Part shown: in pieces, positions 1 to 64,000 of the stretch
Layout of the letters: each line of letters begins with the position of its first letter
Numbering within the stretch: position 1 is the first letter of the stretch
Assembly (NCBI GenBank): GCA_031285905.1
Contig: JAITVH010000152.1
Span: forward strand, 1-64,000
Direction of reading: 5' to 3'
Origin: Prevotella sp.
Lineage (GTDB): Bacteria > Bacteroidota > Bacteroidia > Bacteroidales > Dysgonomonadaceae
DNA: 64,000 nucleotides
Translations under genes and position numbers: made by a program
Notes under the pieces: generated by a model
The model's input: only the letters and a program-made list of their open reading frames with translations
Database searches by the model: none
What the model was told of the DNA's origin: nothing

Positions 1-1
1 G

Positions 2-1057
2 GATGAGCCTACAAACCATCTCGATATAGAATCTATAGGATGGCTCGAAGATTTCATAGTGACGCAGGCCAAAGCAGTCGTTTTGATCTCCCACGACAGG
101 GCTTTTATAGATGCGGTGACAACCCGTACGATAGAACTTACGATGGGACGTATCTACGACTATAAAGTAAATTATAGTAAATATGTTGAGTTAAGACAGG
201 AACGCCGCCAGCAGCAAATTCATGCATGGGAAGCACAACAGAAACAGATTGCTGAAATTGAAGAATTTATCGAACGGTTTAGGGCACAAGCCGCAAAAGC
301 TGTATTGGTACAAAGCCGCATCCGTCAATTGGAAAAAATGGAACGGGTAGAGATAGATGAAGAAGATAAATCGCAAGTCCGTATTCGCTTCCAACCTGCT
401 ACCCGTTCAGGGACTTATCCTTTGACAGTGGACATGGTAACAAAAAAATATGACGATTATCTGGTGTTTGAGAATGCAAACCTGATGATTGAAAGAGGTG
501 AAAAGATCGCTCTAGCTGGAAAAAACGGGGAGGGAAAATCGACGTTTATTAAATGCGCGATGGGTGAAACTCCATATAATGGGGATATTATGCTTGGTCA
601 TAATGTTGAAGTCGGCTATTTTGCACAAAACCAGGCAGATCTGCTGGATGAAGACCTTACTGTATTTGAGACTATCGACAGAGTTGCAGAGGGAGATATA
701 CGCACGCAGATACGGAGTATATTAGGTGCGTTCATGTTTAACAGGGATGATTCTGAGAAGAAAGTGAAAGTGTTATCCGGCGGAGAGAGAACCCGCCTGG
801 CAATGATAAAGCTACTGCTCGAACCTGTCAATCTTTTGATATTGGATGAGCCTACGAATCACCTCGACCTAAAAACCAAAGAGATATTGAAAAATGCTTT
901 ACTGGATTATGATGGTACAATCATATTGGTATCGCATGACCGTGATTTTCTTGATGGGCTTGTTACCAAAGTGTATGAGTTTTCTGACAAGAAAGTAAGG
1001 GAGCATATTGGCGGAATAAAAGATTTTCTGGCCAAAAAGAAGGCTTTAACATCTTAA
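2..1057 (+). CDS. ABC-F family ATP-binding protein (5' end outside window)
   Basis: Frame is open to the left edge (DEPTNHLDIESIGWLEDFIVTQAKAVVLISHDR); second ATPase domain with GKNGEGKST, LSGGERTRLAM, LILDEPTNHLD. Confidence 0.93.
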   Translation, partial: DEPTNHLDIESIGWLEDFIVTQAKAVVLISHDRAFIDAVTTRTIELTMGRIYDYKVNYSKYVELRQERRQQQIHAWEAQQKQIAEIEEFIERFRAQAAKAVLVQSRIRQLEKMERVEIDEEDKSQVRIRFQPATRSGTYPLTVDMVTKKYDDYLVFENANLMIERGEKIALAGKNGEGKSTFIKCAMGETPYNGDIMLGHNVEVGYFAQNQADLLDEDLTVFETIDRVAEGDIRTQIRSILGAFMFNRDDSEKKVKVLSGGERTRLAMIKLLLEPVNLLILDEPTNHLDLKTKEILKNALLDYDGTIILVSHDRDFLDGLVTKVYEFSDKKVREHIGGIKDFLAKKKALTS

Positions 1058-1062
1058 TTCCT

Positions 1063-1091
1063 TGTTTGTGTTAATATTTTATATACTTTTG
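1063..1091 (+). promoter_or_regulatory. Bacteroidetes-type promoter (TTTG ... TACTTTTG) upstream of lipoprotein
   Basis: -7 box TACTTTTG at 1084-1091 with TTTG about 20 bp upstream, 44 bp before the ATG. Confidence 0.5.
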
Positions 1092-1134
1092 CATTGTTGT
1101 AAAAATTACATAAAACTACAAAAAATTACTTAAC

Positions 1135-1620
1135 ATGAAAAAAGTATTATTTTCTTTACTTGCAGTTGCTATTATCATGGTTTCGTGTGGCGGAGCCGAT
1201 CCTGTAAAATTTAACGATGCTCTTGTTAAAGCGAATACAGTTATCAGCGAAGTTAGCTCAAACTACGATAGCGAGCTGTCAGATGCTATTAATTCGGAAG
1301 CTTTTGATAAGATTTCTACTTTGACAGACAGCGCTTTGGTTAAGATTAAAGCAGAAATAGAAACTGTTAAAAATCTGGATGCACCTAAAGGTGGAGAGAA
1401 GTTCAAAGAAACAGCTATTAAGACTTATGAAAGCTTGAGTACTTTAGTGGAAACAGGAAAGAAATTCTCAACTCTTACAGCAGAGTCTTCAGAAGAGCAA
1501 TTCGATGGCATCAATAAGGAATACACAGCAAAAATGGAAGAATATTCTAAAGTATTCCAGGAGCTGGTAGATGTTCAGATGGAATATGCTAAAGAAGCCG
1601 GATATAAAGTGAATAACTAA
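1135..1620 (+). CDS. Small putative lipoprotein, function unknown
   Basis: MKKVLFSLLAVAIIMVSCGG lipobox; helical acidic remainder. Confidence 0.75.
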   Translation: MKKVLFSLLAVAIIMVSCGGADPVKFNDALVKANTVISEVSSNYDSELSDAINSEAFDKISTLTDSALVKIKAEIETVKNLDAPKGGEKFKETAIKTYESLSTLVETGKKFSTLTAESSEEQFDGINKEYTAKMEEYSKVFQELVDVQMEYAKEAGYKVNN

Positions 1621-1640
1621 AAAGTTATAAGCTTTGTACA

Positions 1641-1679
1641 AAAAATAAGCCTGTGGTTTGGTCACGGGCTTATTTTTTT
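1641..1679. terminator. Rho-independent terminator (bidirectional candidate)
   Basis: AAAATAAGCCTGTG-loop-CACGGGCTTATTTTTTT between convergent genes. Confidence 0.8.
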
Positions 1680-1687
1680 AGTATGAA

Positions 1688-2518
1688 TTATTTCTTGTCT
1701 TCTTTAATTATCTCAGAATCTTTCAGTTTTACCGGAACCGATTTCTTTCGTAGCTTCATATTCAGAAACTCCACTAATAAAGAGAATGCTATGGCGAAGT
1801 AGATATAACCTTTAGGTATTTCACCAACTACTGTTCCGAATATTGAGATTTGCGAAAGATGAGCCGATTCAACAAGTAACATTACTCCTATCAAAATGAG
1901 GAAAGACAGCCCAAGCATCTGAATAGTGGGATGTTCATTTACAAACTTACTGACAGGGCCGGAAAATAATAACATAATTAATACGGCGATAACAACGGCC
2001 GTTACCATGATGGTCATAGCTCCTGTATACCCAAATTCGTTGAAGCTGACTAATCCGACAGCTGTAAGTACGCTATCGAACGAGAATACAATATCGAGGG
2101 CTACGATCTGTACAATCACACCTATAAAGTTATTTCTTGATTTTCCTTGTACAGCATCGCTTTCTCCTTCAAGTTTGTGATGTATTTCCGTTACGCTCTT
2201 ATATAGAAGAAACAGCCCTCCTATTCCAATAATAATACTTTGTCCGGAGATGGAACCATCGAACCAGACAGTGTCAAAAGAGAATATCGGCTTCGTTAAT
2301 TTCATTAACAGGGAAATGCAGAACAGTAAACCGATACGAAATAACATGGCAAGTAGAAGCCCTACCATTCGTGCACGCGGCTGTTGTTCTTTTGGCAGTT
2401 TAGATGAAATAATAGATAAGAAAACAATATTGTCTATACCCAAGACTATTTCAAGAAAGGTGAGGGTAAGCAAAGCGACCCAGGCACTGGGTAAAAGAAA
2501 AGTCTGTAAAATCTCCAT
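1688..2518 (-). CDS. TerC family integral membrane protein
   Basis: EIVLGIDNIVFLSIIS and ALDIVFSFDSVLTAVG motifs, multiple TM segments. Confidence 0.93.
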   Translation of the reverse strand: MEILQTFLLPSAWVALLTLTFLEIVLGIDNIVFLSIISSKLPKEQQPRARMVGLLLAMLFRIGLLFCISLLMKLTKPIFSFDTVWFDGSISGQSIIIGIGGLFLLYKSVTEIHHKLEGESDAVQGKSRNNFIGVIVQIVALDIVFSFDSVLTAVGLVSFNEFGYTGAMTIMVTAVVIAVLIMLLFSGPVSKFVNEHPTIQMLGLSFLILIGVMLLVESAHLSQISIFGTVVGEIPKGYIYFAIAFSLLVEFLNMKLRKKSVPVKLKDSEIIKEDKK

Positions 2519-2670
2519 ATAAATTTTTTAGGCAAAAATAATAAAGAAATTACCAATTTATCCGGCTTTTTCCAGATATTATTAATATCTATTTTTTCAC
2601 ATTCTTGTATATATGAAATAGTGTTGCCTTTTTCTCCGTATCTTTAGCTTTCCAAACATTGATATATTTT

Positions 2671-3900
2671 ATGGGTAAGAAGAAAAAGATAATTAATGAT
2701 CCGGTATTTGGATTTATCACTATACCAACCGATTTCTTATATAATCTGGTTCAGCACCCCTATCTTCAGCGACTGAACAGAATCAAGCAGATGGGACTTG
2801 CCTATATGGTATACCCTGGAGCGCAACATACCCGGCTGCATCATTCAATCGGGGCTATGTACCTGATGAGTGAAGCTGTTACAAATCTTCGGGCTAAAGG
2901 ACATGATGTTACCGAAGATGAAGCTAACGGAGCTATGGCTTGTATTTTACTCCATGATGTGGGACACGGGCCATTCTCTCATGCGTTGGAATATACACTG
3001 ATGAATGGAATACATCATGAAGACCTTTCGCTGATGTTAATGGAGGAGTTAAATAAGGAACTTAATGGGGCATTAGATATATGTATATCAATATTTAAAA
3101 ACGAATATCCGAAGAAATTTCTTCATCAATTGGTGAGTGGGCAATTGGATGTTGATCGTCTGGATTACCTGCGACGCGACAGTTTTTTTACAGGAGTAAC
3201 GGAGGGGAACATCGGTTCTGCCCGTATCATAAAAATGATGGATGTAAGGAATGATAATCTGGTAGTAGAAGCTAAAGGAATTTATTCTATTGAAAACTTC
3301 CTGACATCCCGGCGGCTGATGTACTGGCAGGTATATTTGCATAAGACAGCTGTTGCAGCCGAAAAAATGCTGATCAAAACGCTCATGCGGGCAAAAGAAC
3401 TAACGGATAAAGGTGCGATATTATTTGGGTCTCCTTCCCTACTCTATTTTCTGACAAATAAAGTAAGCATAGATCATCTCAAGAGTAATAAAGAGGAGGT
3501 ATTACATCATTTTACCAATCTGGATGACAATGATATATGGTGTGCCCTGAAAGTATGGTCTACACATAAAGATTCTGTCCTATCCAAATTGAGTTCGGGG
3601 CTTATAAACCGCAGGTTATTCAAGATAGAAATAACGAGTGGGCCTATGTCCGAAAGTGAGATTGCTAAATATACAGAGCGATACAGGCAGGCTTTCGATG
3701 AACTAACGGATGATGATATCACTTATTTCTATTCCTCTAACAAAATATTTACCAATATGTATACAGAGGAAGATGACAATATATCCATATTGTATAATGA
3801 CGGTACAATCAAGGATATTTCGGAAGCCTCGGATATGCTGAATATTCAGTTATTATCAAAGAAGGTTGAAAAGTATTACTTTTCTTATTTGAAAGTATAA
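2671..3900 (+). CDS. HD domain phosphohydrolase (dGTPase/SAMHD1-like fold)
   Basis: RLNRIKQMG..HTRLHHSIG..LLHDVGHGPFSHALE..DVDRLDYLRRD; start moved from 2659 to ATG 2671. Confidence 0.88.
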   Translation: MGKKKKIINDPVFGFITIPTDFLYNLVQHPYLQRLNRIKQMGLAYMVYPGAQHTRLHHSIGAMYLMSEAVTNLRAKGHDVTEDEANGAMACILLHDVGHGPFSHALEYTLMNGIHHEDLSLMLMEELNKELNGALDICISIFKNEYPKKFLHQLVSGQLDVDRLDYLRRDSFFTGVTEGNIGSARIIKMMDVRNDNLVVEAKGIYSIENFLTSRRLMYWQVYLHKTAVAAEKMLIKTLMRAKELTDKGAILFGSPSLLYFLTNKVSIDHLKSNKEEVLHHFTNLDDNDIWCALKVWSTHKDSVLSKLSSGLINRRLFKIEITSGPMSESEIAKYTERYRQAFDELTDDDITYFYSSNKIFTNMYTEEDDNISILYNDGTIKDISEASDMLNIQLLSKKVEKYYFSYLKV

Positions 3901-3903
3901 AAT

Positions 3904-5235
3904 ATGAGTCTGGAAAAAGTAGAGCGGTTTATAGTAGAAAATGGTCTGTTGCAGGGCGGAGAAAAAGTAATAGCAGGTGTGAGTGGCGGAGCTGACTCTG
4001 TAGCCTTATTGGATATATTGCATGCATTCAAGATTGAGTGCGTGGTAGCTCATTGTAATTTTCACTTGCGAGGTGAAGAATCGAACCGGGATGCTTTTTT
4101 TGTAGAAGAATTATGTCAAAAATACAATCTTAAGTTTGAACGGATAGACTTTGATACGGAAGTACATGCTAGGCTAAATTCTATATCTATTGAAATGGCT
4201 GCGCGGGAGTTGCGTTACAATTGGTTCGAAGAATTAAGAAAAATACATTTGGCCGATAAAATAGCTATAGCTCATCATCAGGATGATTCGGTGGAAACAA
4301 TATTATTGAATCTTACCCGTGGAACAGGAATAAAAGGACTCACGGGGATTGCTCCCATGAATGGTTATATTATCCGTCCGTTGTTGTGCATGAAACGGAA
4401 TGATATACTGAAATATCTGCAAGAAAGAAAACTTACTTATGTGGATGACAGTACTAACAGCGAAGACCTGTATACCAGAAATAAAATAAGACTGAATATA
4501 TTACCGATGCTAGAAAGTATTAATCCTTCAGCTAAGGATGCAATTCTACGTACTGCCGAAAATCTGAAACAAGTTTCGAATATATACCGGATGTATATAG
4601 ATCAGGTAACAAAGGAAATATTTAAAGAAGAGAAAATTAATATCTCTTTGCTGGTGCAATATATGGAACCGGAAGCCCTTTTGTTTGAAATATTATCTCC
4701 TTATGGATTTAACCCGGCTACGATCAGGCGAATATTTCTATCGATAATAAGCCAGTCAGGGAAAATCTTCCACTCGGACACACATGAATTATTGAAGGAC
4801 AGGGGATTCCTGATATTAAAGAAAAAAGAAGGGATGGGTATAGAAAGTTTCAATATTCATGAAGATGATAGTGAATTAACCTATCCTATTCCATTAGAGA
4901 TAGAGAGAATTCTGCTGGAAGGGCGTTTTACAATAGAAAAGAATCCAGCCATATTATATTCCGATGCCGGAAAAGTTAGTTATCCTTTAGTACTGAGGCG
5001 TTGGAAAAAAGGGGATTGGTTTGTTCCATTTGGTATGAAAGGAAAAAAGAAAATAAGTGATTATTTTACAGATCACAAGTTTAGTCTCTTTGACAAAGAA
5101 TCGGCATGGCTTCTATGTTCCGGTGATGATATTGTCTGGCTTGTAGGGCATCGATCTGATGATAGATTCAGGATAGACAGTGATACTAAAGAGGTGCTGA
5201 AAATAAGTATTCTTAATAAAGATATGAAAATGTAA
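3904..5235 (+). CDS. tilS: tRNA(Ile)-lysidine synthase TilS
   Basis: SGGADSVALL PP-loop, AHCNFHLRGEESNRD, HHQDDSVETILLNLTRGTG. Confidence 0.93.
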   Translation: MSLEKVERFIVENGLLQGGEKVIAGVSGGADSVALLDILHAFKIECVVAHCNFHLRGEESNRDAFFVEELCQKYNLKFERIDFDTEVHARLNSISIEMAARELRYNWFEELRKIHLADKIAIAHHQDDSVETILLNLTRGTGIKGLTGIAPMNGYIIRPLLCMKRNDILKYLQERKLTYVDDSTNSEDLYTRNKIRLNILPMLESINPSAKDAILRTAENLKQVSNIYRMYIDQVTKEIFKEEKINISLLVQYMEPEALLFEILSPYGFNPATIRRIFLSIISQSGKIFHSDTHELLKDRGFLILKKKEGMGIESFNIHEDDSELTYPIPLEIERILLEGRFTIEKNPAILYSDAGKVSYPLVLRRWKKGDWFVPFGMKGKKKISDYFTDHKFSLFDKESAWLLCSGDDIVWLVGHRSDDRFRIDSDTKEVLKISILNKDMKM

Positions 5236-5250
5236 TCTTTTTTTTATGGA

Positions 5251-5341
5251 TTTATCTATAGTATATCGATGAACTAATTAGTCAATATGTCGATGTGCCA
5301 ATGAGAAAAATGTGTAACCTTTGTTACCTTTTAGTTAAAAT
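5251..5341 (+). repeat. Composite intergenic repeat: 56-bp module (5251-5306) plus GTGTAACC..TTAGTTAAAAT module (5312-5341)
   Basis: 5251-5306 is identical to 49661-49716; the 30-bp module recurs at 28052, 49747 and (rc) 58770. Confidence 0.9.
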
Positions 5342-5444
5342 TTATTTTATCCATTATTTTTTTCATTCTTTGAATTAAAAAATATTTTGTATCTAATTTT
5401 TTCTGTAAGTTTGTAAGAATGTTTGAACATTATATTTTATACTT

Positions 5445-7787
5445 ATGACTATGAAAAAATACCTGTTTCTATTAGTTATTTCAGGTCTATTCCTGAGTTG
5501 TGATTCTGAAAAAGAGGATTTGACACAGTTTGTTGATCCGAATATTGGAACTGCACATAGCAGATGGTTCTTCTACACCCCAGCAGCAGTACCTTTTGGT
5601 ATGGCAAAGGTTGCACCCTCAACAAATGGCAGTTATGGCAATCGCAGCGGATGGGAAGCTGTGGGATATGATGAACGGCATACATCCATTGAGGGTTTTC
5701 CCAACCTCCATGAATTTCAGGTGGGTGGCATTACATTTGCTCCTACCGTGGGAAAATTGCAGACTATTCCGGGTAAACTGGAAGATGTAAACAGCGGTTA
5801 CCGTTCTAATTTTGACCGAAAAGATGAGTTCGCTACCGCGGGTTATTATTCTGTAATACTGAAAGATTATGGTGTAAAGGCAGAATTAACCGCAACTGAG
5901 CGTGTAGGCTTCCACCGCTATACTTTCCCTAAATCAGAGGAGTCGAATATTATATTCGATATAGGCCGAAGGATGGGAGAAAGCGGACAAGTGGTGGATG
6001 CAGAGGTGAAGATTGTAGATGAAAACCGCATTGAGGGTTATGTGATCACCAGGCCTGAATATGTGAAGAAGTATCAAAGTGAAGCAACCGTAAACATGTA
6101 CTTCTCAGCAACTGTGGATAAAGCTCCCAAGTCTTTCGGTACCTTTATCTATGAAGATATAAAGCCCGGACAAAAAGAAGTGAAAGGCATTGGATCAGGA
6201 GCATATCTGACGTTTGAAACAAAAGAGAATGAGCAGGTTAACTTTAAGGTTGGTCTCTCATATACCTCTGTTGAGAATGCACGTCTTAATCTGGAATCGG
6301 AAGCTAAGAATCTATCGTTCGACAAAGCTAAGAAGCAGGCGATAGATACTTGGAATGACTATCTGGGACGTATCATTGTAGACGGTGGGAAACACGAAGA
6401 TAAAGTGAAATTCTATACAGGGCTTTTCCATGCTTTGTTGGGACGTGGCCTGGCGAGCGATATTAATGGAGCCTATCCGAAGAATGATGGTACTATAGGA
6501 CAAATTGAATTGGATGCAAAAGGAAAACCAATTCATAACCATTATAATACGGATGCCATCTGGGGAGCGTTCTGGAATCTCACTCAATTATGGGCGATTG
6601 CTTATCCCGAATATTATGCCGATTGGATACAAAGCCAATTATTGGTATATAAGGATGCCGGATGGCTTGGTGATGGCATAGCTAATAGTAAATATGTATC
6701 GGGAGTAGGAACCAATTTCACCAGTCTGGCTATTGCCGCTGCATATAATGTGGGCATCCGCAATTTTGATGTAGAACTAGGCTATGAGGCATCCCGTAAA
6801 AATGAGTTGGAGTGGAAAGATCGCATCCGGGGAGCCGGGAAGATGGATGTGGGAGTATTTGTAGAAAAGGGATTTAGCCCATATATTTCCCCGCAGGAAG
6901 CAGGGATACCCAGCGAACTGATGACGAATGGTTCGGGATTTGGTACATCTCATACGCTGGAATATGCATTCAGTTGCTATGCTGTAGCCCAATATGCAAA
7001 AGCACTTGGTAAAACAGATGATTATGAGCAACTATCACGGCTATCCAAAAGCTGGAAGTTAGTTTATGATCCTTCAGTAAAGTTCATGCGCCCGAGAAAT
7101 ATTGACGGAAACTTTATTGAAAACTTTGATCCATCACGTCCATGGGTAGGATTTCAGGAAGGTAATGCATGGCAATATACTTTCTATGTACCGCACGATG
7201 CCGAAGAACTTGTTGCTACGCTGGGAGAAGATGAATTTAATAACCGTCTGGACAGTATCTTCACGATTTCACAACAGGCAATATTTGGAGGGGGAACCAA
7301 TATTGATGCTTTTGCCGGATTGCAAGGATTATATAATCATGGTAATCAACCCAACCTGCATATTTCATGGTTATTCAATTTCTCAGGCAGGCCTGACTTA
7401 AGTCAGAAATGGGTACGTGCTATCTGTAATGAGTTTTATGGTACAGAAGGCGTTCATGGTTATGGTTATGGACAGGATGAAGATCAAGGGCAATTGGGAG
7501 CCTGGTATGTATTGGCAGCAATAGGACTATTCGATGTAAAAGCACTGACAGCTCCTAATCCTTCATTTCAAATCGGAAGCCCGTTATTTGATAAGGTAAC
7601 AATCAAGCTGCCATCAAATGTACGGAAAGGAGAGTTTGTGATCGAAGCAATCAATAATTCAGATCAAAATACATATATACAAGATGTTGTGTTAAACGAC
7701 AAGACACTTAATAAACTGGAACTACCATATTCGGAACTGATAAATGGTGGTACGTTGAAATTGAATATGGGAACCGAACCTAAATAA
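5445..7787 (+). CDS. GH92 family alpha-mannosidase-like glycoside hydrolase, lipoprotein
   Basis: SCDSEKEDLTQFVDPNIGT..., TATERVGFHRYTFP, GNAWQYTFYVPHD, GYGQDEDQGQLGAWYVLAAIGLF. Confidence 0.92.
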   Translation: MTMKKYLFLLVISGLFLSCDSEKEDLTQFVDPNIGTAHSRWFFYTPAAVPFGMAKVAPSTNGSYGNRSGWEAVGYDERHTSIEGFPNLHEFQVGGITFAPTVGKLQTIPGKLEDVNSGYRSNFDRKDEFATAGYYSVILKDYGVKAELTATERVGFHRYTFPKSEESNIIFDIGRRMGESGQVVDAEVKIVDENRIEGYVITRPEYVKKYQSEATVNMYFSATVDKAPKSFGTFIYEDIKPGQKEVKGIGSGAYLTFETKENEQVNFKVGLSYTSVENARLNLESEAKNLSFDKAKKQAIDTWNDYLGRIIVDGGKHEDKVKFYTGLFHALLGRGLASDINGAYPKNDGTIGQIELDAKGKPIHNHYNTDAIWGAFWNLTQLWAIAYPEYYADWIQSQLLVYKDAGWLGDGIANSKYVSGVGTNFTSLAIAAAYNVGIRNFDVELGYEASRKNELEWKDRIRGAGKMDVGVFVEKGFSPYISPQEAGIPSELMTNGSGFGTSHTLEYAFSCYAVAQYAKALGKTDDYEQLSRLSKSWKLVYDPSVKFMRPRNIDGNFIENFDPSRPWVGFQEGNAWQYTFYVPHDAEELVATLGEDEFNNRLDSIFTISQQAIFGGGTNIDAFAGLQGLYNHGNQPNLHISWLFNFSGRPDLSQKWVRAICNEFYGTEGVHGYGYGQDEDQGQLGAWYVLAAIGLFDVKALTAPNPSFQIGSPLFDKVTIKLPSNVRKGEFVIEAINNSDQNTYIQDVVLNDKTLNKLELPYSELINGGTLKLNMGTEPK

Positions 7788-7809
7788 TATTATATATTGT
7801 AAACAATAA

Positions 7810-7839
7810 CAGGGATGCCGATTTCGGTATCCCTGTTGT
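7810..7839. terminator. Bidirectional terminator between convergent genes
   Basis: AACAGGGATGCCGATTTCGGTATCCCTGTT hairpin. Confidence 0.65.
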
Positions 7840-7859
7840 GTATTAATAAATCTACAGCA

Positions 7860-9155
7860 TTATTTGGTTGGTAGTTTCTTCAAGTTGATCTTTGGTTTAA
7901 CATCTCCTTGCGTACTGCGGTCGAATACTGTATGATAGACTGTGTTTTCGTCAAAGAATCCACAATTTTGAAGGTAGAAACGATTGCCGTCTGCCCCACC
8001 CTGATAATCCTGCCTTACACCGGCATTTGCTGTCGCATCGTACGTAAAACGGCCTTGTGTAACAGGTATCCATTTTCCTTTGTTTGTTACAGCCCATTGA
8101 TTACCAAACTGTACTTTACGAGTTATATATCCCTGCTCAGGTATAAAGTTTTCGAGGAAAGAATGTGCTCCTTTATACCAGGTATCAGTTTTAGGACGCA
8201 GGAAACTTGCTATCAATCGCCATCTGCTCTCATCTGTAGCAAAGAAATAAGAGGTAAACATAGTATTGCCTTTACCATCAGGACGAATACGTGTAAGGAA
8301 CTTATAGGTATTACCTGCTTTCCACGGGTACTTCAGATAACTTTGCCCACCTGATCCCTCATTACCAAATTCACCGATGTGGACATCTTCGCCACGAGCC
8401 AGCGTCTTAATACGGTCTTCTTCCGGTATTTCATTGGGGTTGTCAGTAGAGAACGGACTCCATACCGAGAATAAGATTCTCCTTTCAGTCTCGCTATTAG
8501 CCTGCATGCCGAAATAGCCGCCACTAAAGCCATTGGACATATAATAGGATCCTATCACATCCTGACCTTCCGGTACAGTGACTTCATTGTAGAACCATTC
8601 GATGGTTTCATTCTCGGGCAGGGTATATCCCATATGTACCGACGGCCCTCTGCGTCCCCAATATGTTTCAAACTCGCGGACGAAATATACAGGTTCTTTT
8701 GCAGCAGTACCGCTGATTACGATATCGGAAATGTCGGCAAAGAACTCGCCTTGTTTAGCTACCCCTTCAAAGTCGATACGGACATAGCCGGATTTACTGA
8801 TTGTGGTACCACATACGGGAATGATAGCCCAGGTTTTGTTCTTTAGTTCTATTACTGTTGGAGATTCATTAACGGTTATTTTAAGCTTTGCCCCATCGCC
8901 GTAAGTTTTTGAGCGGAGAGAAACATACAGTTCCCCGGGGTTACTTACTTTAAACCATGATGAGAATTTCACAGAGGCATCTTTCCATTCGGTGATGCCA
9001 AACTCCTTGATAAAATTGCGAGGCTTGTCATTACTGGTTATGTATGTGTTGCCATGCAAAGGAATACCGATGACCTGTGAACAGCCAGTTCCTTGTGCTG
9101 ATGTATAGCCGCATAGCAATACAAAAGAGAATAAAAGTGTGAGAAATTTGTTCAT
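7860..9155 (-). CDS. Secreted DUF3472 (with DUF5077-like N-terminal) protein
   Basis: Signal peptide; YFVREFETYWGRRGPSVHMGYTLP, YYMSNGFSGGYFGMQANS, FLRPKTDTWYKGAHSFLENF. Confidence 0.8.
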   Translation of the reverse strand: MNKFLTLLFSFVLLCGYTSAQGTGCSQVIGIPLHGNTYITSNDKPRNFIKEFGITEWKDASVKFSSWFKVSNPGELYVSLRSKTYGDGAKLKITVNESPTVIELKNKTWAIIPVCGTTISKSGYVRIDFEGVAKQGEFFADISDIVISGTAAKEPVYFVREFETYWGRRGPSVHMGYTLPENETIEWFYNEVTVPEGQDVIGSYYMSNGFSGGYFGMQANSETERRILFSVWSPFSTDNPNEIPEEDRIKTLARGEDVHIGEFGNEGSGGQSYLKYPWKAGNTYKFLTRIRPDGKGNTMFTSYFFATDESRWRLIASFLRPKTDTWYKGAHSFLENFIPEQGYITRKVQFGNQWAVTNKGKWIPVTQGRFTYDATANAGVRQDYQGGADGNRFYLQNCGFFDENTVYHTVFDRSTQGDVKPKINLKKLPTK

Positions 9156-9222
9156 TACGTTTAATTTAAGGTTTTAGTTAATTAACATCTCAAAGATAAG
9201 GCTTTTATGGAAGACAAAAGAA

Positions 9223-9253
9223 AAAAGGATTCTTAAATAAGAACCCTTTTCAC
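9223..9253 (-). terminator. Terminator downstream of pheT
   Basis: AAAAGGATTCTTAAATAAGAACCCTTTT inverted repeat. Confidence 0.5.
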
Positions 9254-9274
9254 ATATTTTATAGATGTCTGTTA

Positions 9275-11740
9275 TTATCTCAGTTGCGCACCAAGTTCGC
9301 TTTCCAGAGCTTTCTGTATTTTTTGCATAATTGCATCTATCTGCTTATCTTTCAATGTTTTTTCATCATCCTGTATAATAAAGCTTACTGCATATGACTT
9401 TTTATTGTCAGGCAGGTTTTTACCTTCATATACATCGAATAAAGATACATCCTTCAATAGCTTACGCTCGTTTTTATATGCGATTTCTTCAATCTGTTCA
9501 AACTTAATATTCTTGTCGAGCAATAGCGCAAGGTCGCGTCTTACTGACGGAAATCTGGACATGTCGGCAAATGTGATGTTGTGCTTCCTTATTTCACGCA
9601 TCAGCATATCCCATCTTAATTCGGCAAAGTAAACGTCTACTGTGATATCCTGAGTTTTCAACATTTTTTTGCTTACTATACCAAATTGTCCCAGTGATTT
9701 CCCTTTTCCTTTGGCCTGTATGTCCAATGCGGCACTGAATATCTCATTAGAGAATTGAACGTAATCATATTTGTTAGGACTAATACCTAAACGGTTCAAT
9801 ATATTCTCTACATATGCTTTTAGCTGATAAATAGATGATTTTTCGTCCGTTGCCGCCCAACTGTTACTTATACTATTGCCGCTAAGCCATAGGCCAAGGT
9901 GAAATTCTTCTGAGTACTCCCTTAGGTTTTCCCCCTCTATTTTCTTATCAGCGTCATAGTAATAGCAGTTACCAAATTCATAGAAATGAATATCAGGATT
10001 TTGACGGTTACGGTTATATGCTATGCTTTCTAATCCTCCATATAATAAGGTTTGACGCATTACATTAAGATCGGTACTTAACGGATTGATCAGATATACG
10101 CTATGAGATGCCGGATAAACCTCCGAATGAGTGAAATAAGCTTCTTTTGTAAGCGAGTTATTCATTATCTCGTTGAAACCTGCACCAGTCAGTTGTTCGG
10201 CAATAAGATTTTGCAGATCATAACTTTTATCGGTAGTTGTTTCATACGACAGGTTCGATTTCAGGCTTTCGCCCATTTCTATATTGTTGTAACCATATAT
10301 GCGCAGGATATCTTCTATTACATCCACATCCCTTAATACGTCTACACGATATGTAGGGATTGCAAGCCTAAGACCTTCTTCTGTTTCATTCAATATATCT
10401 ACTTCAAGGCTCTTCAATATTGAATGAACTGTATCTTTATCGATCTCTTTACCTATCAGCGTATTTATCTTATTATAGGATACTTCTACTACAGGTTTTT
10501 CTATGGGATTAGGATAGACATCCTCTATTTCGCCTGTAATCTTTCCACCTGCCAGTTGCTGGATTAGCAGGGCTGTGTATTTAATCACATAAAGTGTATC
10601 GTTAGGATCTGCTCCACGTTCGAAACGGAAAGACGAATCTGTACTCAGACCATGACGGCGTGCAGTCTTACGTATCCACTTAGGATTGAAGTAAGCACAT
10701 TCAAGGAAAACGTTCGTGGTTTCTTCTGTTACTCCCGATCTAAGACCACCAAATACACCTCCGATACACATTCCGTCTTTATCGTTGCATATCATCAGGT
10801 CTTTATCGCTCAATGTACGTTCCACCTCGTCAAGAGTGGTGAACTTAGTGCCTTCGGGCAATGTTTTCACAATAACAGTCCCACCTGATATATGATCGGC
10901 ATCGAAAGCATGTAATGGATGCCCTAAGGAATGCAATGCAAAATTGGTAATATCTACTACATTATTAATCGGACGCAGACCGATTAGTGTCAGCCTGTCT
11001 TTAAGCCAATCGGGACTCTCAGAAACTTTTACTCCTTTGATTGTCACCCCGGCATAGCGAGGACAGGCTTCTATATTCTCTACAATCACCTTTATTCCTC
11101 CTGTCGGTTCATCTATCTTAAAACTATCAATAGACGGGAGAGAAAGTGTACCTTTTAGCTTATTTTGTTTGAAATATGCATAAAGATCGCGTGCCACACC
11201 ATAATGAGATGCTCCATCCATGCGGTTTGGCGTAATATCTACCTCAAGCACATATTCACTTTTAATATCATAGTATTCTTTGGCCGGGATTCCGACCTTA
11301 GTATCAGCAGGGAGGACAATGATACCTGCATGGCTTTTACCCAGACCAATTTCATCTTCAGCACATATCATCCCATGAGATTCGACACCTCTTATCTTCG
11401 ATTTCTTAATAGTAAAGGTTTCCTCCCCTGAATACAGCTTTGTACCTACCACTGCTACTACTACCTTTTGCCTGGCAGCGACATTAGAAGCACCGCATAC
11501 GATCTGTAAAGGTTCATCCTGTCCGATGTTTACTGTAGTTATATGTAAATGATCTGAATCAGGATGATCTGTGGAAGTCAGCACTTCGCCTATAACAAGT
11601 CCTTCGAGCCCTCCTTTTATAGTTTCTACTTCTTCTACCCCTCCGGTTTCGAGTCCGATGGAAGTAAGGGCGTCGGATGTTTCTTCCGGAGTTAGATCAA
11701 AATCGAGGTAATCTTTCAACCAATTGTATGAGATATTCAT
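9275..11740 (-). CDS. pheT: Phenylalanyl-tRNA synthetase beta subunit
   Basis: MNISYNWLKDYLDFDLTPEE, tRNA-binding domain IVCGASNV, HPLHAFDAD, FRFERGADPN, FPSVRRDLALLLD. Confidence 0.97.
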   Translation of the reverse strand: MNISYNWLKDYLDFDLTPEETSDALTSIGLETGGVEEVETIKGGLEGLVIGEVLTSTDHPDSDHLHITTVNIGQDEPLQIVCGASNVAARQKVVVAVVGTKLYSGEETFTIKKSKIRGVESHGMICAEDEIGLGKSHAGIIVLPADTKVGIPAKEYYDIKSEYVLEVDITPNRMDGASHYGVARDLYAYFKQNKLKGTLSLPSIDSFKIDEPTGGIKVIVENIEACPRYAGVTIKGVKVSESPDWLKDRLTLIGLRPINNVVDITNFALHSLGHPLHAFDADHISGGTVIVKTLPEGTKFTTLDEVERTLSDKDLMICNDKDGMCIGGVFGGLRSGVTEETTNVFLECAYFNPKWIRKTARRHGLSTDSSFRFERGADPNDTLYVIKYTALLIQQLAGGKITGEIEDVYPNPIEKPVVEVSYNKINTLIGKEIDKDTVHSILKSLEVDILNETEEGLRLAIPTYRVDVLRDVDVIEDILRIYGYNNIEMGESLKSNLSYETTTDKSYDLQNLIAEQLTGAGFNEIMNNSLTKEAYFTHSEVYPASHSVYLINPLSTDLNVMRQTLLYGGLESIAYNRNRQNPDIHFYEFGNCYYYDADKKIEGENLREYSEEFHLGLWLSGNSISNSWAATDEKSSIYQLKAYVENILNRLGISPNKYDYVQFSNEIFSAALDIQAKGKGKSLGQFGIVSKKMLKTQDITVDVYFAELRWDMLMREIRKHNITFADMSRFPSVRRDLALLLDKNIKFEQIEEIAYKNERKLLKDVSLFDVYEGKNLPDNKKSYAVSFIIQDDEKTLKDKQIDAIMQKIQKALESELGAQLR

Positions 11741-11960
11741 ATGTGATGTTTTATATTTTCAAAAAAGTTCGTCAAAAATACAAAATACTTATGAGTATAG
11801 GAAAAACCGCTAAGAGATTTTTGGCAGAATGAGTATTAAAGGCATTTTTTCTATGTTTAGGAAATATTAATAGTTGAAAAGAGTATCTGTTATTGTGAGC
11901 GTTGAAATAAACTATATATTTGTAATAACCTAAATCAACTAATAAAAACAAACTAACAGT

Positions 11961-12314
11961 ATGAAAGAGTTTTTTCTAGATATGGATCCTTCTCGCTTAT
12001 TCTTTTGGCATATAGCCATTGGCTCTAGTGTTATCTTTATCCTCCAGACACTTATTATCTTCATAGGCACGGATGCGGAACATGAAATAGCTTCAGACCT
12101 AAATAATAATGATGGCTCATTCAAGCTATACTCGCTTCGTAATCTTGTAAGTTTTCTATTGGGTTTCGGATGGAGTGGCGTGGCTTTTTATAATGTTATT
12201 CACAATAATATTATACTAGGAATAGTTGCCCTTATTATAGGGGGACTTTTTATTGTTGGTTTTCATTACCTAATGAAAATTCTATTCAAGCTTACCCATA
12301 GGAAGCATTTTTGA
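11961..12314 (+). CDS. Small membrane protein resembling the N-terminal TM portion of NfeD/YuaF-like proteins
   Basis: Three to four hydrophobic segments; ends after the TM region without an OB-fold domain. Confidence 0.6.
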   Translation: MKEFFLDMDPSRLFFWHIAIGSSVIFILQTLIIFIGTDAEHEIASDLNNNDGSFKLYSLRNLVSFLLGFGWSGVAFYNVIHNNIILGIVALIIGGLFIVGFHYLMKILFKLTHRKHF

Positions 12315-12462
12315 TAATATAATCACTATTCCTTCCCAGATTAATATATCAGATAATAATTAGGGTCTGATATTGTTTTATTTGCTATTTTTCTTAAATA
12401 TGCCAATTTGATATATTCGTAAGATAATATATACGAGAAAGGTGAATCTACAATATTTTTTA

Positions 12463-12470
12463 TACTTTTG
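12463..12470 (+). promoter_or_regulatory. -7 box TACTTTTG upstream of YebC gene
   Basis: TTTATACTTTTGCGG about 40 bp before the ATG. Confidence 0.45.
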
Positions 12471-12510
12471 CGGTATCAAAAAATCAAATATTAGAAAATA
12501 AATATCAACT

Positions 12511-13239
12511 ATGGGAAGAGCGTTTGAATACCGCAAAGCTACGAAGCTTAAACGCTGGGGAAATATGGCCCGTGTGTTTACTAAACTGGGTCGACAAATT
12601 ACAATAGCTGCTAAAGAAGGTGGCCCTGAACCTGATACCAATCCACGTCTTCGGGTACTTATGCAACAGGCTAAAAAAGAGAATATGCCTAAGGATAATG
12701 TGGAAAGGGCTATCAAAAAAGCGATATCTAAAGATGAAGCTGATTATAAAGAAGTAGTATACGAGGGATATGGCCCTTTTGGTATTGCTATTGTGGTAGA
12801 AACTGCTACAGATAACCCAACCCGCACAGTCGCGAATATACGGAGCTATTTCAATAAGCACAATGGTTCGCTTGGCACCTCAGGTAGTTTAGAGTTTTTG
12901 TTCGATCACAAGTGTGTTTTCAAAATTGCTCCTAAAGAAGGAGTCTCGCTTGAAGATCTAGAATTTGAACTTATTGATTATGGAGTAGATGAATTAGAAC
13001 AAGATGGGAATGAAATAATATTGTATGGTGAATTTAAATCGTATTCGGAAATACAGAAATATCTCGAAGAAAACGGATTTGAAATACATAGTGCCGAGTT
13101 TGAGCGTATTCCTAACGATCTGAAAGAACTATCTAAAGAACAACAAGAACAGATACAAAAACTGTTGGATAAATTTGAAGACGATGACGATGTTCAAAAC
13201 GTTTTCCATAATATGAAAGAAGATATAGAAGAGGAGTAA
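12511..13239 (+). CDS. YebC/PmpR family protein
   Basis: MGRAFEYRKATKLKRWGNMARVFTKLGRQI..GGPEPDTNPRLR..AKKENMPKDNVERAIKKA..YEGYGPFGIA. Confidence 0.96.
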   Translation: MGRAFEYRKATKLKRWGNMARVFTKLGRQITIAAKEGGPEPDTNPRLRVLMQQAKKENMPKDNVERAIKKAISKDEADYKEVVYEGYGPFGIAIVVETATDNPTRTVANIRSYFNKHNGSLGTSGSLEFLFDHKCVFKIAPKEGVSLEDLEFELIDYGVDELEQDGNEIILYGEFKSYSEIQKYLEENGFEIHSAEFERIPNDLKELSKEQQEQIQKLLDKFEDDDDVQNVFHNMKEDIEEE

Positions 13240-13317
13240 CTTCCTCTTTTATATATCATATCCTCATTATTTAACACTCATTCTCTTTTCTAATACAGCA
13301 GTTTAAAGGTTTTTACT

Positions 13318-13325
13318 TACATTTG
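13318..13325 (+). promoter_or_regulatory. -7 box TACATTTG for the DUF5103 gene
   Basis: Overlaps the ORF-track start at 13323, so the true start is the ATG at 13353. Confidence 0.45.
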
Positions 13326-13352
13326 TTCTTAGTGAATTTAAACTGGTATGAG

Positions 13353-14606
13353 ATGAAATATATTTTTACATCATTTTTTCTGTTTTTATATCTGGTTCTG
13401 CCCGCACAATCATATAAAACACAAGCTATCTCATCCGAAATATATACTGTTCAGGCAACTATGAACGGCGATTGGAGTAAAATTCCTGTCATCAAACTTG
13501 GCGGAAACGACTATATTGATTTGAGTTTCGACCGTATATCCGATGATTCGTTTAACAGGCTCCGTTACAGGATTGTACATTGCGATGCTTTCTGGAAAAA
13601 GAGTACCTCAATATCTGAGATAGATTATCTGACCGGATTTAATGATAATATGCTGGATGATTATTCTCCATCGCTGAATACTACTGTCGAATATACTAAC
13701 TTCAAACTTAGAATTCCAAACCGGGATATTAATTTCAAATTATCAGGGAACTATGCTATTGAAGTATATGAAGAAGATAGCCCTAATATGGTTCTATTAA
13801 CAGCTTGTTTCTCGATAGTTGACAACCAGTTAAGTATAGCTGCAGCTGTCTCAAGCAACACCGATATTGACAGTAATAAAGCTCATCAGCAATTATCCTT
13901 TACATTGCATCATCAGGGGATAAATATTCGTGATCCATTTACGGAATTGTTTATTTTTGCTCAACAAAATAACAGAATGGATAATGAACGGGCGAAGATA
14001 AAGCCAACTTATGTAAATCCAGGAAAATTAGTTTTTGAGCATAATCGGGAATTGATTTTTGAAGCGGGGAATGAGTATCGGCGCTTCGAAACGGCAAGTT
14101 ACCGATATAATGGGATGAATGTAGCGCATATAGAATACACACGCCCAGGCTATACGATGGGAATCGCTATTGATAAAATACGTGCAGGACGCGGATACAG
14201 CTACGATCAGGATCAGAACGGCCGTTATTTCATACGTACAAACGAGGGAGATAATAGTGCTACTGAGGCTGATTATTTCACAACTAATTTTACGTTAGAG
14301 ATGGAACAGCCTTTAAATCAAGATATCTATATTAATGGAGACTTCACTAATAACACCTTCTCTGATAAATATATAATGAAATATAATGAAGAGAATAAAG
14401 CATATAATCTATCCTTGTTGCTGAAGCAAGGCTTATATAATTATCAATATCTCACAAAAGAGAGCAACGGTTTTTCGACAGCAAAGATCGAAGGTAATTA
14501 CTTTGAAGCAGAAAACGAATATACGATCTATGTCTATTATCGTCCTGCCGGACAGCGTTATGATAGCCTTATAGGTGTACAAACGCTTCAGTCGAGGGAG
14601 AAATAG
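13353..14606 (+). CDS. DUF5103 / type IX secretion system plug protein
   Basis: Signal peptide; YRIVHCDAFWKKSTSISEIDYLTGFNDNMLDDYSPSLNTTVEYTNFKLRIPN. Confidence 0.85.
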   Translation: MKYIFTSFFLFLYLVLPAQSYKTQAISSEIYTVQATMNGDWSKIPVIKLGGNDYIDLSFDRISDDSFNRLRYRIVHCDAFWKKSTSISEIDYLTGFNDNMLDDYSPSLNTTVEYTNFKLRIPNRDINFKLSGNYAIEVYEEDSPNMVLLTACFSIVDNQLSIAAAVSSNTDIDSNKAHQQLSFTLHHQGINIRDPFTELFIFAQQNNRMDNERAKIKPTYVNPGKLVFEHNRELIFEAGNEYRRFETASYRYNGMNVAHIEYTRPGYTMGIAIDKIRAGRGYSYDQDQNGRYFIRTNEGDNSATEADYFTTNFTLEMEQPLNQDIYINGDFTNNTFSDKYIMKYNEENKAYNLSLLLKQGLYNYQYLTKESNGFSTAKIEGNYFEAENEYTIYVYYRPAGQRYDSLIGVQTLQSREK

Positions 14607-14611
14607 TTGAG

Positions 14612-15781
14612 TCAGGCTTTTCGACAAATGATCAGCACTCTCTTATCATTTGCGAGTGTAGTAGCAAATATATAAATATCTCCTCCCTCCTTTAGTCCTG
14701 TCTTTTTTCTGATTTCGTTTACCGATAATGGAAAGTTACGGGTAGTGATATTAGCTTGCTTTAATGGAGCGATATATTCTTTTATATCTTTCTTATTGAG
14801 GGTATAAATACCATCAATAGTAAATTTTCGTCCGGGAAAATAGATTAATCTATCCGATGTATATAGATGGCTGCTAGGATGTAGCTTGCTCACAGAGTAT
14901 TCATCCGCTATAATTTTATATGCCCCTGCTTTAAGGATGGAAGCATTAGGTTCATAAAGGTATTTTCCCGGAACGGATGGACAAGATATATTTGAATCAG
15001 CCTCTTTCTCTTTGGTAAATGTGTAAATATCCGTTGCCCCATTATAGATATTGATACAATGGAAGATTGTATTAATTACTTCTTTCTCTTTAATAAACAG
15101 AAGTTCCTTACACTCGTTATCTACACTTATAATATGCACCTGAGAGATATTTTTCAGAGATTTTAGGGCTAATGAAATATCCAACATTGGAGATAGCTTG
15201 ATCATAACCCTTTCGGCTTTCTGTTCTAATAGATCTTCTATTTCGAGAATATTAGGGGTACAATCTTCTATCCTAACAGTCTTTTTGCCAATATTATCTC
15301 TACGAGCGGGATCAATGTAAATCAAATCGACATACGACATTGAATGTAAATAATCTATAGCATCCGCATTTACAGTTTGAACATTTAGTCCTAATACCTT
15401 AAAATTATAAGTTGCTAATTCAGCCAATGCATATTGTTGTTCTACGTATGTGGCATTGTTAAAGTTTTGTGAGATAAAATAGAAATCGACACCCAAACCG
15501 CCTGTCAAATCAACCATTGATTTACCACTACACAGAGATGCCTTATACTGAGCTGTAGCCTGAGACGAACTTTGCTCTAAAGGTAAGTGTTTAGGATATA
15601 CAATTTGCTGATTCTCATACCATGCAGGGATTTTATCTTTAGCTATTCTCCTGCCTGTTATTTGGCATATAGCTAAGCTAATATCTATTTGAGGGTATTT
15701 ATGTGATTGTAAAGCCAGCGTATGAACATCCTCCTTTTCGTGTTCATTCACAAACCGAATAAGTTCATCGCTTAGCCTCAT
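14612..15781 (-). CDS. Class I SAM-dependent methyltransferase, THUMP-like/PG_1098 type
   Basis: DLTGGLGVDFYFIS, DLIYIDPARR, MIKLSPMLDI; overlaps the TamB gene by ATGA. Confidence 0.85.
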   Translation of the reverse strand: MRLSDELIRFVNEHEKEDVHTLALQSHKYPQIDISLAICQITGRRIAKDKIPAWYENQQIVYPKHLPLEQSSSQATAQYKASLCSGKSMVDLTGGLGVDFYFISQNFNNATYVEQQYALAELATYNFKVLGLNVQTVNADAIDYLHSMSYVDLIYIDPARRDNIGKKTVRIEDCTPNILEIEDLLEQKAERVMIKLSPMLDISLALKSLKNISQVHIISVDNECKELLFIKEKEVINTIFHCINIYNGATDIYTFTKEKEADSNISCPSVPGKYLYEPNASILKAGAYKIIADEYSVSKLHPSSHLYTSDRLIYFPGRKFTIDGIYTLNKKDIKEYIAPLKQANITTRNFPLSVNEIRKKTGLKEGGDIYIFATTLANDKRVLIICRKA

Positions 15782-18700
15782 TTTTTCAGTTTGATGAAAT
15801 GACTTAAAGGACTTCCTTTTTCTAACGAATCGGGAACAATAGGTCTTATGGTATCCGATGGAAGAGTAAATCTCGGGCGTGGTCTGTGGAATAATTCGTA
15901 CAATTCGTCAAAGTCCTTTTTGTAGATAATACCAACCCCTTGAGTCTGGGTAGCATTACCGGTATAATAAAACTTCTCGTTGTAGTGGTTATATGCCTTA
16001 ATACGCCATGTTCCGGCATTATTAAGAAGATATTCAATATCTACATCGGTAATCATCACTTCTTTATCGATATTTCCCATTGAATTAAGGTCATTGCGGC
16101 GATAACCAAAATTCCCATTTATAAGAAGCCTGTCATTTAACAATTGGCTGGAAAGTAATAATTCGGCTTCAGTGTATGTCATTTCCCTGTCACTATATCT
16201 GATATTCGTACCCAATTGCCATCTGTTATCTATCTGACTGACTAATTTCGTTAATTGATTGGATAATGTGGCTGAAGCCATAGCGGCAAAATCGGAAGTC
16301 GGATTTTCAACATTCGCATCCTGAGGCGCCCTGAATTTTGACAATATCAGCAAGCTGGCTACTTGTTTATTAATCTCATCTTCTGTATTTATCAGGCTCT
16401 TTAATTGTCGTGCAACTTCCGAATCGGCAGATGGGAAAGTGATATCGAGCCCAACATTGGGGTGACGCAATGCTCCGGTAAGGTTCAATACACAATTAAC
16501 AGGAATAGTAGACAACCCTGTACTTTGAGCCAGATTTTGATCCAAATCATATAAGCTTGCGTTTATTTTATATATCGCATCTACATCTAATAAGGCCTCA
16601 AAAGGATCTCCTCTAAACTGAACATTGCTACCTTCCTGTATCATAAACCTTCGCTCCATTATACGCTGGAATGTAAAGTTATAACTTCCACGGGCAATAT
16701 TATATGTTCCAAATAAGCGTGGCGAAGCTCCTGACATCCATTGAAATTGCATAGCACCACTACCCGATCCCCTCAGCACATCACCTCCAACAGGATCCAT
16801 TACTATTTCTACTATAGCATCTGGGGTAGCATCAATATAAAAATTCATATTTATTGCTATTTCAGAATTTATTTGAATTGGTGGTACAATTAGTGACGTT
16901 TCTGTTTGTATAGTATCTTTTTGCTTGTATGTAATAAATGAGTATTCGTTAATATAATCTTCCATGAAATTCATCTGTACAACGGTTTTGTCTTCAGTGC
17001 GCATACGGATGTCAATATCAACTTTACTTTCATCCCCACTAACTGTTCCGTTCCCGCTTCCGAAAACCTTACCATAGAAAATCGGATTTTGTTGTTGTGT
17101 GGCACTGTACAATAAGAAGTTGTTTGCGGATAAATCAACTACATATGCAAAGTCACGGAAATAATCATGGCTTATTTTCCCATTTACACTGGCTATATTA
17201 TTGTGTTGATCGGTTAGTTTCAGGTTATTAAAGTATATCAGGTCTTTTTTCATGAATACTGTATCGGTAAAGCTATACCTTGTATTAAGGAAGTTTATTC
17301 CCAGGTTACCATCCTGTACAAAAGCTTTCCCTTCAACAGTTACATCTGAAAAATTGCCGAACAGATGCACATTTCCTGTTCCACGGCCTTTAATGTCGTC
17401 AAATAGAACCTGAGCATATTTATTCAAGAAGCTCATATCCACACTATCTGCATCAAAATATATAGATAATCCTTGCTTGACCGGATCAATCCTACCGTTA
17501 ACTTTTGTTTCCTTTTTTTCTTTACTTACAATGAGTCCTTCCAGTATAACTTCTTTTGTAGCTTCCTCAAATTCACTGAATATATTTAACTCTCCCAAAT
17601 CTGTTCCGTTAAATTTAAAACCTGTAACATCCAGACGGGTGTTGGCATATGGTTTCGATTCTATAGTAGAAACAAATAGATTTCCGGAAGCTAATCCTCC
17701 AAATTGAAGGGCATCTATAGCTAATGTTTCAAATATATATTGTAAATCTATTTTCTTTAATTCAGCCTTTAGTATATCATTTGTATTTTTGGTAGAGTAC
17801 TTACCATTTATCTTAATTTCCTGATCACCATTCTCATTATATACATGGAAATTGTCAATAGCATATATACCCTCCTGTATGTGTATATGAGATTTTGTCA
17901 TCTCCCAATATGCATTATTTAACAATAGTTTACTGGGGTTTACATTTACATCTATATGTAATGGACTTTCAGCTTCCTCTCTGTCAAACAATGTAGATAT
18001 ATAGAATTCTCCGTCTGCTTTCTGAAAACCTTTATTTATTAATGAGATTTTGGTATTAACAAGGTTCTCTTTAGCCGAGGAATTTATTGCAATTTCATTA
18101 ACAGATTCCTTTTTGCCCATTATTGAGGTCTTTATATTTGCAATTATTGCATCATCCGGATTGTTAATGACTACATGTACGTCTTTGAGATTCATTCCGG
18201 CAGCCTTTAATGCCGAGGTCGATACATCTAAATTAAATTTATCGGTAATATTATCATAGTTCCCTTTTATCCGGGTTTGATCGAACAAAGTAACAGGTAA
18301 TTTGAAGATATCACTCAGGCTATCTGTCTTGTTAACCGTAAAATCAAAGTTAAATATATTGTCTTTATCTTCCGGAGTTTTCTTTTTATTAGGTGCTATC
18401 AGGGAGGGAAGATACATGCGAAAGGTTTGTTGTATATTATCAGCGATAGAAGAAAACGCAACCGAACCCGATATATTCCCGTTTATTATATCAGATTCGA
18501 GGGACAACTTTTTCTCACCGGCTAACCCTGCTATTTCGATTAGGAATTGACTCATTATAAACACTTTATCATCTCTGATAAAATCAATTGAATCGATGTT
18601 TATATATCCTTCGGCATTATCAATATCTTTTCCTACAAAATCAGCATCTATATTAAATGACAGATATGAATAGTCCAGATTCTTAACCAAATTTAGGTTC

Positions 18701-20238
18701 CCTAATTGCACATCCTTTACACGTGCCGCAAAATTTACTTCCGGATTATCCTTATCAGAAAGATCAAACAATCCTGCCAGAGTAACATTCCCATTAGGGT
18801 CATTAAGATCAAGACTCCCATCTATTTTCAACCCATCATATTCTACATTGATCGCTATATTATCGTAAGTATAGCTATTAAAATCAAAATCAGAAATTTC
18901 TCCTTCGGCTGTGCCTCTGATCTTTTGATGTATAGGTTTTTCCATATCAACAGATAAATGCAGAGAAATTTTATCGAGGTCATTATTATCTAATAGCTCA
19001 CCCAGCTTAAATCCTGATGCCGAAATGTTACCCTTAGCATACATTTCAATATTTTTCCGGGAATTAAAACCAAAAAGAATATCTGTTTTTACTATTCCCA
19101 AAGCAGTTTCTAAGCTCCCAAACGCAGTAAGTTGATTGAGAAAGCCGGATATATCTCCTTCAAAAGACACCCGTCCCAGTTTTTTCAACTGTTTGGGTAA
19201 TACTATTTTTTTTTCAGAAAAATCATTTATAAAAGTCTCGGCAACCTGAGAGTCGACAATTAATTCATTGATACTGCCTAATATATAAGTTTTGTCTTTT
19301 TCGCGAATGTCTTTTATTTCTATATTTGCCAAGAGAGAGAGAGATTCTCCATTACGAAATGATAGATCCTTAGCTGAGAAATCGTTTATATTTCCTGAAA
19401 ATTTTCCTTGAAAGATAAGCAGCTCATCAAAGTTACTCAGAGCCGGTATAAAGGCAGAAATATCTTTCGGTAAAATATTTGAAGGAGCAATTATACAATC
19501 CAAAGTGGCGTAATCTAATATATTTGCTGTATCGTTTATTGGAGTTAAATCCAAATCTAATTTATTGAATGAAAGATTTGAAGAAGGCAGACTTAAGTCA
19601 AAGCCTTTAACCGAATACTTCTTTCCTTGTGATATAAGACGAAAACTGAGATCAGATACTTCAAATCCACTTTTTTCTTTTAATTCTATTTTCTTTATCT
19701 GAATATTCAATGAATCGGAGTCTAACGACTTAAGTGCTAGCTTAGCATTAAAGTCTGACACTAAAATATGATTCGGATCGAAACCAATATCTTTTTGAAA
19801 TTGATCTCCAATATCATAGTAAAATGTACCATCAGATATATTGAGAGAGTTGACTACAAAATTAATTTTTGATTTTGGTTTTTCATCCTGACTCTTAAAG
19901 GCATCCAGAACATATTGTATATTAAGAGGCGCTTCTTTCGTTTCTTTTGATAAGTGAAGTTCGAAATTGTTCAACCAGGCTGAAGTGATGACAATATCTC
20001 CTTGCAGTAGAGAAAAAATGTTTATACCGGCAGAAATCCTCTCAGCTAATAATACTTGCTTATTTGATTGATCATACAGATATACGCTATCTAAAGCGAT
20101 TGTATTGAAAGGTTGGAAACTTAGTTTACCAATACCTAATTCTGTCCCAAGTTTCCCTTTTAATTCGTCAACAATAATGTTTTTTGCATATTCCTGTACA
20201 GCAGGAGTATTCAAGAGGCCAAACAAAAGGACAATCAT
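15778..20238 (-). CDS. Translocation/assembly module TamB domain protein (AsmA-like)
   Basis: 1486 aa; C-terminal DIRMRTED..GSGSGAMQFQWMSG..YNFTFQ..LSNQLTKLVSQIDNRWQLGTNIRYSD; frame stays open upstream of 20238, so the N-terminus is uncertain. Confidence 0.88.
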   Translation of the reverse strand: MIVLLFGLLNTPAVQEYAKNIIVDELKGKLGTELGIGKLSFQPFNTIALDSVYLYDQSNKQVLLAERISAGINIFSLLQGDIVITSAWLNNFELHLSKETKEAPLNIQYVLDAFKSQDEKPKSKINFVVNSLNISDGTFYYDIGDQFQKDIGFDPNHILVSDFNAKLALKSLDSDSLNIQIKKIELKEKSGFEVSDLSFRLISQGKKYSVKGFDLSLPSSNLSFNKLDLDLTPINDTANILDYATLDCIIAPSNILPKDISAFIPALSNFDELLIFQGKFSGNINDFSAKDLSFRNGESLSLLANIEIKDIREKDKTYILGSINELIVDSQVAETFINDFSEKKIVLPKQLKKLGRVSFEGDISGFLNQLTAFGSLETALGIVKTDILFGFNSRKNIEMYAKGNISASGFKLGELLDNNDLDKISLHLSVDMEKPIHQKIRGTAEGEISDFDFNSYTYDNIAINVEYDGLKIDGSLDLNDPNGNVTLAGLFDLSDKDNPEVNFAARVKDVQLGNLNLVKNLDYSYLSFNIDADFVGKDIDNAEGYINIDSIDFIRDDKVFIMSQFLIEIAGLAGEKKLSLESDIINGNISGSVAFSSIADNIQQTFRMYLPSLIAPNKKKTPEDKDNIFNFDFTVNKTDSLSDIFKLPVTLFDQTRIKGNYDNITDKFNLDVSTSALKAAGMNLKDVHVVINNPDDAIIANIKTSIMGKKESVNEIAINSSAKENLVNTKISLINKGFQKADGEFYISTLFDREEAESPLHIDVNVNPSKLLLNNAYWEMTKSHIHIQEGIYAIDNFHVYNENGDQEIKINGKYSTKNTNDILKAELKKIDLQYIFETLAIDALQFGGLASGNLFVSTIESKPYANTRLDVTGFKFNGTDLGELNIFSEFEEATKEVILEGLIVSKEKKETKVNGRIDPVKQGLSIYFDADSVDMSFLNKYAQVLFDDIKGRGTGNVHLFGNFSDVTVEGKAFVQDGNLGINFLNTRYSFTDTVFMKKDLIYFNNLKLTDQHNNIASVNGKISHDYFRDFAYVVDLSANNFLLYSATQQQNPIFYGKVFGSGNGTVSGDESKVDIDIRMRTEDKTVVQMNFMEDYINEYSFITYKQKDTIQTETSLIVPPIQINSEIAINMNFYIDATPDAIVEIVMDPVGGDVLRGSGSGAMQFQWMSGASPRLFGTYNIARGSYNFTFQRIMERRFMIQEGSNVQFRGDPFEALLDVDAIYKINASLYDLDQNLAQSTGLSTIPVNCVLNLTGALRHPNVGLDITFPSADSEVARQLKSLINTEDEINKQVASLLILSKFRAPQDANVENPTSDFAAMASATLSNQLTKLVSQIDNRWQLGTNIRYSDREMTYTEAELLLSSQLLNDRLLINGNFGYRRNDLNSMGNIDKEVMITDVDIEYLLNNAGTWRIKAYNHYNEKFYYTGNATQTQGVGIIYKKDFDELYELFHRPRPRFTLPSDTIRPIVPDSLEKGSPLSHFIKLKK

Positions 20239-20416
20239 TCCGACAATGATCCCTAATGCAGATAGAAATATTTGCTTAAAGAGTCTAATAATCCAATCTT
20301 TTAGAATCGCAAAAGTATTAAAAATTGCGCTTATAATCTCATTTAAACAGCAGTATCTTTTCAGATATTCCTTTACTATTAAGATTATTTATCACAAAAG
20401 AGAAATATAATGGTTT

Positions 20417-21685
20417 TTATTGGACATTAATCTTGCCCGCCAGCTTACTTATACTCAATCCCTGAACAATAATAGAAAAGACAACCACAAAATAGGTGAT
20501 TGCTATAATTGTTTCTTTATAAGGGCCTTGAGGTAAAGATAATGCTAATGCTATAGACACCCCTCCCCTAAGGCCACCCCATACAAGAATTGTTATTGTC
20601 CCTTTCGAAAATTTTTCCTTGAACGGTATAATTACAGTTGGTATCCTAATAGAAACATAACGGGCAAAAAGCACTACAATAATACCCAATATGCCTATAG
20701 CCCAATAATGCCCGATATTTGGAATCAATAATAATTCGAATCCTATGAAGAGGAACAGAATTGCATTCAGTACTTCATCTATCAGTTCCCAGAAGACACC
20801 AATATAATTTGTTTCCAGTGTATGGTTCTCCAGAACTTTACGCCTCGAGTCACCAATTATTAATCCGGCTGTAACCATTGTCAACGGGCCTGAAATATTC
20901 ATCCCGTAAGCGATCATATAACCTCCCATAACAATAGAAAGAGTGATAAGAACAGACACCTTGTAATCCTTTACTTGTCTCATCATATAAACCCCAAGCT
21001 CACCAAGGGCTAATCCGACTAAAATGCCGCCTACTGTTTCTTTGATTAATAACCAGGAAACACTTATAAAAGTAAGATCGTGTACAGATTCGAAGCCTTG
21101 AGCGATATTAAATAAAAGGGTAAAAACAACGACCGCTACACCATCATTAAACAAGGATTCTCCTGCTACTTTTGTTTCCAATGACTTCGAAACTTTAGCT
21201 TCTTTCAAAATTCCCAGTACGGCTACAGGATCGGTAGGTGAGATCAAGGCTCCAAATAACAAGCAATATATCAACGGTACCTGATGATGAATATGTACCA
21301 TAGGGAGTATAACATCGAGCAGAAAGTAGAGAGTAAAGCCTACTACAAACGTGGAAATGATGACACTCAATGAAGAAAAGACGATGACCGGAAGTTTTTG
21401 TTCTTTTAAGTCTTTCAGATTTATATTAATGGCTCCCGCAAACAAAAGGAAATTAAGCATTCCTCCCATCAATACCTGAGTAAAATCAATATGTCCTATT
21501 AATGTTGAAAAATTGCTAAGCGGATGAGCGGATGTAACTTTTTTAATAATAACTACAGCTATTGATACCAATATGGCTATAACCATAATGCCTATGGTAG
21601 ATGGTAATTTCAGAAAGCGCATATTGATATAAGCAAATGCTGTAGCTACTATTATTAGCATAGAGAAGGCGTAGTATAAATCCAT
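20417..21685 (-). CDS. Na+/H+ (cation:proton) antiporter
   Basis: CLLFGALISPTDPVAVLGILKEA, ESLFNDGVAVVVF, VWGGLRGGVSIALALSLP. Confidence 0.9.
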   Translation of the reverse strand: MDLYYAFSMLIIVATAFAYINMRFLKLPSTIGIMVIAILVSIAVVIIKKVTSAHPLSNFSTLIGHIDFTQVLMGGMLNFLLFAGAININLKDLKEQKLPVIVFSSLSVIISTFVVGFTLYFLLDVILPMVHIHHQVPLIYCLLFGALISPTDPVAVLGILKEAKVSKSLETKVAGESLFNDGVAVVVFTLLFNIAQGFESVHDLTFISVSWLLIKETVGGILVGLALGELGVYMMRQVKDYKVSVLITLSIVMGGYMIAYGMNISGPLTMVTAGLIIGDSRRKVLENHTLETNYIGVFWELIDEVLNAILFLFIGFELLLIPNIGHYWAIGILGIIVVLFARYVSIRIPTVIIPFKEKFSKGTITILVWGGLRGGVSIALALSLPQGPYKETIIAITYFVVVFSIIVQGLSISKLAGKINVQ

Positions 21686-21768
21686 ATTTTATAGTTGACT
21701 GAACTTAGTAAGTTTTTTCATAAAAACAGGACATTCATGCATTTAGTTCATTGTCAATAGGAGTTTTT

Positions 21769-23547
21769 TTAATCCAGTGTTTTCGAAATCTTATCTATAT
21801 TAAGGCTGCGGGCCATAGCATCGAATATTTCCTTATATACTCCTTCCTGATGGTATATTTCTTCGTGTGTACCGGATTCAACCACCCTACCCTCTTTCAT
21901 TACATAAATACAGTCTGAATCGATGATCTGGGAAATACTATGTGATATAATTATTACAGTACGGTCTTTCTTTATTGCATCCAGACTGTTTTTTATTTGT
22001 TCGGTAGCCACAGCATCCAGGCTGGCAGTCGGTTCATCCAGAAATATGATCGGTGGGTTTTTCAGGAACATCCGTGCAATGGCAATTTTTTGTTGTTGAC
22101 CGCCCGACAGGGATAAAGCTGATGTTTTATATCCATTTTCCAACTCTATTATCTGATCATGTATATAAGACTTTTTAGCTGCATCTATCACCTGCTCGTT
22201 TGTTGCATTCGGATTTCCATAACGAATGTTTTCTTCCACAGTACCGTTGAAAATATGATTCTTTTGAAGAACGAGCCCTATATTATCGCGAAGATATGTT
22301 GTATTGTAATCGTTCAGAGAAATTCCATCTAATAGTATTTCGCCCGAATCAGGTTGATAAAACTTATCTAATAAGTTTACCAATGTACTTTTCCCTGCTC
22401 CTGACAAACCGACTAAAGCTGTAGTTTGTCCGGGTTGTATTTTCATGTTTATGTCGAAGAGTGTTTTTTGTTCATTGTCAGGATAGGTGAAGTCTACATG
22501 CTTAATTTCAAATTTCCCTGATATTTTTCCTTTATAAATACCTGATTCTTCAATCTGATCATCAGCCTTGAGTACATCAAAAAAACTTTCGGAATAAATG
22601 AGGGCATCATTCATCTGATCGTATATACGATGCAATTGACGTATGGGCGCCGATACGTTATTAAATAGTAGAATATGGAACATAATGGCTCCTATTGTCA
22701 TCTGTCCAGTGAGTACAAAGTAAGCAGTGAGTATAATGATAATAACTACACCTATCTGCTCGATAAAGCTTTTCAAACCATCAAACAAAAAGCTTATCTT
22801 GCGGGTTTTCATTTGCTCGGCGGTAAGATTATTTTGCAAAGTCATTTGTTTATCACTTTCAATGCTTTCCCTGATAAATGACTTGATAACTGTAATCGAT
22901 TCCAGTATTCCTAATATTCCCTGGCTTTTGTTTTCCCTTAATTCTTTTATTGAACGTCGCGCCCCACTCATTCTTATCGCCTGTTGCCTGCTGACATAAT
23001 AATATATGGGAATAATACACAGTCCGACTAAGCCTACATAAAAGTTGGCGTTGAACATCATTATCAGTGCCACAATTGAATTGGCAAACAGAGGGAGAAT
23101 ATCGATGAAAAAATTCTGGACAAGGCGGGTAAGGCTTTCCACACCTCTATCGATACGGGTTTGCATTTTCCCTGGTTGATTACCTCAGGATGTATAGAAC
23201 GCCAGTTTATAGGTCAATATCCTATCGATTATAGACTGTGCGAGGTCTTTGGAAATAAATATCCGTAATTTTTCGCCATAAAATTTCTGTCCGAACTGAA
23301 TAAATGAGTTAATGATTTCTTTACTAATAAGAATAAGAGAAATGGTAATGAGGATGGTCAATCCTTCCTCTAAGCCTTTGTGCGCTTCTACCAGAGCATT
23401 GATTTCATCTACAGTATAGCGTAACACCCAGGCATTCACCTGTGCAGTAAGAGAGCCTATAAACGTTAGTACCAATGCTAATACGACCAACCAACGGTAT
23501 GGATAGACATATGGCTTTATATTCTTAAACAGTTGTAATAATGACAT
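21769..23547 (-). pseudogene. ABC exporter (TMD+NBD) interrupted by an in-frame TGA; two ORFs 23547-23185 and 23166-21769
   Basis: Same frame: ...YKLAFYTS-TGA-GNQPGKMQTRIDRGVESLTRL...; Walker A GLSGAGKST, LSGGQQQKIAIAR, IIFLDEPTASLD. Confidence 0.8.
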
Positions 23548-23653
23548 CTGAAAATATTTTTATAGATATAACTTATGAACAATCAAATAGTTTTTAATTC
23601 TTAAAATCCCCTTTCCGGATTAGCGTATTTTCAAGTCGGTAATGATTTATTTT

Positions 23654-23661
23654 TATCTTTG
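23654..23661 (+). promoter_or_regulatory. -7 box TATCTTTG upstream of recR
   Basis: TTTTTATCTTTGCAAACC; imperfect inverted repeat TTTGCAAACC-attaa-GGTTGCAAA follows. Confidence 0.4.
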
Positions 23662-23771
23662 CAAACCATTAAGGTTGCAAACCTAATTATTATTTTTGTA
23701 TATACAACAGCAACAATTTGTTATGATCAAATGTCGTTGCATTAAATCTTTTCTATTACTTAAATACAAAT

Positions 23772-24395
23772 ATGAATCAAAAATATCCCTCTATTTTATT
23801 AGAAAATGCTGTAAACGAATTTGCCAAGTTGCCCGGTATTGGAAGAAAAACAGCTTTAAGGTTGATTTTATATCTATTGAGGCAGGATAATTCGATGGTA
23901 GAAAGCTTCTCGGAGGCACTTCTCAAATTAAAGCAGGAAGTAAAATATTGTTCGCATTGCTATAATATCTGTGATGATGAAATATGTCCGATATGCTCAG
24001 ATAAATCACGTGATGCTTCTGTTATTTGTGTGGTCGAAAATATAAAAGAGGTGATGGCAATTGAAAACACCATGCAATATAAAGGGCTTTATCATGTGTT
24101 AGGAGGTATCATTTCACCCCTTGACGGCATAGGGCCTTCCGACCTGGAAATTGATAGTTTGGTGGAACGTGTGTCACAGGGCGGAATATCAGAGATCGTT
24201 CTGGCATTGAGTACAACAATGGAAGGCGACACGACCAATTTTTATATTTATAAAAAACTAATGCCTTATGATGTAAAAATAACAATGATAGCAAGAGGTG
24301 TTTCTATTGGCGATGAGATAGAATATGCGGATGAAATAACCCTTGGACGTTCTATACTTAACCGGACTTTATTTAACGAATCATACAAAATGTAA
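23772..24395 (+). CDS. recR: Recombination mediator RecR
   Basis: [31 protein letters not shown] zinc finger, [18 protein letters not shown]. Confidence 0.96.
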
Positions 24396-24398
24396 ACT

Positions 24399-24869
24399 AT
24401 GTCATTGACAGAACAAACTAAAAAAATAAGAAATACAACCCTATTACTATTCTGGACAAGTATTATACTTTCTGTAGCGGCTCTGATTGTTCTTTTCCTG
24501 AACAGGGGAATTGACTGGCAGGAAACCAGTGATGTTACATTCCAGCAATTTTCTATTATAGTTACCCTTGGAGGTATTCCTCTGGCATTGAAATTATTTC
24601 ATTCCAGATATAAGAAACTGGAAGGGTTGGACTATGAATCTTTCTTGAAAAAATACTTTAATATCTATATATTACGTTTGGGTATATTGGATGTTGTGAT
24701 TTTATTTAATCTGGCAGGATTATATTTATTCAACTCTCAAAACGCTGTATATATGACTATTATTACTATATTTGCTATATTCTTTTGTTATCCTAATAAG
24801 GGTGATATGGAAGACAAAAATGAGACAAATAACAATTCGGATAATGAACAAAACAACACAAATATATGA
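24399..24869 (+). CDS. Hypothetical membrane protein
   Basis: Several TM helices, acidic Asn-rich tail; overlaps the next gene. Confidence 0.7.
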   Translation: MSLTEQTKKIRNTTLLLFWTSIILSVAALIVLFLNRGIDWQETSDVTFQQFSIIVTLGGIPLALKLFHSRYKKLEGLDYESFLKKYFNIYILRLGILDVVILFNLAGLYLFNSQNAVYMTIITIFAIFFCYPNKGDMEDKNETNNNSDNEQNNTNI

Positions 24870-25321
24870 TAATAGCTGTAGATTTTGACGGAACAATAGT
24901 AGAACATGAATATCCCAAGATAGGAAAGCCGATTCCTTTTGCCATAGAAACCTTATTGAAACTACAACAGGAAGGACATACACTTATTATGTGGAGCGTA
25001 CGTGAAGGGAAATTGCTCCAGGAAGCAGTCGATTATTGTGCGAAAAAAGGACTAAAGTTTTATGCTGCTAATAAAAACCATCCGGAAGAAGACCGGGCTA
25101 CAGCCGGCAGGAAACTAACATCCGATATGTTCATCGATGACAGGAATGTTGGCGGTTTGCCTAGCTGGGGTACCATATATCATATTATTCAGGCAATGGA
25201 AAGAGGTGAAACATCATTTGACAGAGTACTGATGTCTCCCGGTAGTGATCAACGTATTATCCGCCGGAAGAGAAACTTCTTTATCAGGCTTGGAGAGATG
25301 TTTGAAAGAAACGGATATTGA
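24866..25321 (+). CDS. BT0820-type HAD family hydrolase
   Basis: MIIAVDFDGTIVEHEYPKIGKPIPFAIETLLKLQQEGHTLIMWSVREG; DMFIDDRNVGG. Confidence 0.88.
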   Translation: MIIAVDFDGTIVEHEYPKIGKPIPFAIETLLKLQQEGHTLIMWSVREGKLLQEAVDYCAKKGLKFYAANKNHPEEDRATAGRKLTSDMFIDDRNVGGLPSWGTIYHIIQAMERGETSFDRVLMSPGSDQRIIRRKRNFFIRLGEMFERNGY

Positions 25322-25340
25322 CAATATAAAAAATTGAGAT

Positions 25341-25868
25341 ATGCTACTGAGAAATTCACAAATAAAGCTTCGTGCTGTTGAACCTGAGGATTTGGATGTG
25401 CTTTATAAATGGGAAAACTCCACTTCTCTTTGGATACATGGGAATACAATGGCGCCATATTCAAAACTGGTCTTACGCCAGTATATTAATGATGCATTGG
25501 AAATGGATATCTATCAGAGTAAACAACTCCGGTTGATGATAGACCTCTTGGAAGACAACACGACGATAGGCACTATAGATCTGTATGATATAGATGCACA
25601 TAACCGCCGGGCAGGAATGGGTATATTAATAGATGAAGCTCACCGCCAAAAACATTATGCCACTCAGGCATTGGAATTGATGACAAGTTATGCATTCAAA
25701 TTTCTTTATCTACATCAGATATATGCATACATATCTATAAGCAACATAAAAAGTATCAGCCTTTTTGAGAAAACAGGATATGTCAAAGTTGGCATTTTAA
25801 AAGATTGGGTGCAAAGAGGAGATAAATTTGAGGATGTACTATTTCTTCAATTACTTAACAAGATATAA
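25341..25868 (+). CDS. GNAT family N-acetyltransferase
   Basis: MLLRNSQIKLRAVEPEDLDVLYKWEN; GMGILIDEAHRQKHYATQALELM; NIKSISLFEKTGY. Confidence 0.88.
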   Translation: MLLRNSQIKLRAVEPEDLDVLYKWENSTSLWIHGNTMAPYSKLVLRQYINDALEMDIYQSKQLRLMIDLLEDNTTIGTIDLYDIDAHNRRAGMGILIDEAHRQKHYATQALELMTSYAFKFLYLHQIYAYISISNIKSISLFEKTGYVKVGILKDWVQRGDKFEDVLFLQLLNKI

Positions 25869-25873
25869 AGTGT

Positions 25874-26437
25874 ATGAATGAGGAGATAAAAAAGGCTGTT
25901 GAAGTTCTTATTTCCGGAGGGCTTATACTTTATCCGACTGACACCATTTGGGGTATTGGATGTGATGCCACAAATGAAGATGCTGTGCGCAAGATATATG
26001 AATTGAAGAAACGCACAGATAGTAAAGCGCTGATAACCTTGATTGACAACCCTGTGAAATTGGATTATTATATTAATGATGTTCCCCAAATAGCATGGGA
26101 TTTGATAGAGTATACAGAAAAGCCATTAACCATTATTTATGATAATGCTCGTAATGTGGCATCAAATCTACTTGCTGATGATGGAAGTCTGGCAATCCGT
26201 ATTACTAAAGAAACGTTCTCATATGAGCTGTGTAAACGGTTTCGTAAGGCTTTAGTCTCTACATCAGCTAACGTTAGCGGAGAGCCCTCTCCTGCAAACT
26301 TCAGTGAAATAAGTGACGAGATAAAAAACGGGGTGAATTATATAGTAAATTTTCGGCAAGAAGAAAAAACGAAAGCTAAAGCATCGAGCATTATCAGATT
26401 GAGACCAAATGGTGAAGTTAAGATAATCAGAGAATAA
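25874..26437 (+). CDS. L-threonylcarbamoyladenylate synthase (Sua5/YciO/YrdC)
   Basis: GLILYPTDTIWGIGCDATN, KRTDSKALITL, LVSTSANVSGEPSPANF. Confidence 0.93.
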   Translation: MNEEIKKAVEVLISGGLILYPTDTIWGIGCDATNEDAVRKIYELKKRTDSKALITLIDNPVKLDYYINDVPQIAWDLIEYTEKPLTIIYDNARNVASNLLADDGSLAIRITKETFSYELCKRFRKALVSTSANVSGEPSPANFSEISDEIKNGVNYIVNFRQEEKTKAKASSIIRLRPNGEVKIIRE

Positions 26438-26447
26438 AAAATGACCT

Positions 26448-27011
26448 ATGGCTAATATTCATGAAGATATAACTTTCAGCAATAATATTTATACAGATAT
26501 CTATAAAGAAGATTTTGACAACTGTATCTTCTCAGGTTGTGACTTTTCGAATGCAAAAGCTACTTTTTGCAGTTTTACCGATTGTGAATTTATTGATTGT
26601 AATATTGCCATGACCGATTTTAGCCAATCAACATTTAATAATATACAATTCAAAAATTGTAAAGTACTGGGAGTCAAATTTAATTATTGCCATGATTTTA
26701 TCTTTGAAGTGGGATTTGATAACTGTATATTAGACTACAGTTCTTTCGAAAAGCGGAAAATGCCCAAAACCACCTTCAAAAATTCTTCGCTCAAAGGTGT
26801 CGATTTTGGAGATACGGATCTGAAGCAATCCGGATTTATAAATTGTAATCTGGATGAAGCGATATTTTATAATACTAAGTTGCAGGAAGTGAATTTTACT
26901 TCTGCCCATAATTATCGTATAGACCTGACTCAAAATCAGACAAAGAAAGCCCGATTCTCCAGAGACGGATTAGAAGGATTGTTAAGCCACTTCGACATTA
27001 TTATTGAATAA
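26448..27011 (+). CDS. Pentapeptide-repeat protein (187 aa)
   Basis: Series of F/C/L-centred pentads: FDNCIFSGCDFSNAKATFCSFTDCEFIDCN... Confidence 0.88.
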   Translation: MANIHEDITFSNNIYTDIYKEDFDNCIFSGCDFSNAKATFCSFTDCEFIDCNIAMTDFSQSTFNNIQFKNCKVLGVKFNYCHDFIFEVGFDNCILDYSSFEKRKMPKTTFKNSSLKGVDFGDTDLKQSGFINCNLDEAIFYNTKLQEVNFTSAHNYRIDLTQNQTKKARFSRDGLEGLLSHFDIIIE

Positions 27012-27027
27012 CTAATAATTTAATACT

Positions 27028-27855
27028 ATGCTGGAAATTTCCGAAACAACCGTAGTGAGCCATCAGGCCGAAAATGTTTTATATGGCAAGATAATATCAG
27101 AGGTACATCAGGCCACCAGTCCTCATAAATTTGCGTGGTACAGCGGAGATCCTAAAACATATCCTGACTTATTGATCGGCAGACAGATTGAGTCGGTCAA
27201 AGGGCATGGCGCATATGTAGATATTCATTGTGATAATGATATAACAATTACGATTGGGGACGGAACTAATCTTAAATATTATCCGGCTATAGAGAAATAT
27301 CCTATCAAACATCAGTTGCTAATCGTATTTGAAGATAAGAGTTTTCTAGTCTTTACTGTTGCCATGTATGGGGCTATATATGCGTACAAAGGTGAAATGG
27401 ATAATTTTTATCATCGTAACAGCCTGAATAGCATCTCTCCCCTGAGTGAAGTTTTCGATAGGCAATATTTTGAAGGAATATTCAAAAGCGTAAAAAAAGA
27501 CATGTCTGTAAAGGCATTGCTGGCAACCGAACAACGCATCCCGGGTCTAGGCAATGGAGTATTGCAGGATATACTGTTCAATGCAGCAATCCATCCTAAA
27601 CGTAAGATATCGACACTATCCGATTTAGAGAAAGATGATTTATTTCATAGTTTGAAAGTAACATTACAAAGTATGACAGATAAGGGAGGTCGTGATACGG
27701 AAAAAGACTTCTATGGTAACTTTGGCAAATATAAGACTATTCTATCGAGGAATACATATAAAGCCCCTTGCCCCAACTGTGGTGGGGAAATAATAAAAGA
27801 AGCTTATCTGGGAGGATCAATTTATTACTGCCCTGTCTGTCAGAAACAAAAATAA
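27028..27855 (+). CDS. Fpg/Nei (MutM)-family protein with H2TH and C-terminal zinc finger; N-terminal Pro absent
   Basis: RIPGLGNGVLQDILFNAAIHPKRKI (H2TH); CPNCGGEIIKEAYLGGSIYYCPVCQ; N-terminus MLEISE rather than MPELPE. Confidence 0.88.
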   Translation: MLEISETTVVSHQAENVLYGKIISEVHQATSPHKFAWYSGDPKTYPDLLIGRQIESVKGHGAYVDIHCDNDITITIGDGTNLKYYPAIEKYPIKHQLLIVFEDKSFLVFTVAMYGAIYAYKGEMDNFYHRNSLNSISPLSEVFDRQYFEGIFKSVKKDMSVKALLATEQRIPGLGNGVLQDILFNAAIHPKRKISTLSDLEKDDLFHSLKVTLQSMTDKGGRDTEKDFYGNFGKYKTILSRNTYKAPCPNCGGEIIKEAYLGGSIYYCPVCQKQK

Positions 27856-27880
27856 AAGACAGCACCTTTATTCTTCCTAT

Positions 27881-27903
27881 TCTCATCTCATCTCATCTCA
27901 TCT
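27881..27903. repeat. Short tandem repeat (TCTCA)n
   Basis: TCTCATCTCATCTCATCTCATCT. Confidence 0.9.
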
Positions 27904-28051
27904 TTTTATAGGTATTTCATACCTGTATATTTTTATTTTTCCTAAAAAACAATCCAGTTTTGTTATATTTTATTTTCCAATTTATCTATAGTCGGGACAG
28001 CCATTAGTGTTCTTAGTCCTTGGCTGATAGATAAAAGAAAAATATGAAAAT

Positions 28052-28081
28052 GTGTAACCTTTGTTACCTTTTAGTTAAAAT
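28052..28081 (+). repeat. GTGTAACCTTTGTTACCTTTTAGTTAAAAT dispersed repeat
   Basis: Exact 30-bp match to 5312-5341. Confidence 0.9.
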
Positions 28082-28103
28082 TGAGTCATAAATAAAGATA
28101 CAT

Positions 28104-28643
28104 ATGAAGAAAAATTTTTATATCATAACAGGTGGCCCCGGAGCCGGCAAAACAACTCTTTTAGAAGAATTACAAAGGAGGGGTTATAAATGTATTCCTG
28201 AAGTAGCACGAAATATTATTAAAGATCAAATAGATAATGGAGGAGATGCTTTGCCTTGGATGGATGCAGAAAAGTATTCAGAATTGATGCTGCTACACTC
28301 CATATCTGATTTTGAAAAGTATAAAGATGAGAGAGATACAGTTTTTTTCGACAGAGGAATTCCTGATACATATGGCTATGAACAATTAATGAATTTTGAG
28401 TATAATGAGAAATTAGTTGCGGCTGTTAGTCAATATAGATACAATCTTATGGTATTTATATTACCTCCATGGGAATATATATATCAAACGGATAACGAAC
28501 GAAAACAAAATTTTAAAACAGCCATTGAAACGTATCAGGTGATGTTGTCAGTTTATAAAAGATTGGGATACAAACCTGTACATGTGCCATGTCTGTCAGA
28601 AACAAATAGAGCCGATTTTGTTGAAAACAGAATAACACTATAA
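28104..28643 (+). CDS. AAA-type P-loop NTPase/kinase-like protein
   Basis: YIITGGPGAGKTTLLEELQRRGY; VFFDRGIPDTYGY. Confidence 0.82.
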   Translation: MKKNFYIITGGPGAGKTTLLEELQRRGYKCIPEVARNIIKDQIDNGGDALPWMDAEKYSELMLLHSISDFEKYKDERDTVFFDRGIPDTYGYEQLMNFEYNEKLVAAVSQYRYNLMVFILPPWEYIYQTDNERKQNFKTAIETYQVMLSVYKRLGYKPVHVPCLSETNRADFVENRITL

Positions 28644-28647
28644 ATAT

Positions 28648-28678
28648 ATTCTATATTATCTCGTGAACAATATAGAAT
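28648..28678. terminator. Intergenic hairpin after NTPase gene
   Basis: ATTCTATATT-atctcgtgaac-AATATAGAAT, 10-bp perfect stem, no clear T-tract. Confidence 0.4.
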
Positions 28679-28957
28679 TGTATATGTTAATATAATGTCC
28701 GATATTTATTTATAAACGCCGGATGGCAATAGATAATAATCAAGATATAACATGTTTAGAATAAAAGAATAGATAAAAAATATAAAAAACCTTCAAATTG
28801 AAACTTTATCAAAACAATGTTTTATCAAAATCTGTTTTATTAACAAATAGAGTGTTATTAAATAAATTATTGTAAATTCGCACTCGATAAATGCCTTTTT
28901 ATATCAGTTTAGATTTAATAATAACACAATAATTTACAATGGTAATAATCACTAATT

Positions 28958-30112
28958 ATGTATAATATGAGAAAATTAATTTTAAGTATTGCGGCCATTG
29001 CTATTACAGCAATGCCTGTTTTTGCGCAAGAGAAGGCTTTAGCTCCTTCAACTATTGGAGATAATTGGTTCTTACAATTACAAGGTGGCGCTACTTATTC
29101 TATAAGTGAAGGTTTCAAAGATGCTGGTTTCGGAGATCTGATAACTCCACATGTAGCTCTTTCATTAGGCAAGTATTTTTCACCAGCGGTGGGTACTCGT
29201 CTACAGGTTGGTGGCTGGTCTGCTAAGCATTATAATTGGACAACGGATGGTACATTCAAAACAAAATATATTCAGACCAATGCTGATGCATTGTTTAATC
29301 TGACTAATATATTTTTGCCATTTGAAGAAAACAGGCCTTTCAATTTCATCGCATTTGCCGGGCTTGGTTATGTTCATGGATTTAAAGACACTAAGAGCGG
29401 TCTTACAACAACAAATATGATTGTTCCTCGTGTTGGTGTCCAAGCTGATTTTCGTCTTAACGATATGGCTAGTCTGAATCTTGAAGTTGCAGGAAACCTG
29501 TTACGTGATGATTTTAATGGAATTAAGACTGGTACAAATTATGATGGAACCGTGAATGTATTAGCTGGTGTATCTTTCAAATTATCAAAAGATGGTTTCA
29601 AACTTGTTGATGTGGCTAATCCTGCTGAAATTAAAGCGTTGAATGACAGGATAAATGAACAAAGAGCATCTTTGGACACTAAAGATTCAGAAATAAGCAG
29701 ACTGAAACGTGAATTAGCTGTTAAGCCTGAACCTCAGGTGATAGTGAAAGAAACAGAGATAGAGGCAGTATCCGAAGTAGAATTGAATGCAGTGGTTGTA
29801 TTCCGTATAGGTAGTGCTAATTTAGAACAAAACCAGGATATTAACATCTATAATGCTGCTCGTTATCTACTTGATAACCCGAGTATTAATGTTATAGTAA
29901 CCGGTTATGCAGATAATAGTACTGGTAGTGCAACTGTAAACCAACGCTTGTCTGAGCAACGTGCTGATGCTGTAGCAAAAGTGTTGATTAATAAATACAA
30001 TATCTCTCCAAACCGTATTACTACTAAAGCTGCCGGAGATAAAATTCAATTGTTCCCTACAGCCCAATGGAACCGTGTAGTAGTATTTACTGCTGTTCCT
30101 GCTGCAAAATAA
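28958..30112 (+). CDS. OmpA family outer-membrane protein
   Basis: Signal peptide; beta-barrel N-terminus; C-terminal VTGYADNSTGSATVNQRLSEQRADAVAKVL. Confidence 0.9.
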   Translation: MYNMRKLILSIAAIAITAMPVFAQEKALAPSTIGDNWFLQLQGGATYSISEGFKDAGFGDLITPHVALSLGKYFSPAVGTRLQVGGWSAKHYNWTTDGTFKTKYIQTNADALFNLTNIFLPFEENRPFNFIAFAGLGYVHGFKDTKSGLTTTNMIVPRVGVQADFRLNDMASLNLEVAGNLLRDDFNGIKTGTNYDGTVNVLAGVSFKLSKDGFKLVDVANPAEIKALNDRINEQRASLDTKDSEISRLKRELAVKPEPQVIVKETEIEAVSEVELNAVVVFRIGSANLEQNQDINIYNAARYLLDNPSINVIVTGYADNSTGSATVNQRLSEQRADAVAKVLINKYNISPNRITTKAAGDKIQLFPTAQWNRVVVFTAVPAAK

Positions 30113-30144
30113 GGAATCGAGGAATTATATTCTAAATCTACAAG

Positions 30145-30175
30145 GAAAGGATGTCATATGGCATCCTTTCTTGTT
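30145..30175 (+). terminator. Terminator after ompA-like gene
   Basis: GAAAGGATG-tcatatgg-CATCCTTTC then TTGTTTT. Confidence 0.75.
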
Positions 30176-30259
30176 TTACACACTAAAATATATCAGGTTT
30201 TCTTTTGTTATTCTGAACTATGGTGGTATTTTTGTACTCGTTTTATTGAGAACCAGCAT

Positions 30260-31279
30260 ATGATTGATAAGATAAACAAACTATTGTCAGAAATTGACAG
30301 CCTGAAAGTAAATAAAGCCGAAGAAATAGAGGCTTTACGCATAAAATACCTGAGTAAAAAAGGAGAAGTATCCGCTTTGATGAATGATTTCCGCGATGTA
30401 GCAGCAGAGCAGAAAAGAGAGGTGGGTATGAGATTGAATGAATTGAAAGAGAAAGCTCAAAATAAGATTAATCAGTTAAAGGAATCTTTGGATAGTTCAC
30501 AATCGGGCGATGATACTATCGACCTTACCCGTACTGCTGCACCAATAGCTTTAGGTACTCGGCATCCTATTTCGATCGTAAAGAAGGATATATGTGATAT
30601 ATTTCGCCGTTTAGGTTTTTCTATTGCAGAAGGTCCGGAAATAGAAGATGACTGGCATGTGTTTTCATCCCTGAATTTTGCGGAAGATCATCCGGCACGT
30701 GATATGCAGGATACTTTCTTTATCGCACGCAGTCCTGAAATAGTTCTTCGCACACATACTTCTTCGGTACAAACGCGTGTTATGGAAAACCAACAACCCC
30801 CTATTCGCATTATTTGTCCGGGAAGAGTTTACCGTAATGAAGCTATTTCTAATCGTTCACATTGTTTTTTTCATCAGGTAGAAGCCTTGTATATTGACAA
30901 GAATGTTTCATTTGCCGATTTGAGGCAAGCCTTACTATTTGTAGCAAAAGAACTGTTTGGCGCTGACACAAAAATACGTCTTCGTCCATCTTATTTTCCA
31001 TTTACTGAGCCTAGTGCCGAAATGGATATTTCATGCAATATCTGTGGAGGAAAGGGTTGCTCATTCTGCAAATATACAGGATGGGTAGAAATACTCGGTT
31101 GCGGAATGGTAGATCCTAATGTATTGGAAAATTGCGGAATCGACAGTAAGGTATATACAGGATACGCTCTGGGAATGGGAGTAGAACGTATTACTAACCT
31201 TAAATACAGAGTGAAAGATATCCGTATGTTCTCTGAAAACGATAAGCGATTCCTTGAGCAATTCGAAAGCGCATACTAA
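30260..31279 (+). CDS. pheS: Phenylalanyl-tRNA synthetase alpha subunit
   Basis: MIDKINKLL start; HPISIVKKDICDIFRRLGF, THTSSVQTRVM, FFHQVEALYID, GMGVERITNLKY; ORF-track start 30158 is upstream of the real start. Confidence 0.96.
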   Translation: MIDKINKLLSEIDSLKVNKAEEIEALRIKYLSKKGEVSALMNDFRDVAAEQKREVGMRLNELKEKAQNKINQLKESLDSSQSGDDTIDLTRTAAPIALGTRHPISIVKKDICDIFRRLGFSIAEGPEIEDDWHVFSSLNFAEDHPARDMQDTFFIARSPEIVLRTHTSSVQTRVMENQQPPIRIICPGRVYRNEAISNRSHCFFHQVEALYIDKNVSFADLRQALLFVAKELFGADTKIRLRPSYFPFTEPSAEMDISCNICGGKGCSFCKYTGWVEILGCGMVDPNVLENCGIDSKVYTGYALGMGVERITNLKYRVKDIRMFSENDKRFLEQFESAY

Positions 31280-31302
31280 TCTGATTATAACATTGATATA
31301 TA

Positions 31303-31336
31303 TAAAAGAGCTGTTTTTAATGGCTCTTTTTTATTT
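31303..31336. terminator. Terminator between convergent genes
   Basis: AAAGAGC-tgtttttaat-GGCTCTTTTTTAT. Confidence 0.6.
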
Positions 31337-32594
31337 GTTGATTCACCAAGACTTTGTCGATGCGAGCACCATCCATATCTACGACTTCCATAGTAAATCC
31401 GTTCCACTCCACTATTTCTCCAGATTGTGGTATATGGCCTAATTTGTCTAGGATAAGACCGCTGATGGTATTATAATCATACTGATTATGTAATTCTCCC
31501 CTTTTGAAATAGGTGAGAAAATTATAGAAAGAAATCTGCCCTTCCACAAGGCAACTGCCGTCTTTACGCTGAATAATTTCAGGTTCTTCCAACGGATCAA
31601 GGATTGTGCCAACCAGAGCTTCTAAAATATCTTTCAGAGAAACTATTCCTTTCAATGTGCCAAATTCGTCACAGATAAGAGCAAATTGCAGATGTTTTGA
31701 TTTCATGACTTCCAGAGCACTATACACTTCCATATTTTCATAAAAATATTGTACCGGACGTATGATATCATGGATATTGAAGTCGGCTTTTTCAATCTTT
31801 CCAACTAAATCTTTTAAATAGACAACACCTTCTACATGATCCAGATCTTTATGCCCAACCGGATATTTATTATACGGATTGTTTTGGATTATATCGAGAA
31901 TCTCTTCATTAGACATGTCGGTATCTATCCATGCAATGTCTCCCCGATGTGTCATAATCGACTCGATATCGCGGTCGCCCAGCGAGAACACTCTCTCTAC
32001 AATATCTTGTTCCACCCCTTGCACTGCTCCGTCCTCTGTCCCTTCTTGTATAATAGATTTAATCTCCTCTTCTGTGACCTTTGCATCTGAACCTTTTATA
32101 CCAAATAGATTAAAAATAAGGCCGGTACTTTTTGAAAGAATCCATACAAAAGGTGATACAATAAGGGATAGGTAGTACATTGGACGTGCTATTATTTTTG
32201 AAATCTTCTCGGCCGAACTCATTCCGATTCGTTTAGGCACTAATTCTCCGAAAATGATAGTAAAGTAAGTAACTATAATAACAATGCTTACCTGGGCTAT
32301 GGGATAAGAATAGGTTGCAGATATACCGATATTACTTAATATTACAGCAAAGTCTTTTGCAATAACATCGCCTGAATATATACCGGTTAAGATACCAATA
32401 AGCGTAATTCCTACTTGTACTGTCGAAAGAAATCGATTAGGGTTATTAGCAAGATTAAGTGCGGCACGGGCAGAGTTACTTCCCTTTTTTGCTTCACTGG
32501 TCAGACTGGATTTTCGTGCAGATATAACTGCAATTTCAGACATTGCAAAGATTCCGTTTAAAAGAATCAATATGGCTATAATACCAATTTCCAT
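31317..32594 (-). CDS. Hemolysin/CorC family transporter (DUF21-CBS-CorC_HlyC)
   Basis: DUF21 TM region, SIMTHRGDIAWID, CBS motifs, FGTLKGIVSLKDILEALVG. Confidence 0.9.
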   Translation of the reverse strand: MEIGIIAILILLNGIFAMSEIAVISARKSSLTSEAKKGSNSARAALNLANNPNRFLSTVQVGITLIGILTGIYSGDVIAKDFAVILSNIGISATYSYPIAQVSIVIIVTYFTIIFGELVPKRIGMSSAEKISKIIARPMYYLSLIVSPFVWILSKSTGLIFNLFGIKGSDAKVTEEEIKSIIQEGTEDGAVQGVEQDIVERVFSLGDRDIESIMTHRGDIAWIDTDMSNEEILDIIQNNPYNKYPVGHKDLDHVEGVVYLKDLVGKIEKADFNIHDIIRPVQYFYENMEVYSALEVMKSKHLQFALICDEFGTLKGIVSLKDILEALVGTILDPLEEPEIIQRKDGSCLVEGQISFYNFLTYFKRGELHNQYDYNTISGLILDKLGHIPQSGEIVEWNGFTMEVVDMDGARIDKVLVNQQIKKSH

Positions 32595-32609
32595 ATATGA
32601 TTGTATTTT

Positions 32610-33428
32610 TTAGTTATACGATTGATATTTAAGGATGAAGTCAACGATCTGTTCCGGATTTTCCAAACTATGGGGATGATGACCTATACCTTCTTTTAAG
32701 ATAACTTCTACTATTCCTCCCAATTCTAAATAGCGGGAGTAGACTATCTCCATGTTTTCTTTATAAGGAACCACATCGTCACTATCTCCGCATACGGCAA
32801 TGATAGGGATATTAGCTTTTGCTAAAACGGAAAGATTATCTATCGGATTATCTTTAAAATCATTCATTTCTTCATCAGTCAGTTCCCATTCATTCAGCAG
32901 ATTTGCCCATAAGTCCTGCTGTTTTCTCGATGGCCAGCTAAACACATTACATACCGGAGCATCTACATACATACAGGCAACTTTATCAGTATTTTTAGCA
33001 GCCCAATTAAAGGCATACAATCCTCCCCTGCTAAATCCTTCTAAAGTTACTTTGGGTGATAATTGGTAGTGGTTGGCAAGAAAATTATAAAGGTTTGTAC
33101 CTGAAGCTACAGCCTTGGGATTACCATAAGAATGTGCTACATCATAAAACACAACATGGAATCCTTTATTCAATAAAGCCATATCTACACTGGGATAAGC
33201 ACCAAAGAAGGCCGGACGCCATATCCAGGGATTACCTTTTGCCGGTTCTTTAGGAATAACAACAAGTGTTTTTCTGCCATCATAATAGAAATTATGACAA
33301 ATATATCCATTCCATTGCATTTCACCATCTTGAGTGACAGTCCATTCTTGTTTTTCTGTTTTTTGAGTACAGCTATAAATATGGACAGATAAAAATATGA
33401 TGAAAAGGATTCTGATATGCTTTGACAT
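32610..33428 (-). CDS. Alpha/beta hydrolase, secreted lipoprotein
   Basis: SCTQ lipobox; EGFSRGGLYAFNWA nucleophile elbow; CGDSDDVVPY; GIGHHPHSL. Confidence 0.82.
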   Translation of the reverse strand: MSKHIRILFIIFLSVHIYSCTQKTEKQEWTVTQDGEMQWNGYICHNFYYDGRKTLVVIPKEPAKGNPWIWRPAFFGAYPSVDMALLNKGFHVVFYDVAHSYGNPKAVASGTNLYNFLANHYQLSPKVTLEGFSRGGLYAFNWAAKNTDKVACMYVDAPVCNVFSWPSRKQQDLWANLLNEWELTDEEMNDFKDNPIDNLSVLAKANIPIIAVCGDSDDVVPYKENMEIVYSRYLELGGIVEVILKEGIGHHPHSLENPEQIVDFILKYQSYN

Positions 33429-33487
33429 ACTAATGCACTATAAGTATTCAAATATAGTTATTTTATATGGAATTTTATAAAAAAGAA

Positions 33488-33518
33488 AAGCTTGTCAGGG
33501 TCTTTTCCTGACAAGCTT
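33488..33518 (-). terminator. Terminator of trxA
   Basis: AAGCTTGTCAGG-gtctttt-CCTGACAAGCTT; minus strand continues TTTCTTTT. Confidence 0.8.
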
Positions 33519-33539
33519 GTTATATATAAACCGAATAAA

Positions 33540-33857
33540 TTATTTCAATAAATTCTCGATCTTTTCAGCTAAAGCTGCTTTTTGAGTAGCTCCTACTTGT
33601 TTATCTACAACTTTACCATCTTTAATAAACAGGATAGTCGGGATATTTCTGATTCCATATTTAGATGTTATTTCATCGTTGTTGTCCACATCTACTTTAC
33701 CAATAGTAACTTTTCCTTCATATTCTGTTGCTAATTGCTCCACAATAGGGCCAACCATTTTACAAGGGCCACACCATTCTGCCCAAAAATCTATAACAAG
33801 AGGTTTGCCGGAATTCAGCACATCCTCAAAGGTCGAATCTGTAATCTCTAAAGCCAT
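33540..33857 (-). CDS. trxA: Thioredoxin
   Basis: VIDFWAEWCGPCKMVGPI. Confidence 0.95.
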   Translation of the reverse strand: MALEITDSTFEDVLNSGKPLVIDFWAEWCGPCKMVGPIVEQLATEYEGKVTIGKVDVDNNDEITSKYGIRNIPTILFIKDGKVVDKQVGATQKAALAEKIENLLK

Positions 33858-33951
33858 AAGTTATATCTATTTTATCTTTTTTATTATATGTTTACTCTAT
33901 TTTATTTTTTGTAGCGCAAAGGTAATTAATCTATTTTATATATGAAAGTTT

Positions 33952-36900
33952 TTAGTTGATCTTAAATACAAAGTTTTCGTTACTTATCAGATAATCAATC
34001 AAATCCTTTTGAATATTAACCTTTATACTACGCGAGAATAAATCAACTTTCATATTTCTTTCTCCGTCTACTACCTGGAAATATAACAATGAATTACCCG
34101 GATTGTTTTTAGTTAATGACGACAATTCTTCTACCATTTGGTTATTCATATCATGCAGAGGTAATGTGATCGTAATTTTTTCTATTAACTGATCTTTTAC
34201 GTCAGGCAATAACTGTATAGAATTTATTTTAAATTCCATTTGGTTAGCATCAAATCTGCGTCCTTGGACACGCCCCTTGATAAAAAGATAAAGACCTTGA
34301 CGTCCATATTTACCAAAGTTTATGTAGTCGTCTCCAAAAAGTGGTATTTCTCCGCTGCCTGTAAAGTCTTCTATCCTCAGTATCATAAAAGGTTTGCCGT
34401 TTCTGGCCATTCCTTCCCGTACTCCGGACACAAGTCCTCCCAGACTTATTTCCCGGTTTTTCAGGGCATCTTTATCCTCTATTTCGCTCATCCCCACATT
34501 ACATACATGATCTAATATCAGCCTATATTCATCAAGAGGATGGGCTGAAAGATAAATACCAATTAGCTCACGCTCTTTATTCAATCTTTCCAGATCAGAC
34601 CATTTTTCTACTTTGGGAATATCAGGATGTGCTATATCAAAAGAAGTATCATCGCCAAAAAGGGAATTTGTTGCTTGTTCTTTGTCTATCTGATATTTAT
34701 TGCCATACCTAATCAATTGGTCGATAAATGTTTCCCCTTTTCCATTCGCTCCAAAGAATTGTTCCCTGTTAATTTCCTGGAATTCATCAAATGCCCCGGC
34801 CAAAGCAAGAGATTCTATGTTCTTCTTATTGCAGGAACTCAAATTAACCCGTTCCACAAAATCAAAAATACTTTTGAAAGGGCCGTTCTTTCCCCTTTCC
34901 TGTATTATATTCATTACAGCACCCTCTCCTACTCCTTTCACAGCAGCCAGTCCGAAACGGATATCTCCCTTTTTATCCACTGCAAACTTTAGATATGATT
35001 CATTGACATCCGGGCCAAGTACATTCATATTCATGGCTTTACATTCATCCATGAATTTTGTAATTTCAGTTATATTTGAGAGATTTCGGGAAAGTACGGC
35101 AGCCATGTATTCTGATGGATAATTAGCTTTTAACCAAGCAGTCTGATAGGCTACCCACGAGTAACATGTAGCATGCGATTTATTGAAGGCATAAGATGCG
35201 AATTTCTCCCAGTCGGCCCATATCTTTTCCAGTGTTTTCTTATCATGTCCGTTTTTTGCTCCACCTTCGAGAAATTTAGCCTTCAACGCATTCATTTTAT
35301 CAATTAGCTTTTTCCCCATTGCTTTACGTAGTTCATCCGATTGACCACGCGTAAAATTAGCTAATAAGCGGGATAGAAGCATGACCTGTTCCTGATATAC
35401 TGTAATTCCATATGTATCATTCAGATAGCGTTCCATAATGGGAATATCATATGATATCTCTTCGCGCCCATGTTTACGGGCAACGAAGGAGGGAATATAG
35501 TCCATCGGGCCGGGACGATACAGAGCATTCATAGCTATCAGGTCTTCAAACTTTGTCGGCTGTAGTTCTTTCAGATATTTTTGCATACCGGCAGACTCAA
35601 ACTGGAATGTACCGGTCGTTTTCCCTTGACTATACAGCTCATATGTTTTCGTATCTTCAAGTGAAATATTATCTATATCGATAGTCTCCCCTGTTGTATG
35701 TTTTATATTTTCAAGTGCCTCCTTGATAATAGAAAGGGTTTTCAATCCCAGAAAGTCCATCTTTATCAGGCCTGTTTCCTCTATTACAGTACCTTCATAT
35801 TGAGTAACAAGGATATTTTCACCTGTTTCTTTATCTTCAGCCGTACTGACGGGAACAACATCAGAAATATCCTGTTGTCCGATAATAATTCCGCATGCAT
35901 GTACTCCCACATTGCGAACATTACCTTCGAGCATTTGCGCATATTTGATTGTATCTCTGGTGATCTGATCTGGACTATTGGCTGCTTCCTTCAATTCAGG
36001 AACATATTCAATTGCATCTTTAAGAGTTACTTTCTTTTTATCCGGAATACGGTCTGGTACAAATTTCGCTAATCGGTTTGATTCAGCTAAAGGTAGTTTC
36101 TGTACACGGGCTACATCTTTTATAGCTGATTTAGTAGCCATCGTACCATATGTAATAATATGAGCTACTCGTTCCTGTCCATATTTTTCTGTCACCCATT
36201 TTAATACCTTTCCACGCCCGTCATCATCAAAGTCAATATCTATATCGGGCATAGATATACGATCAGGATTAAGAAAACGTTCAAAAAGAAGGTCATATTT
36301 AATAGGGTCAATATCTGTAATCCCCAAACAATAGGCTACAGCCGAACCGGCAGCCGAACCACGTCCAGGGCCTACAGCTACACCCATCTGACGGGCGGCA
36401 GCAATAAAGTCTTGAACGATAAGAAAATAGCCGGGGAATCCCATTTTTTTCATTGTATCAAGTTCGAATTCGAGGCGTTCAACGATTTCTTCGCTCCGGT
36501 CTTTTCCATAACGTTTATCTGCACCTATCATGGCAAGATGACGCAGATAATCGGATTCTAACTTAATACGGATTACCTTATCATATCCTCCCAGACGATA
36601 GTATTCTTTTTCTCCGAATTCTTTTATTAGGTCTTCCTCCGAATACATGATTTTATATCCTTCTTCCGTTCCGAAAGAGACATCAATAGGGAAGAATGGC
36701 ATTAATGCATCCGAATCGATGGAGTAATATTCTACTTTATCAGCAATCTCCAACGTATTCTCTAAAGCTTCAGGGAGATCGTTGAAGATTTGATTCATCT
36801 CGGCACGGGTTTTCAGCCATTCCTGCTTTGTATAGCGCATCCGTTTAGGATCATCGAAGTCTTTGCCTGTACTAAGGCAGATAAGGCGGTCATGTGCATC

Positions 36901-37701
36901 GGCGTCTTCTTCATCCACAAAGTGTACATCATTGGTAGCAATAAGTTTTACATCAAACTTTTTTGCTAACTGTAACATTTCTTTATTTACTCTCTCCTGT
37001 AAAGGGTAGGCTTCGGTATTTGCATCGATACGATTAGTCTTATGGCGTTGCAATTCGAGATAGAAATCATCTCCAAAAAGATTCTTGAACCATAAAAGGG
37101 CTTCTTCTGTTTCTTTCATATCACCTGCTGTAATTTTTTTAGGGATTTCACCTCCAAGGCATGCAGTAGAAACAATTAAGCCTTCATGATATTTTTCAAG
37201 TAATTCCTTGTCTATTCGAGGACGCATATAGAAACCTTCTGTCCATCCATGCGACACCATTTTGATGAGATTCTTATATCCCTGATAGTTTTTGGCCAAC
37301 ACAACGAGATGCCACCCACTCATATCGGGTTTTCCTTCTTTAAAATGTCTTCCCCGTCTTGCCACATAACATTCACAACCTATAATAGGCTTGAACTTTT
37401 TTGCCTCTTCTTCGTGGATTTTATTTTTTAACTCCCCTATTTTAATAGAATTCTCGGGAGACTCTTCTTTTTCGAGTTCTTTTATTTCTGCTTTTAACGC
37501 CTTAATATTCCCATCTATAGGACTATTTTTCTTTTTCACATAGTTAAAGAATTCTTTTACTCCGAACATGGCGCCATGATCAGTAAGGGCGATTCCCTTC
37601 ATTCCATCAGCTATGGCTTTTTCGACCAAGTTCGGGATACTGGCCTGCCCATCGAGCAGTGAATATTGAGAGTGGACGTGGAGGTGTACAAAATTATTCA
37701 T
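33952..37701 (-). CDS. dnaE: DNA polymerase III subunit alpha
   Basis: PHP domain FVHLHVHSQYSLLDG; VGPGRGSAAGSAVAYCLGITDIDPIKYDLLFERFLNPDRISMPDIDIDFDDDGR. Confidence 0.97.
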   Translation of the reverse strand: MNNFVHLHVHSQYSLLDGQASIPNLVEKAIADGMKGIALTDHGAMFGVKEFFNYVKKKNSPIDGNIKALKAEIKELEKEESPENSIKIGELKNKIHEEEAKKFKPIIGCECYVARRGRHFKEGKPDMSGWHLVVLAKNYQGYKNLIKMVSHGWTEGFYMRPRIDKELLEKYHEGLIVSTACLGGEIPKKITAGDMKETEEALLWFKNLFGDDFYLELQRHKTNRIDANTEAYPLQERVNKEMLQLAKKFDVKLIATNDVHFVDEEDADAHDRLICLSTGKDFDDPKRMRYTKQEWLKTRAEMNQIFNDLPEALENTLEIADKVEYYSIDSDALMPFFPIDVSFGTEEGYKIMYSEEDLIKEFGEKEYYRLGGYDKVIRIKLESDYLRHLAMIGADKRYGKDRSEEIVERLEFELDTMKKMGFPGYFLIVQDFIAAARQMGVAVGPGRGSAAGSAVAYCLGITDIDPIKYDLLFERFLNPDRISMPDIDIDFDDDGRGKVLKWVTEKYGQERVAHIITYGTMATKSAIKDVARVQKLPLAESNRLAKFVPDRIPDKKKVTLKDAIEYVPELKEAANSPDQITRDTIKYAQMLEGNVRNVGVHACGIIIGQQDISDVVPVSTAEDKETGENILVTQYEGTVIEETGLIKMDFLGLKTLSIIKEALENIKHTTGETIDIDNISLEDTKTYELYSQGKTTGTFQFESAGMQKYLKELQPTKFEDLIAMNALYRPGPMDYIPSFVARKHGREEISYDIPIMERYLNDTYGITVYQEQVMLLSRLLANFTRGQSDELRKAMGKKLIDKMNALKAKFLEGGAKNGHDKKTLEKIWADWEKFASYAFNKSHATCYSWVAYQTAWLKANYPSEYMAAVLSRNLSNITEITKFMDECKAMNMNVLGPDVNESYLKFAVDKKGDIRFGLAAVKGVGEGAVMNIIQERGKNGPFKSIFDFVERVNLSSCNKKNIESLALAGAFDEFQEINREQFFGANGKGETFIDQLIRYGNKYQIDKEQATNSLFGDDTSFDIAHPDIPKVEKWSDLERLNKERELIGIYLSAHPLDEYRLILDHVCNVGMSEIEDKDALKNREISLGGLVSGVREGMARNGKPFMILRIEDFTGSGEIPLFGDDYINFGKYGRQGLYLFIKGRVQGRRFDANQMEFKINSIQLLPDVKDQLIEKITITLPLHDMNNQMVEELSSLTKNNPGNSLLYFQVVDGERNMKVDLFSRSIKVNIQKDLIDYLISNENFVFKIN

Positions 37702-37844
37702 AATGCATAGTATTGCTTATTCACAATTTGTAAAGTTACTACAAATTGAATCATCATTAAAACAAAAAACATACCAGTTTTCAACAACTAAGTATGTTTT
37801 AATGTTTCAGCTATTCTTGCTTACTTTTTATGTTATATGAAATC

Positions 37845-39263
37845 TTAAATCTGACTTCGGGTATAAGGTTTCACCTTTTGTAATTCTATAGTTGTTAAGT
37901 CTGCAATATTGACCGGCTGCTTTGTTTCTATGCTATTACGAGCAGCTATACCAATCAAGCAGGATAAAGCGCCATCTCTGGCTCCGGCACATTGTTTCAG
38001 TGGATCGGGAATATTAGGCAGGAACAACTGATCCTGTAGCAATGCATCACCACCTCCGTGCCCGGATGTACCATGCGGAATCTGAATATATTGCCTTCTG
38101 GAAAAGTTCTTGAATAAGACAATCTCGTCATAATTCTTGTCGCTTACAGGTTTAGATTCCTCTATCCAGGCATCGATGCGCCCTTTTGTACCATTGAAAG
38201 CAATGCGGTAACCTTCGTATGGAGAGTAAGTAGTCAGGGAATAAGCTACCTGAACACCATTCTTGTACTTAATCGTGGCTGCCATTTTATCGTAAATATT
38301 TATATCTTCTTTGAATACGCAACCGTCACGCAGATAACCATCATGTTGTTCATTATCTACATACAGCATTTTGTAATATCCATCTCTGTTAATATCCCAG
38401 TAGAATTTGCATGATTTAGTGTGTGGGCAGTTACGGCAATTTTCGGCACGGGAGCTTCCATTCTTACCATAGAAATCTAAAGATCCGGCGGCATATACAG
38501 TTTCAGGATCGCTTTCTATCCACCAATTTAGCAAATCGAAGTGATGGGTAGCTTTGTGTAGCCATAGCGAACCTGATTTTTCTACTAACCGATGCCAGCG
38601 TCTGAAGTAATCAGCACCATGCGAGGTATCCAAATACCAATGGAAATCAACTGAAGTTAATTCTCCGATTTCTCCATTTCGAAGCATTTCCCATATTTTT
38701 GCCCGATGGGGAGAATAACGATAATTAAATGTGACACGACATTGTTTACCGGTTCGTTTTTCAGCATCAATAATAGCTTGTACTTTCTTTTCATCTATGG
38801 TCATAGGCTTTTCAGTCAGCACATTACAACCCAATTCCATTGCTCTGACAATGAATTCGTGATGAGTAGAATCTACTGTACATACGATCAGTAAGTCAGG
38901 CTTCGATTCTTTCATCATCTTTTCGAAGTCGACATAGGTTGGACAATCTACTCCAATATGTTTTTTGCCGGCTTCTAACCGACCGGGATTATTATCACAC
39001 AGACCTACAAAAGTAAGTTGTCCGGAATAACGTTTTACCAGATCGCGTCCCCACATATTACATCCTCTGGAACCTGTTCCAATCAGGGCAACCTTCATTT
39101 TATTATTAGTAACCGGAGATACTATACTTGTTGCTGCTTGTATTGCTTCATTGGGTTGAATCAATGCACTTCCGGCAAACATGCCGGAAGCCGCCAGAAA
39201 ATTACGCCTTGAAATTTTATTATTTGTGCTCATAGTTATTAGATGATATATAGGTTTATACAA
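37845..39263 (-). CDS. Gfo/Idh/MocA family oxidoreductase with Tat-like signal
   Basis: KISRRNFLAASGMFAG; VALIGTGSRG; NVLTEKPMTID; true start probably 39233 (MSTNNKISRRNF). Confidence 0.9.
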   Translation of the reverse strand: MYKPIYHLITMSTNNKISRRNFLAASGMFAGSALIQPNEAIQAATSIVSPVTNNKMKVALIGTGSRGCNMWGRDLVKRYSGQLTFVGLCDNNPGRLEAGKKHIGVDCPTYVDFEKMMKESKPDLLIVCTVDSTHHEFIVRAMELGCNVLTEKPMTIDEKKVQAIIDAEKRTGKQCRVTFNYRYSPHRAKIWEMLRNGEIGELTSVDFHWYLDTSHGADYFRRWHRLVEKSGSLWLHKATHHFDLLNWWIESDPETVYAAGSLDFYGKNGSSRAENCRNCPHTKSCKFYWDINRDGYYKMLYVDNEQHDGYLRDGCVFKEDINIYDKMAATIKYKNGVQVAYSLTTYSPYEGYRIAFNGTKGRIDAWIEESKPVSDKNYDEIVLFKNFSRRQYIQIPHGTSGHGGGDALLQDQLFLPNIPDPLKQCAGARDGALSCLIGIAARNSIETKQPVNIADLTTIELQKVKPYTRSQI

Positions 39264-39331
39264 TTGTATTTACAAATATACACGTAATAGCTTTATGAGC
39301 CAGACTAATAACTAAGAATATTCATACTTTT

Positions 39332-40081
39332 TTATTGAATCTCAAACTTTGCTTCTATCTCATATTTGAGTTTTATCTTTTTTAGCCCTATTTGTTCTTG
39401 TTCATCCTGCATCATAGCACTTTCCTGGCGTACCATCATCTTATTGCTGTATGCTTCATTCATATATACATCAGCCTTATTGTCTTCCACTTCCCTTACA
39501 TAGATTGGTTTTCCTGCTTTATTTCCAATGCTCTCAAGCAGGTATGATGCTTTTTCCTTAGCGGCCTTCATTGCCATCATTTTCACCTCTTTGCGGTATT
39601 CTTCTATTTTGCTATTTTTTAGTTCTGATAAGTTTACACTAACGATTCCTTGTTCCGGCCCCGGCAGTTTACTTAACAGGTCGTTTAATTTCGCGACATC
39701 GTTTAATACTATCTCATATTCTTTTTCCAATCTTACATTTTCCATGTATCTCCTGTACCGCAGATAATAAGTCCAATAGTTGTTTGTCAACGCATTCTTC
39801 AATACGATCTTATCTTTCTCTATACCAACTGCGGATAATATATCCATAAACTTCTTATCAGCCGATTCGAGTGACAGTATTTCCCTGCTTGTACCATTGG
39901 CTTGCTTTTGAGAATAATTTCCAACGGTAACCGATAGATGTATCTGATCCGGTTCAATTTCCATTTCAGCACTCCCGGATACTTCAATAAATCCGGCATC
40001 TTTTTCCTTCTTATTATAAGGGTTTGTACATGCCGTAAAAAGTAAGCTCAGAATAAACAAATAAAGAAATGACTTTTTCAT
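39332..40081 (-). CDS. SIMPL (DUF541) domain lipoprotein
   Basis: FTACTNPYN; VSGSAEMEIEPDQIHLSVTVGNYS; AMKAAKEKASYLLESIGNKAGKP. Confidence 0.85.
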   Translation of the reverse strand: MKKSFLYLFILSLLFTACTNPYNKKEKDAGFIEVSGSAEMEIEPDQIHLSVTVGNYSQKQANGTSREILSLESADKKFMDILSAVGIEKDKIVLKNALTNNYWTYYLRYRRYMENVRLEKEYEIVLNDVAKLNDLLSKLPGPEQGIVSVNLSELKNSKIEEYRKEVKMMAMKAAKEKASYLLESIGNKAGKPIYVREVEDNKADVYMNEAYSNKMMVRQESAMMQDEQEQIGLKKIKLKYEIEAKFEIQ

Positions 40082-40233
40082 AATCTTTTATATTAATTGG
40101 TTATTGTTCTTAAAGATAGAGTAAAATACAGATAAAAATTCATAAACCAGGTGGACAATTATAACTGAATAAGTATAATTAAGAAATAAACAGGTAATAA
40201 TATTTCAGTGAGAGAAGTTATAAATAAAAAATC

Positions 40234-40264
40234 TTTGCTTGGATAAAATATATAGATACATTTG
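40234..40264 (+). promoter_or_regulatory. Bacteroidetes promoter TTTG-N19-TACATTTG
   Basis: 25 bp upstream of the TonB-dependent receptor ATG. Confidence 0.5.
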
Positions 40265-40289
40265 TATAGATAAATCTAAATCAGTGTAA

Positions 40290-42707
40290 ATGATTAAAAA
40301 ATATTTCCTGTTATTATTATTTTTCAGTTCCGTTTCTGTATATAGCCAGAACGTAAAAATAACAGGATTTGTTTATAATGAAAATCGTGAACCTCTTGAA
40401 TATGTATTAATAACCCACGTAGGGACATCTTATGGAGCCATATCTGAGATAAGAGGGCATTATGAATTAAACATATCATCAAGGCAGGATTCTTTAGAGT
40501 TTCTTTTTTCATTGATCGGGTATAAGAAGAAACAAATCAAGTTTCCCATTGCTCCGGGAATTATCGAACTGGATTCGGTTTTTCTGGAAAATGATGATCG
40601 AAGCTTGTCCGAAATTGCAATAGAAGCAGAAAGCAAGGTTACTACTACAATCGAACGTGTCGATTACTTGGCAGTTAAGCGTCCGGCTAATCCATGGGGA
40701 AGTTTAGAGTCACTATTGGCTACAATGGGTGGAGTAAGTTCGACAAATGAACTGAGTTCACAATACTCTGTCAGGGGTGGAAATTTTGACGAAAATATAG
40801 TATATGTGAACGGGATAGAAATATATCGTCCGCAACTGGTGCGATCGGCACAACAGGAAGGACTTAGTTTCATCAATCCGAATATGATCAAGAGTGTTGG
40901 CTTTTCAGCAGGCGGATTTAGTGCCGAATACGGAGATAAAATGTCTTCAGTTCTGGACATTACTTATAAAAGGCCGGAGCGGTTTGAAGGCTCTGCCTCT
41001 GCCAGTTTTCTTGGTGGAGATGTGTATGTCGGCAGTTCTACCGACCGATTTTCTCAGGTAACAGGCGTCAGGTATAAAACAACACGTTCCCTGCTGAATA
41101 CAACAGATACCAAGGCAGAGTATGATCCCTCGTTTATAGATTTACAGACATATATAACATATAATTTTTCTCCAAAATGGGAAGTGAGCCTTCTCGGCAA
41201 TTATTCTCATAATATATTTGAATTTACTCCGACTTCACGAGAAACGACATTCGGCTCATTATTATCACCCAAATCTTTCTTGGTAGTTTTCGATGGCTGG
41301 GAAAAAGACAAGTTCCTGACATATCAGGGAGCGTTGACTCTGAAAGGGAAAATAACAGATAAACTCACATTGGGTATTTCCGGGTCTGCCTTCTCTTCCG
41401 ATGAACAGGAACGATACGATATACAGGGGCGATATTCACTGGAAGAAGCTATTCTGACTGATGATAACAGCAAGGCTAACAGTACGGTTATCGGGATAGG
41501 GAGTTATCATGAGCATGCCCGTAATAAACTGGAATCGAAAGTATACAATATCTCTCATTTCGGAGATTTTGAGATTGAGAATCATCTTCTTAAATGGGGA
41601 ATCAGTATTCAGGGGGAAAAAGTAGAAGATAGGATAAAAGAATGGGAAATGCGCGATTCTGCCGGATACTCGTTGCCAAGCACAGGAACAGAAGTAAATA
41701 TGTACTCCAATCTAAAATCGACGAACAAAATTAATTCTATGCGGTTTTCAGGCTATCTGCAAGACACTTATACATTCGACTCAGATGCAGGTATCTTTAT
41801 CCTTAATGTGGGAGTAAGAGGGAGTTATTGGCAGTTTAACGAAGAGTTGATTTTCAGTCCGCGCGGAGGCTTGGCCTTTGTGCCAAAAGGAAGGCAAAAC
41901 CTGAGTTTCAGAATATCCGGAGGGGTCTATTACCAAACCCCTTTCTATAAAGAATTGCAATATATAACCCAATCGAATGGGAACAACGTGGTAGTATTGA
42001 ATGACCAGATAAAATCTCAAAGATCTATACATGTTATACTTGGCAATGATTTCTATTTTAAGATAAATCGTGAGAATAATAAGCCATTTAAACTATCGAC
42101 AGAGGTTTATTACAAAGCGCTTTCTGATCTGAATCCGTATACGGTGAATAATGTGAAAATACGTTATGCAGGGGAAAATACGGCAAAAGGATATGCAACG
42201 GGAATAGACATGAAACTGTATGGTGAATTTATTCCGGGTGTCGATAGCTGGATAAGCATGTCTTTTATGAAAACCGGACAGAAAACAGATGATGTGACGG
42301 TTCCTTTACCAACAGACCAGCGATTCAATTTCGCATTATTCTTTCAGGATTATCTGCCTGGGTATGACCGCATAAAAATGAATCTCAGAGGGCTATGGTC
42401 GCAGGGGCTTCCTGTTTCGGCACCTTATAAAAGTTATGAAACAGGGTATTTCCGAACTCCGTCTTACAAGCGTGTAGATATCGGTTTTTCGTGGCAAATA
42501 CTAGGTGAAGATTTTGCAATCAGAAATAACAATTCTTTCTGTAAAGCGTTTAAAAATATATGGCTGGGAGTCGACTTGTTCAACGTATTCGATATGCAGA
42601 ATGTGAATACTTATTATTGGGTGACAGATGTACATAATTTACAGTATGCTGTTCCGAACTATTTGACCGAAAGGCAGATTAATTTCAAATTATCAGTAGA
42701 TTTTTGA
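40290..42707 (+). CDS. TonB-dependent receptor with N-terminal carboxypeptidase-like domain
   Basis: KITGFVYNENREPLEYVLI; YSVRGGNFDENIVYVNGIEIYRP; C-terminal LTERQINFKLSVDF. Confidence 0.92.
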   Translation: MIKKYFLLLLFFSSVSVYSQNVKITGFVYNENREPLEYVLITHVGTSYGAISEIRGHYELNISSRQDSLEFLFSLIGYKKKQIKFPIAPGIIELDSVFLENDDRSLSEIAIEAESKVTTTIERVDYLAVKRPANPWGSLESLLATMGGVSSTNELSSQYSVRGGNFDENIVYVNGIEIYRPQLVRSAQQEGLSFINPNMIKSVGFSAGGFSAEYGDKMSSVLDITYKRPERFEGSASASFLGGDVYVGSSTDRFSQVTGVRYKTTRSLLNTTDTKAEYDPSFIDLQTYITYNFSPKWEVSLLGNYSHNIFEFTPTSRETTFGSLLSPKSFLVVFDGWEKDKFLTYQGALTLKGKITDKLTLGISGSAFSSDEQERYDIQGRYSLEEAILTDDNSKANSTVIGIGSYHEHARNKLESKVYNISHFGDFEIENHLLKWGISIQGEKVEDRIKEWEMRDSAGYSLPSTGTEVNMYSNLKSTNKINSMRFSGYLQDTYTFDSDAGIFILNVGVRGSYWQFNEELIFSPRGGLAFVPKGRQNLSFRISGGVYYQTPFYKELQYITQSNGNNVVVLNDQIKSQRSIHVILGNDFYFKINRENNKPFKLSTEVYYKALSDLNPYTVNNVKIRYAGENTAKGYATGIDMKLYGEFIPGVDSWISMSFMKTGQKTDDVTVPLPTDQRFNFALFFQDYLPGYDRIKMNLRGLWSQGLPVSAPYKSYETGYFRTPSYKRVDIGFSWQILGEDFAIRNNNSFCKAFKNIWLGVDLFNVFDMQNVNTYYWVTDVHNLQYAVPNYLTERQINFKLSVDF

Positions 42708-42746
42708 CAACACTTTAAATTTTCTATAATTTCGTACAAAAAATCA

Positions 42747-43139
42747 ATGTTTATGAAAAAGACTTTTTTATTTATCCTTTTCGCAGTATTTATTATTTCA
42801 TGTAATAAGGACAAAGAGTATATCTATATTCTGGTTAATCATGACTATGATTCTTCAGGCAATCAGATAGAAAAAGTAGAAGACCCTATTATATTGCATG
42901 CGCCCAATGACTCGGTTGCATACTGCATGGCTGTAGATAGCTTTATAATTGGCTTCTACAAATATAAAATCAATAAGTTGACAATGGAAGTGATGGATGT
43001 AAAATATCCGAAACAATTTATATTATTGAGAAGCGACAGTACTGATATTTCCAATGGCGAATATCTGAAAAATCCGATAGCGATAATAGATAGCGCGAAT
43101 GTGAAATATGAGAAAATGGCAAAGGAATATAAATTTTAA
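42747..43139 (+). CDS. Hypothetical lipoprotein
   Basis: MKKTFLFILFAVFIISCNKDKE. Confidence 0.72.
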   Translation: MFMKKTFLFILFAVFIISCNKDKEYIYILVNHDYDSSGNQIEKVEDPIILHAPNDSVAYCMAVDSFIIGFYKYKINKLTMEVMDVKYPKQFILLRSDSTDISNGEYLKNPIAIIDSANVKYEKMAKEYKF

Positions 43140-43208
43140 GGCCTCTGACCTTTTAATTGGCTTTGTCAGTAGATGTAGTTACTAAAACAAATACACAAAG
43201 AGAATCAT

Positions 43209-44357
43209 ATGAAAAATTTTTCTTTCGTGAACCCCGTTAAAATTATCTTCGGGAAAGACACGATACAGCAAATTGCAAACGAAATACCACAGGGTAGTAA
43301 AGTATTGATGACCTATGGTGGAGGCAGTATTAAAAAGAATGGAGTTTATGATCAGGCTGTGAAGGCCTTAAAAAACTTTGAGTGGTACGAGTTTTCAGGG
43401 ATAGAACCAAATCCGCACTATGAGACCTGCATGAAGGCTGTAGCCTTGATCAAAGAAAAAGGCATTAATTTTATTCTCTCCGTTGGAGGTGGTTCGGTAC
43501 TTGATGCTACCAAATTTATTGCTGCTGCGGCATGCTTCGAAGATGGCGATCCCTGGCAAATCTTATCAAAAGGAGCCCCAATAAAGAAAGCTCTTCTTTT
43601 TGGTGATATTATCACACTACCGGCTACCGGTTCGGAAATGAATTCGGGAGCAGTGATTACACGTGACGAGACTAAAGACAAACTCTCATTTGCATCTCCC
43701 CTAACCTATCCAAAATTTTCGGTACTTGATCCTACAGCTACATTCACATTACCACCCAGACAAACCGGTAATGGTATAGTTGATGCCTTTGTGCATGTGA
43801 TGGAACAATACCTGACCTACAACGAGGATGATACGCTGATGCAGGATCATATGGCAGAAGCGATTGTGAAAACACTGGTGGAAGAAGGGCCTAAAGCTCT
43901 GGAAAATCCTATGGATTATAATGTGCGGGCTAATCTGATGTGGGCATCTACATGGGCGCTTAACGGGTGGATCAGTTGCGGTGTACCCGAAGATTGGGCT
44001 ACACATATGATCGGACATGAAATTACAGCGTTATTTGGTCTCGATCATGCGCAAACTCTTGCCATTGTATTACCGGGCGTGATGACTGTCTTAAAAGATC
44101 AGAAATCTAAGAAAATACAGCGTCTGGGAAAAGAAGTATTTGGAATACAGGGTGAAAATGCTATACCTGAAACAATAAAAGCAGTAGAATCTTTTTTTGA
44201 AAAGGTGAGTGTGAAAACCCATTTGTCCGATTACGGATTGGGAGAAGAAGTAATCGAAAAGGTGGTAGATCGTTTACGGAATAGAGGTTGGAAACTTGGT
44301 GAATGCCACAATATTACCGCGGATACAGTAAAAGAAATATTAACATTAAGAAAATAG
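43209..44357 (+). CDS. Iron-containing alcohol dehydrogenase (BDH/YqhD-like)
   Basis: IIFGKDTIQQIANEIP; LSVGGGSVLDATKFIA; LPATGSEMNSGAVITRDE; HMIGHEITALFGLDHAQTLAIVLPG. Confidence 0.93.
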   Translation: MKNFSFVNPVKIIFGKDTIQQIANEIPQGSKVLMTYGGGSIKKNGVYDQAVKALKNFEWYEFSGIEPNPHYETCMKAVALIKEKGINFILSVGGGSVLDATKFIAAAACFEDGDPWQILSKGAPIKKALLFGDIITLPATGSEMNSGAVITRDETKDKLSFASPLTYPKFSVLDPTATFTLPPRQTGNGIVDAFVHVMEQYLTYNEDDTLMQDHMAEAIVKTLVEEGPKALENPMDYNVRANLMWASTWALNGWISCGVPEDWATHMIGHEITALFGLDHAQTLAIVLPGVMTVLKDQKSKKIQRLGKEVFGIQGENAIPETIKAVESFFEKVSVKTHLSDYGLGEEVIEKVVDRLRNRGWKLGECHNITADTVKEILTLRK

Positions 44358-44386
44358 AGTATAACAGACAATCCTGATATCTCAAT

Positions 44387-44422
44387 AAAAATAGCCGAAA
44401 GATTTTTCTTCCGGCTATTTTT
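44387..44422 (+). terminator. Terminator after alcohol dehydrogenase
   Basis: AAAAATAGCCG-aaagatttttctt-CCGGCTATTTTT. Confidence 0.8.
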
Positions 44423-44443
44423 ATATAGTTTGTTTAATAAATT

Positions 44444-44506
44444 GTAAAATAAATAATACATAATGTAAAATATATTTTACGAATTGAAAAGTTTATTTTA
44501 CATTTG
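44444..44506 (+). promoter_or_regulatory. Operator-like cluster of GTAAAAT half-sites overlapping a TACATTTG promoter
   Basis: GTAAAAT 44444-44450; perfect 16-bp palindrome GTAAAATATATTTTAC 44465-44480; ATTTTAC 44495-44501 overlapping -7 TACATTTG 44499-44506. Confidence 0.6.
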
Positions 44507-44542
44507 TATGATAGTAGTATTATTCACTAAAAACTGATTGTC

Positions 44543-45031
44543 ATGAAAAACAAAATGTATTTATTCCCTTATTATTTTAGAATCATAGGTTTTATAACAT
44601 TACCTATATTGCTTATAACTGGCTGGTATATAGACTCAATGAGGGGACTTGCCAATATTGTTGCGAATGTAACAAGAAACATGAATGACCCTAATGCTGT
44701 ATGGACAAATCAACTTCATTTCCTTTTTAAGAATTACGGAGATGAATATATTGATGAGATTTTTATAGTTGTTGTGACATTCTTATCCCTTTTTATCGCA
44801 TTTTCTAAAGAAAAAGTAGAGGATGAATACGTAGCAAAAATACGTCTCGAATCGTTGATATGGGCATTTATGGTGAATGCTGCATTGATTATTATTGCCA
44901 CTCTCTTACTTTTCAAAATGGATTATGTCATCTTTATGGCACTTAATTTTTATCTGACACTAGCGCTGTTTATTGTTAAATTTAGGATTGCTATATTTAT
45001 ATCGAAAAAATCTAATCAAAATGAAAAATAA
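44543..45031 (+). CDS. Hypothetical four-TM membrane protein
   Basis: Hydrophobic segments; overlaps the downstream XRE gene start. Confidence 0.75.
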   Translation: MKNKMYLFPYYFRIIGFITLPILLITGWYIDSMRGLANIVANVTRNMNDPNAVWTNQLHFLFKNYGDEYIDEIFIVVVTFLSLFIAFSKEKVEDEYVAKIRLESLIWAFMVNAALIIIATLLLFKMDYVIFMALNFYLTLALFIVKFRIAIFISKKSNQNEK

Positions 45032-45227
45032 TATCAGAGTAGAACGTGCTGCCAAGCGGATGACGCAACAACAATTGGCTGAATTAGTAGGAGTTAGCCG
45101 TCAGACTATCAATGCAATAGAAGCAGAGAAATATATCCCTTCAGCGGTACTTGTATTAAAAATATCAGCTATTTTCGAGAGACCGGTAGAAGCAATTTTT
45201 TCTTTGGAAAAGGACGATTGGGAATAA
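45021..45227 (+). CDS. Small XRE/Cro-CI HTH regulator (YozG-like, 68 aa)
   Basis: NNIRVERAAKRMTQQQLAELVGVSRQTINAIEAEKYIPSAVLVLKISAIFERPVEAIF; start at ATG 45021. Confidence 0.92.
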   Translation: MKNNIRVERAAKRMTQQQLAELVGVSRQTINAIEAEKYIPSAVLVLKISAIFERPVEAIFSLEKDDWE

Positions 45228-45354
45228 GAAAGTCAGGAGGGAATTTAAATAGTTCCTTTCACTATCGAGCAGGCTCTTTATTTGATCATTTGCCGAATAA
45301 GCTATTCCAAAAGATTGATAATATTATCATTTATTCATGATTTTTAAACAGTAA

Positions 45355-45546
45355 TACATTCTTTTTCAAAGGGTTTTGTCATTTTGTGGCACAATTGTTG
45401 ATTTATTATCTGGAAAGAGTATTGGAAGACCTATTTTTATCGTGAATCATCAGCCTAGTCGACCTACAACTAGACCTAGTTACAGTAGTACAACGGGCAG
45501 TAATAGTAATACAACCAGTGTAGACAGGTCGCAACTGGTAAGATAA
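45355..45546 (+). pseudogene. Possible gene remnant: C-terminal Ser/Thr/Pro-rich fragment without ATG
   Basis: Open frame reads ..CGTIVDLLSGKSIGRPIFIVNHQPSRPTTRPSYSSTTGSNSNTTSVDRSQLVR*. Confidence 0.3.
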
Positions 45547-45704
45547 CTTTACATAAACTAACAGTTGGAAATGGTTATGCAATATTGTGTAACCATTTTT
45601 ATTTATCAAAAATCAATATTTCAATCCTATTTATCAAAATATTCATTTGTAATTATAAGTGTTTTTTTATATTTGGGGCAAAATAATTATAACTCTCTCT
45701 TATT

Positions 45705-48347
45705 ATGAAAAAATGCTTATTATTAGCCTTAATCTTCTTATCATTTAATCTTACGGGATTTGCACAGGGAAAACCTCTGAACCTTAAGTGTGAGTACCTG
45801 ATTAACCCTTTAGGCATCGATTCGCCAAATCCCAGACTGACATGGAGTATCGATGATTCGCGCGAAGGTGCCAAACAAACAGCCTATCAGATTATTGTAG
45901 GTAAGGACTCTACGCAAGTCGTTAATGGACAAGGACAAATATGGGATACACGCAAAGTTGCTTCGGATAATGTTTTAGTAACATATGCCGGAAAAGAACT
46001 GGAACCTTTTACTCGTTATTACTGGAAAGTTAACACATGGGATAAGGATGGTAGCCAGAGTTCATCAAACATTCAATCTTTCGAAACAGGGATGATGGAT
46101 ATTAGCAACTGGACAGGTGCATGGATCGGGGATGGAGGTGATAAAGAGTATGAGCCTGCTCCATATTTCCGCAAAGCATTTGAAGCTAAAAAAACAATAA
46201 AATCGGTCCGGGCATATATCTGTGCCGCAGGCCTTTACGAATTATATGTTAATGGTGAGAAAATCGGCAATCACAGGCTCGATCCTATGTACACCCGTTT
46301 TGACAGGCGCAACTACTATGTGACATATGATGTGACATCACAAATGCAGCAAGGGAAGAATGCAATAGGCGTTTTACTTGGAAATGGCTGGTATAATCAT
46401 CAGTCTATCGGCGTATGGGATTTCCATAATGCACCCTGGCGCAACCGTCCGCGGTTTGTTATGGATCTACGCATAACATATACTGATGGTACAGTGGAAA
46501 CCATACCGACAGAAAGGGATTGGAGAACTTCTTCGGGAGAACTTATTTTCAACAGTATATATACAGCCGAGCATTACGATGCCAGGTTAAAGCATGAAGG
46601 ATGGAATACACCTGATTTTGATGATTCTAAATGGCATGGCGTAGGGTATCGTGGTACTCCGTCGCAGAATATTGTTGCTCAACAAATACAACCTATCAGA
46701 AATGTAGAGGAGATACCGGCAAAAACAGTAAAGCAGTTGAATGACACCACTTATTTGTTCGATTTTGAGCGGAATATGTCGGGGGTAACGCGTTTCAGGA
46801 TATCGGGTGATGAAGGAACCGTAGTGAAACTGAAACATGGGGAACGCCTTTATGACAATGGCTATCTCGATATGAGAAACATCGATGTATATTATAGAGG
46901 TGACCGCGAAAAAGACCCGTTCCAGACAGATGTGTATATCCTTTCAGGAAAGGGTGAAGAAGAGTTTATGCCGAAATTCAATTATAAAGGTTTCAGATAT
47001 GTAGAAGTAATAAGCAGTAAGCCCCTTACTCTGAATGAAAGTAACCTGACAGCCTATTTTATGCATAGTGATGTACCACCAATTGGGAAAATCAAAACGA
47101 ATAACGAACTGTTTAACAGGCTTTGGTGGGCGACAAACAATGCTTATTTGTCTAACCTGATGGGATATCCTACCGATTGCCCGCAACGTGAAAAGAACGG
47201 TTGGACAGGTGACGGACATTTTGCTATAGAAACAGCTTTATACAATTTCGATGGAATTACCGTATATGAAAAATGGTTGGCAGATCACCGCGACGAACAA
47301 CAACCGAATGGTGTATTACCCGATATAATACCAACAGGGGGCTGGGGATATGGCACTGATAACGGGTTGGACTGGACAAGCACAATCGCTATTATTCCAT
47401 GGAATATATATATGTTCTATGGAGATAGTAAATTATTAGCAGATTGTTATGAAAATATCAAGCGCTATGTAAATTATGTAAACCGCATTGCTCCTACAGG
47501 GTTAACATCGTGGGGACGCGGCGACTGGGTTCCTGTAAAATCACATTCTAACAAGGAACTGACATCGTCTACTTATTTCTACGTAGACACTAAAATATTA
47601 GCTAATGCAGCCAAACTATTTGGTAAAGAAGATGATTACAACTATTACTCAGGTCTGGCTGAAAAAATAAGAAATGCCATTAATGATAAGTATCTGAACA
47701 AGGAAACCGCTATCTATGCCAGCGGTACCCAGACAGAACAGAGTGTTCCGTTGCAATGGGGAATTGTTCCTGAAGAGTTGAAAGTAAAAGCTGCTGAACA
47801 ACTGGCAAAGAAAGTTGAAGAAGCCGGATTCCATCTCGATGTAGGTGTATTGGGAGCAAAAGCCATCCTGAATGCATTGAGCGAAAACGGGCAGGCAGAA
47901 GCTGCTTATAAAGTGGCTGCACAAGATACATACCCTTCGTGGGGCTGGTGGATTGTAAACGGAGCCACTACCCTGCTCGAAAATTGGGATTTACAGGCAG
48001 AACGTGATATTTCGGACAATCATATGATGTTTGGCGAAATAGGCGGATGGTTCTTTAAAGGGCTGGGGGGTATTTTTCCAGATCATAAGCAACCCGGATT
48101 TAAACATATACTGTTAAAACCGAATTTTGTAGGATTAACCCAATTTGAAGCGGAATATGACTCTCCATATGGTAAAATCATCTCTAAATGGGAACGCAAA
48201 AAGAATAATGTGACATATGAAGTTACAGTACCTGCAAACAGTTCAGCTACTTTCTTCCTGCCGGACGATATAAAAGGAGAAGAACGCTCCATTAATCTGG
48301 ATGCAGGAAAACATGTTTTAAAACTGAATATTGTAAAGAAAAAGTAA
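45705..48347 (+). CDS. GH78 family alpha-L-rhamnosidase
   Basis: NLKCEYLINPLGIDSPNPRLTWSI; AYICAAGLYELYVNGEKIG; YPTDCPQREKNGWTGDGHFAIETALYNFD; WGWWIVNGATTLLENW. Confidence 0.95.
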   Translation: MKKCLLLALIFLSFNLTGFAQGKPLNLKCEYLINPLGIDSPNPRLTWSIDDSREGAKQTAYQIIVGKDSTQVVNGQGQIWDTRKVASDNVLVTYAGKELEPFTRYYWKVNTWDKDGSQSSSNIQSFETGMMDISNWTGAWIGDGGDKEYEPAPYFRKAFEAKKTIKSVRAYICAAGLYELYVNGEKIGNHRLDPMYTRFDRRNYYVTYDVTSQMQQGKNAIGVLLGNGWYNHQSIGVWDFHNAPWRNRPRFVMDLRITYTDGTVETIPTERDWRTSSGELIFNSIYTAEHYDARLKHEGWNTPDFDDSKWHGVGYRGTPSQNIVAQQIQPIRNVEEIPAKTVKQLNDTTYLFDFERNMSGVTRFRISGDEGTVVKLKHGERLYDNGYLDMRNIDVYYRGDREKDPFQTDVYILSGKGEEEFMPKFNYKGFRYVEVISSKPLTLNESNLTAYFMHSDVPPIGKIKTNNELFNRLWWATNNAYLSNLMGYPTDCPQREKNGWTGDGHFAIETALYNFDGITVYEKWLADHRDEQQPNGVLPDIIPTGGWGYGTDNGLDWTSTIAIIPWNIYMFYGDSKLLADCYENIKRYVNYVNRIAPTGLTSWGRGDWVPVKSHSNKELTSSTYFYVDTKILANAAKLFGKEDDYNYYSGLAEKIRNAINDKYLNKETAIYASGTQTEQSVPLQWGIVPEELKVKAAEQLAKKVEEAGFHLDVGVLGAKAILNALSENGQAEAAYKVAAQDTYPSWGWWIVNGATTLLENWDLQAERDISDNHMMFGEIGGWFFKGLGGIFPDHKQPGFKHILLKPNFVGLTQFEAEYDSPYGKIISKWERKKNNVTYEVTVPANSSATFFLPDDIKGEERSINLDAGKHVLKLNIVKKK

Positions 48348-48408
48348 TTTTTGTACGAAATTTTATATATTTTCGCTTTGTCATAACAAAGCAGAACGTA
48401 TAATCTGG

Positions 48409-48460
48409 AAAATGCTTATGACTATACATCCTTTTTTGAGATGATAGACATAAGCATTTT
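48409..48460 (+). terminator. Hairpin after GH78 gene
   Basis: AAAATGCTTATG ... CATAAGCATTTT, 12-bp stem, ~28-nt loop. Confidence 0.5.
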
Positions 48461-48517
48461 CGCATAATCTAAGACTATTTATTAATTTATAATACCTCAC
48501 CCCAAATTAAAGTAACT

Positions 48518-49636
48518 ATGAAATTAATTCTATCTGTTTTATTATTGTTTGGAAGTATTTCGGCGGGTATGGCAAAAGATGTGCCAACGAATGTTGCTGA
48601 ATTAATCGACAATAATGCTGAAACCTGTTATACAGGAGTAAAAGGAAAAAACAAACTGGTTTTTGATGTAAAATTCGATGCTCCTATGCTGAGCTACAAA
48701 GTTTTCTCGGCAGACGATGATTCGAAACACGACCCGGTGGAATGGGTACTGAAAGGCTCGAATGACGGCAAGAAATGGAAAACCGTGGATGAACGTAAGG
48801 GACAAATATTTTGTGCACGTTATCAGGAAGCATTGTGCGTTGTAGAAAATCCGGCGGCTTATAAAAAATATATGCTGGAAATTACTGCAGCAAATAAAGA
48901 AATATTGAAAGTAGCTGATGTACAGTTCTTTGATAAAAATCTGATGAAAGGATGGGAAGATTTTAAATATCCTACTATAAACTTTATAGATAAGGCAGAA
49001 GGGACAGAAGGCAGCAAACTTTATAAAACATTGGTACAAAATCCGGATGAATACATCAAGTTTCATGCCCGTAAAGTTGCTGAAATATTGTATTACACAG
49101 CAGATGACCAGATGGTGGACGTGCAAAACATAAGATATACACTTGAAGATACTGACGGAATATCAGCTAAAGGAGGGAATTCTCCACGGATTAACATATT
49201 CTACAGTACACGCCATATAGAAAATTCAGCTCATGAATCTATGTATAAGCTTGATTTTGAAACACGTGGCGTACTTTATCACGAATTAGTACATGGTTAT
49301 CAATTTGAGCCGAAAGGGGTTGGTAATTATGGTAATAATAAAATATTCTGGTCTTGTATCGAAGGTCTCGCAGATGGAGTCAGAGCAGAATCAGGTCACT
49401 TTGATATGAAAACCCGCCGTCCGGGAGGAAACTGGATGGACGGCTACCGTACTACGGGATTTTTCATCCAATGGCTTAAGACTAAAGATCCTGATGCCAT
49501 CCGCAAATTCCATCTTTCGGTAAGAGACCTTGAAGTATGGGGTTGGGATGAAGCTATGAAATATATGTTTGGCTCAGAGGCAACTATTGAAGGGCTTTGG
49601 AATGAATACCAGGATTTTTTAAAGGCAGGAAACTGA
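48518..49636 (+). CDS. Secreted basic secretory protein (BSP)-family putative metallopeptidase with N-terminal discoidin-like region
   Basis: PRINIFYSTRHIENSAHESMYKLDFETRGVLYHELVHGYQFEPKG..WSCIEGLADGVRAESGHF. Confidence 0.85.
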   Translation: MKLILSVLLLFGSISAGMAKDVPTNVAELIDNNAETCYTGVKGKNKLVFDVKFDAPMLSYKVFSADDDSKHDPVEWVLKGSNDGKKWKTVDERKGQIFCARYQEALCVVENPAAYKKYMLEITAANKEILKVADVQFFDKNLMKGWEDFKYPTINFIDKAEGTEGSKLYKTLVQNPDEYIKFHARKVAEILYYTADDQMVDVQNIRYTLEDTDGISAKGGNSPRINIFYSTRHIENSAHESMYKLDFETRGVLYHELVHGYQFEPKGVGNYGNNKIFWSCIEGLADGVRAESGHFDMKTRRPGGNWMDGYRTTGFFIQWLKTKDPDAIRKFHLSVRDLEVWGWDEAMKYMFGSEATIEGLWNEYQDFLKAGN

Positions 49637-49660
49637 AAATTCTGATCTTTTTTTTTCGAA

Positions 49661-49776
49661 TTTATCTATAGTATATCGATGAACTAATTAGTCAATATGT
49701 CGATGTGCCAATGAGATAAAAAAGGTCTTTGAAAAAGTTGAGAAATGTGTAACCTTTGTTACCTTTTAGTTAAAAA
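49661..49776 (+). repeat. Second composite repeat: 56-bp module (49661-49716), 30-nt spacer, GTGTAACC module (49747-49776)
   Basis: 56 bp identical to 5251-5306; 28 of the 30 bp module positions read identically, with divergence at the last bases. Confidence 0.9.
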
Positions 49777-49787
49777 TCATACTATTG

Positions 49788-49855
49788 TCATGCTGAGGGA
49801 CGAAGCATCTCGTTTGGATAAAAGGGGGATCCTTCACTTCGTTCAGGATGACAGA
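49788..49855 (+). repeat. TGTCATGCTGAGG..GGATCCTTCACTTCGTTCAGGATGACA repeat
   Basis: Imperfect inverted element with TGTCAT / ATGACA ends; related degenerate copy at 60964. Confidence 0.75.
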
Positions 49856-49890
49856 GAGAAAATAAAAAAGCTATCAGCTAATAGCCAAAA

Positions 49891-49950
49891 GTGTAACCTT
49901 TACATACGCTACGCTCCTGTGACCGTTGGTTGTCACCTTTTAGTTAAAAT
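49891..49950 (+). repeat. Expanded GTGTAACC repeat (internal ~27-nt insert)
   Basis: GTGTAACCTTT-acatacgctacgctcctgtgaccgttg-GTTGTCACCTTTTAGTTAAAAT. Confidence 0.8.
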
Positions 49951-49975
49951 GAAATATTGAATAATTCTTATTAGA

Positions 49976-52315
49976 TTGAATATTAATAATATATTAATGA
50001 AAAAAACAACACTTGTATTTTCCTTATTATTAACGGCTGTTGCTGTTACTGGTCAGGAAAAAACTTCATATGTAGATCCATTCATCGGAACTGTGAAGAT
50101 GGGCCATACATTCCCCGGAGCATGTGTCCCTCACGGAATAGTGCAATTAAGTCCTGATACAGATACAATACCACAAAACATAAATGGAGTTTATAATACC
50201 CCCACTTATAAATATTGTGCAGGATATCAGCACGATGACAAAACCATTGTAGGGTTTAGCCATACACATTTTAGCGGTACAGGGCATTCCGATTTGGGAG
50301 ATATTCTCATTATGCCTGTAACCGGTAAGTTAAAATTCAACCCTGGAACAGCGGATAATCCTGATTCAGGCTATCGTTCCCGTTATTCCAACAATACAGA
50401 GAAAGCTCATCCGGGATACTATGAGGTAGTGTTGGATGACTATAAGGTAAAAGTACAACTAACAGCAACTGAGCGTGTCGGTGTGCACAAATACTCCTTT
50501 CCATCGGGAGAAGAGCAGAAAATCATACTCGATTTGGTACATGGTATTTATAATTACGATGGCAAAGTGCTATGGGCAAGTATGCGTGTAGAAAATGAAA
50601 CATTAATCACCGGCTACCGTATTACAAACGGTTGGGCACGTGAAAATTATACTTATTTTGCCATCTCTCTTTCCAAACCGATCAAAAACTATGGATATGT
50701 GGATAGGGAAAAACCAAAATACGTTGGTTTCTGGAGGAAATTCAATCTGCAAAACAACTTTCCGGAAATAGCGGGAAGGAAAATCGTATCTCATTTCGAA
50801 TTCGGGAATGATAATTCGCCTCTTGTTATCAAAGTGGCTTTGTCTGCAGTGAGCACACAAGGAGCATTGAAAAACCTTGAAGCAGAAGCTAAAAACAAAA
50901 GTTTTGAGGAAATAGCAGAAAATGCCCTGGCTAAATGGGAGAAAGAGCTAAATGTTATCGATATAGAAGGAACTGAAGATCAGAAGACAATGTTCTATAC
51001 TTCGCTTTACCATACGATGATCAATCCATCGGTATATATGGATGTGGACGGCCAATACAGGGGTATAGACCATAATATACATCAGGCGAACGGATTTACG
51101 AACTATACTGTCTTTTCCGTATGGGATACATACAGGGCGCTCCATCCTTTGTTTAATATTATCAACCGTGAGCGCAGCAAAGATATTGTAAATTCTATGA
51201 TAGCCCACTATGAGCAAAGCGTACATAAGGCACTTCCTGTATGGTCGCATATGGGGAATGAAAACTGGTGTATGATCGGTTATCATTCTGTATCGGTATT
51301 AGCAGATGCTATCGACAAAGGTATAGCGATTGATAAGTCGAAAGCACTAGAGGCAATGGTTAATAGTTCGAATGTTGATTACTATGACGGGACAGGCGAA
51401 TATAAACGTCTTGGATATGTACCATACGATAAGAATGGTAGTGGTTCGTCTATAACACTAGAATATTCGTATGACGATTGGACGATACATAATACTGCTT
51501 TAAATAACGGAAAATCAGATATTTCAGAGCAGTACAAGAAACGTGCATTGAATTATCAAAATGTATTCGATCCCGAATTACAATTTGTAAGGGCAAGAAA
51601 GAGTGATGGTAACTGGAAAAGCCCATTCAGCCTACTAAACACACACGGCGAAGGGTTTATTGAAGGAAACTCATGGAACTATTCGTTCTATGTGCCGCAT
51701 GATGTAGATGGCTTGATAAAAGAGATGGGTGGAGACAAACAATTTACGCAGCGCCTCGATTCTATCTTTACCATGCATTTACCTGACAAGTTCTTTGAAG
51801 ATACGGAAGATGTAACACGTGAAGGTATCATGGGTAATTATGTACATGGAAATGAACCAAGCCATCATATAGCCTATTTATACGCATGGACCGGTCAGCC
51901 TTGGAAAACTCAACACTGGGTACGCGAAATTATGAACCGTATGTATAAGAATTCAATAGATGGGTTGTGCGGTAATGATGATTGCGGACAAATGTCAGCA
52001 TGGTATATTTTCTCTGCAATGGGATTCTATCCTGTATGTCCAGGATCGAACCAGTATATCCTTGGCGCTCCGTACCTGCCATATATGAAAATCAGGGTTG
52101 GTGACGGCAAATATCTGGAAATAAAGGCTGATAAAATAAGTGATAAAATGTGCTATGTGAAGTCAGTGAAGCTAAATGGGAAACCATACACAAAAGCTTA
52201 TATCACATACGACGATATCAAGGATGGTGCTGAGCTGAGCTTTGAAATGACATCGAGTCCTAATAAGAAACGGTTGTATAAAGGTGAGGATAGGCCTTAC
52301 TCTTTATCGAAGTAA
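49976..52315 (+). CDS. GH92 family alpha-mannosidase-like protein (start may be 49997)
   Basis: SYVDPFIGTVKMGHTFPGACVPHGIVQLSPDT; GFSHTHFSGTGHSDLGDILIMP; GLCGNDDCGQMSAWYIFSAMGFYPVCPGSNQY. Confidence 0.95.
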   Translation: MNINNILMKKTTLVFSLLLTAVAVTGQEKTSYVDPFIGTVKMGHTFPGACVPHGIVQLSPDTDTIPQNINGVYNTPTYKYCAGYQHDDKTIVGFSHTHFSGTGHSDLGDILIMPVTGKLKFNPGTADNPDSGYRSRYSNNTEKAHPGYYEVVLDDYKVKVQLTATERVGVHKYSFPSGEEQKIILDLVHGIYNYDGKVLWASMRVENETLITGYRITNGWARENYTYFAISLSKPIKNYGYVDREKPKYVGFWRKFNLQNNFPEIAGRKIVSHFEFGNDNSPLVIKVALSAVSTQGALKNLEAEAKNKSFEEIAENALAKWEKELNVIDIEGTEDQKTMFYTSLYHTMINPSVYMDVDGQYRGIDHNIHQANGFTNYTVFSVWDTYRALHPLFNIINRERSKDIVNSMIAHYEQSVHKALPVWSHMGNENWCMIGYHSVSVLADAIDKGIAIDKSKALEAMVNSSNVDYYDGTGEYKRLGYVPYDKNGSGSSITLEYSYDDWTIHNTALNNGKSDISEQYKKRALNYQNVFDPELQFVRARKSDGNWKSPFSLLNTHGEGFIEGNSWNYSFYVPHDVDGLIKEMGGDKQFTQRLDSIFTMHLPDKFFEDTEDVTREGIMGNYVHGNEPSHHIAYLYAWTGQPWKTQHWVREIMNRMYKNSIDGLCGNDDCGQMSAWYIFSAMGFYPVCPGSNQYILGAPYLPYMKIRVGDGKYLEIKADKISDKMCYVKSVKLNGKPYTKAYITYDDIKDGAELSFEMTSSPNKKRLYKGEDRPYSLSK

Positions 52316-52338
52316 AGCTGTATCTGATAGGGCAAATA

Positions 52339-52374
52339 TTAAAAGCAGGAATCAAAAAAAACGATTCCTGTTTT
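52339..52374 (+). terminator. Terminator after GH92 gene
   Basis: AAAGCAGGAATC-aaaaaaaac-GATTCCTGTTTT. Confidence 0.75.
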
Positions 52375-52427
52375 GTATTATGCTGAGTTTTATTATCTTT
52401 AACTCATTAACTATAAAATTGATATGT

Positions 52428-53021
52428 ATGAAAACTTATAGAACACTTATGATTACATGTCTGTTGTTATTAGCTTCTCAGTTTTCTTTCTCGCAGACAT
52501 ACAGTTCCATTGTTTCTGATAAAGAGATATATGATTTTCTGAATTGGCAGACTAAGTTGATTACTGAATCTGAAAAGAAACTATATGGAAAGAATAGAAC
52601 GGTAATAGTTGATATATTACCGTGGGATAGTGCGAACTTTATCAATATGTATAAAGATATATTCCCTGATAGGGAGTATTACGATCTGGATGATAAGTAT
52701 ATCTTTAAAACAAATAAGAAACTAAACGAATTCTTTACACAAGAGAACAAGGATTATTTGTTTAAGCAGTTTACATCTATCACAAATGCCGTTTGGCAAA
52801 AGAAGTTTGATAGTGGTAAACTGGTAAATAAAGATAATATCTATACACCATTTTACTACTATTATTCTATCCCTCTGTTTTCTAAAGACCGAAAATATGT
52901 AATCTTTCAGATGCACTATTATTGTGGGGAACAATGTGGTCGTGGGGGATATTATATATATAGATCTGCCGGGAATAAACAATGGATGCTGGTCACAGAA
53001 ATTAATACATGGGTATTATAA
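52428..53021 (+). CDS. Hypothetical secreted protein
   Basis: MKTYRTLMITCLLLLASQFSFSQ signal peptide; the ORF-track start 52284 lies upstream, before the terminator. Confidence 0.7.
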   Translation: MKTYRTLMITCLLLLASQFSFSQTYSSIVSDKEIYDFLNWQTKLITESEKKLYGKNRTVIVDILPWDSANFINMYKDIFPDREYYDLDDKYIFKTNKKLNEFFTQENKDYLFKQFTSITNAVWQKKFDSGKLVNKDNIYTPFYYYYSIPLFSKDRKYVIFQMHYYCGEQCGRGGYYIYRSAGNKQWMLVTEINTWVL

Positions 53022-53053
53022 TGAATTAACATTGTTTTTTAGGATCCAATTTT

Positions 53054-53061
53054 TATCTTTG
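53054..53061 (+). promoter_or_regulatory. -7 box TATCTTTG
   Basis: 29 bp upstream of the ATG of the 53090 gene. Confidence 0.45.
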
Positions 53062-53089
53062 CGTAATCTAACTCACAACTGTATTTATT

Positions 53090-53926
53090 ATGAATAAACA
53101 ATTACCTCTATTATCCCTTGCAATCCTATTATTGTTCTCATGTAAGCAAAAAAGCATTGATATTCATGAAGATGATATTCTATGTAAAATAACATCTCAT
53201 ACCGAAAACGCCACAGTGGAGAATGGTAAGGAAACTTTCATATCAGCGAATATCGACTCGCAAAATAATACAATTAAGAACGTATCCTTTTACTTTAACG
53301 GAGTATTGATTGATAGCGTAAAGAATGCCCCATATGAGCTGCGGGATACTATCTCAAACTTTCTTCCGGGGAAAAGTGTCATATCTGTTGTTGCCACTTC
53401 AGCTTCAGGAAAAGAATATAAAGATGAAATTAACGTCAATTTTAAAATTAACCTAAGAGATAGATATCAAGGAGGGCGTGTATTTAAACTGTCAGAAGAT
53501 GGCAAACATGGCTTAATAGTTTCAGAAGAAGATATGGAAGGAGGCACTCTCTTTGGCAAATTTTTGTATGATGGCTCTAATAAAAGGATAACCGCTGCAA
53601 CAAATATGGGTGATGGTAAAGCTAATACCCAGAGTTTTGTAAAACAATACTCATCATCGGAGACTGCATATGCTGCTATAGCCTGCAATAATTACAGAGG
53701 TGGAGGGTATAAAGACTGGTATTTGCCTTCGCATGATGAGTTGGCTATTTTAGCCAATTTCTCTGATTTGATGGGTGAGTTAAGTTTTGACAATTATCGT
53801 TTCTGGTCATCTACAGAGGCTATGCTAGAAATAGATAGTGCCTATGCTTTAGATCTTGAAACTTCTGAGATGATACTGATCAAGAAAGTTTATTTATTAA
53901 GAGCCAGAGCTATCAGGCAGTTCTAA
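53090..53926 (+). CDS. Lipoprotein with Ig-like segment and DUF1566/Lcl-like C-terminal domain
   Basis: LLFSCKQKS; AAIACNNYRGGGYKDWYLPSHDELAILANFSDLMG..FWSSTEA. Confidence 0.78.
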   Translation: MNKQLPLLSLAILLLFSCKQKSIDIHEDDILCKITSHTENATVENGKETFISANIDSQNNTIKNVSFYFNGVLIDSVKNAPYELRDTISNFLPGKSVISVVATSASGKEYKDEINVNFKINLRDRYQGGRVFKLSEDGKHGLIVSEEDMEGGTLFGKFLYDGSNKRITAATNMGDGKANTQSFVKQYSSSETAYAAIACNNYRGGGYKDWYLPSHDELAILANFSDLMGELSFDNYRFWSSTEAMLEIDSAYALDLETSEMILIKKVYLLRARAIRQF

Positions 53927-54846
53927 TTGCATGATTCCTCATAAGGACATAATTCTCTACTTTCCATTTGAATAGTGATATGTTTTATGCCAAACGTTTT
54001 ATTTATAGTACGTTTGGCTTTTTCTAATATTTGATCTCTATCAGAGTCCTGTTTAACTTTAAGATGAACAGTCATAACAGAGAAGTCAGATGTTATCATC
54101 CATATATGTAAATCATGGATATCTTCTACTCCCTCAATTGATTTTAGGAGCTTAATCATTTCGTCAGAGTCAATATTTGAAGGCTTGGCTTCCATAAGTA
54201 TATTTACGGATTCTTTAAGCACATGCCATCCGCTATAAAGAACCAAAATAGAGACAATCATACTAGCAATAGAATCAGCAATAAACCAGTCAAATAAGAT
54301 AATAAGCACTGCTGCTATAATTGCTCCTACAGAGCCTAAGAGATCTCCGATTACATGTAAGAATGCGCTCCTAATATTTAAGTTTTCTTTAGTCGATCCC
54401 TGAGAATGAAGAATCCATGCTACAAATATATTAATCAGTAGACCAATAGTGGATATAATGATCATCCCTTTTCCCATAACCTGAGGAGGCGATGAAAGAC
54501 GTTCTATTGCTTCTTTAAATATAAATAGGGCTAACAGAACTAATACTATCCCATTCAGAAGAGCGGCCAGAATCTCAAACCGTTTATAACCATAGGTCTT
54601 GGAAGGAGTTGCTGCTCTTGCTCCGAAAATAAGTGCACTTAAACTTAAGCCTAAAGCGACTGCATCACTTAACATATGGCCCGCATCTGAAATCAATGCA
54701 AGGCTATGAGTAAGATACCCTCCTATAAACTCAATGAACATAAAACTGGCAATAAGTATGAAGCTTATTGTCAATGCTTTTTTGTTAGCATTATGAGAAT
54801 GACTATGTCCGGTATGAGAATGTGAGTGATTATGATTGTGCTCCAT
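53923..54846 (-). CDS. Cation diffusion facilitator (CzcD/ZitB-like), His-rich N-terminus
   Basis: MEHNHNHSHSHTGHSHSHNANKK; SLALISDAGHMLSDAVALGLS; HVIGDLLGSVGAIIAA. Confidence 0.94.
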   Translation of the reverse strand: MEHNHNHSHSHTGHSHSHNANKKALTISFILIASFMFIEFIGGYLTHSLALISDAGHMLSDAVALGLSLSALIFGARAATPSKTYGYKRFEILAALLNGIVLVLLALFIFKEAIERLSSPPQVMGKGMIIISTIGLLINIFVAWILHSQGSTKENLNIRSAFLHVIGDLLGSVGAIIAAVLIILFDWFIADSIASMIVSILVLYSGWHVLKESVNILMEAKPSNIDSDEMIKLLKSIEGVEDIHDLHIWMITSDFSVMTVHLKVKQDSDRDQILEKAKRTINKTFGIKHITIQMESRELCPYEESCN

Positions 54847-54872
54847 GCCGTTATTTAGAATTGTTTAAAATT

Positions 54873-54912
54873 AGAAAACAGGAGTAAAGTTAAATCTTTT
54901 TCTCCTGTTTTC
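54873..54912 (-). terminator. Hairpin between convergently/serially placed CDF and rho genes (downstream of rho)
   Basis: AAAACAGGAG ... CTCCTGTTTT. Confidence 0.55.
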
Positions 54913-54938
54913 TGTATTTTTATGAAGTTTATTGAATA

Positions 54939-56771
54939 TCAATCATTCATAGACACAAGAAACTCTTCGTTGTTTATGGTTTTCCTAAGCCTGCTTTCAA
55001 GGAATTGCATAGCCTCCACTGAATTCATGTCTGACAAGAAGTTACGCAATACCCACATCCGACTTAATGTATCCTGATCGAGTAACAGGTCATCACGACG
55101 CGTACTGGATGCAATAATATCTACTGCAGGGAAGATACGTTTATTAGACAGTTTACGATCAAGCTGTAATTCCATATTTCCTGTTCCTTTAAATTCTTCA
55201 AAGATCACATCATCCATTTTAGAACCTGTTTCGGTAAGAGCGGTAGCTATAATAGTTAACGACCCTCCGTTTTCTATATTACGGGCGGCTCCAAAGAAAC
55301 GTTTAGGCTTGTGTAAAGCATTGGCATCCACACCTCCTGTTAACACTTTTCCCGATGCAGGTTGTACAGTATTGTAAGCCCTGGCTAAACGTGTAATTGA
55401 ATCAAGAAGAATTACTACATCATGTCCGCACTCGACCATTCTTTTTGCCTTATTCAATACAATTTCTGCAATCTTAACATGTCTGTCTGCCGGTTCATCG
55501 AATGTCGAAGCTATCACCTCCGCATTTACGCTTCTTTCCATGTCAGTTACTTCTTCCGGACGTTCATCGATAAGAAGTACGATCATATATACTTCAGGAT
55601 GATTATCTGCGATTGCATTCGCTATATCTTTCAACAATGTTGTCTTACCGGTTTTTGGCTGGGCAACGATCAGCCCACGCTGACCTTTACCTATAGGTGA
55701 AAACAAGTCAACTACACGACTGGAAAGGTTATCATTCCTGCCCTTTGTTAATTTAAACTTCTCATCGGGAAATAAAGGCTTCAAGTGATCAAACGGTACA
55801 CGATCCCTTACTTCGTCCGGGGTACGCCCATTTATTCTGTCCACTTTTACCAAAGGGAAGAATTTCTCTGATTCTTTTGGTGGACGTATAGGCCCTTCAA
55901 CTATATCTCCTGTCTTAAGACCAAAAAGTCGGATTTGTGATTGGGATATATAAATATCATCAGGTGATGACATATAGTTATAATCTGACGATCTTAAAAA
56001 GCCATAGCCTTCCTGCATAATCTCCAAAACACCGGTAGCTGTCAATATACCTTCAAAATCAAATGTCTTCTCTTGGATATTATGCTGATTTTGCTTTTGG
56101 TTTTGATTGCCATTCTGTTTCTGAGTATTATTCTGATTGGTTTTAGCCGGTGCATTTGCAACAACTTCTATCGGCGCAACATCCGAATCAATTTCAAGCG
56201 GCGTTAATAAAGGTAAGCCAGGGACTGGTTCTTGAGGCTGAGCTTCTCTTACTTTATTCGATCGAAAAACGAGTTGGGTTGGTTTTGTTGCTGGTTGTTG
56301 TTTAACTGTCTCTTCCGGTTTATCCGATTTATGAGGCTCTGGAACATTCCTTTTAAGAGGTATTTCTTTCTGAATATTTTTTATTGGTTGTACCTTTTCT
56401 TCTACAGGCTTAGATACTATTTCTTCTTTTTGCACTTCAGACTTTATATTGTCAACTTTTACTAGTGGTTCTTTTTTCTCTTTTATCTCAGCCGGTTGCT
56501 CTGGCTTTTTTGGCTGATTCTGTGTTTTAGGTTTGTTTTGTTTTGCCTTAGCTGTTTGTGCTTTTTTCTGTTTCTGCTCGATTTTATCTTCACTCTGATA
56601 ACTTTCCGAATTCTTATTTCGAGCTTCCATTACAGCCTGTTCGTCCAGGATTTTATAAATCAATTCATCTTTCTTATAAGCATCAGGACGTCTTATGCCG
56701 AGCTCTTTAGCTATTGTTCTTAGTTCTATTGTGAGCTTTTCATTAAGCTCAAGAATGTTATATATACGCAT
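54939..56771 (-). CDS. rho: Transcription termination factor Rho with long low-complexity N-terminal insert
   Basis: [58 protein letters not shown]; ~170-aa K/Q/P/N/E-rich segment before the RNA-binding domain. Confidence 0.96.
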
Positions 56772-57156
56772 GTATATCTATATTAAAGTATTATACTGGT
56801 TTAATTTCTTAATTATTATTATTTGAGTAGTTTAAAGAACGATTATATATATTCTACGAGATAATTAAATTGGTTTTCCAATAAATTCCATTCGACACTA
56901 AGTCTATTAAGCAAGACAATAAATTATAACTTCTGTTATTTATTTGAGCATTTTATAATCAAAGTCCCATTTTTTTGATTTCCATTGGAATTACAATACC
57001 AAAATTAAGCTTAGAGCACCAATTTTAAGATTACAAAATCTACATAATTATGATTATCCCGAATAAGGTAAAAGAATATTCAAAATAACAAATAAATGGA
57101 TTTTTTTGGACTAAATACTACAATTATGAAAGTATCCGAATGCGTTAAAAGCACTG

Positions 57157-57187
57157 CAAAGATATATATTTTTTTTAAATAACAAAC
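57157..57187 (-). promoter_or_regulatory. Candidate rho promoter (TTTG ... TATCTTTG on minus strand)
   Basis: CAAAGATA at 57157-57164 with CAAA at 57183-57186 on the plus strand; implies a ~380-nt rho leader. Confidence 0.45.
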
Positions 57188-57234
57188 GTTTGATAAAAAA
57201 AGTGTAGCAAACACTCACAATTTATAACAATATA

Positions 57235-58641
57235 TTACTCAGATGGTTCAACCTTATTATAGCAATATGTACAGACAGACTCTCCGGGTAATCCAATGGA
57301 AGCGACCAGATCCTCGACAGTATTGAACCGTAAAGTAGTGATATTTAACTTCCTACGAATACAATCTACCAGTTTAGTATATTGCTCTGAATCTGTTGTT
57401 GCATACTTATCCAAGTCTTTGGAATCATCTCCTTCCAGTTCCTTAATAATACGGCGCGTAATAAGTTCCAGAGCCGATTTAGAGGCTGTGAAACCAAGAT
57501 ACGGGCATGCATGGATAATGGGAGGCGAACCTATACGCATATGCACCTCTTTTGCCCCGTATCCGTATAATATATTTACATTATCTCTTAACTGCGTACC
57601 CCGTACAATGGAGTCATCACAGAATATAACACGCTTATCTTTCAATAAATGGCGGTTCGGTATCAGTTTCATCTTTGCCACCAAACTCCTTATCTCCTGA
57701 TTGGCAGGCGTAAAGCTGCGCGGCCAGGTAGGAGTGTATTTTATAATAGCCCTGCGATACGGAATCCCTTTACCTTCAGCATATCCCAACCCCATACCTA
57801 TCCCCGAATCGGGAATGCCTGCCACATAGTCGGCGACAGTGTTGTCTTTGGCTGCCATCTTCAAGCCGCATGTATAACGGACAGTATCCACATTCACACC
57901 CTCATAGTCCGATACGGGATATCCGTAATATACCCACAGGAATGAACACACCTGCATTTTCTTGTTAGCCTTCCGCAACTGTGTCATCGTATCTGCAGTA
58001 AGGAAGAGTATTTCTCCGGGGCCAACGTTGTATTCCAGTTCAAAATCGAGGTTAGGAAAACTGCAAGGCTCGCTCGATACAGCATAAGCGCCTTCTTTAC
58101 GCCCAATCAATATAGGTGTACGTCCCCATTTATCGCGTGCTACAATTATTCCGTTTTCCGTAAGCAGGAGCATGGAACATGAGCCCTTTATTTTCTGATA
58201 AACCAATTCGATACCTTCTATAAAACTCTTACCTTTCGATATTAATGAGGCAATTACTTCGGTTTGGTTTATCTGCCCTGAGTTCAACTCTGACAAATGA
58301 GCACCTTCTGCCAGCAATTCTTTTTCCAGTTCTACCAAGTTATTTACCTTGGCAACTGTAACAATGGCAAACTTCCCCAATTGGGAATTAAAGAATATCG
58401 GTTGCGGGTCAGTATCGCTGATAACGCCAATACCCGAGTTTCCCACAAACTTGCTTAGATCAGCTTCAAAGCGCAAGCGAAAATATGAATTTTCCAGATT
58501 ATGTATAGAACGGTTAAATACTCCTTCGTGGTATGTAACCATCCCGCCCCGCCGTGTACCCAGGTGAGAGTTATAATCTACGCCGTAAAATAAGTCCGTT
58601 GCACATGGTGATTTTGAAATCGTTCCGAAAAAGCCGCCCAT
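57235..58641 (-). CDS. Amidophosphoribosyltransferase (PurF)-like protein lacking the catalytic N-terminal Cys
   Basis: PRPP motif RVIFCDDSIVRGTQLRDNV; CTYC and HACPYLG; N-terminus MGGFFGTISK instead of (M)CGI.. Confidence 0.9.
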   Translation of the reverse strand: MGGFFGTISKSPCATDLFYGVDYNSHLGTRRGGMVTYHEGVFNRSIHNLENSYFRLRFEADLSKFVGNSGIGVISDTDPQPIFFNSQLGKFAIVTVAKVNNLVELEKELLAEGAHLSELNSGQINQTEVIASLISKGKSFIEGIELVYQKIKGSCSMLLLTENGIIVARDKWGRTPILIGRKEGAYAVSSEPCSFPNLDFELEYNVGPGEILFLTADTMTQLRKANKKMQVCSFLWVYYGYPVSDYEGVNVDTVRYTCGLKMAAKDNTVADYVAGIPDSGIGMGLGYAEGKGIPYRRAIIKYTPTWPRSFTPANQEIRSLVAKMKLIPNRHLLKDKRVIFCDDSIVRGTQLRDNVNILYGYGAKEVHMRIGSPPIIHACPYLGFTASKSALELITRRIIKELEGDDSKDLDKYATTDSEQYTKLVDCIRRKLNITTLRFNTVEDLVASIGLPGESVCTYCYNKVEPSE

Positions 58642-58769
58642 TCTGAGATATCTTTAGTTATTAATTAAGGTTTAAGGCGCAAAAGTACAATATTCTTAAA
58701 GAATACCTTTCTTTTTATGGGCTTATTAATGTTAAAATATTCACAGAAAAATCACCATAACTCTATAAT

Positions 58770-58799
58770 ATTTTAACTAAAAGGTAACAAAGGTGACAC
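58770..58799 (-). repeat. GTGTAACC-type dispersed repeat, reverse orientation
   Basis: Reverse complement reads GTGTCACCTTTGTTACCTTTTAGTTAAAAT; one mismatch to the 5312 copy. Confidence 0.9.
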
Positions 58800-59300
58800 T
58801 TATCCCGGCTTTTTCCATGTATGCAATCTTTCTATGGCCTGCCTCATTACAGTACCCAGCTCCGGGTCGGTAGTCTCTATAATCCATGGCTTAGGTTCTT
58901 TTACTTCCTTATCCTCTTTTTCCTTCTTTTTACGGTCGTTGCGTTCAATAACAAATTTGATAGCTGCCATAACGGGAGCTACTTCCTTTTCTCTGATTAT
59001 CTCTTTCTTCAGGATAGATACATTCGGGTTACTTGGGGAGGGTTCATACTCTCTCCTTGTCTCTTTTATTCTATATCCTTCCAGCTTTTCTTTTAGTGAC
59101 CTTCGGGCAAGTGCCACCAACATTTCCTCACATCTTTCTTTAGCCTCTTCGATGGCTTTCCTGAACTCGGGCTTGTTTTCATACCACTGGTAGTATGTCT
59201 TGCGGCTGATGTCCAGCGATTCGCATATTTCCGCGATGGTGAACAGATCGGTTTCGATCATATTGATCATCGTCCTTACTAGTTTTTCTGTGTACTTCAT
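58800..59300 (-). CDS. phBC6A51/terminase-small-subunit-like HTH protein, orphan
   Basis: LFTIAEICESLDISRKTYYQWYENKPEFRKAIEEAKERCEEMLVALARRSLKEKLEGY. Confidence 0.75.
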   Translation of the reverse strand: MKYTEKLVRTMINMIETDLFTIAEICESLDISRKTYYQWYENKPEFRKAIEEAKERCEEMLVALARRSLKEKLEGYRIKETRREYEPSPSNPNVSILKKEIIREKEVAPVMAAIKFVIERNDRKKKEKEDKEVKEPKPWIIETTDPELGTVMRQAIERLHTWKKPG

Positions 59301-59342
59301 AATCTTTTTCTTTTTGTTGTTATTTATCTGTTATTGTTTTCC

Positions 59343-59425
59343 TGTAGGGGCGAAATATCTTTCGCCCAATGTTCAAATGTGAGCAAATATTTACTGGTTC
59401 GGGCGAATGTTTATTCGCCCCTACA
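59343..59425. repeat. TGTAGGGGCGAA...TTCGCCCCTACA double-hairpin repeat (MITE/REP-like)
   Basis: 12-bp terminal inverted repeats enclosing GGGCGAAATATCTTTCGCCC and GGGCGAATGTTTATTCGCCC. Confidence 0.88.
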
Positions 59426-59474
59426 TGTATAGATAAATTCAGAAAAAAAAGATGAAAAAAGAATAGAAATATTC

Positions 59475-59762
59475 TTATAAAGCACGCAACTTCCGCCACA
59501 GACACCCTAACACTCCCCTACTCTTTTCAGGTACAGCTTCAGGTTCGTCCCGCCTGCTTTCCGTTGCCTGTTTCAGAACTATGCGGTACAAGGTATGCAT
59601 CAATGCGAGGTTCTTATCTATTTTTTGAAGTTGTTGCCGGTGGTCATCGTCTGTGAGGTGCTGCATCAGATAATTTACCATGTTTTTGGTTTCCAGATAG
59701 TTGTTAAGGATCAGGGTAAGAGAAGCATTAATGGTGTCGGGAGCCTTTTCCGACTCTATCAT
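59475..59762 (-). CDS. Hypothetical 95-aa helical protein
   Basis: MIESEKAPDTINASLTLILNNYLETKNMVNYLMQHL...; start overlaps the stop of an upstream 23-codon ORF (ATGA). Confidence 0.6.
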   Translation of the reverse strand: MIESEKAPDTINASLTLILNNYLETKNMVNYLMQHLTDDDHRQQLQKIDKNLALMHTLYRIVLKQATESRRDEPEAVPEKSRGVLGCLWRKLRAL

Positions 59763-59830
59763 TCGTCCATATCCCTGATAATATCGCCGAAGGTAGGAGG
59801 TGACTCTCTGTGGTTGCTTTCGCCTTGCAT
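59759..59830 (-). CDS. Small ORF (23 aa) translationally coupled to the 95-aa ORF
   Basis: MQGESNHRESPPTFGDIIRDMDE*; TGA overlaps the downstream ATG. Confidence 0.4.
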   Translation of the reverse strand: MQGESNHRESPPTFGDIIRDMDE

Positions 59831-60045
59831 AGTTTTATATATATAAAGAAGCGGGAGAACATTTACCTGCCGATTGCACAGGGAGTCGAAGCCCTCATAC
59901 ACGAACAGGAAACGCCTCCCGCCCTATATAATAAGGCGGGTTCGGCATTCTTGCTGCTTTCGTGTATGTGCGATTTTCGACTTTTGTGCAATACGAACCA
60001 GCTAAACGCTTTTACCTTTACCAATATCTATGTCATGTCACCATT
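59828..60045 (-). ncRNA. Candidate structured RNA/leader: ~205-nt extended imperfect hairpin behind a TATCTTTG promoter
   Basis: Nested complementary arms: 59862-59869/59999-60006 (7 of 8), 59873-59880/59985-59992, 59884-59890/59976-59982, 59896-59905/59959-59968 (10 bp), 59918-59923/59935-59940; CATAG/CTATG closing pair 59828-59832/60028-60032. Confidence 0.6.
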
Positions 60046-60052
60046 GACAGGG

Positions 60053-60060
60053 CAAAGATA
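60053..60060 (-). promoter_or_regulatory. -7 box TATCTTTG (minus strand) for the structured RNA / small-ORF transcript
   Basis: Plus strand CAAAGATA directly precedes the hairpin region; no clear -33 TTTG seen. Confidence 0.45.
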
Positions 60061-60143
60061 GGGATATTCTTTTGTTTTTTGTTTAGTCATTATATTGCTT
60101 TATTGTATAATACATCAAATTTTCGATACATTTTGGGGTTGTG

Positions 60144-60225
60144 TGTAGGGGCGGATTATCATCCGCCCGCAATAACCAACGGGCGAAAGATATTTGGCTT
60201 CGCCGATTTTCAATTCGCCCCTACA
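60144..60225. repeat. Second TGTAGGGGCG...CGCCCCTACA double-hairpin repeat
   Basis: TGTAGGGGCGGATTATCATCCGCCC...GGGCGAAAG...TTCGCCCCTACA. Confidence 0.85.
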
Positions 60226-60486
60226 GCGACCAGAAAAAATGCGACAATATTTTTTACCTATTACTTAATCTACAACTATTTACAAAAATAAACGATCAAT
60301 ACCAAATAAAATATTTTAAAAGCAACATAAATTATCTACTGATTATAAGTATGTTACTCCCGTTTTTAACAAGAAAAGCAAGAATATGGTAAATTATCGC
60401 ACAAAATGCGGTAAAATATCTTAATTTAGCGGTAAACTTAAGAAACGGGATTTTGTTAAACCACTTGTACTTATACCACTATAAAT

Positions 60487-60921
60487 ATGGAAGCTGTAAA
60501 AGAGAATAAAAAGAAAGTTCATCAGGGCAGGAATATCAGGATAGCCCGTAATTTCCAGAATATTACACAGGAAGATCTAGCCTTTAAGCTCAACCTGTCG
60601 CAAAGCAAAGTGTCCGATCTGGAACTGAAAGAAACATTGGAAGATGAACTGCTTGATAAATTTGCCGCTGCACTCAATATTCCAATAGGTTTCCTGAAAA
60701 ACTTTGAGCCGCAAGAGTTTATGAAATCATATACAGTTACTGATAATACTCTTAATAATAATGCTGCCGAAAATTCACCTGAGAGCGTAACCCAACAAAT
60801 TATTGGTGATACAGAACAAACATATATTTATAATCCACTAGAAAAAGTTTCTGAACTCTACGAACGGCTTCTTAAAGAAAAGGAACAACAGATAGAGGAA
60901 ATTAAGGGAAAGGGAAATTAA
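60487..60921 (+). CDS. XRE family HTH transcriptional regulator with C-terminal coiled coil
   Basis: GRNIRIARNFQNITQEDLAFKLNLSQSKVSDLELKETLEDELLDKFAAALNIP; LYERLLKEKEQQIEEIKGKGN. Confidence 0.85.
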   Translation: MEAVKENKKKVHQGRNIRIARNFQNITQEDLAFKLNLSQSKVSDLELKETLEDELLDKFAAALNIPIGFLKNFEPQEFMKSYTVTDNTLNNNAAENSPESVTQQIIGDTEQTYIYNPLEKVSELYERLLKEKEQQIEEIKGKGN

Positions 60922-60963
60922 AAACTCTTCATTTTTTTTATTTTCCTTTTCATTTCCTTGGTT

Positions 60964-61053
60964 GTCATGTTGAGGAACGAAACATCTCATATTTTAGAGG
61001 ATTTTTTACTTCGTTCAGAAACAACGTTCGCCGAAGCGAAAGCGAGGCAATGA
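60964..61053 (+). repeat. Degenerate TGTCATGTTGAGG..TTACTTCGTTCAG..GGCAATGACA repeat
   Basis: Similar ends and internal TTCACTTCGTTCAG-like core as 49788-49855. Confidence 0.6.
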
Positions 61054-61217
61054 CAAAGAAAGTATACATTTTATAATATCTCCGGATTTAAAAAGCTCTG
61101 AAGCTATTTTTTATAGATACTTTCAAAGCTTTTCTGTTTTATATTCTGAATCTACATCCCAAAAAAAATAAAACATTTTCTTATATTTGGATTATATAAG
61201 ACTATCCTCTATATACT

Positions 61218-64000
61218 ATGATTATGACAAAACAACACACGAAACTATTACTATTTCTATTTTTCTTATTGGTACATACCACTTTATATGCTCAGGAAAC
61301 AGAACGCTTCAATTGGAAAAACTATTCCGATTCTACTTTCGTTTTTGAAATCAGTAACAAGGAAGCCGAAAAATTCCTCAAAGATGGAGGAAGTGAAAAG
61401 CTGATGAAAAAGCTTTTACATACCCATGTGGCCACATTTGTCAACAAATGGGAAAACCCTCCCCTACAGGGACATTTCATATATGTCAACATCAACAAGA
61501 ATAAGATAGATTACCGCTATGCCCCTGTTATTCCTTTTCAGGTCTCACTTTTCCGCGAATATGGACTACTTACCTTGCAGGTGATAGATGGCAATGGCGA
61601 AATCCGTAAAGATGCCAAAATAAGGATACAGTCCAAGAGCATATTCAGAATATTCGATTCCCGTATAACGTTTGACGAAACAAGCAAAACCTATTCGATA
61701 GACGACTGGTCGGAAGATTCCCAAAGGCTGTTAACCATAGAGCTCGATAAATTCAAAGCTATATTCGACCTTGAAAAACACTTCGTCTATCGCTGGGGTG
61801 GAGGCTATAACGATAGTTCGCCGCACAAGCCCGACTTCTACAGTTATATGCTTACCGATAAGAATAAATATAAGCCGAAAGAAAAGATTAGGTTCAAATC
61901 ATATGCTTTGAATGGCAGCAAAAAGCCGATAAAGAAAGACCTCGAAGTATGGATGAATAACACAAACTATGCATACAAGAAGATAACAACAATCTCGCCC
62001 TACAATCCCGGGGGCTTTGCCGGAGAGATCGACTTGATGGATTCCCTCGAACTGAAGCTGGATAGAAGCTACAATCTGCAACTGCGCGATAATAAGGGAA
62101 AAATCGTTGCCAACACAAATTTCCGGTACGAGGATTATGAGTTGTACGACAACAAGATGGAAGTCAAGGTAAAGTCCAACACGCATTACTTCCCTGATAC
62201 GAACGAAGTAGAGATAAAAATAACCGATGCCAATGGGCTGATAATGCCCGATATGAAATCGGTAGTTACCATCACACAGAATTCTGTCTCCAAATCATAT
62301 GTAGACTTGTTGGTTGCCCCTTTCCTCGTTAAGCGCGATACGATAAATCTGGATAATGACAAGCCTACCATTTATACAATTCCGGCCGACCTTTTTGTCA
62401 AAACAGATTGCAGTTATTCTGTACGTATAGAGACCGTTACCCACGATGGACAATTATTAAACTCTTCTCATCAGGTATCTTTCTACAAATCATATTATGC
62501 AATTACACATAAGACGGAAGATAATTACCTGCATTTCAGTTTCATGGAACTGGGTAAAGAGAAAACAATAGATGCCGAATTATACGTAGATGATTCTGAA
62601 ACACCCCGCATTGTACAGTTGCCTTGCAGAATAGAGTTCGACCAGAAAGTTACAAGCTATTATGTAAGAGTTCCACAATACAATATTTCGAAAGATTTAA
62701 GAACAAACAATATATATCACAACCTCCAGATAGAAGGAGGACTGATAAAGGATTCGCTGAGAGTGGAACTCACAAACCCGTTGAAACTCGATGTATCATG
62801 GTACATATACGAAGGCAACTATCTGCTGGATAAAGGATTCGGAAAGGAACTAAAGTTTGAAAAGGATTATGTAGACCTCAATACAACTTATTATCTTGAG
62901 ATATTCTTTACAATTGGTGGAGAAGATCAGGTGTACAGGAAAATATACGCCCCTAAAAAGGAATACCTTGATATCGACCTCGATATACCCGAGCGCATCT
63001 ATCCGGGGCAGACAATAGATAGCAAGATAAAAGTAACCGATAGCCGGGGACGCGGAGTAAAAGATGTTGATCTCACGGCATTTTCCTACAACAGCCTGCT
63101 GGGCTATCATGTTCCCGACCTGCCCTATTACGGCAATACACCAAAAGGCAGGGAACAGCGCGACTCCTACTCCATCGATCAGAGAAGTGTCAGTTATAGC
63201 TCTCCCCTCACCCACGAGAATTACGGTTTTTGGAATAAAATTATGGGGCTTGACAAGATGGAATACTACCGCTTCACATATCCCGATCCCGATTTGCACA
63301 AGGGACTTGTACATTCGCCAAGCTATACGGCAATCGATTCGTTGATTCCATATCACGACACCTTTAAATATACGCTTGAAACTCCTGACGGCACAACGGA
63401 ATTTGCTCCATATGTGATGAAGGACGGGCGGAAAGTTGAAATATATGCCATCGAACTCGATAATATCCCTGTCTATTTTAACTGGACATTGCAGCCCAAA
63501 GGTTATTCTTTCCTGACTGAAAGTAAACGCTATCATAAAATAATGCTACGCCTGTACGACAGGGCTATTATAATAGACAACTATTGCTTTGATGAAAGAC
63601 GGAAAACAATATTCAGCATCAATCTCGATAAAATGCCAAAGAGTGAACATGTACGCACGGTCTGGCTGAATACAAAAGATGAACATGGGAAATATCATCT
63701 GACCAACAATGAAAAGAATACTTACAGGCAACTTATCTCCGAAATCCCGGTACCTGACAGCAGATATATCTATCTGAAGAAGGATTCGACAATAAAGATC
63801 CCTGTTTATCATCCCAAGTTCAGAAGATATACCGGTAAAGTGCTTGTCGGCCCGCTCGATCAGGGATACTATCAGTTTATGGATAGCATCAGGTATTTCC
63901 ACGAAGGCGGTTTCTCTTATAAATACGCTGATAATGTCGTATATAAATATTCAACGGAGAATCTTTTCTCCGAATTGTATGATCGCACAGGTGAAGATTT
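61218..64000 (+). CDS. Secreted alpha-2-macroglobulin/MG2-like large protein (3' end outside window)
   Basis: Open frame MIMTKQHTKLLLFLFFLLVHTTLYAQETERFNWKNYSDS...; MG-type YMLTDKNKYKPKEKIRFKSYALNGSKKPIKK and DIDLDIPERIYPGQTIDSKIKVTDSRGRGVKDVDLTAFSYN; not in the ORF track because it has no stop. Confidence 0.85.
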   Translation, partial: MIMTKQHTKLLLFLFFLLVHTTLYAQETERFNWKNYSDSTFVFEISNKEAEKFLKDGGSEKLMKKLLHTHVATFVNKWENPPLQGHFIYVNINKNKIDYRYAPVIPFQVSLFREYGLLTLQVIDGNGEIRKDAKIRIQSKSIFRIFDSRITFDETSKTYSIDDWSEDSQRLLTIELDKFKAIFDLEKHFVYRWGGGYNDSSPHKPDFYSYMLTDKNKYKPKEKIRFKSYALNGSKKPIKKDLEVWMNNTNYAYKKITTISPYNPGGFAGEIDLMDSLELKLDRSYNLQLRDNKGKIVANTNFRYEDYELYDNKMEVKVKSNTHYFPDTNEVEIKITDANGLIMPDMKSVVTITQNSVSKSYVDLLVAPFLVKRDTINLDNDKPTIYTIPADLFVKTDCSYSVRIETVTHDGQLLNSSHQVSFYKSYYAITHKTEDNYLHFSFMELGKEKTIDAELYVDDSETPRIVQLPCRIEFDQKVTSYYVRVPQYNISKDLRTNNIYHNLQIEGGLIKDSLRVELTNPLKLDVSWYIYEGNYLLDKGFGKELKFEKDYVDLNTTYYLEIFFTIGGEDQVYRKIYAPKKEYLDIDLDIPERIYPGQTIDSKIKVTDSRGRGVKDVDLTAFSYNSLLGYHVPDLPYYGNTPKGREQRDSYSIDQRSVSYSSPLTHENYGFWNKIMGLDKMEYYRFTYPDPDLHKGLVHSPSYTAIDSLIPYHDTFKYTLETPDGTTEFAPYVMKDGRKVEIYAIELDNIPVYFNWTLQPKGYSFLTESKRYHKIMLRLYDRAIIIDNYCFDERRKTIFSINLDKMPKSEHVRTVWLNTKDEHGKYHLTNNEKNTYRQLISEIPVPDSRYIYLKKDSTIKIPVYHPKFRRYTGKVLVGPLDQGYYQFMDSIRYFHEGGFSYKYADNVVYKYSTENLFSELYDRTGED

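What the first reader, a model, noticed from the sequence alone, without database searches (positions are those of the whole stretch)
58770..61060. Accessory island: orphan terminase-like HTH gene, coupled small ORFs, structured RNA, twin GGGGCG hairpins and XRE regulator
Within 2.3 kb sit a terminase-small-subunit-like gene with no large terminase, portal or capsid gene, a 95-aa ORF coupled to a 23-aa ORF, the structured RNA, two double-hairpin repeats bracketing that block (59343-59425 and 60144-60225), a divergent XRE gene, and other repeats at both outer edges. This could be a phage relic or a domesticated RNA/DNA-binding module.
Basis: inference. Interest (0 to 1): 0.7.

Follow-up and report, generated by a model that had tools for sequence, protein, structure and literature searches.

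The report
Uncatalogued two-fold leader RNA in Bacteroidales
The "island" holds one copy of a large, previously uncatalogued family of structured RNAs that sits just in front of many different (mostly secreted-protein) genes across Bacteroidales, including Bacteroides fragilis, and that appears built to switch between two folds, one of which is a transcription terminator.

Summary
Every listed feature is present, but the block is not one unit. The twin GGGGCG hairpins are dispersed REP-like repeats (46 perfect seeds in the genome). The terminase-like HTH gene is a dispersed single-gene repeat (13 matches here, up to 19 in relatives) with no link to the RNA. The "coupled" 23-aa and 95-aa ORFs are one gene split by a 10-nt deletion. 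What does recur is XRE gene + RNA + small ORF: three copies in this genome, and more in related genera with two unrelated small-ORF families. The RNA is the real find. It has no Rfam match, yet covariance models find it in 68 of 393 genomes of the order (49 of 206 genera, up to 7 copies per genome). The nearest gene 3' of it is on the same strand 123 times of 123, most often starting 50-59 nt downstream, and 64% look secreted versus 24% of other ORFs. Covariation supports two mutually exclusive folds: an extended rod, and two hairpins with complementary apical loops whose 3' hairpin abuts a U-tract. The best reading is a cis-acting transcription attenuator; the signal it senses is unknown. No expression data were available.

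The parts
59847..60014 (-). Structured leader RNA (168-nt modelled core), 5' end at 60014
   Evidence: z -7.05; paralogues 81-83% identical; 34 of 59 pairs with compensatory change
60053..60060 (-). Promoter -7 box TATCTTTG (Bacteroidetes TAnnTTTG type) about 40 nt upstream of the RNA core
   Evidence: sequence; family-wide TAnnTTTG in 67/107 versus 10/208 control windows
59993..60011 (-). Segment S1: 5' strand; pairs with S5 in the rod or with S2 in hairpin 1
   Evidence: folds
59976..59982 (-). Kissing strand 1 (AGUCGAA), complementary to the apical loop of hairpin 2
   Evidence: (helix 3)
59902..59924 (-). Segment S3: 3' strand of the rod's apical hairpin; alternative partner of S5 (terminator stem)
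   Evidence: covariation; fold
59881..59894 (-). Hairpin-2 apical stem-loop GGG-CUUCGACU-CCC containing kissing strand 2
   Evidence: pair next to GG:CC is Watson-Crick in 59/73 versus 28 after swapping
59851..59870 (-). Segment S5: terminal strand, ends directly at the U-tract
59843..59850 (-). U-rich tract after S5 (interrupted in this copy: UUCUUUAU)
   Evidence: 92% of family members have >=8 T of 12 versus 1% in control windows
59759..59830 (-). 23-aa ORF = 5' fragment of the split small gene
   Evidence: 10-nt deletion relative to L002
59475..59762 (-). 95-aa ORF = 3' part of the split small gene (class A, helical)
60487..60921 (+). XRE-type HTH regulator, divergent from the RNA; adjacent at about 10 of 18 RNA loci in this bacterial family
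58800..59300 (-). Terminase-small-subunit-like HTH gene; dispersed multi-copy repeat, not part of the RNA unit
59343..59425 (+). REP-like inverted doublet (GTAGGGGCGAA...TTCGCCCCTAC)
60144..60225 (+). Second REP-like inverted doublet

Best explanation
The RNA is a cis-acting 5' leader that works as a bistable transcription attenuator. In one state it is a long rod: the 5' strand S1 pairs with the terminal strand S5, and the middle strands S2 and S3 form the apical part, which keeps S5 away from S3 and lets polymerase read through into the gene. In the other state it is two hairpins, S1:S2 and S3:S5. Their apical loops are complementary (kissing), and the S3:S5 hairpin ends at a U-tract, so it acts as an intrinsic terminator. 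In readthrough transcripts S5 can also pair with a purine-rich loop just upstream of the start codon. The rod, being more stable, should be the default. Anything that stabilises the 5' hairpin (a ligand, protein or ion: unknown) would switch the gene off. In this genus the attenuated gene is a small helical protein next to an XRE regulator; elsewhere it is mostly a secreted or surface protein. Shown: existence, distribution, leader position, and covariation for both folds. Inferred: the direction of the switch, the trigger, and that it acts in the cell.
For: Rod: 92.7% of cells paired versus 38-44% for slid controls, 34/59 pairs with double changes, no shuffle as high. Terminator fold: the 3' half alone folds with S5 on S3 in 72/75 non-redundant members; mean z -4.56, 88% below -3; window copy z -5.13. 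S3:S5 covariation: non-modal terminal strands pair at 7.29 of 8 positions versus 6.34 +/- 0.11 when swapped; RNAalifold on an unfitted alignment of 3' halves recovers this helix with double changes at 5 of 6 pairs. Terminator-fold-specific GG-N:N-CC closure: 59/73 Watson-Crick versus 28 swapped, maximum 41 in 1000. U-tract 92% versus 1%; TAnnTTTG promoter 67/107 versus 10/208; S5 with downstream loop 14.8 versus 12.3 +/- 0.2. Leader position: nearest 3' ORF same strand 123:0, 5' ORF 68:51; modal gap 50-59 nt. Distribution.
Against: No transcript or termination data were available. S1, S2, S3 and S5 resemble each other or each other's complements, so part of the S3:S5 signal could be a by-product of the other helices. 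A shuffled terminal 8-mer still left S5 on S3 in 60/75 folds, so that fold test is weak on its own. The swap controls reduce but do not remove phylogenetic dependence. The U-tract of the window copy is interrupted, its 5' half alone is not unusually stable (z -0.57), and its downstream gene is split. The downstream genes share no pathway (57 Pfam families among 76 proteins).
Confidence: 0.68

Rival explanations
1. It is an independent small RNA with its own promoter and terminator that acts in trans; its place upstream of genes is incidental.
For: Promoter-like TAnnTTTG box and a terminator-like end; multiple copies per genome; the rod is very stable on its own.
Against: 123:0 same-strand bias and a 50-59-nt modal gap to the start codon across unrelated genes; the terminal strand covaries with a loop beyond the U-tract, inside the mRNA leader.
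Confidence: 0.17
2. It is a mobile DNA hairpin (MITE- or attC-like) that carries a promoter and inserts upstream of genes.
For: Multi-copy, associated with many gene families, sometimes in accessory regions; near-identical copies in some genomes.
Against: Copies are mostly highly diverged while keeping pairing; conserved G-U pairs favour this strand as RNA (columns 6/195, 8/193, 99/126); strict orientation and spacing to the ORF. Target-site duplications and empty sites were not tested.
Confidence: 0.07
3. The XRE + RNA + small-protein unit is a self-contained selfish or defence module (toxin-antitoxin-like, with the RNA as antitoxin or guide); the leaders elsewhere are derived from it.
For: In this family the unit recurs with two unrelated small ORFs, sometimes beside genes that look mobile; three copies in one genome.
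Against: The same RNA precedes HSP70, BspA-like and lipoprotein genes with no XRE; no tandem-repeat antitoxin, and no known toxin or defence domain in the small proteins (PADLOC not run).
Confidence: 0.08

Closest known systems
Transcription attenuators and terminator/antiterminator leaders (including transcriptional riboswitches)
   Same: 5' leader, mutually exclusive helices sharing one strand, one of them a GC-rich hairpin followed by a U-tract
   Different: No Rfam match; four mutually complementary segments giving a rod versus two hairpins with complementary loops; very diverse target genes; ligand unknown; no conserved leader peptide seen
DUF805 RNA (RF03081), a cis-regulatory element of Rfam
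   Same: Cis-element directly upstream of ORFs; lies between our RNA and the ORF in L027
   Different: A separate 68-nt element; only a neighbour at that locus
Type III toxin-antitoxin systems (ToxIN type; recalled from general knowledge)
   Same: Promoter - structured RNA - terminator-like end - small ORF
   Different: No tandem-repeat RNA, no ToxN-like protein match, and the downstream genes vary widely
REP/REPIN repeats (for the GGGGCG hairpins; recalled from general knowledge)
   Same: GTAG head plus a palindrome, inverted doublets, dozens of copies
   Different: No Y1/RAYT transposase found in this 88%-complete genome

Membership tests
Transcription attenuator leader | Located in the 5' leader of genes in sense orientation | tested here: met
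   123:0 strand bias, modal 50-59-nt gap
Transcription attenuator leader | Intrinsic terminator (GC-rich stem directly before a U-tract) | tested here: met
   (computed, not measured)
Transcription attenuator leader | Evolutionarily supported alternative, mutually exclusive fold | tested here: met
   controls do not fully remove phylogenetic dependence
Transcription attenuator leader | Signal-dependent termination in vivo or in vitro | not testable with these tools
   needs transcription assays or RNA-seq
Riboswitch | Specific ligand binding by the RNA | not testable with these tools
   no ligand is suggested by the target genes
Any Rfam 15 family | Score above the gathering threshold | tested here: not met
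Type III toxin-antitoxin | Tandem-repeat RNA antitoxin and ToxN/CptN/TenpN endoribonuclease | tested here: not met
   no tandem repeats in the RNA; no family match for the small protein
Retron or other RT-associated ncRNA | Adjacent reverse transcriptase | tested here: inconclusive
   no RT-like ORF noticed by inspection in the roughly 1.5-kb flanks; not searched with an RT profile
Phage relic | Neighbouring phage structural or packaging genes | tested here: not met
   flanks are PurF-like and secreted-protein genes; the HTH gene is a solo dispersed repeat
REP/REPIN | Dispersed GTAG-headed palindromes, often as inverted doublets | tested here: met
   46 perfect seeds versus 0 control; inverted doublets
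REP/REPIN | Cognate RAYT (Y1_Tnp) in the genome | tested here: not met
   none found, genome 88% complete

The most novel reading that the evidence does not exclude
A new class of order-wide signal-sensing leader RNA in Bacteroidales, possibly a riboswitch for a global signal, that uses an intramolecular kissing-hairpin-to-rod conversion to decide termination upstream of surface and secreted-protein genes.
Probability: 0.4. Interest if true: 0.88.

Novelty: new variant of a known kind. Interest (0 to 1): 0.74.

Why it matters
Few cis-regulatory RNAs are known in Bacteroidales, a dominant gut group. A leader family present in about a sixth of sampled genomes of the order, with named copies in Bacteroides fragilis, B. 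cellulosilyticus, Parabacteroides and Odoribacter, and absent from Rfam, would open regulation of many surface and secreted proteins to direct test. Its two-state architecture makes concrete mutational predictions.

Tried and rejected
Phage relic: rejected. One conserved island: rejected. Coupled short ORF: rejected; it is a split gene. Known Rfam RNA, including 6S-Flavo, Flavo-1 and Bacteroidales-1: no match. Hairpins as boundaries of the block: rejected. RAYT as the mobiliser of the hairpins: none found in this genome. Avd-like or other identity for the small protein: only E = 0.07 and no significant fold match. Plasmid relatives of the XRE protein: none. Literature: searches of the held library found no description; subscription papers and supplements are not covered. 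A first test of the S5-downstream pairing with a badly placed 15-nt window was weak and was replaced; a first automatic search for the kissing helix often picked other helices and was replaced.

Full report
What is there. Minus-strand RNA 59847-60014 folds into a long imperfect hairpin (-78.5 kcal/mol for a 201-nt stretch, z = -7.05, 0 of 200 shuffles). It has no Rfam match at the gathering threshold anywhere in the window, and no relevant match at a permissive threshold. It lies between a divergent XRE gene and a small ORF, with a Bacteroidetes-type -7 box (TATCTTTG) about 40 nt upstream.

The block taken apart. The genome has two more copies of the arrangement: C124 (L002: XRE, RNA, small ORF, HTH) and C156 (L003: XRE, RNA, small ORF, no HTH). 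The RNA is 81-83% identical to the window copy, while the small protein falls to about 43% in C156. In L002 the small protein is one 120-aa ORF; a 10-nt deletion in the window copy splits it into the 23-aa and 95-aa pieces. The HTH gene has 13 matches in this genome (full-length copies at 94-100% identity, and a second group at 63-64%) and up to 19 in other species of the genus. Copies sit between unrelated genes as repeats of roughly 560-800 bp, often with a GGGGCG hairpin just upstream, and none of the 20 further loci examined carries the RNA. The hairpin seed TGTAGGGGCGAA occurs 46 times in the genome against 0 for the reversed control. So the hairpins and the HTH gene are dispersed repeats that happen to share the site. 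XRE adjacency to the RNA holds at about 10 of 18 RNA loci of this bacterial family, with two unrelated small-protein families downstream (class A like the 95-aa protein; class B, e.g. L016 and L017). Neither has a significant Pfam or NCBIfam match. A single-sequence model of the 95-aa protein is helical (pLDDT 79) and has no significant PDB fold match.

The RNA is a large family. A covariance model from the three copies found relatives in other genera. On 11 sequences, 34 of 59 pairs show changes on both sides, 92.7% of cells pair against 38-44% for slid controls, and no shuffle reached the observed values. A second model found matches in 68 of 393 genomes of the order (49 of 206 genera, up to 7 per genome) but in only 6 of 396 genomes drawn across the phylum, so it is mainly found in this order. 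These are probably lower bounds because the first-pass filter is strict. An independent DNA pattern over 84,980 named genomes gave 49 stretches, 43 of which score with the model, including Bacteroides fragilis, B. cellulosilyticus, Parabacteroides and several copies in Odoribacter lunatus. Distant members have no Rfam match at the RNA itself.

It is a leader. Over all loci the nearest ORF 3' of the RNA is on the same strand 123 times and opposite 0 times; on the 5' side it is 68 to 51. The start codon most often lies 50-59 nt past the RNA. By a simple hydrophobicity rule 72 of 113 distinct downstream proteins look secreted, against 94 of 392 other ORFs in the same loci. Downstream families include BspA-type LRR, BACON, beta-barrels, HSP70, an MCP and a LytTR regulator, besides many lipoproteins. 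In Bacteroides species it precedes a protein of 78-80 aa.

Two folds. The 3' half alone (from the 3' strand of the rod's apical hairpin to the U-tract) folds into a hairpin that ends at the U-tract in 72 of 75 non-redundant members, mean z -4.56; the window copy gives -37.8 kcal/mol, z -5.13. The U-tract is present in 92% of members against 1% of control windows. In full-length folds the terminal strand pairs with the 5' end instead in 62 of 75. The terminal strand therefore has competing partners. Covariation supports the terminator pairing: among members with a non-modal terminal strand 7.29 of 8 positions pair against 6.34 +/- 0.11 after swapping, e.g. L042 GCGTGAGG:CCTCACGC, L052 GTGTGGAG:CTCCACAC, L019 GCGGAAGG:CCTTCCGC, L101 GTGGGCTT:AAGCCCAC. 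RNAalifold on an unfitted alignment of 3' halves returns the same base helix with double changes at 5 of 6 pairs. The 3' hairpin ends in a stem-loop closed by GG-N:N-CC, a pairing that exists only in this fold; N:N is Watson-Crick in 59 of 73, against 28 after swapping. Its loop is complementary (6-11 nt) to a strand in the 5' half, and the 5' half alone pairs its two arms around the interior in 74 of 75. So the RNA can exist as two hairpins with complementary loops or as one rod. The terminal strand also covaries with a purine-rich loop between U-tract and start codon (14.8 against 12.3 +/- 0.2 swapped).

Mechanism. The anatomy fits a transcription attenuator. The rod is more stable (mean -66.3 against -50.9 kcal/mol for the split fold) and its apical part is transcribed before the terminal strand, so readthrough is the likely default. 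Stabilising the 5' hairpin would free the terminator strand. The direction and the signal are inference. No conserved leader peptide was seen.

Limits. No expression data were available. The swap controls reduce but do not remove phylogenetic dependence. The segments resemble each other, so evidence for one helix partly leaks into another; the fold-specific GG-N:N-CC closure and the non-modal terminal strands are the cleanest tests. The window copy is a poor representative, with an interrupted U-tract and a split downstream gene.

Known or new. The literature held here describes no such element. It is filed as a new variant of a known kind (attenuator leader), not as a riboswitch, because no ligand was tested.

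Noticed in passing
58800-59300 and L180-L199: The terminase-small-subunit-like HTH gene is a dispersed single-gene repeat, near-identical within a genome (92-98% in G001) and often beside a GGGGCG REP-like hairpin, with no transposase seen in the repeat and no Y1_Tnp found in this genome. How it spreads is unexplained.
   Followed up: partly
60958-61053; also L002 about 60-170 and L003 about 2450-2515: Another dispersed palindromic repeat (TGTCATnnTGAGGAACGAA...TTCGTTC...ATGACA type) near the edges of all three XRE/RNA loci.
   Followed up: no
L008 and L010: Distant class A small proteins near an XRE gene with no detectable RNA, so the protein-XRE pair may exist without the leader.
   Followed up: partly
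L027:1703-1768 and 2667-2735: Rfam DUF805 RNA sits directly between our RNA and the ORF, and again before the next ORF.
   Followed up: no
L015, L017, L021: In relatives the XRE/RNA unit lies beside genes that, by inspection, look like a mobilisation protein, a three-Cys-motif partner protein and a KilA-N protein, suggesting mobile or accessory regions.
   Followed up: no
L136, L137, L142, L145, L157, L169: In Bacteroides species the RNA precedes a small (78-80 aa) protein weakly like a T9SS sorting tail (E = 0.018 for L137, below the family cut-off).
   Followed up: partly
L002:927-1286: The class A small protein has a very weak match to the diversity-generating retroelement accessory protein Avd (E = 0.07); probably chance among helical proteins.
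   Followed up: partly

Follow-up and report, generated by a model that had tools for sequence, protein, structure and literature searches.

Attenuators of the trp type and that of the pT181 rep leader are built on exclusive pairings in a 5' leader, in which segments 1:2 and 3:4, the latter followed by a U-tract, compete with 2:3. The tetQ gene of CTnDOT is controlled by translational leader attenuation, with a leader peptide and in one operon, and elsewhere c-di-GMP riboswitches occur in many copies per genome and report a second messenger. To our knowledge, few cis-regulatory RNA classes are known from Bacteroidota. Among the described RNAs, Bacteroidales-1 (RF01693)/6S is a near-linear hairpin of ~180 nt in Bacteroidales, and Fremin and Bhatt 2021 list palindromic Bacteroidetes candidate RNAs of 80 to 132 bp, e.g., HMP2_4205 and HMP2_4078 (PMC8040213). 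Weinberg 2010 names a GUCCY-hairpin, there without an Rfam number (PMC2864571). FopS and GibS are paralogous Bacteroides sRNAs, of which FopS is ~65 to 70 nt long, acts in trans and uses a 5' seed (PMC11697453).

The locus described here lies in a stretch of 64,000 nucleotides (64 kb), which we call the window. An earlier note, made from the letters alone, had reported a long hairpin on the minus strand, nested complementary segments with small internal loops, and a promoter directly ahead. All of these are present: the minus strand from 60060 to 59828 folds into a long near-linear hairpin of -89.7 kcal/mol (RNAfold, z -7.0, with 0 of 200 shuffles as good), its complementary segments are nested around small internal loops, and the promoter letters stand at 60060-60053. 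The parts of this copy and its adjacent genes are as follows.

60061-60073, minus strand: AAAAGAATATCCC, conserved in the close-copy alignment and adjoining the -7 element on its upstream side; AAAAGAATATC within it is invariant.
60053-60060, minus strand: -7 promoter element of the Bacteroidota type TAnnTTTG, letters TATCTTTG, invariant in the six closest copies.
60036-60049, minus strand: palindrome TGTCA-N4-TGACA just after the -7 element, retained with altered letters in close copies.
59849-60011, minus strand: leader RNA core, 163 nt (RNAfold; covariance model R2, 130.8 bits; covariation over 83 relatives).
Pairs from about 60010 to 59858, minus strand: long-hairpin fold S1 of the window copy (RNAfold).
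59945-60009, minus strand: 5' half hairpin of fold S2, segments 1:2 or A:A' (half-fold energies; family-wide pair counts).
59849-59924, minus strand: 3' half hairpin of fold S2, segments 3:4 or B:B', terminator-like and running into a U-rich tract (half-fold energy).
59836-59848, minus strand: U-rich tract behind CCCGCUU, interrupted in the window copy, CUUUAUAUAUAUA (from the sequence).
59759-59830, minus strand: ORF of 23 codons plus stop, the 5' piece of the downstream gene (alignment with the paralogue at L007).
59475-59762, minus strand: 95-aa ORF, the remainder of the same downstream gene, a small protein (same alignment).
60487-60921, plus strand: gene of an XRE-type HTH regulator of 144 aa (Pfam, PF01381), divergent from the RNA and its partner in this subgroup.

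The hairpin region had also been said to end at the ATG of a 23-codon ORF. The ATG is there (59830-59828, minus strand) and 23 codons plus a stop follow it, but the frame is not free-standing, as the downstream gene is 10 nt shorter than its paralogue at L007, and this deletion relative to L007 frameshifts the gene and splits it into the 23-codon and the 95-aa ORFs. No Pfam family was found for the small downstream proteins. The plus-strand ORF calls over the hairpin, suspected in the note of being artefacts, find no support: at most 14 of 169 copies keep any one frame open across the core, and the core lengths of close copies vary out of frame. The order XRE gene, RNA, small gene and terminase-small-like/HTH gene (166 aa, PF13022/PF07141) is duplicated within the genome, at 58800-60921 of the window (C134) and at L007:229-2759 (C124). 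In genome G021 (L009:8865-10704), the RNA is followed downstream by a three-Cys-motif partner TcmP (TIGR04474) and then by a DUF5131 protein. Palindromic REP/MITE-like repeats (GTAGGGGCG...CGCCCCTAC) flank the leader RNA of the window at 59340-59425 and 60147-60226, the upstream one standing in place of sequence found in the paralogues.

The divergent XRE gene occurs at 11 loci, all in the window's subgroup, always upstream and on the opposite strand, and its product probably also controls the leader promoter in this subgroup. The palindrome at 60036-60049 is a candidate for either a 5' stem-loop of the transcript or an operator for the divergent XRE protein. A palindrome TGTCA-N-TGACA stands directly after the -7 box in the XRE-linked copies L008, L009, L010 and L011, with the form TTGTCG/CGGCAA in L008. 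We rejected an XRE-RNA pair as the whole system, since the XRE partner is limited to the Dysgonomonadaceae subgroup.

For the identity of the RNA, the earlier note had put forward 6S or Bacteroidales-1 and proposed a covariance-model search, which does not sustain this idea. Neither the 6S/SsrS nor the Bacteroidales-1 model matches in the window, RF00013 (6S/SsrS) has no match in the whole genome either, and no Rfam 15 family reaches its gathering score in the 64-kb window, where E values up to 10 return merely two chance miRNA matches. Fifteen related loci are likewise without an Rfam 15 match at gathering score, and three family representatives searched against Rfam at E up to 10 gave chance matches alone, far under the cut-off. 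The genome's true Bacteroidales-1 RNA (RF01693) lies elsewhere (G000:C79:14926-15099, 147.2 bits), and the leader exists in seven copies beside genes. Its length and near-linear hairpin shape alone recall 6S/Bacteroidales-1, to which the family has no sequence or structure match; with the absent Rfam match and the separate Bacteroidales-1 RNA, we consider membership refuted for all practical purposes. The further suggestions in the note, a structured leader of the ORF or a new ncRNA, lead in the right direction: the RNA is structured, has a promoter of its own, and is both conserved and covarying among relatives, and it is not a lone ncRNA. The family is uncatalogued in Rfam 15. With the Fremin and Bhatt candidates and the GUCCY-hairpin it shares a hairpin-like form and an occurrence in Bacteroidetes, and one candidate is near integrase/phage genes; the lengths that Fremin and Bhatt give, 109 to 132 bp, are shorter, the comparison being by description and not by letters (PMC8040213). 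An earlier partial detection of the family among these candidates, or as GUCCY-hairpin, is possible.

DNA similarity located two further copies in the same genome and one each in three relatives, and in the six-way alignment the promoter, AAAAGAATATC and the hairpin are conserved and the flanks diverge. A covariance model of the core of the close copies (R1) found further members, and a second model (R2) comprises 83 sequences. The specificity of R2 matters because a long hairpin may attract other long hairpins. In the window's own genome it gives seven matches, all with E < 1e-14, and returns no others even when E values up to 10 are admitted; over 354 kb there are 46 matches with E < 1e-8 and none from 1e-8 to 1e-3, and the score at the window copy is far above every other score in the window. 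R2 places copies in 50 of the 101 genomes of the family, with up to 20 per genome, and in at least 63 of 396 genomes sampled over Bacteroidota, a lower bound as seven candidates were scored per genome. A pattern derived from the shared ends was run over species genomes of bacteria and archaea and retrieved 76 stretches. Almost all of them come from Bacteroidota, and the covariance model confirmed 74. The matches include Flavobacteriia (Zobellia, Polaribacter, Salegentibacter, Wenyingzhuangia and others), Odoribacter, Alistipes, Rikenella and Dysgonomonas sp. 25; those in Colwellia and Campylobacteraceae were not confirmed by the covariance model. Two leader RNAs lie near each other, in tandem or divergently, in single loci (L227:3784-4279, L224:4480-5147 and L090:2946-3831).

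The position of these copies is that of a leader. A TAnnTTTG box stands upstream in 120 of 161 loci, with a peak 50 to 70 nt before the core; among control stretches 10 of 152 have one, and among shuffles 8.5%. At 83 of 111 loci a sense ORF of at least 90 aa begins no more than 130 nt from the 3' side, compared to 11 for the 5' side, and the start codon stands a median of 59 nt behind the hairpin. The 160 leader loci lead to 84 unrelated protein clusters, among them BspA-type LRR, BACON and VWA proteins, an FGE-sulfatase with a glycine-rich domain, proteins with SprB/Por secretion tails, and also Hsp70-like, chemotaxis receptor, RibD_C and HSDR_N proteins; by a crude rule, about half of the downstream proteins are predicted to be exported. 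We regard both the RNA family and its leader position as secure.

Some of the copies travel with mobile elements. In Flavobacteriia they come after primase, NikA-like, relaxase, ParA and RHH genes, and six integrative/mobilizable elements (L138, L143, L153, L161, L113 and L169) present the backbone primase, NikA-like, relaxase, a protein of ~150 aa, ParA, RHH, leader RNA and cargo, with type I restriction-like genes next in L161. A phage-type integrase and Mob_Pre are found near the RNA in Dysgonomonas sp. 25. Three gut species, Bacteroides fragilis, B. xylanisolvens and Parabacteroides distasonis, have the leader on plasmids of ~8 kb (105 bits). These plasmids (L252, L253 and L254; CP103111.1, CP103209.1 and NZ_OY725784.1) code for a replication initiator, mobilization proteins and a RelE/HTH pair, and their leader has no annotated gene directly under it. 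A phage origin was rejected, with no match in viral contigs (strict patterns, weak evidence) or phages. A retron-type msr-msd RNA had been considered for the multicopy, patchy spread and was set aside, as an unsystematic look noticed no reverse transcriptase in the listed neighbourhoods.

The alignments support two mutually exclusive folds. In the covariance alignment built from homologues, 57 of the 58 pairs of S1 have changed on both sides among the 83 sequences, 91% of the cells are paired, and the covariation score is 0.671 versus 0.183 when shuffled and 0.05 to 0.07 with the partners slid, values that lean towards S1 because the alignment was fitted to that structure. The lowest helix is the least well preserved (76.6% paired). 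G-U pairs exceed C-A mismatches about 8:1 (487 versus 60), so the working strand is the sense strand. RNAalifold on the unfitted MAFFT alignment returned S2 instead, in which either half of the RNA is folded on itself; its pairs, which include a GGU:ACC absent from S1, are formed in 95.4% of the cells and covary at 0.321 versus 0.207 in an alignment not fitted to S2, more weakly than those of S1. Folded alone, the halves of 113 distinct RNAs reach means of -17 kcal/mol (5' half, z -2.3) and -31 kcal/mol (3' half, z -3.9). The 5' half hairpin of the window copy is weak (z -0.5), and its 3' half folded alone reaches -37.8 kcal/mol (z -4.2) and appears once the 5' half is blocked.

The four segments read A = GCGUUUAGCU, A' = ...AACGC, B = GCGUGGGCUG and B' = CAGUUCCCACGCUU, and those of the Dysgonomonas type CCUCCCGCUU against GCGGGAGG. 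When the duplex energies of cognate and swapped segments are compared, A':B (S1) is favored most, B:B' and A:A' (S2) come next, and A:B', which forms the base of S1, comes last. Each S2 hairpin has a loop complementary to that of the other (P4, adjoined by P3 and P5), which allows S2 to zip into S1. Folding of the growing transcript has the 5' hairpin as its first minimum, which S1 then replaces; when the 5' half is blocked, a terminator-like stem arises from the 3' half in four of the five leaders tried, a 3:4 stem with a large structured loop. S1 exceeds S2 in stability by ~15 kcal/mol, and the inner helices of S1 can close while the tail has yet to be transcribed. The U-tract amounts to 6.5 T in the 8 nt behind CGC, with at least 5 T in 92% of the loci scored. 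At the level of comparison and predicted folding, these data demonstrate that the RNA is able to form either S1 or S2.

The arrangement is therefore that of an attenuator, with exclusive and conserved 1:2 plus 3:4 and 2:3 pairings, a U-tract after the 3:4 stem (interrupted in the window copy) and a position between a promoter and a same-strand gene. Of the mechanisms considered, transcription attenuation through alternative folds has the best support, and we hold it to be moderately probable. We infer regulated termination from the two conserved exclusive folds and the U-tract. Transcription would start behind the TAnnTTTG box, read ~50 to 70 nt and then run through segments 1, 2, 3 and 4 (A, A', B and B'). 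In S2, the tandem hairpins 1:2 and 3:4, the latter ending in the U-tract like an intrinsic terminator, would present their complementary loops and halt transcription ahead of the gene, leaving an RNA of ~200 nt; in S1, with 2 paired to 3 and the loops paired together in a single long hairpin, the RNA would act as an antiterminator and admit RNA polymerase to the gene. After readthrough, many of the copies that are not on Flavobacteriia elements may pair the freed tail with a site further on (P8). A factor binding the first hairpin or the loops would suffice as the biasing signal, and the family would drive many unrelated, often exported proteins as well as mobile-element cargo. Termination may need a factor or be rare, because S1 is the better fold and its inner helices zip before the tail, and S1 itself might terminate, because its base also abuts the U-tract. 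The large structured terminator loop, the interrupted U-tract and weak 5' half hairpin of the window copy, the Flavobacteriia copies without P8 and the weaker covariation of S2 weigh against the attenuator; the sigma-70/terminator scanner used covers neither the TAnnTTTG promoter type nor large terminator loops.

Compared with trp-type and pT181 attenuators, the proposed antiterminator differs in being an extended hairpin of ~58 bp with freely varying loop-loop helices, used by dozens of unrelated genes. By eye, no conserved leader peptide or short ORF was found over segment 1 of the leaders inspected, unlike in trp-type attenuators, and an antisense TAnnTTTG promoter inside the hairpin, as in pT181, was not consistently seen. 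With the tetQ leader of CTnDOT the family would share attenuation in a leader on a Bacteroides mobile element, but that attenuation is translational, with its leader peptide and single operon.

Its own promoter, the U-tract and the very stable S1 would also suit a stand-alone small RNA that ends at the U-tract with S1 as the mature form and acts in trans by base pairing or protein binding, gene proximity being incidental or the gene having its own promoter. A possible base-pairing target is (A/T)CGCCA, the complement of the 3' hairpin loop, which stands at the ORF start, 22 to 41 nt downstream, in 8 of 21 Flavobacteriia loci, the only ones on which this evidence rests. The proteins concerned are unrelated (L107, L110, L128, L139, L143, L153, L161 and L167), each of the three frames is used, and about four independent gene families are represented, a pattern that is suggestive only. 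Paralogous trans-acting families are known in Bacteroides, and FopS and GibS resemble the leader in forming a multicopy Bacteroidota RNA family with canonical promoters and a link to surface functions; FopS differs in size from the ~160- to 200-nt leader hairpin (PMC11697453). A constant short distance to the start codon over many unrelated genes argues instead for readthrough and cis action, and so does P8, a pairing past the U-tract in which the tail complements a site ~20 to 35 nt downstream, before the start codon. Its duplex energies are -8.9 for cognate, -6.7 for non-cognate and -5.0 for shuffled partners, and its letters change in a compensating manner, e.g., AAAGUUCCC/GGGAGCUUU and UUUUGUCC/GGACAAAA; P8 is absent from the Flavobacteriia mobile-element copies. 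Taken together, a stand-alone RNA appears rather doubtful.

The many copies per genome ahead of unrelated, mostly exported proteins would also fit a riboswitch-like leader, in which the conserved internal-loop letters flanking P4 (GAAA, AAUUU, GGGU and ACC) form a ligand site and the copies inform surface-protein genes of the level of a metabolite or second messenger, a reading that can be combined with the attenuator and would name its signal. Conserved loop letters beside freely varying helices are compatible with it, but S2 pairing (GGU:ACC and GAAA:UUUC) explains these letters too, and no junction-type aptamer is visible, so we consider a riboswitch improbable. The relaxase, NikA-like, ParA and RHH genes of the Flavobacteriia elements, the integrase and Mob_Pre of Dysgonomonas sp. 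25 and the ~8-kb Bacteroides plasmids recall a palindromic DNA element, akin to a single-strand origin or an ssDNA promoter, of which the RNA would be a by-product. Most Bacteroidales copies, however, are without mobilization genes in the screened neighbourhood and stand ahead of exported-protein genes, and the 8:1 G-U/C-A asymmetry and the conserved promoter indicate RNA, which makes a DNA element very unlikely.

Returning to the attenuator, we give about an even chance to its widest form, a phylum-wide class of bistable leaders that number up to 20 in a genome. Their two tandem hairpins, the loops of which are complementary, would convert into one extended hairpin and so control readthrough into unrelated surface-protein and mobile-element genes under one shared cellular signal. 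Bacteroidota are dominant bacteria of the animal gut and of many marine environments. A leader present in about half of the family's genomes and in at least one in six sampled Bacteroidota, ahead of at least 84 unrelated gene clusters, would rank among the commonest regulatory elements of the phylum. Its members would form a regulon, a search for the signal of which is now feasible, and the cis pairing of two complementary-loop hairpins would be an unusual switch design that is testable, with the plasmid copies of gut Bacteroides opening the leader family to genetics.
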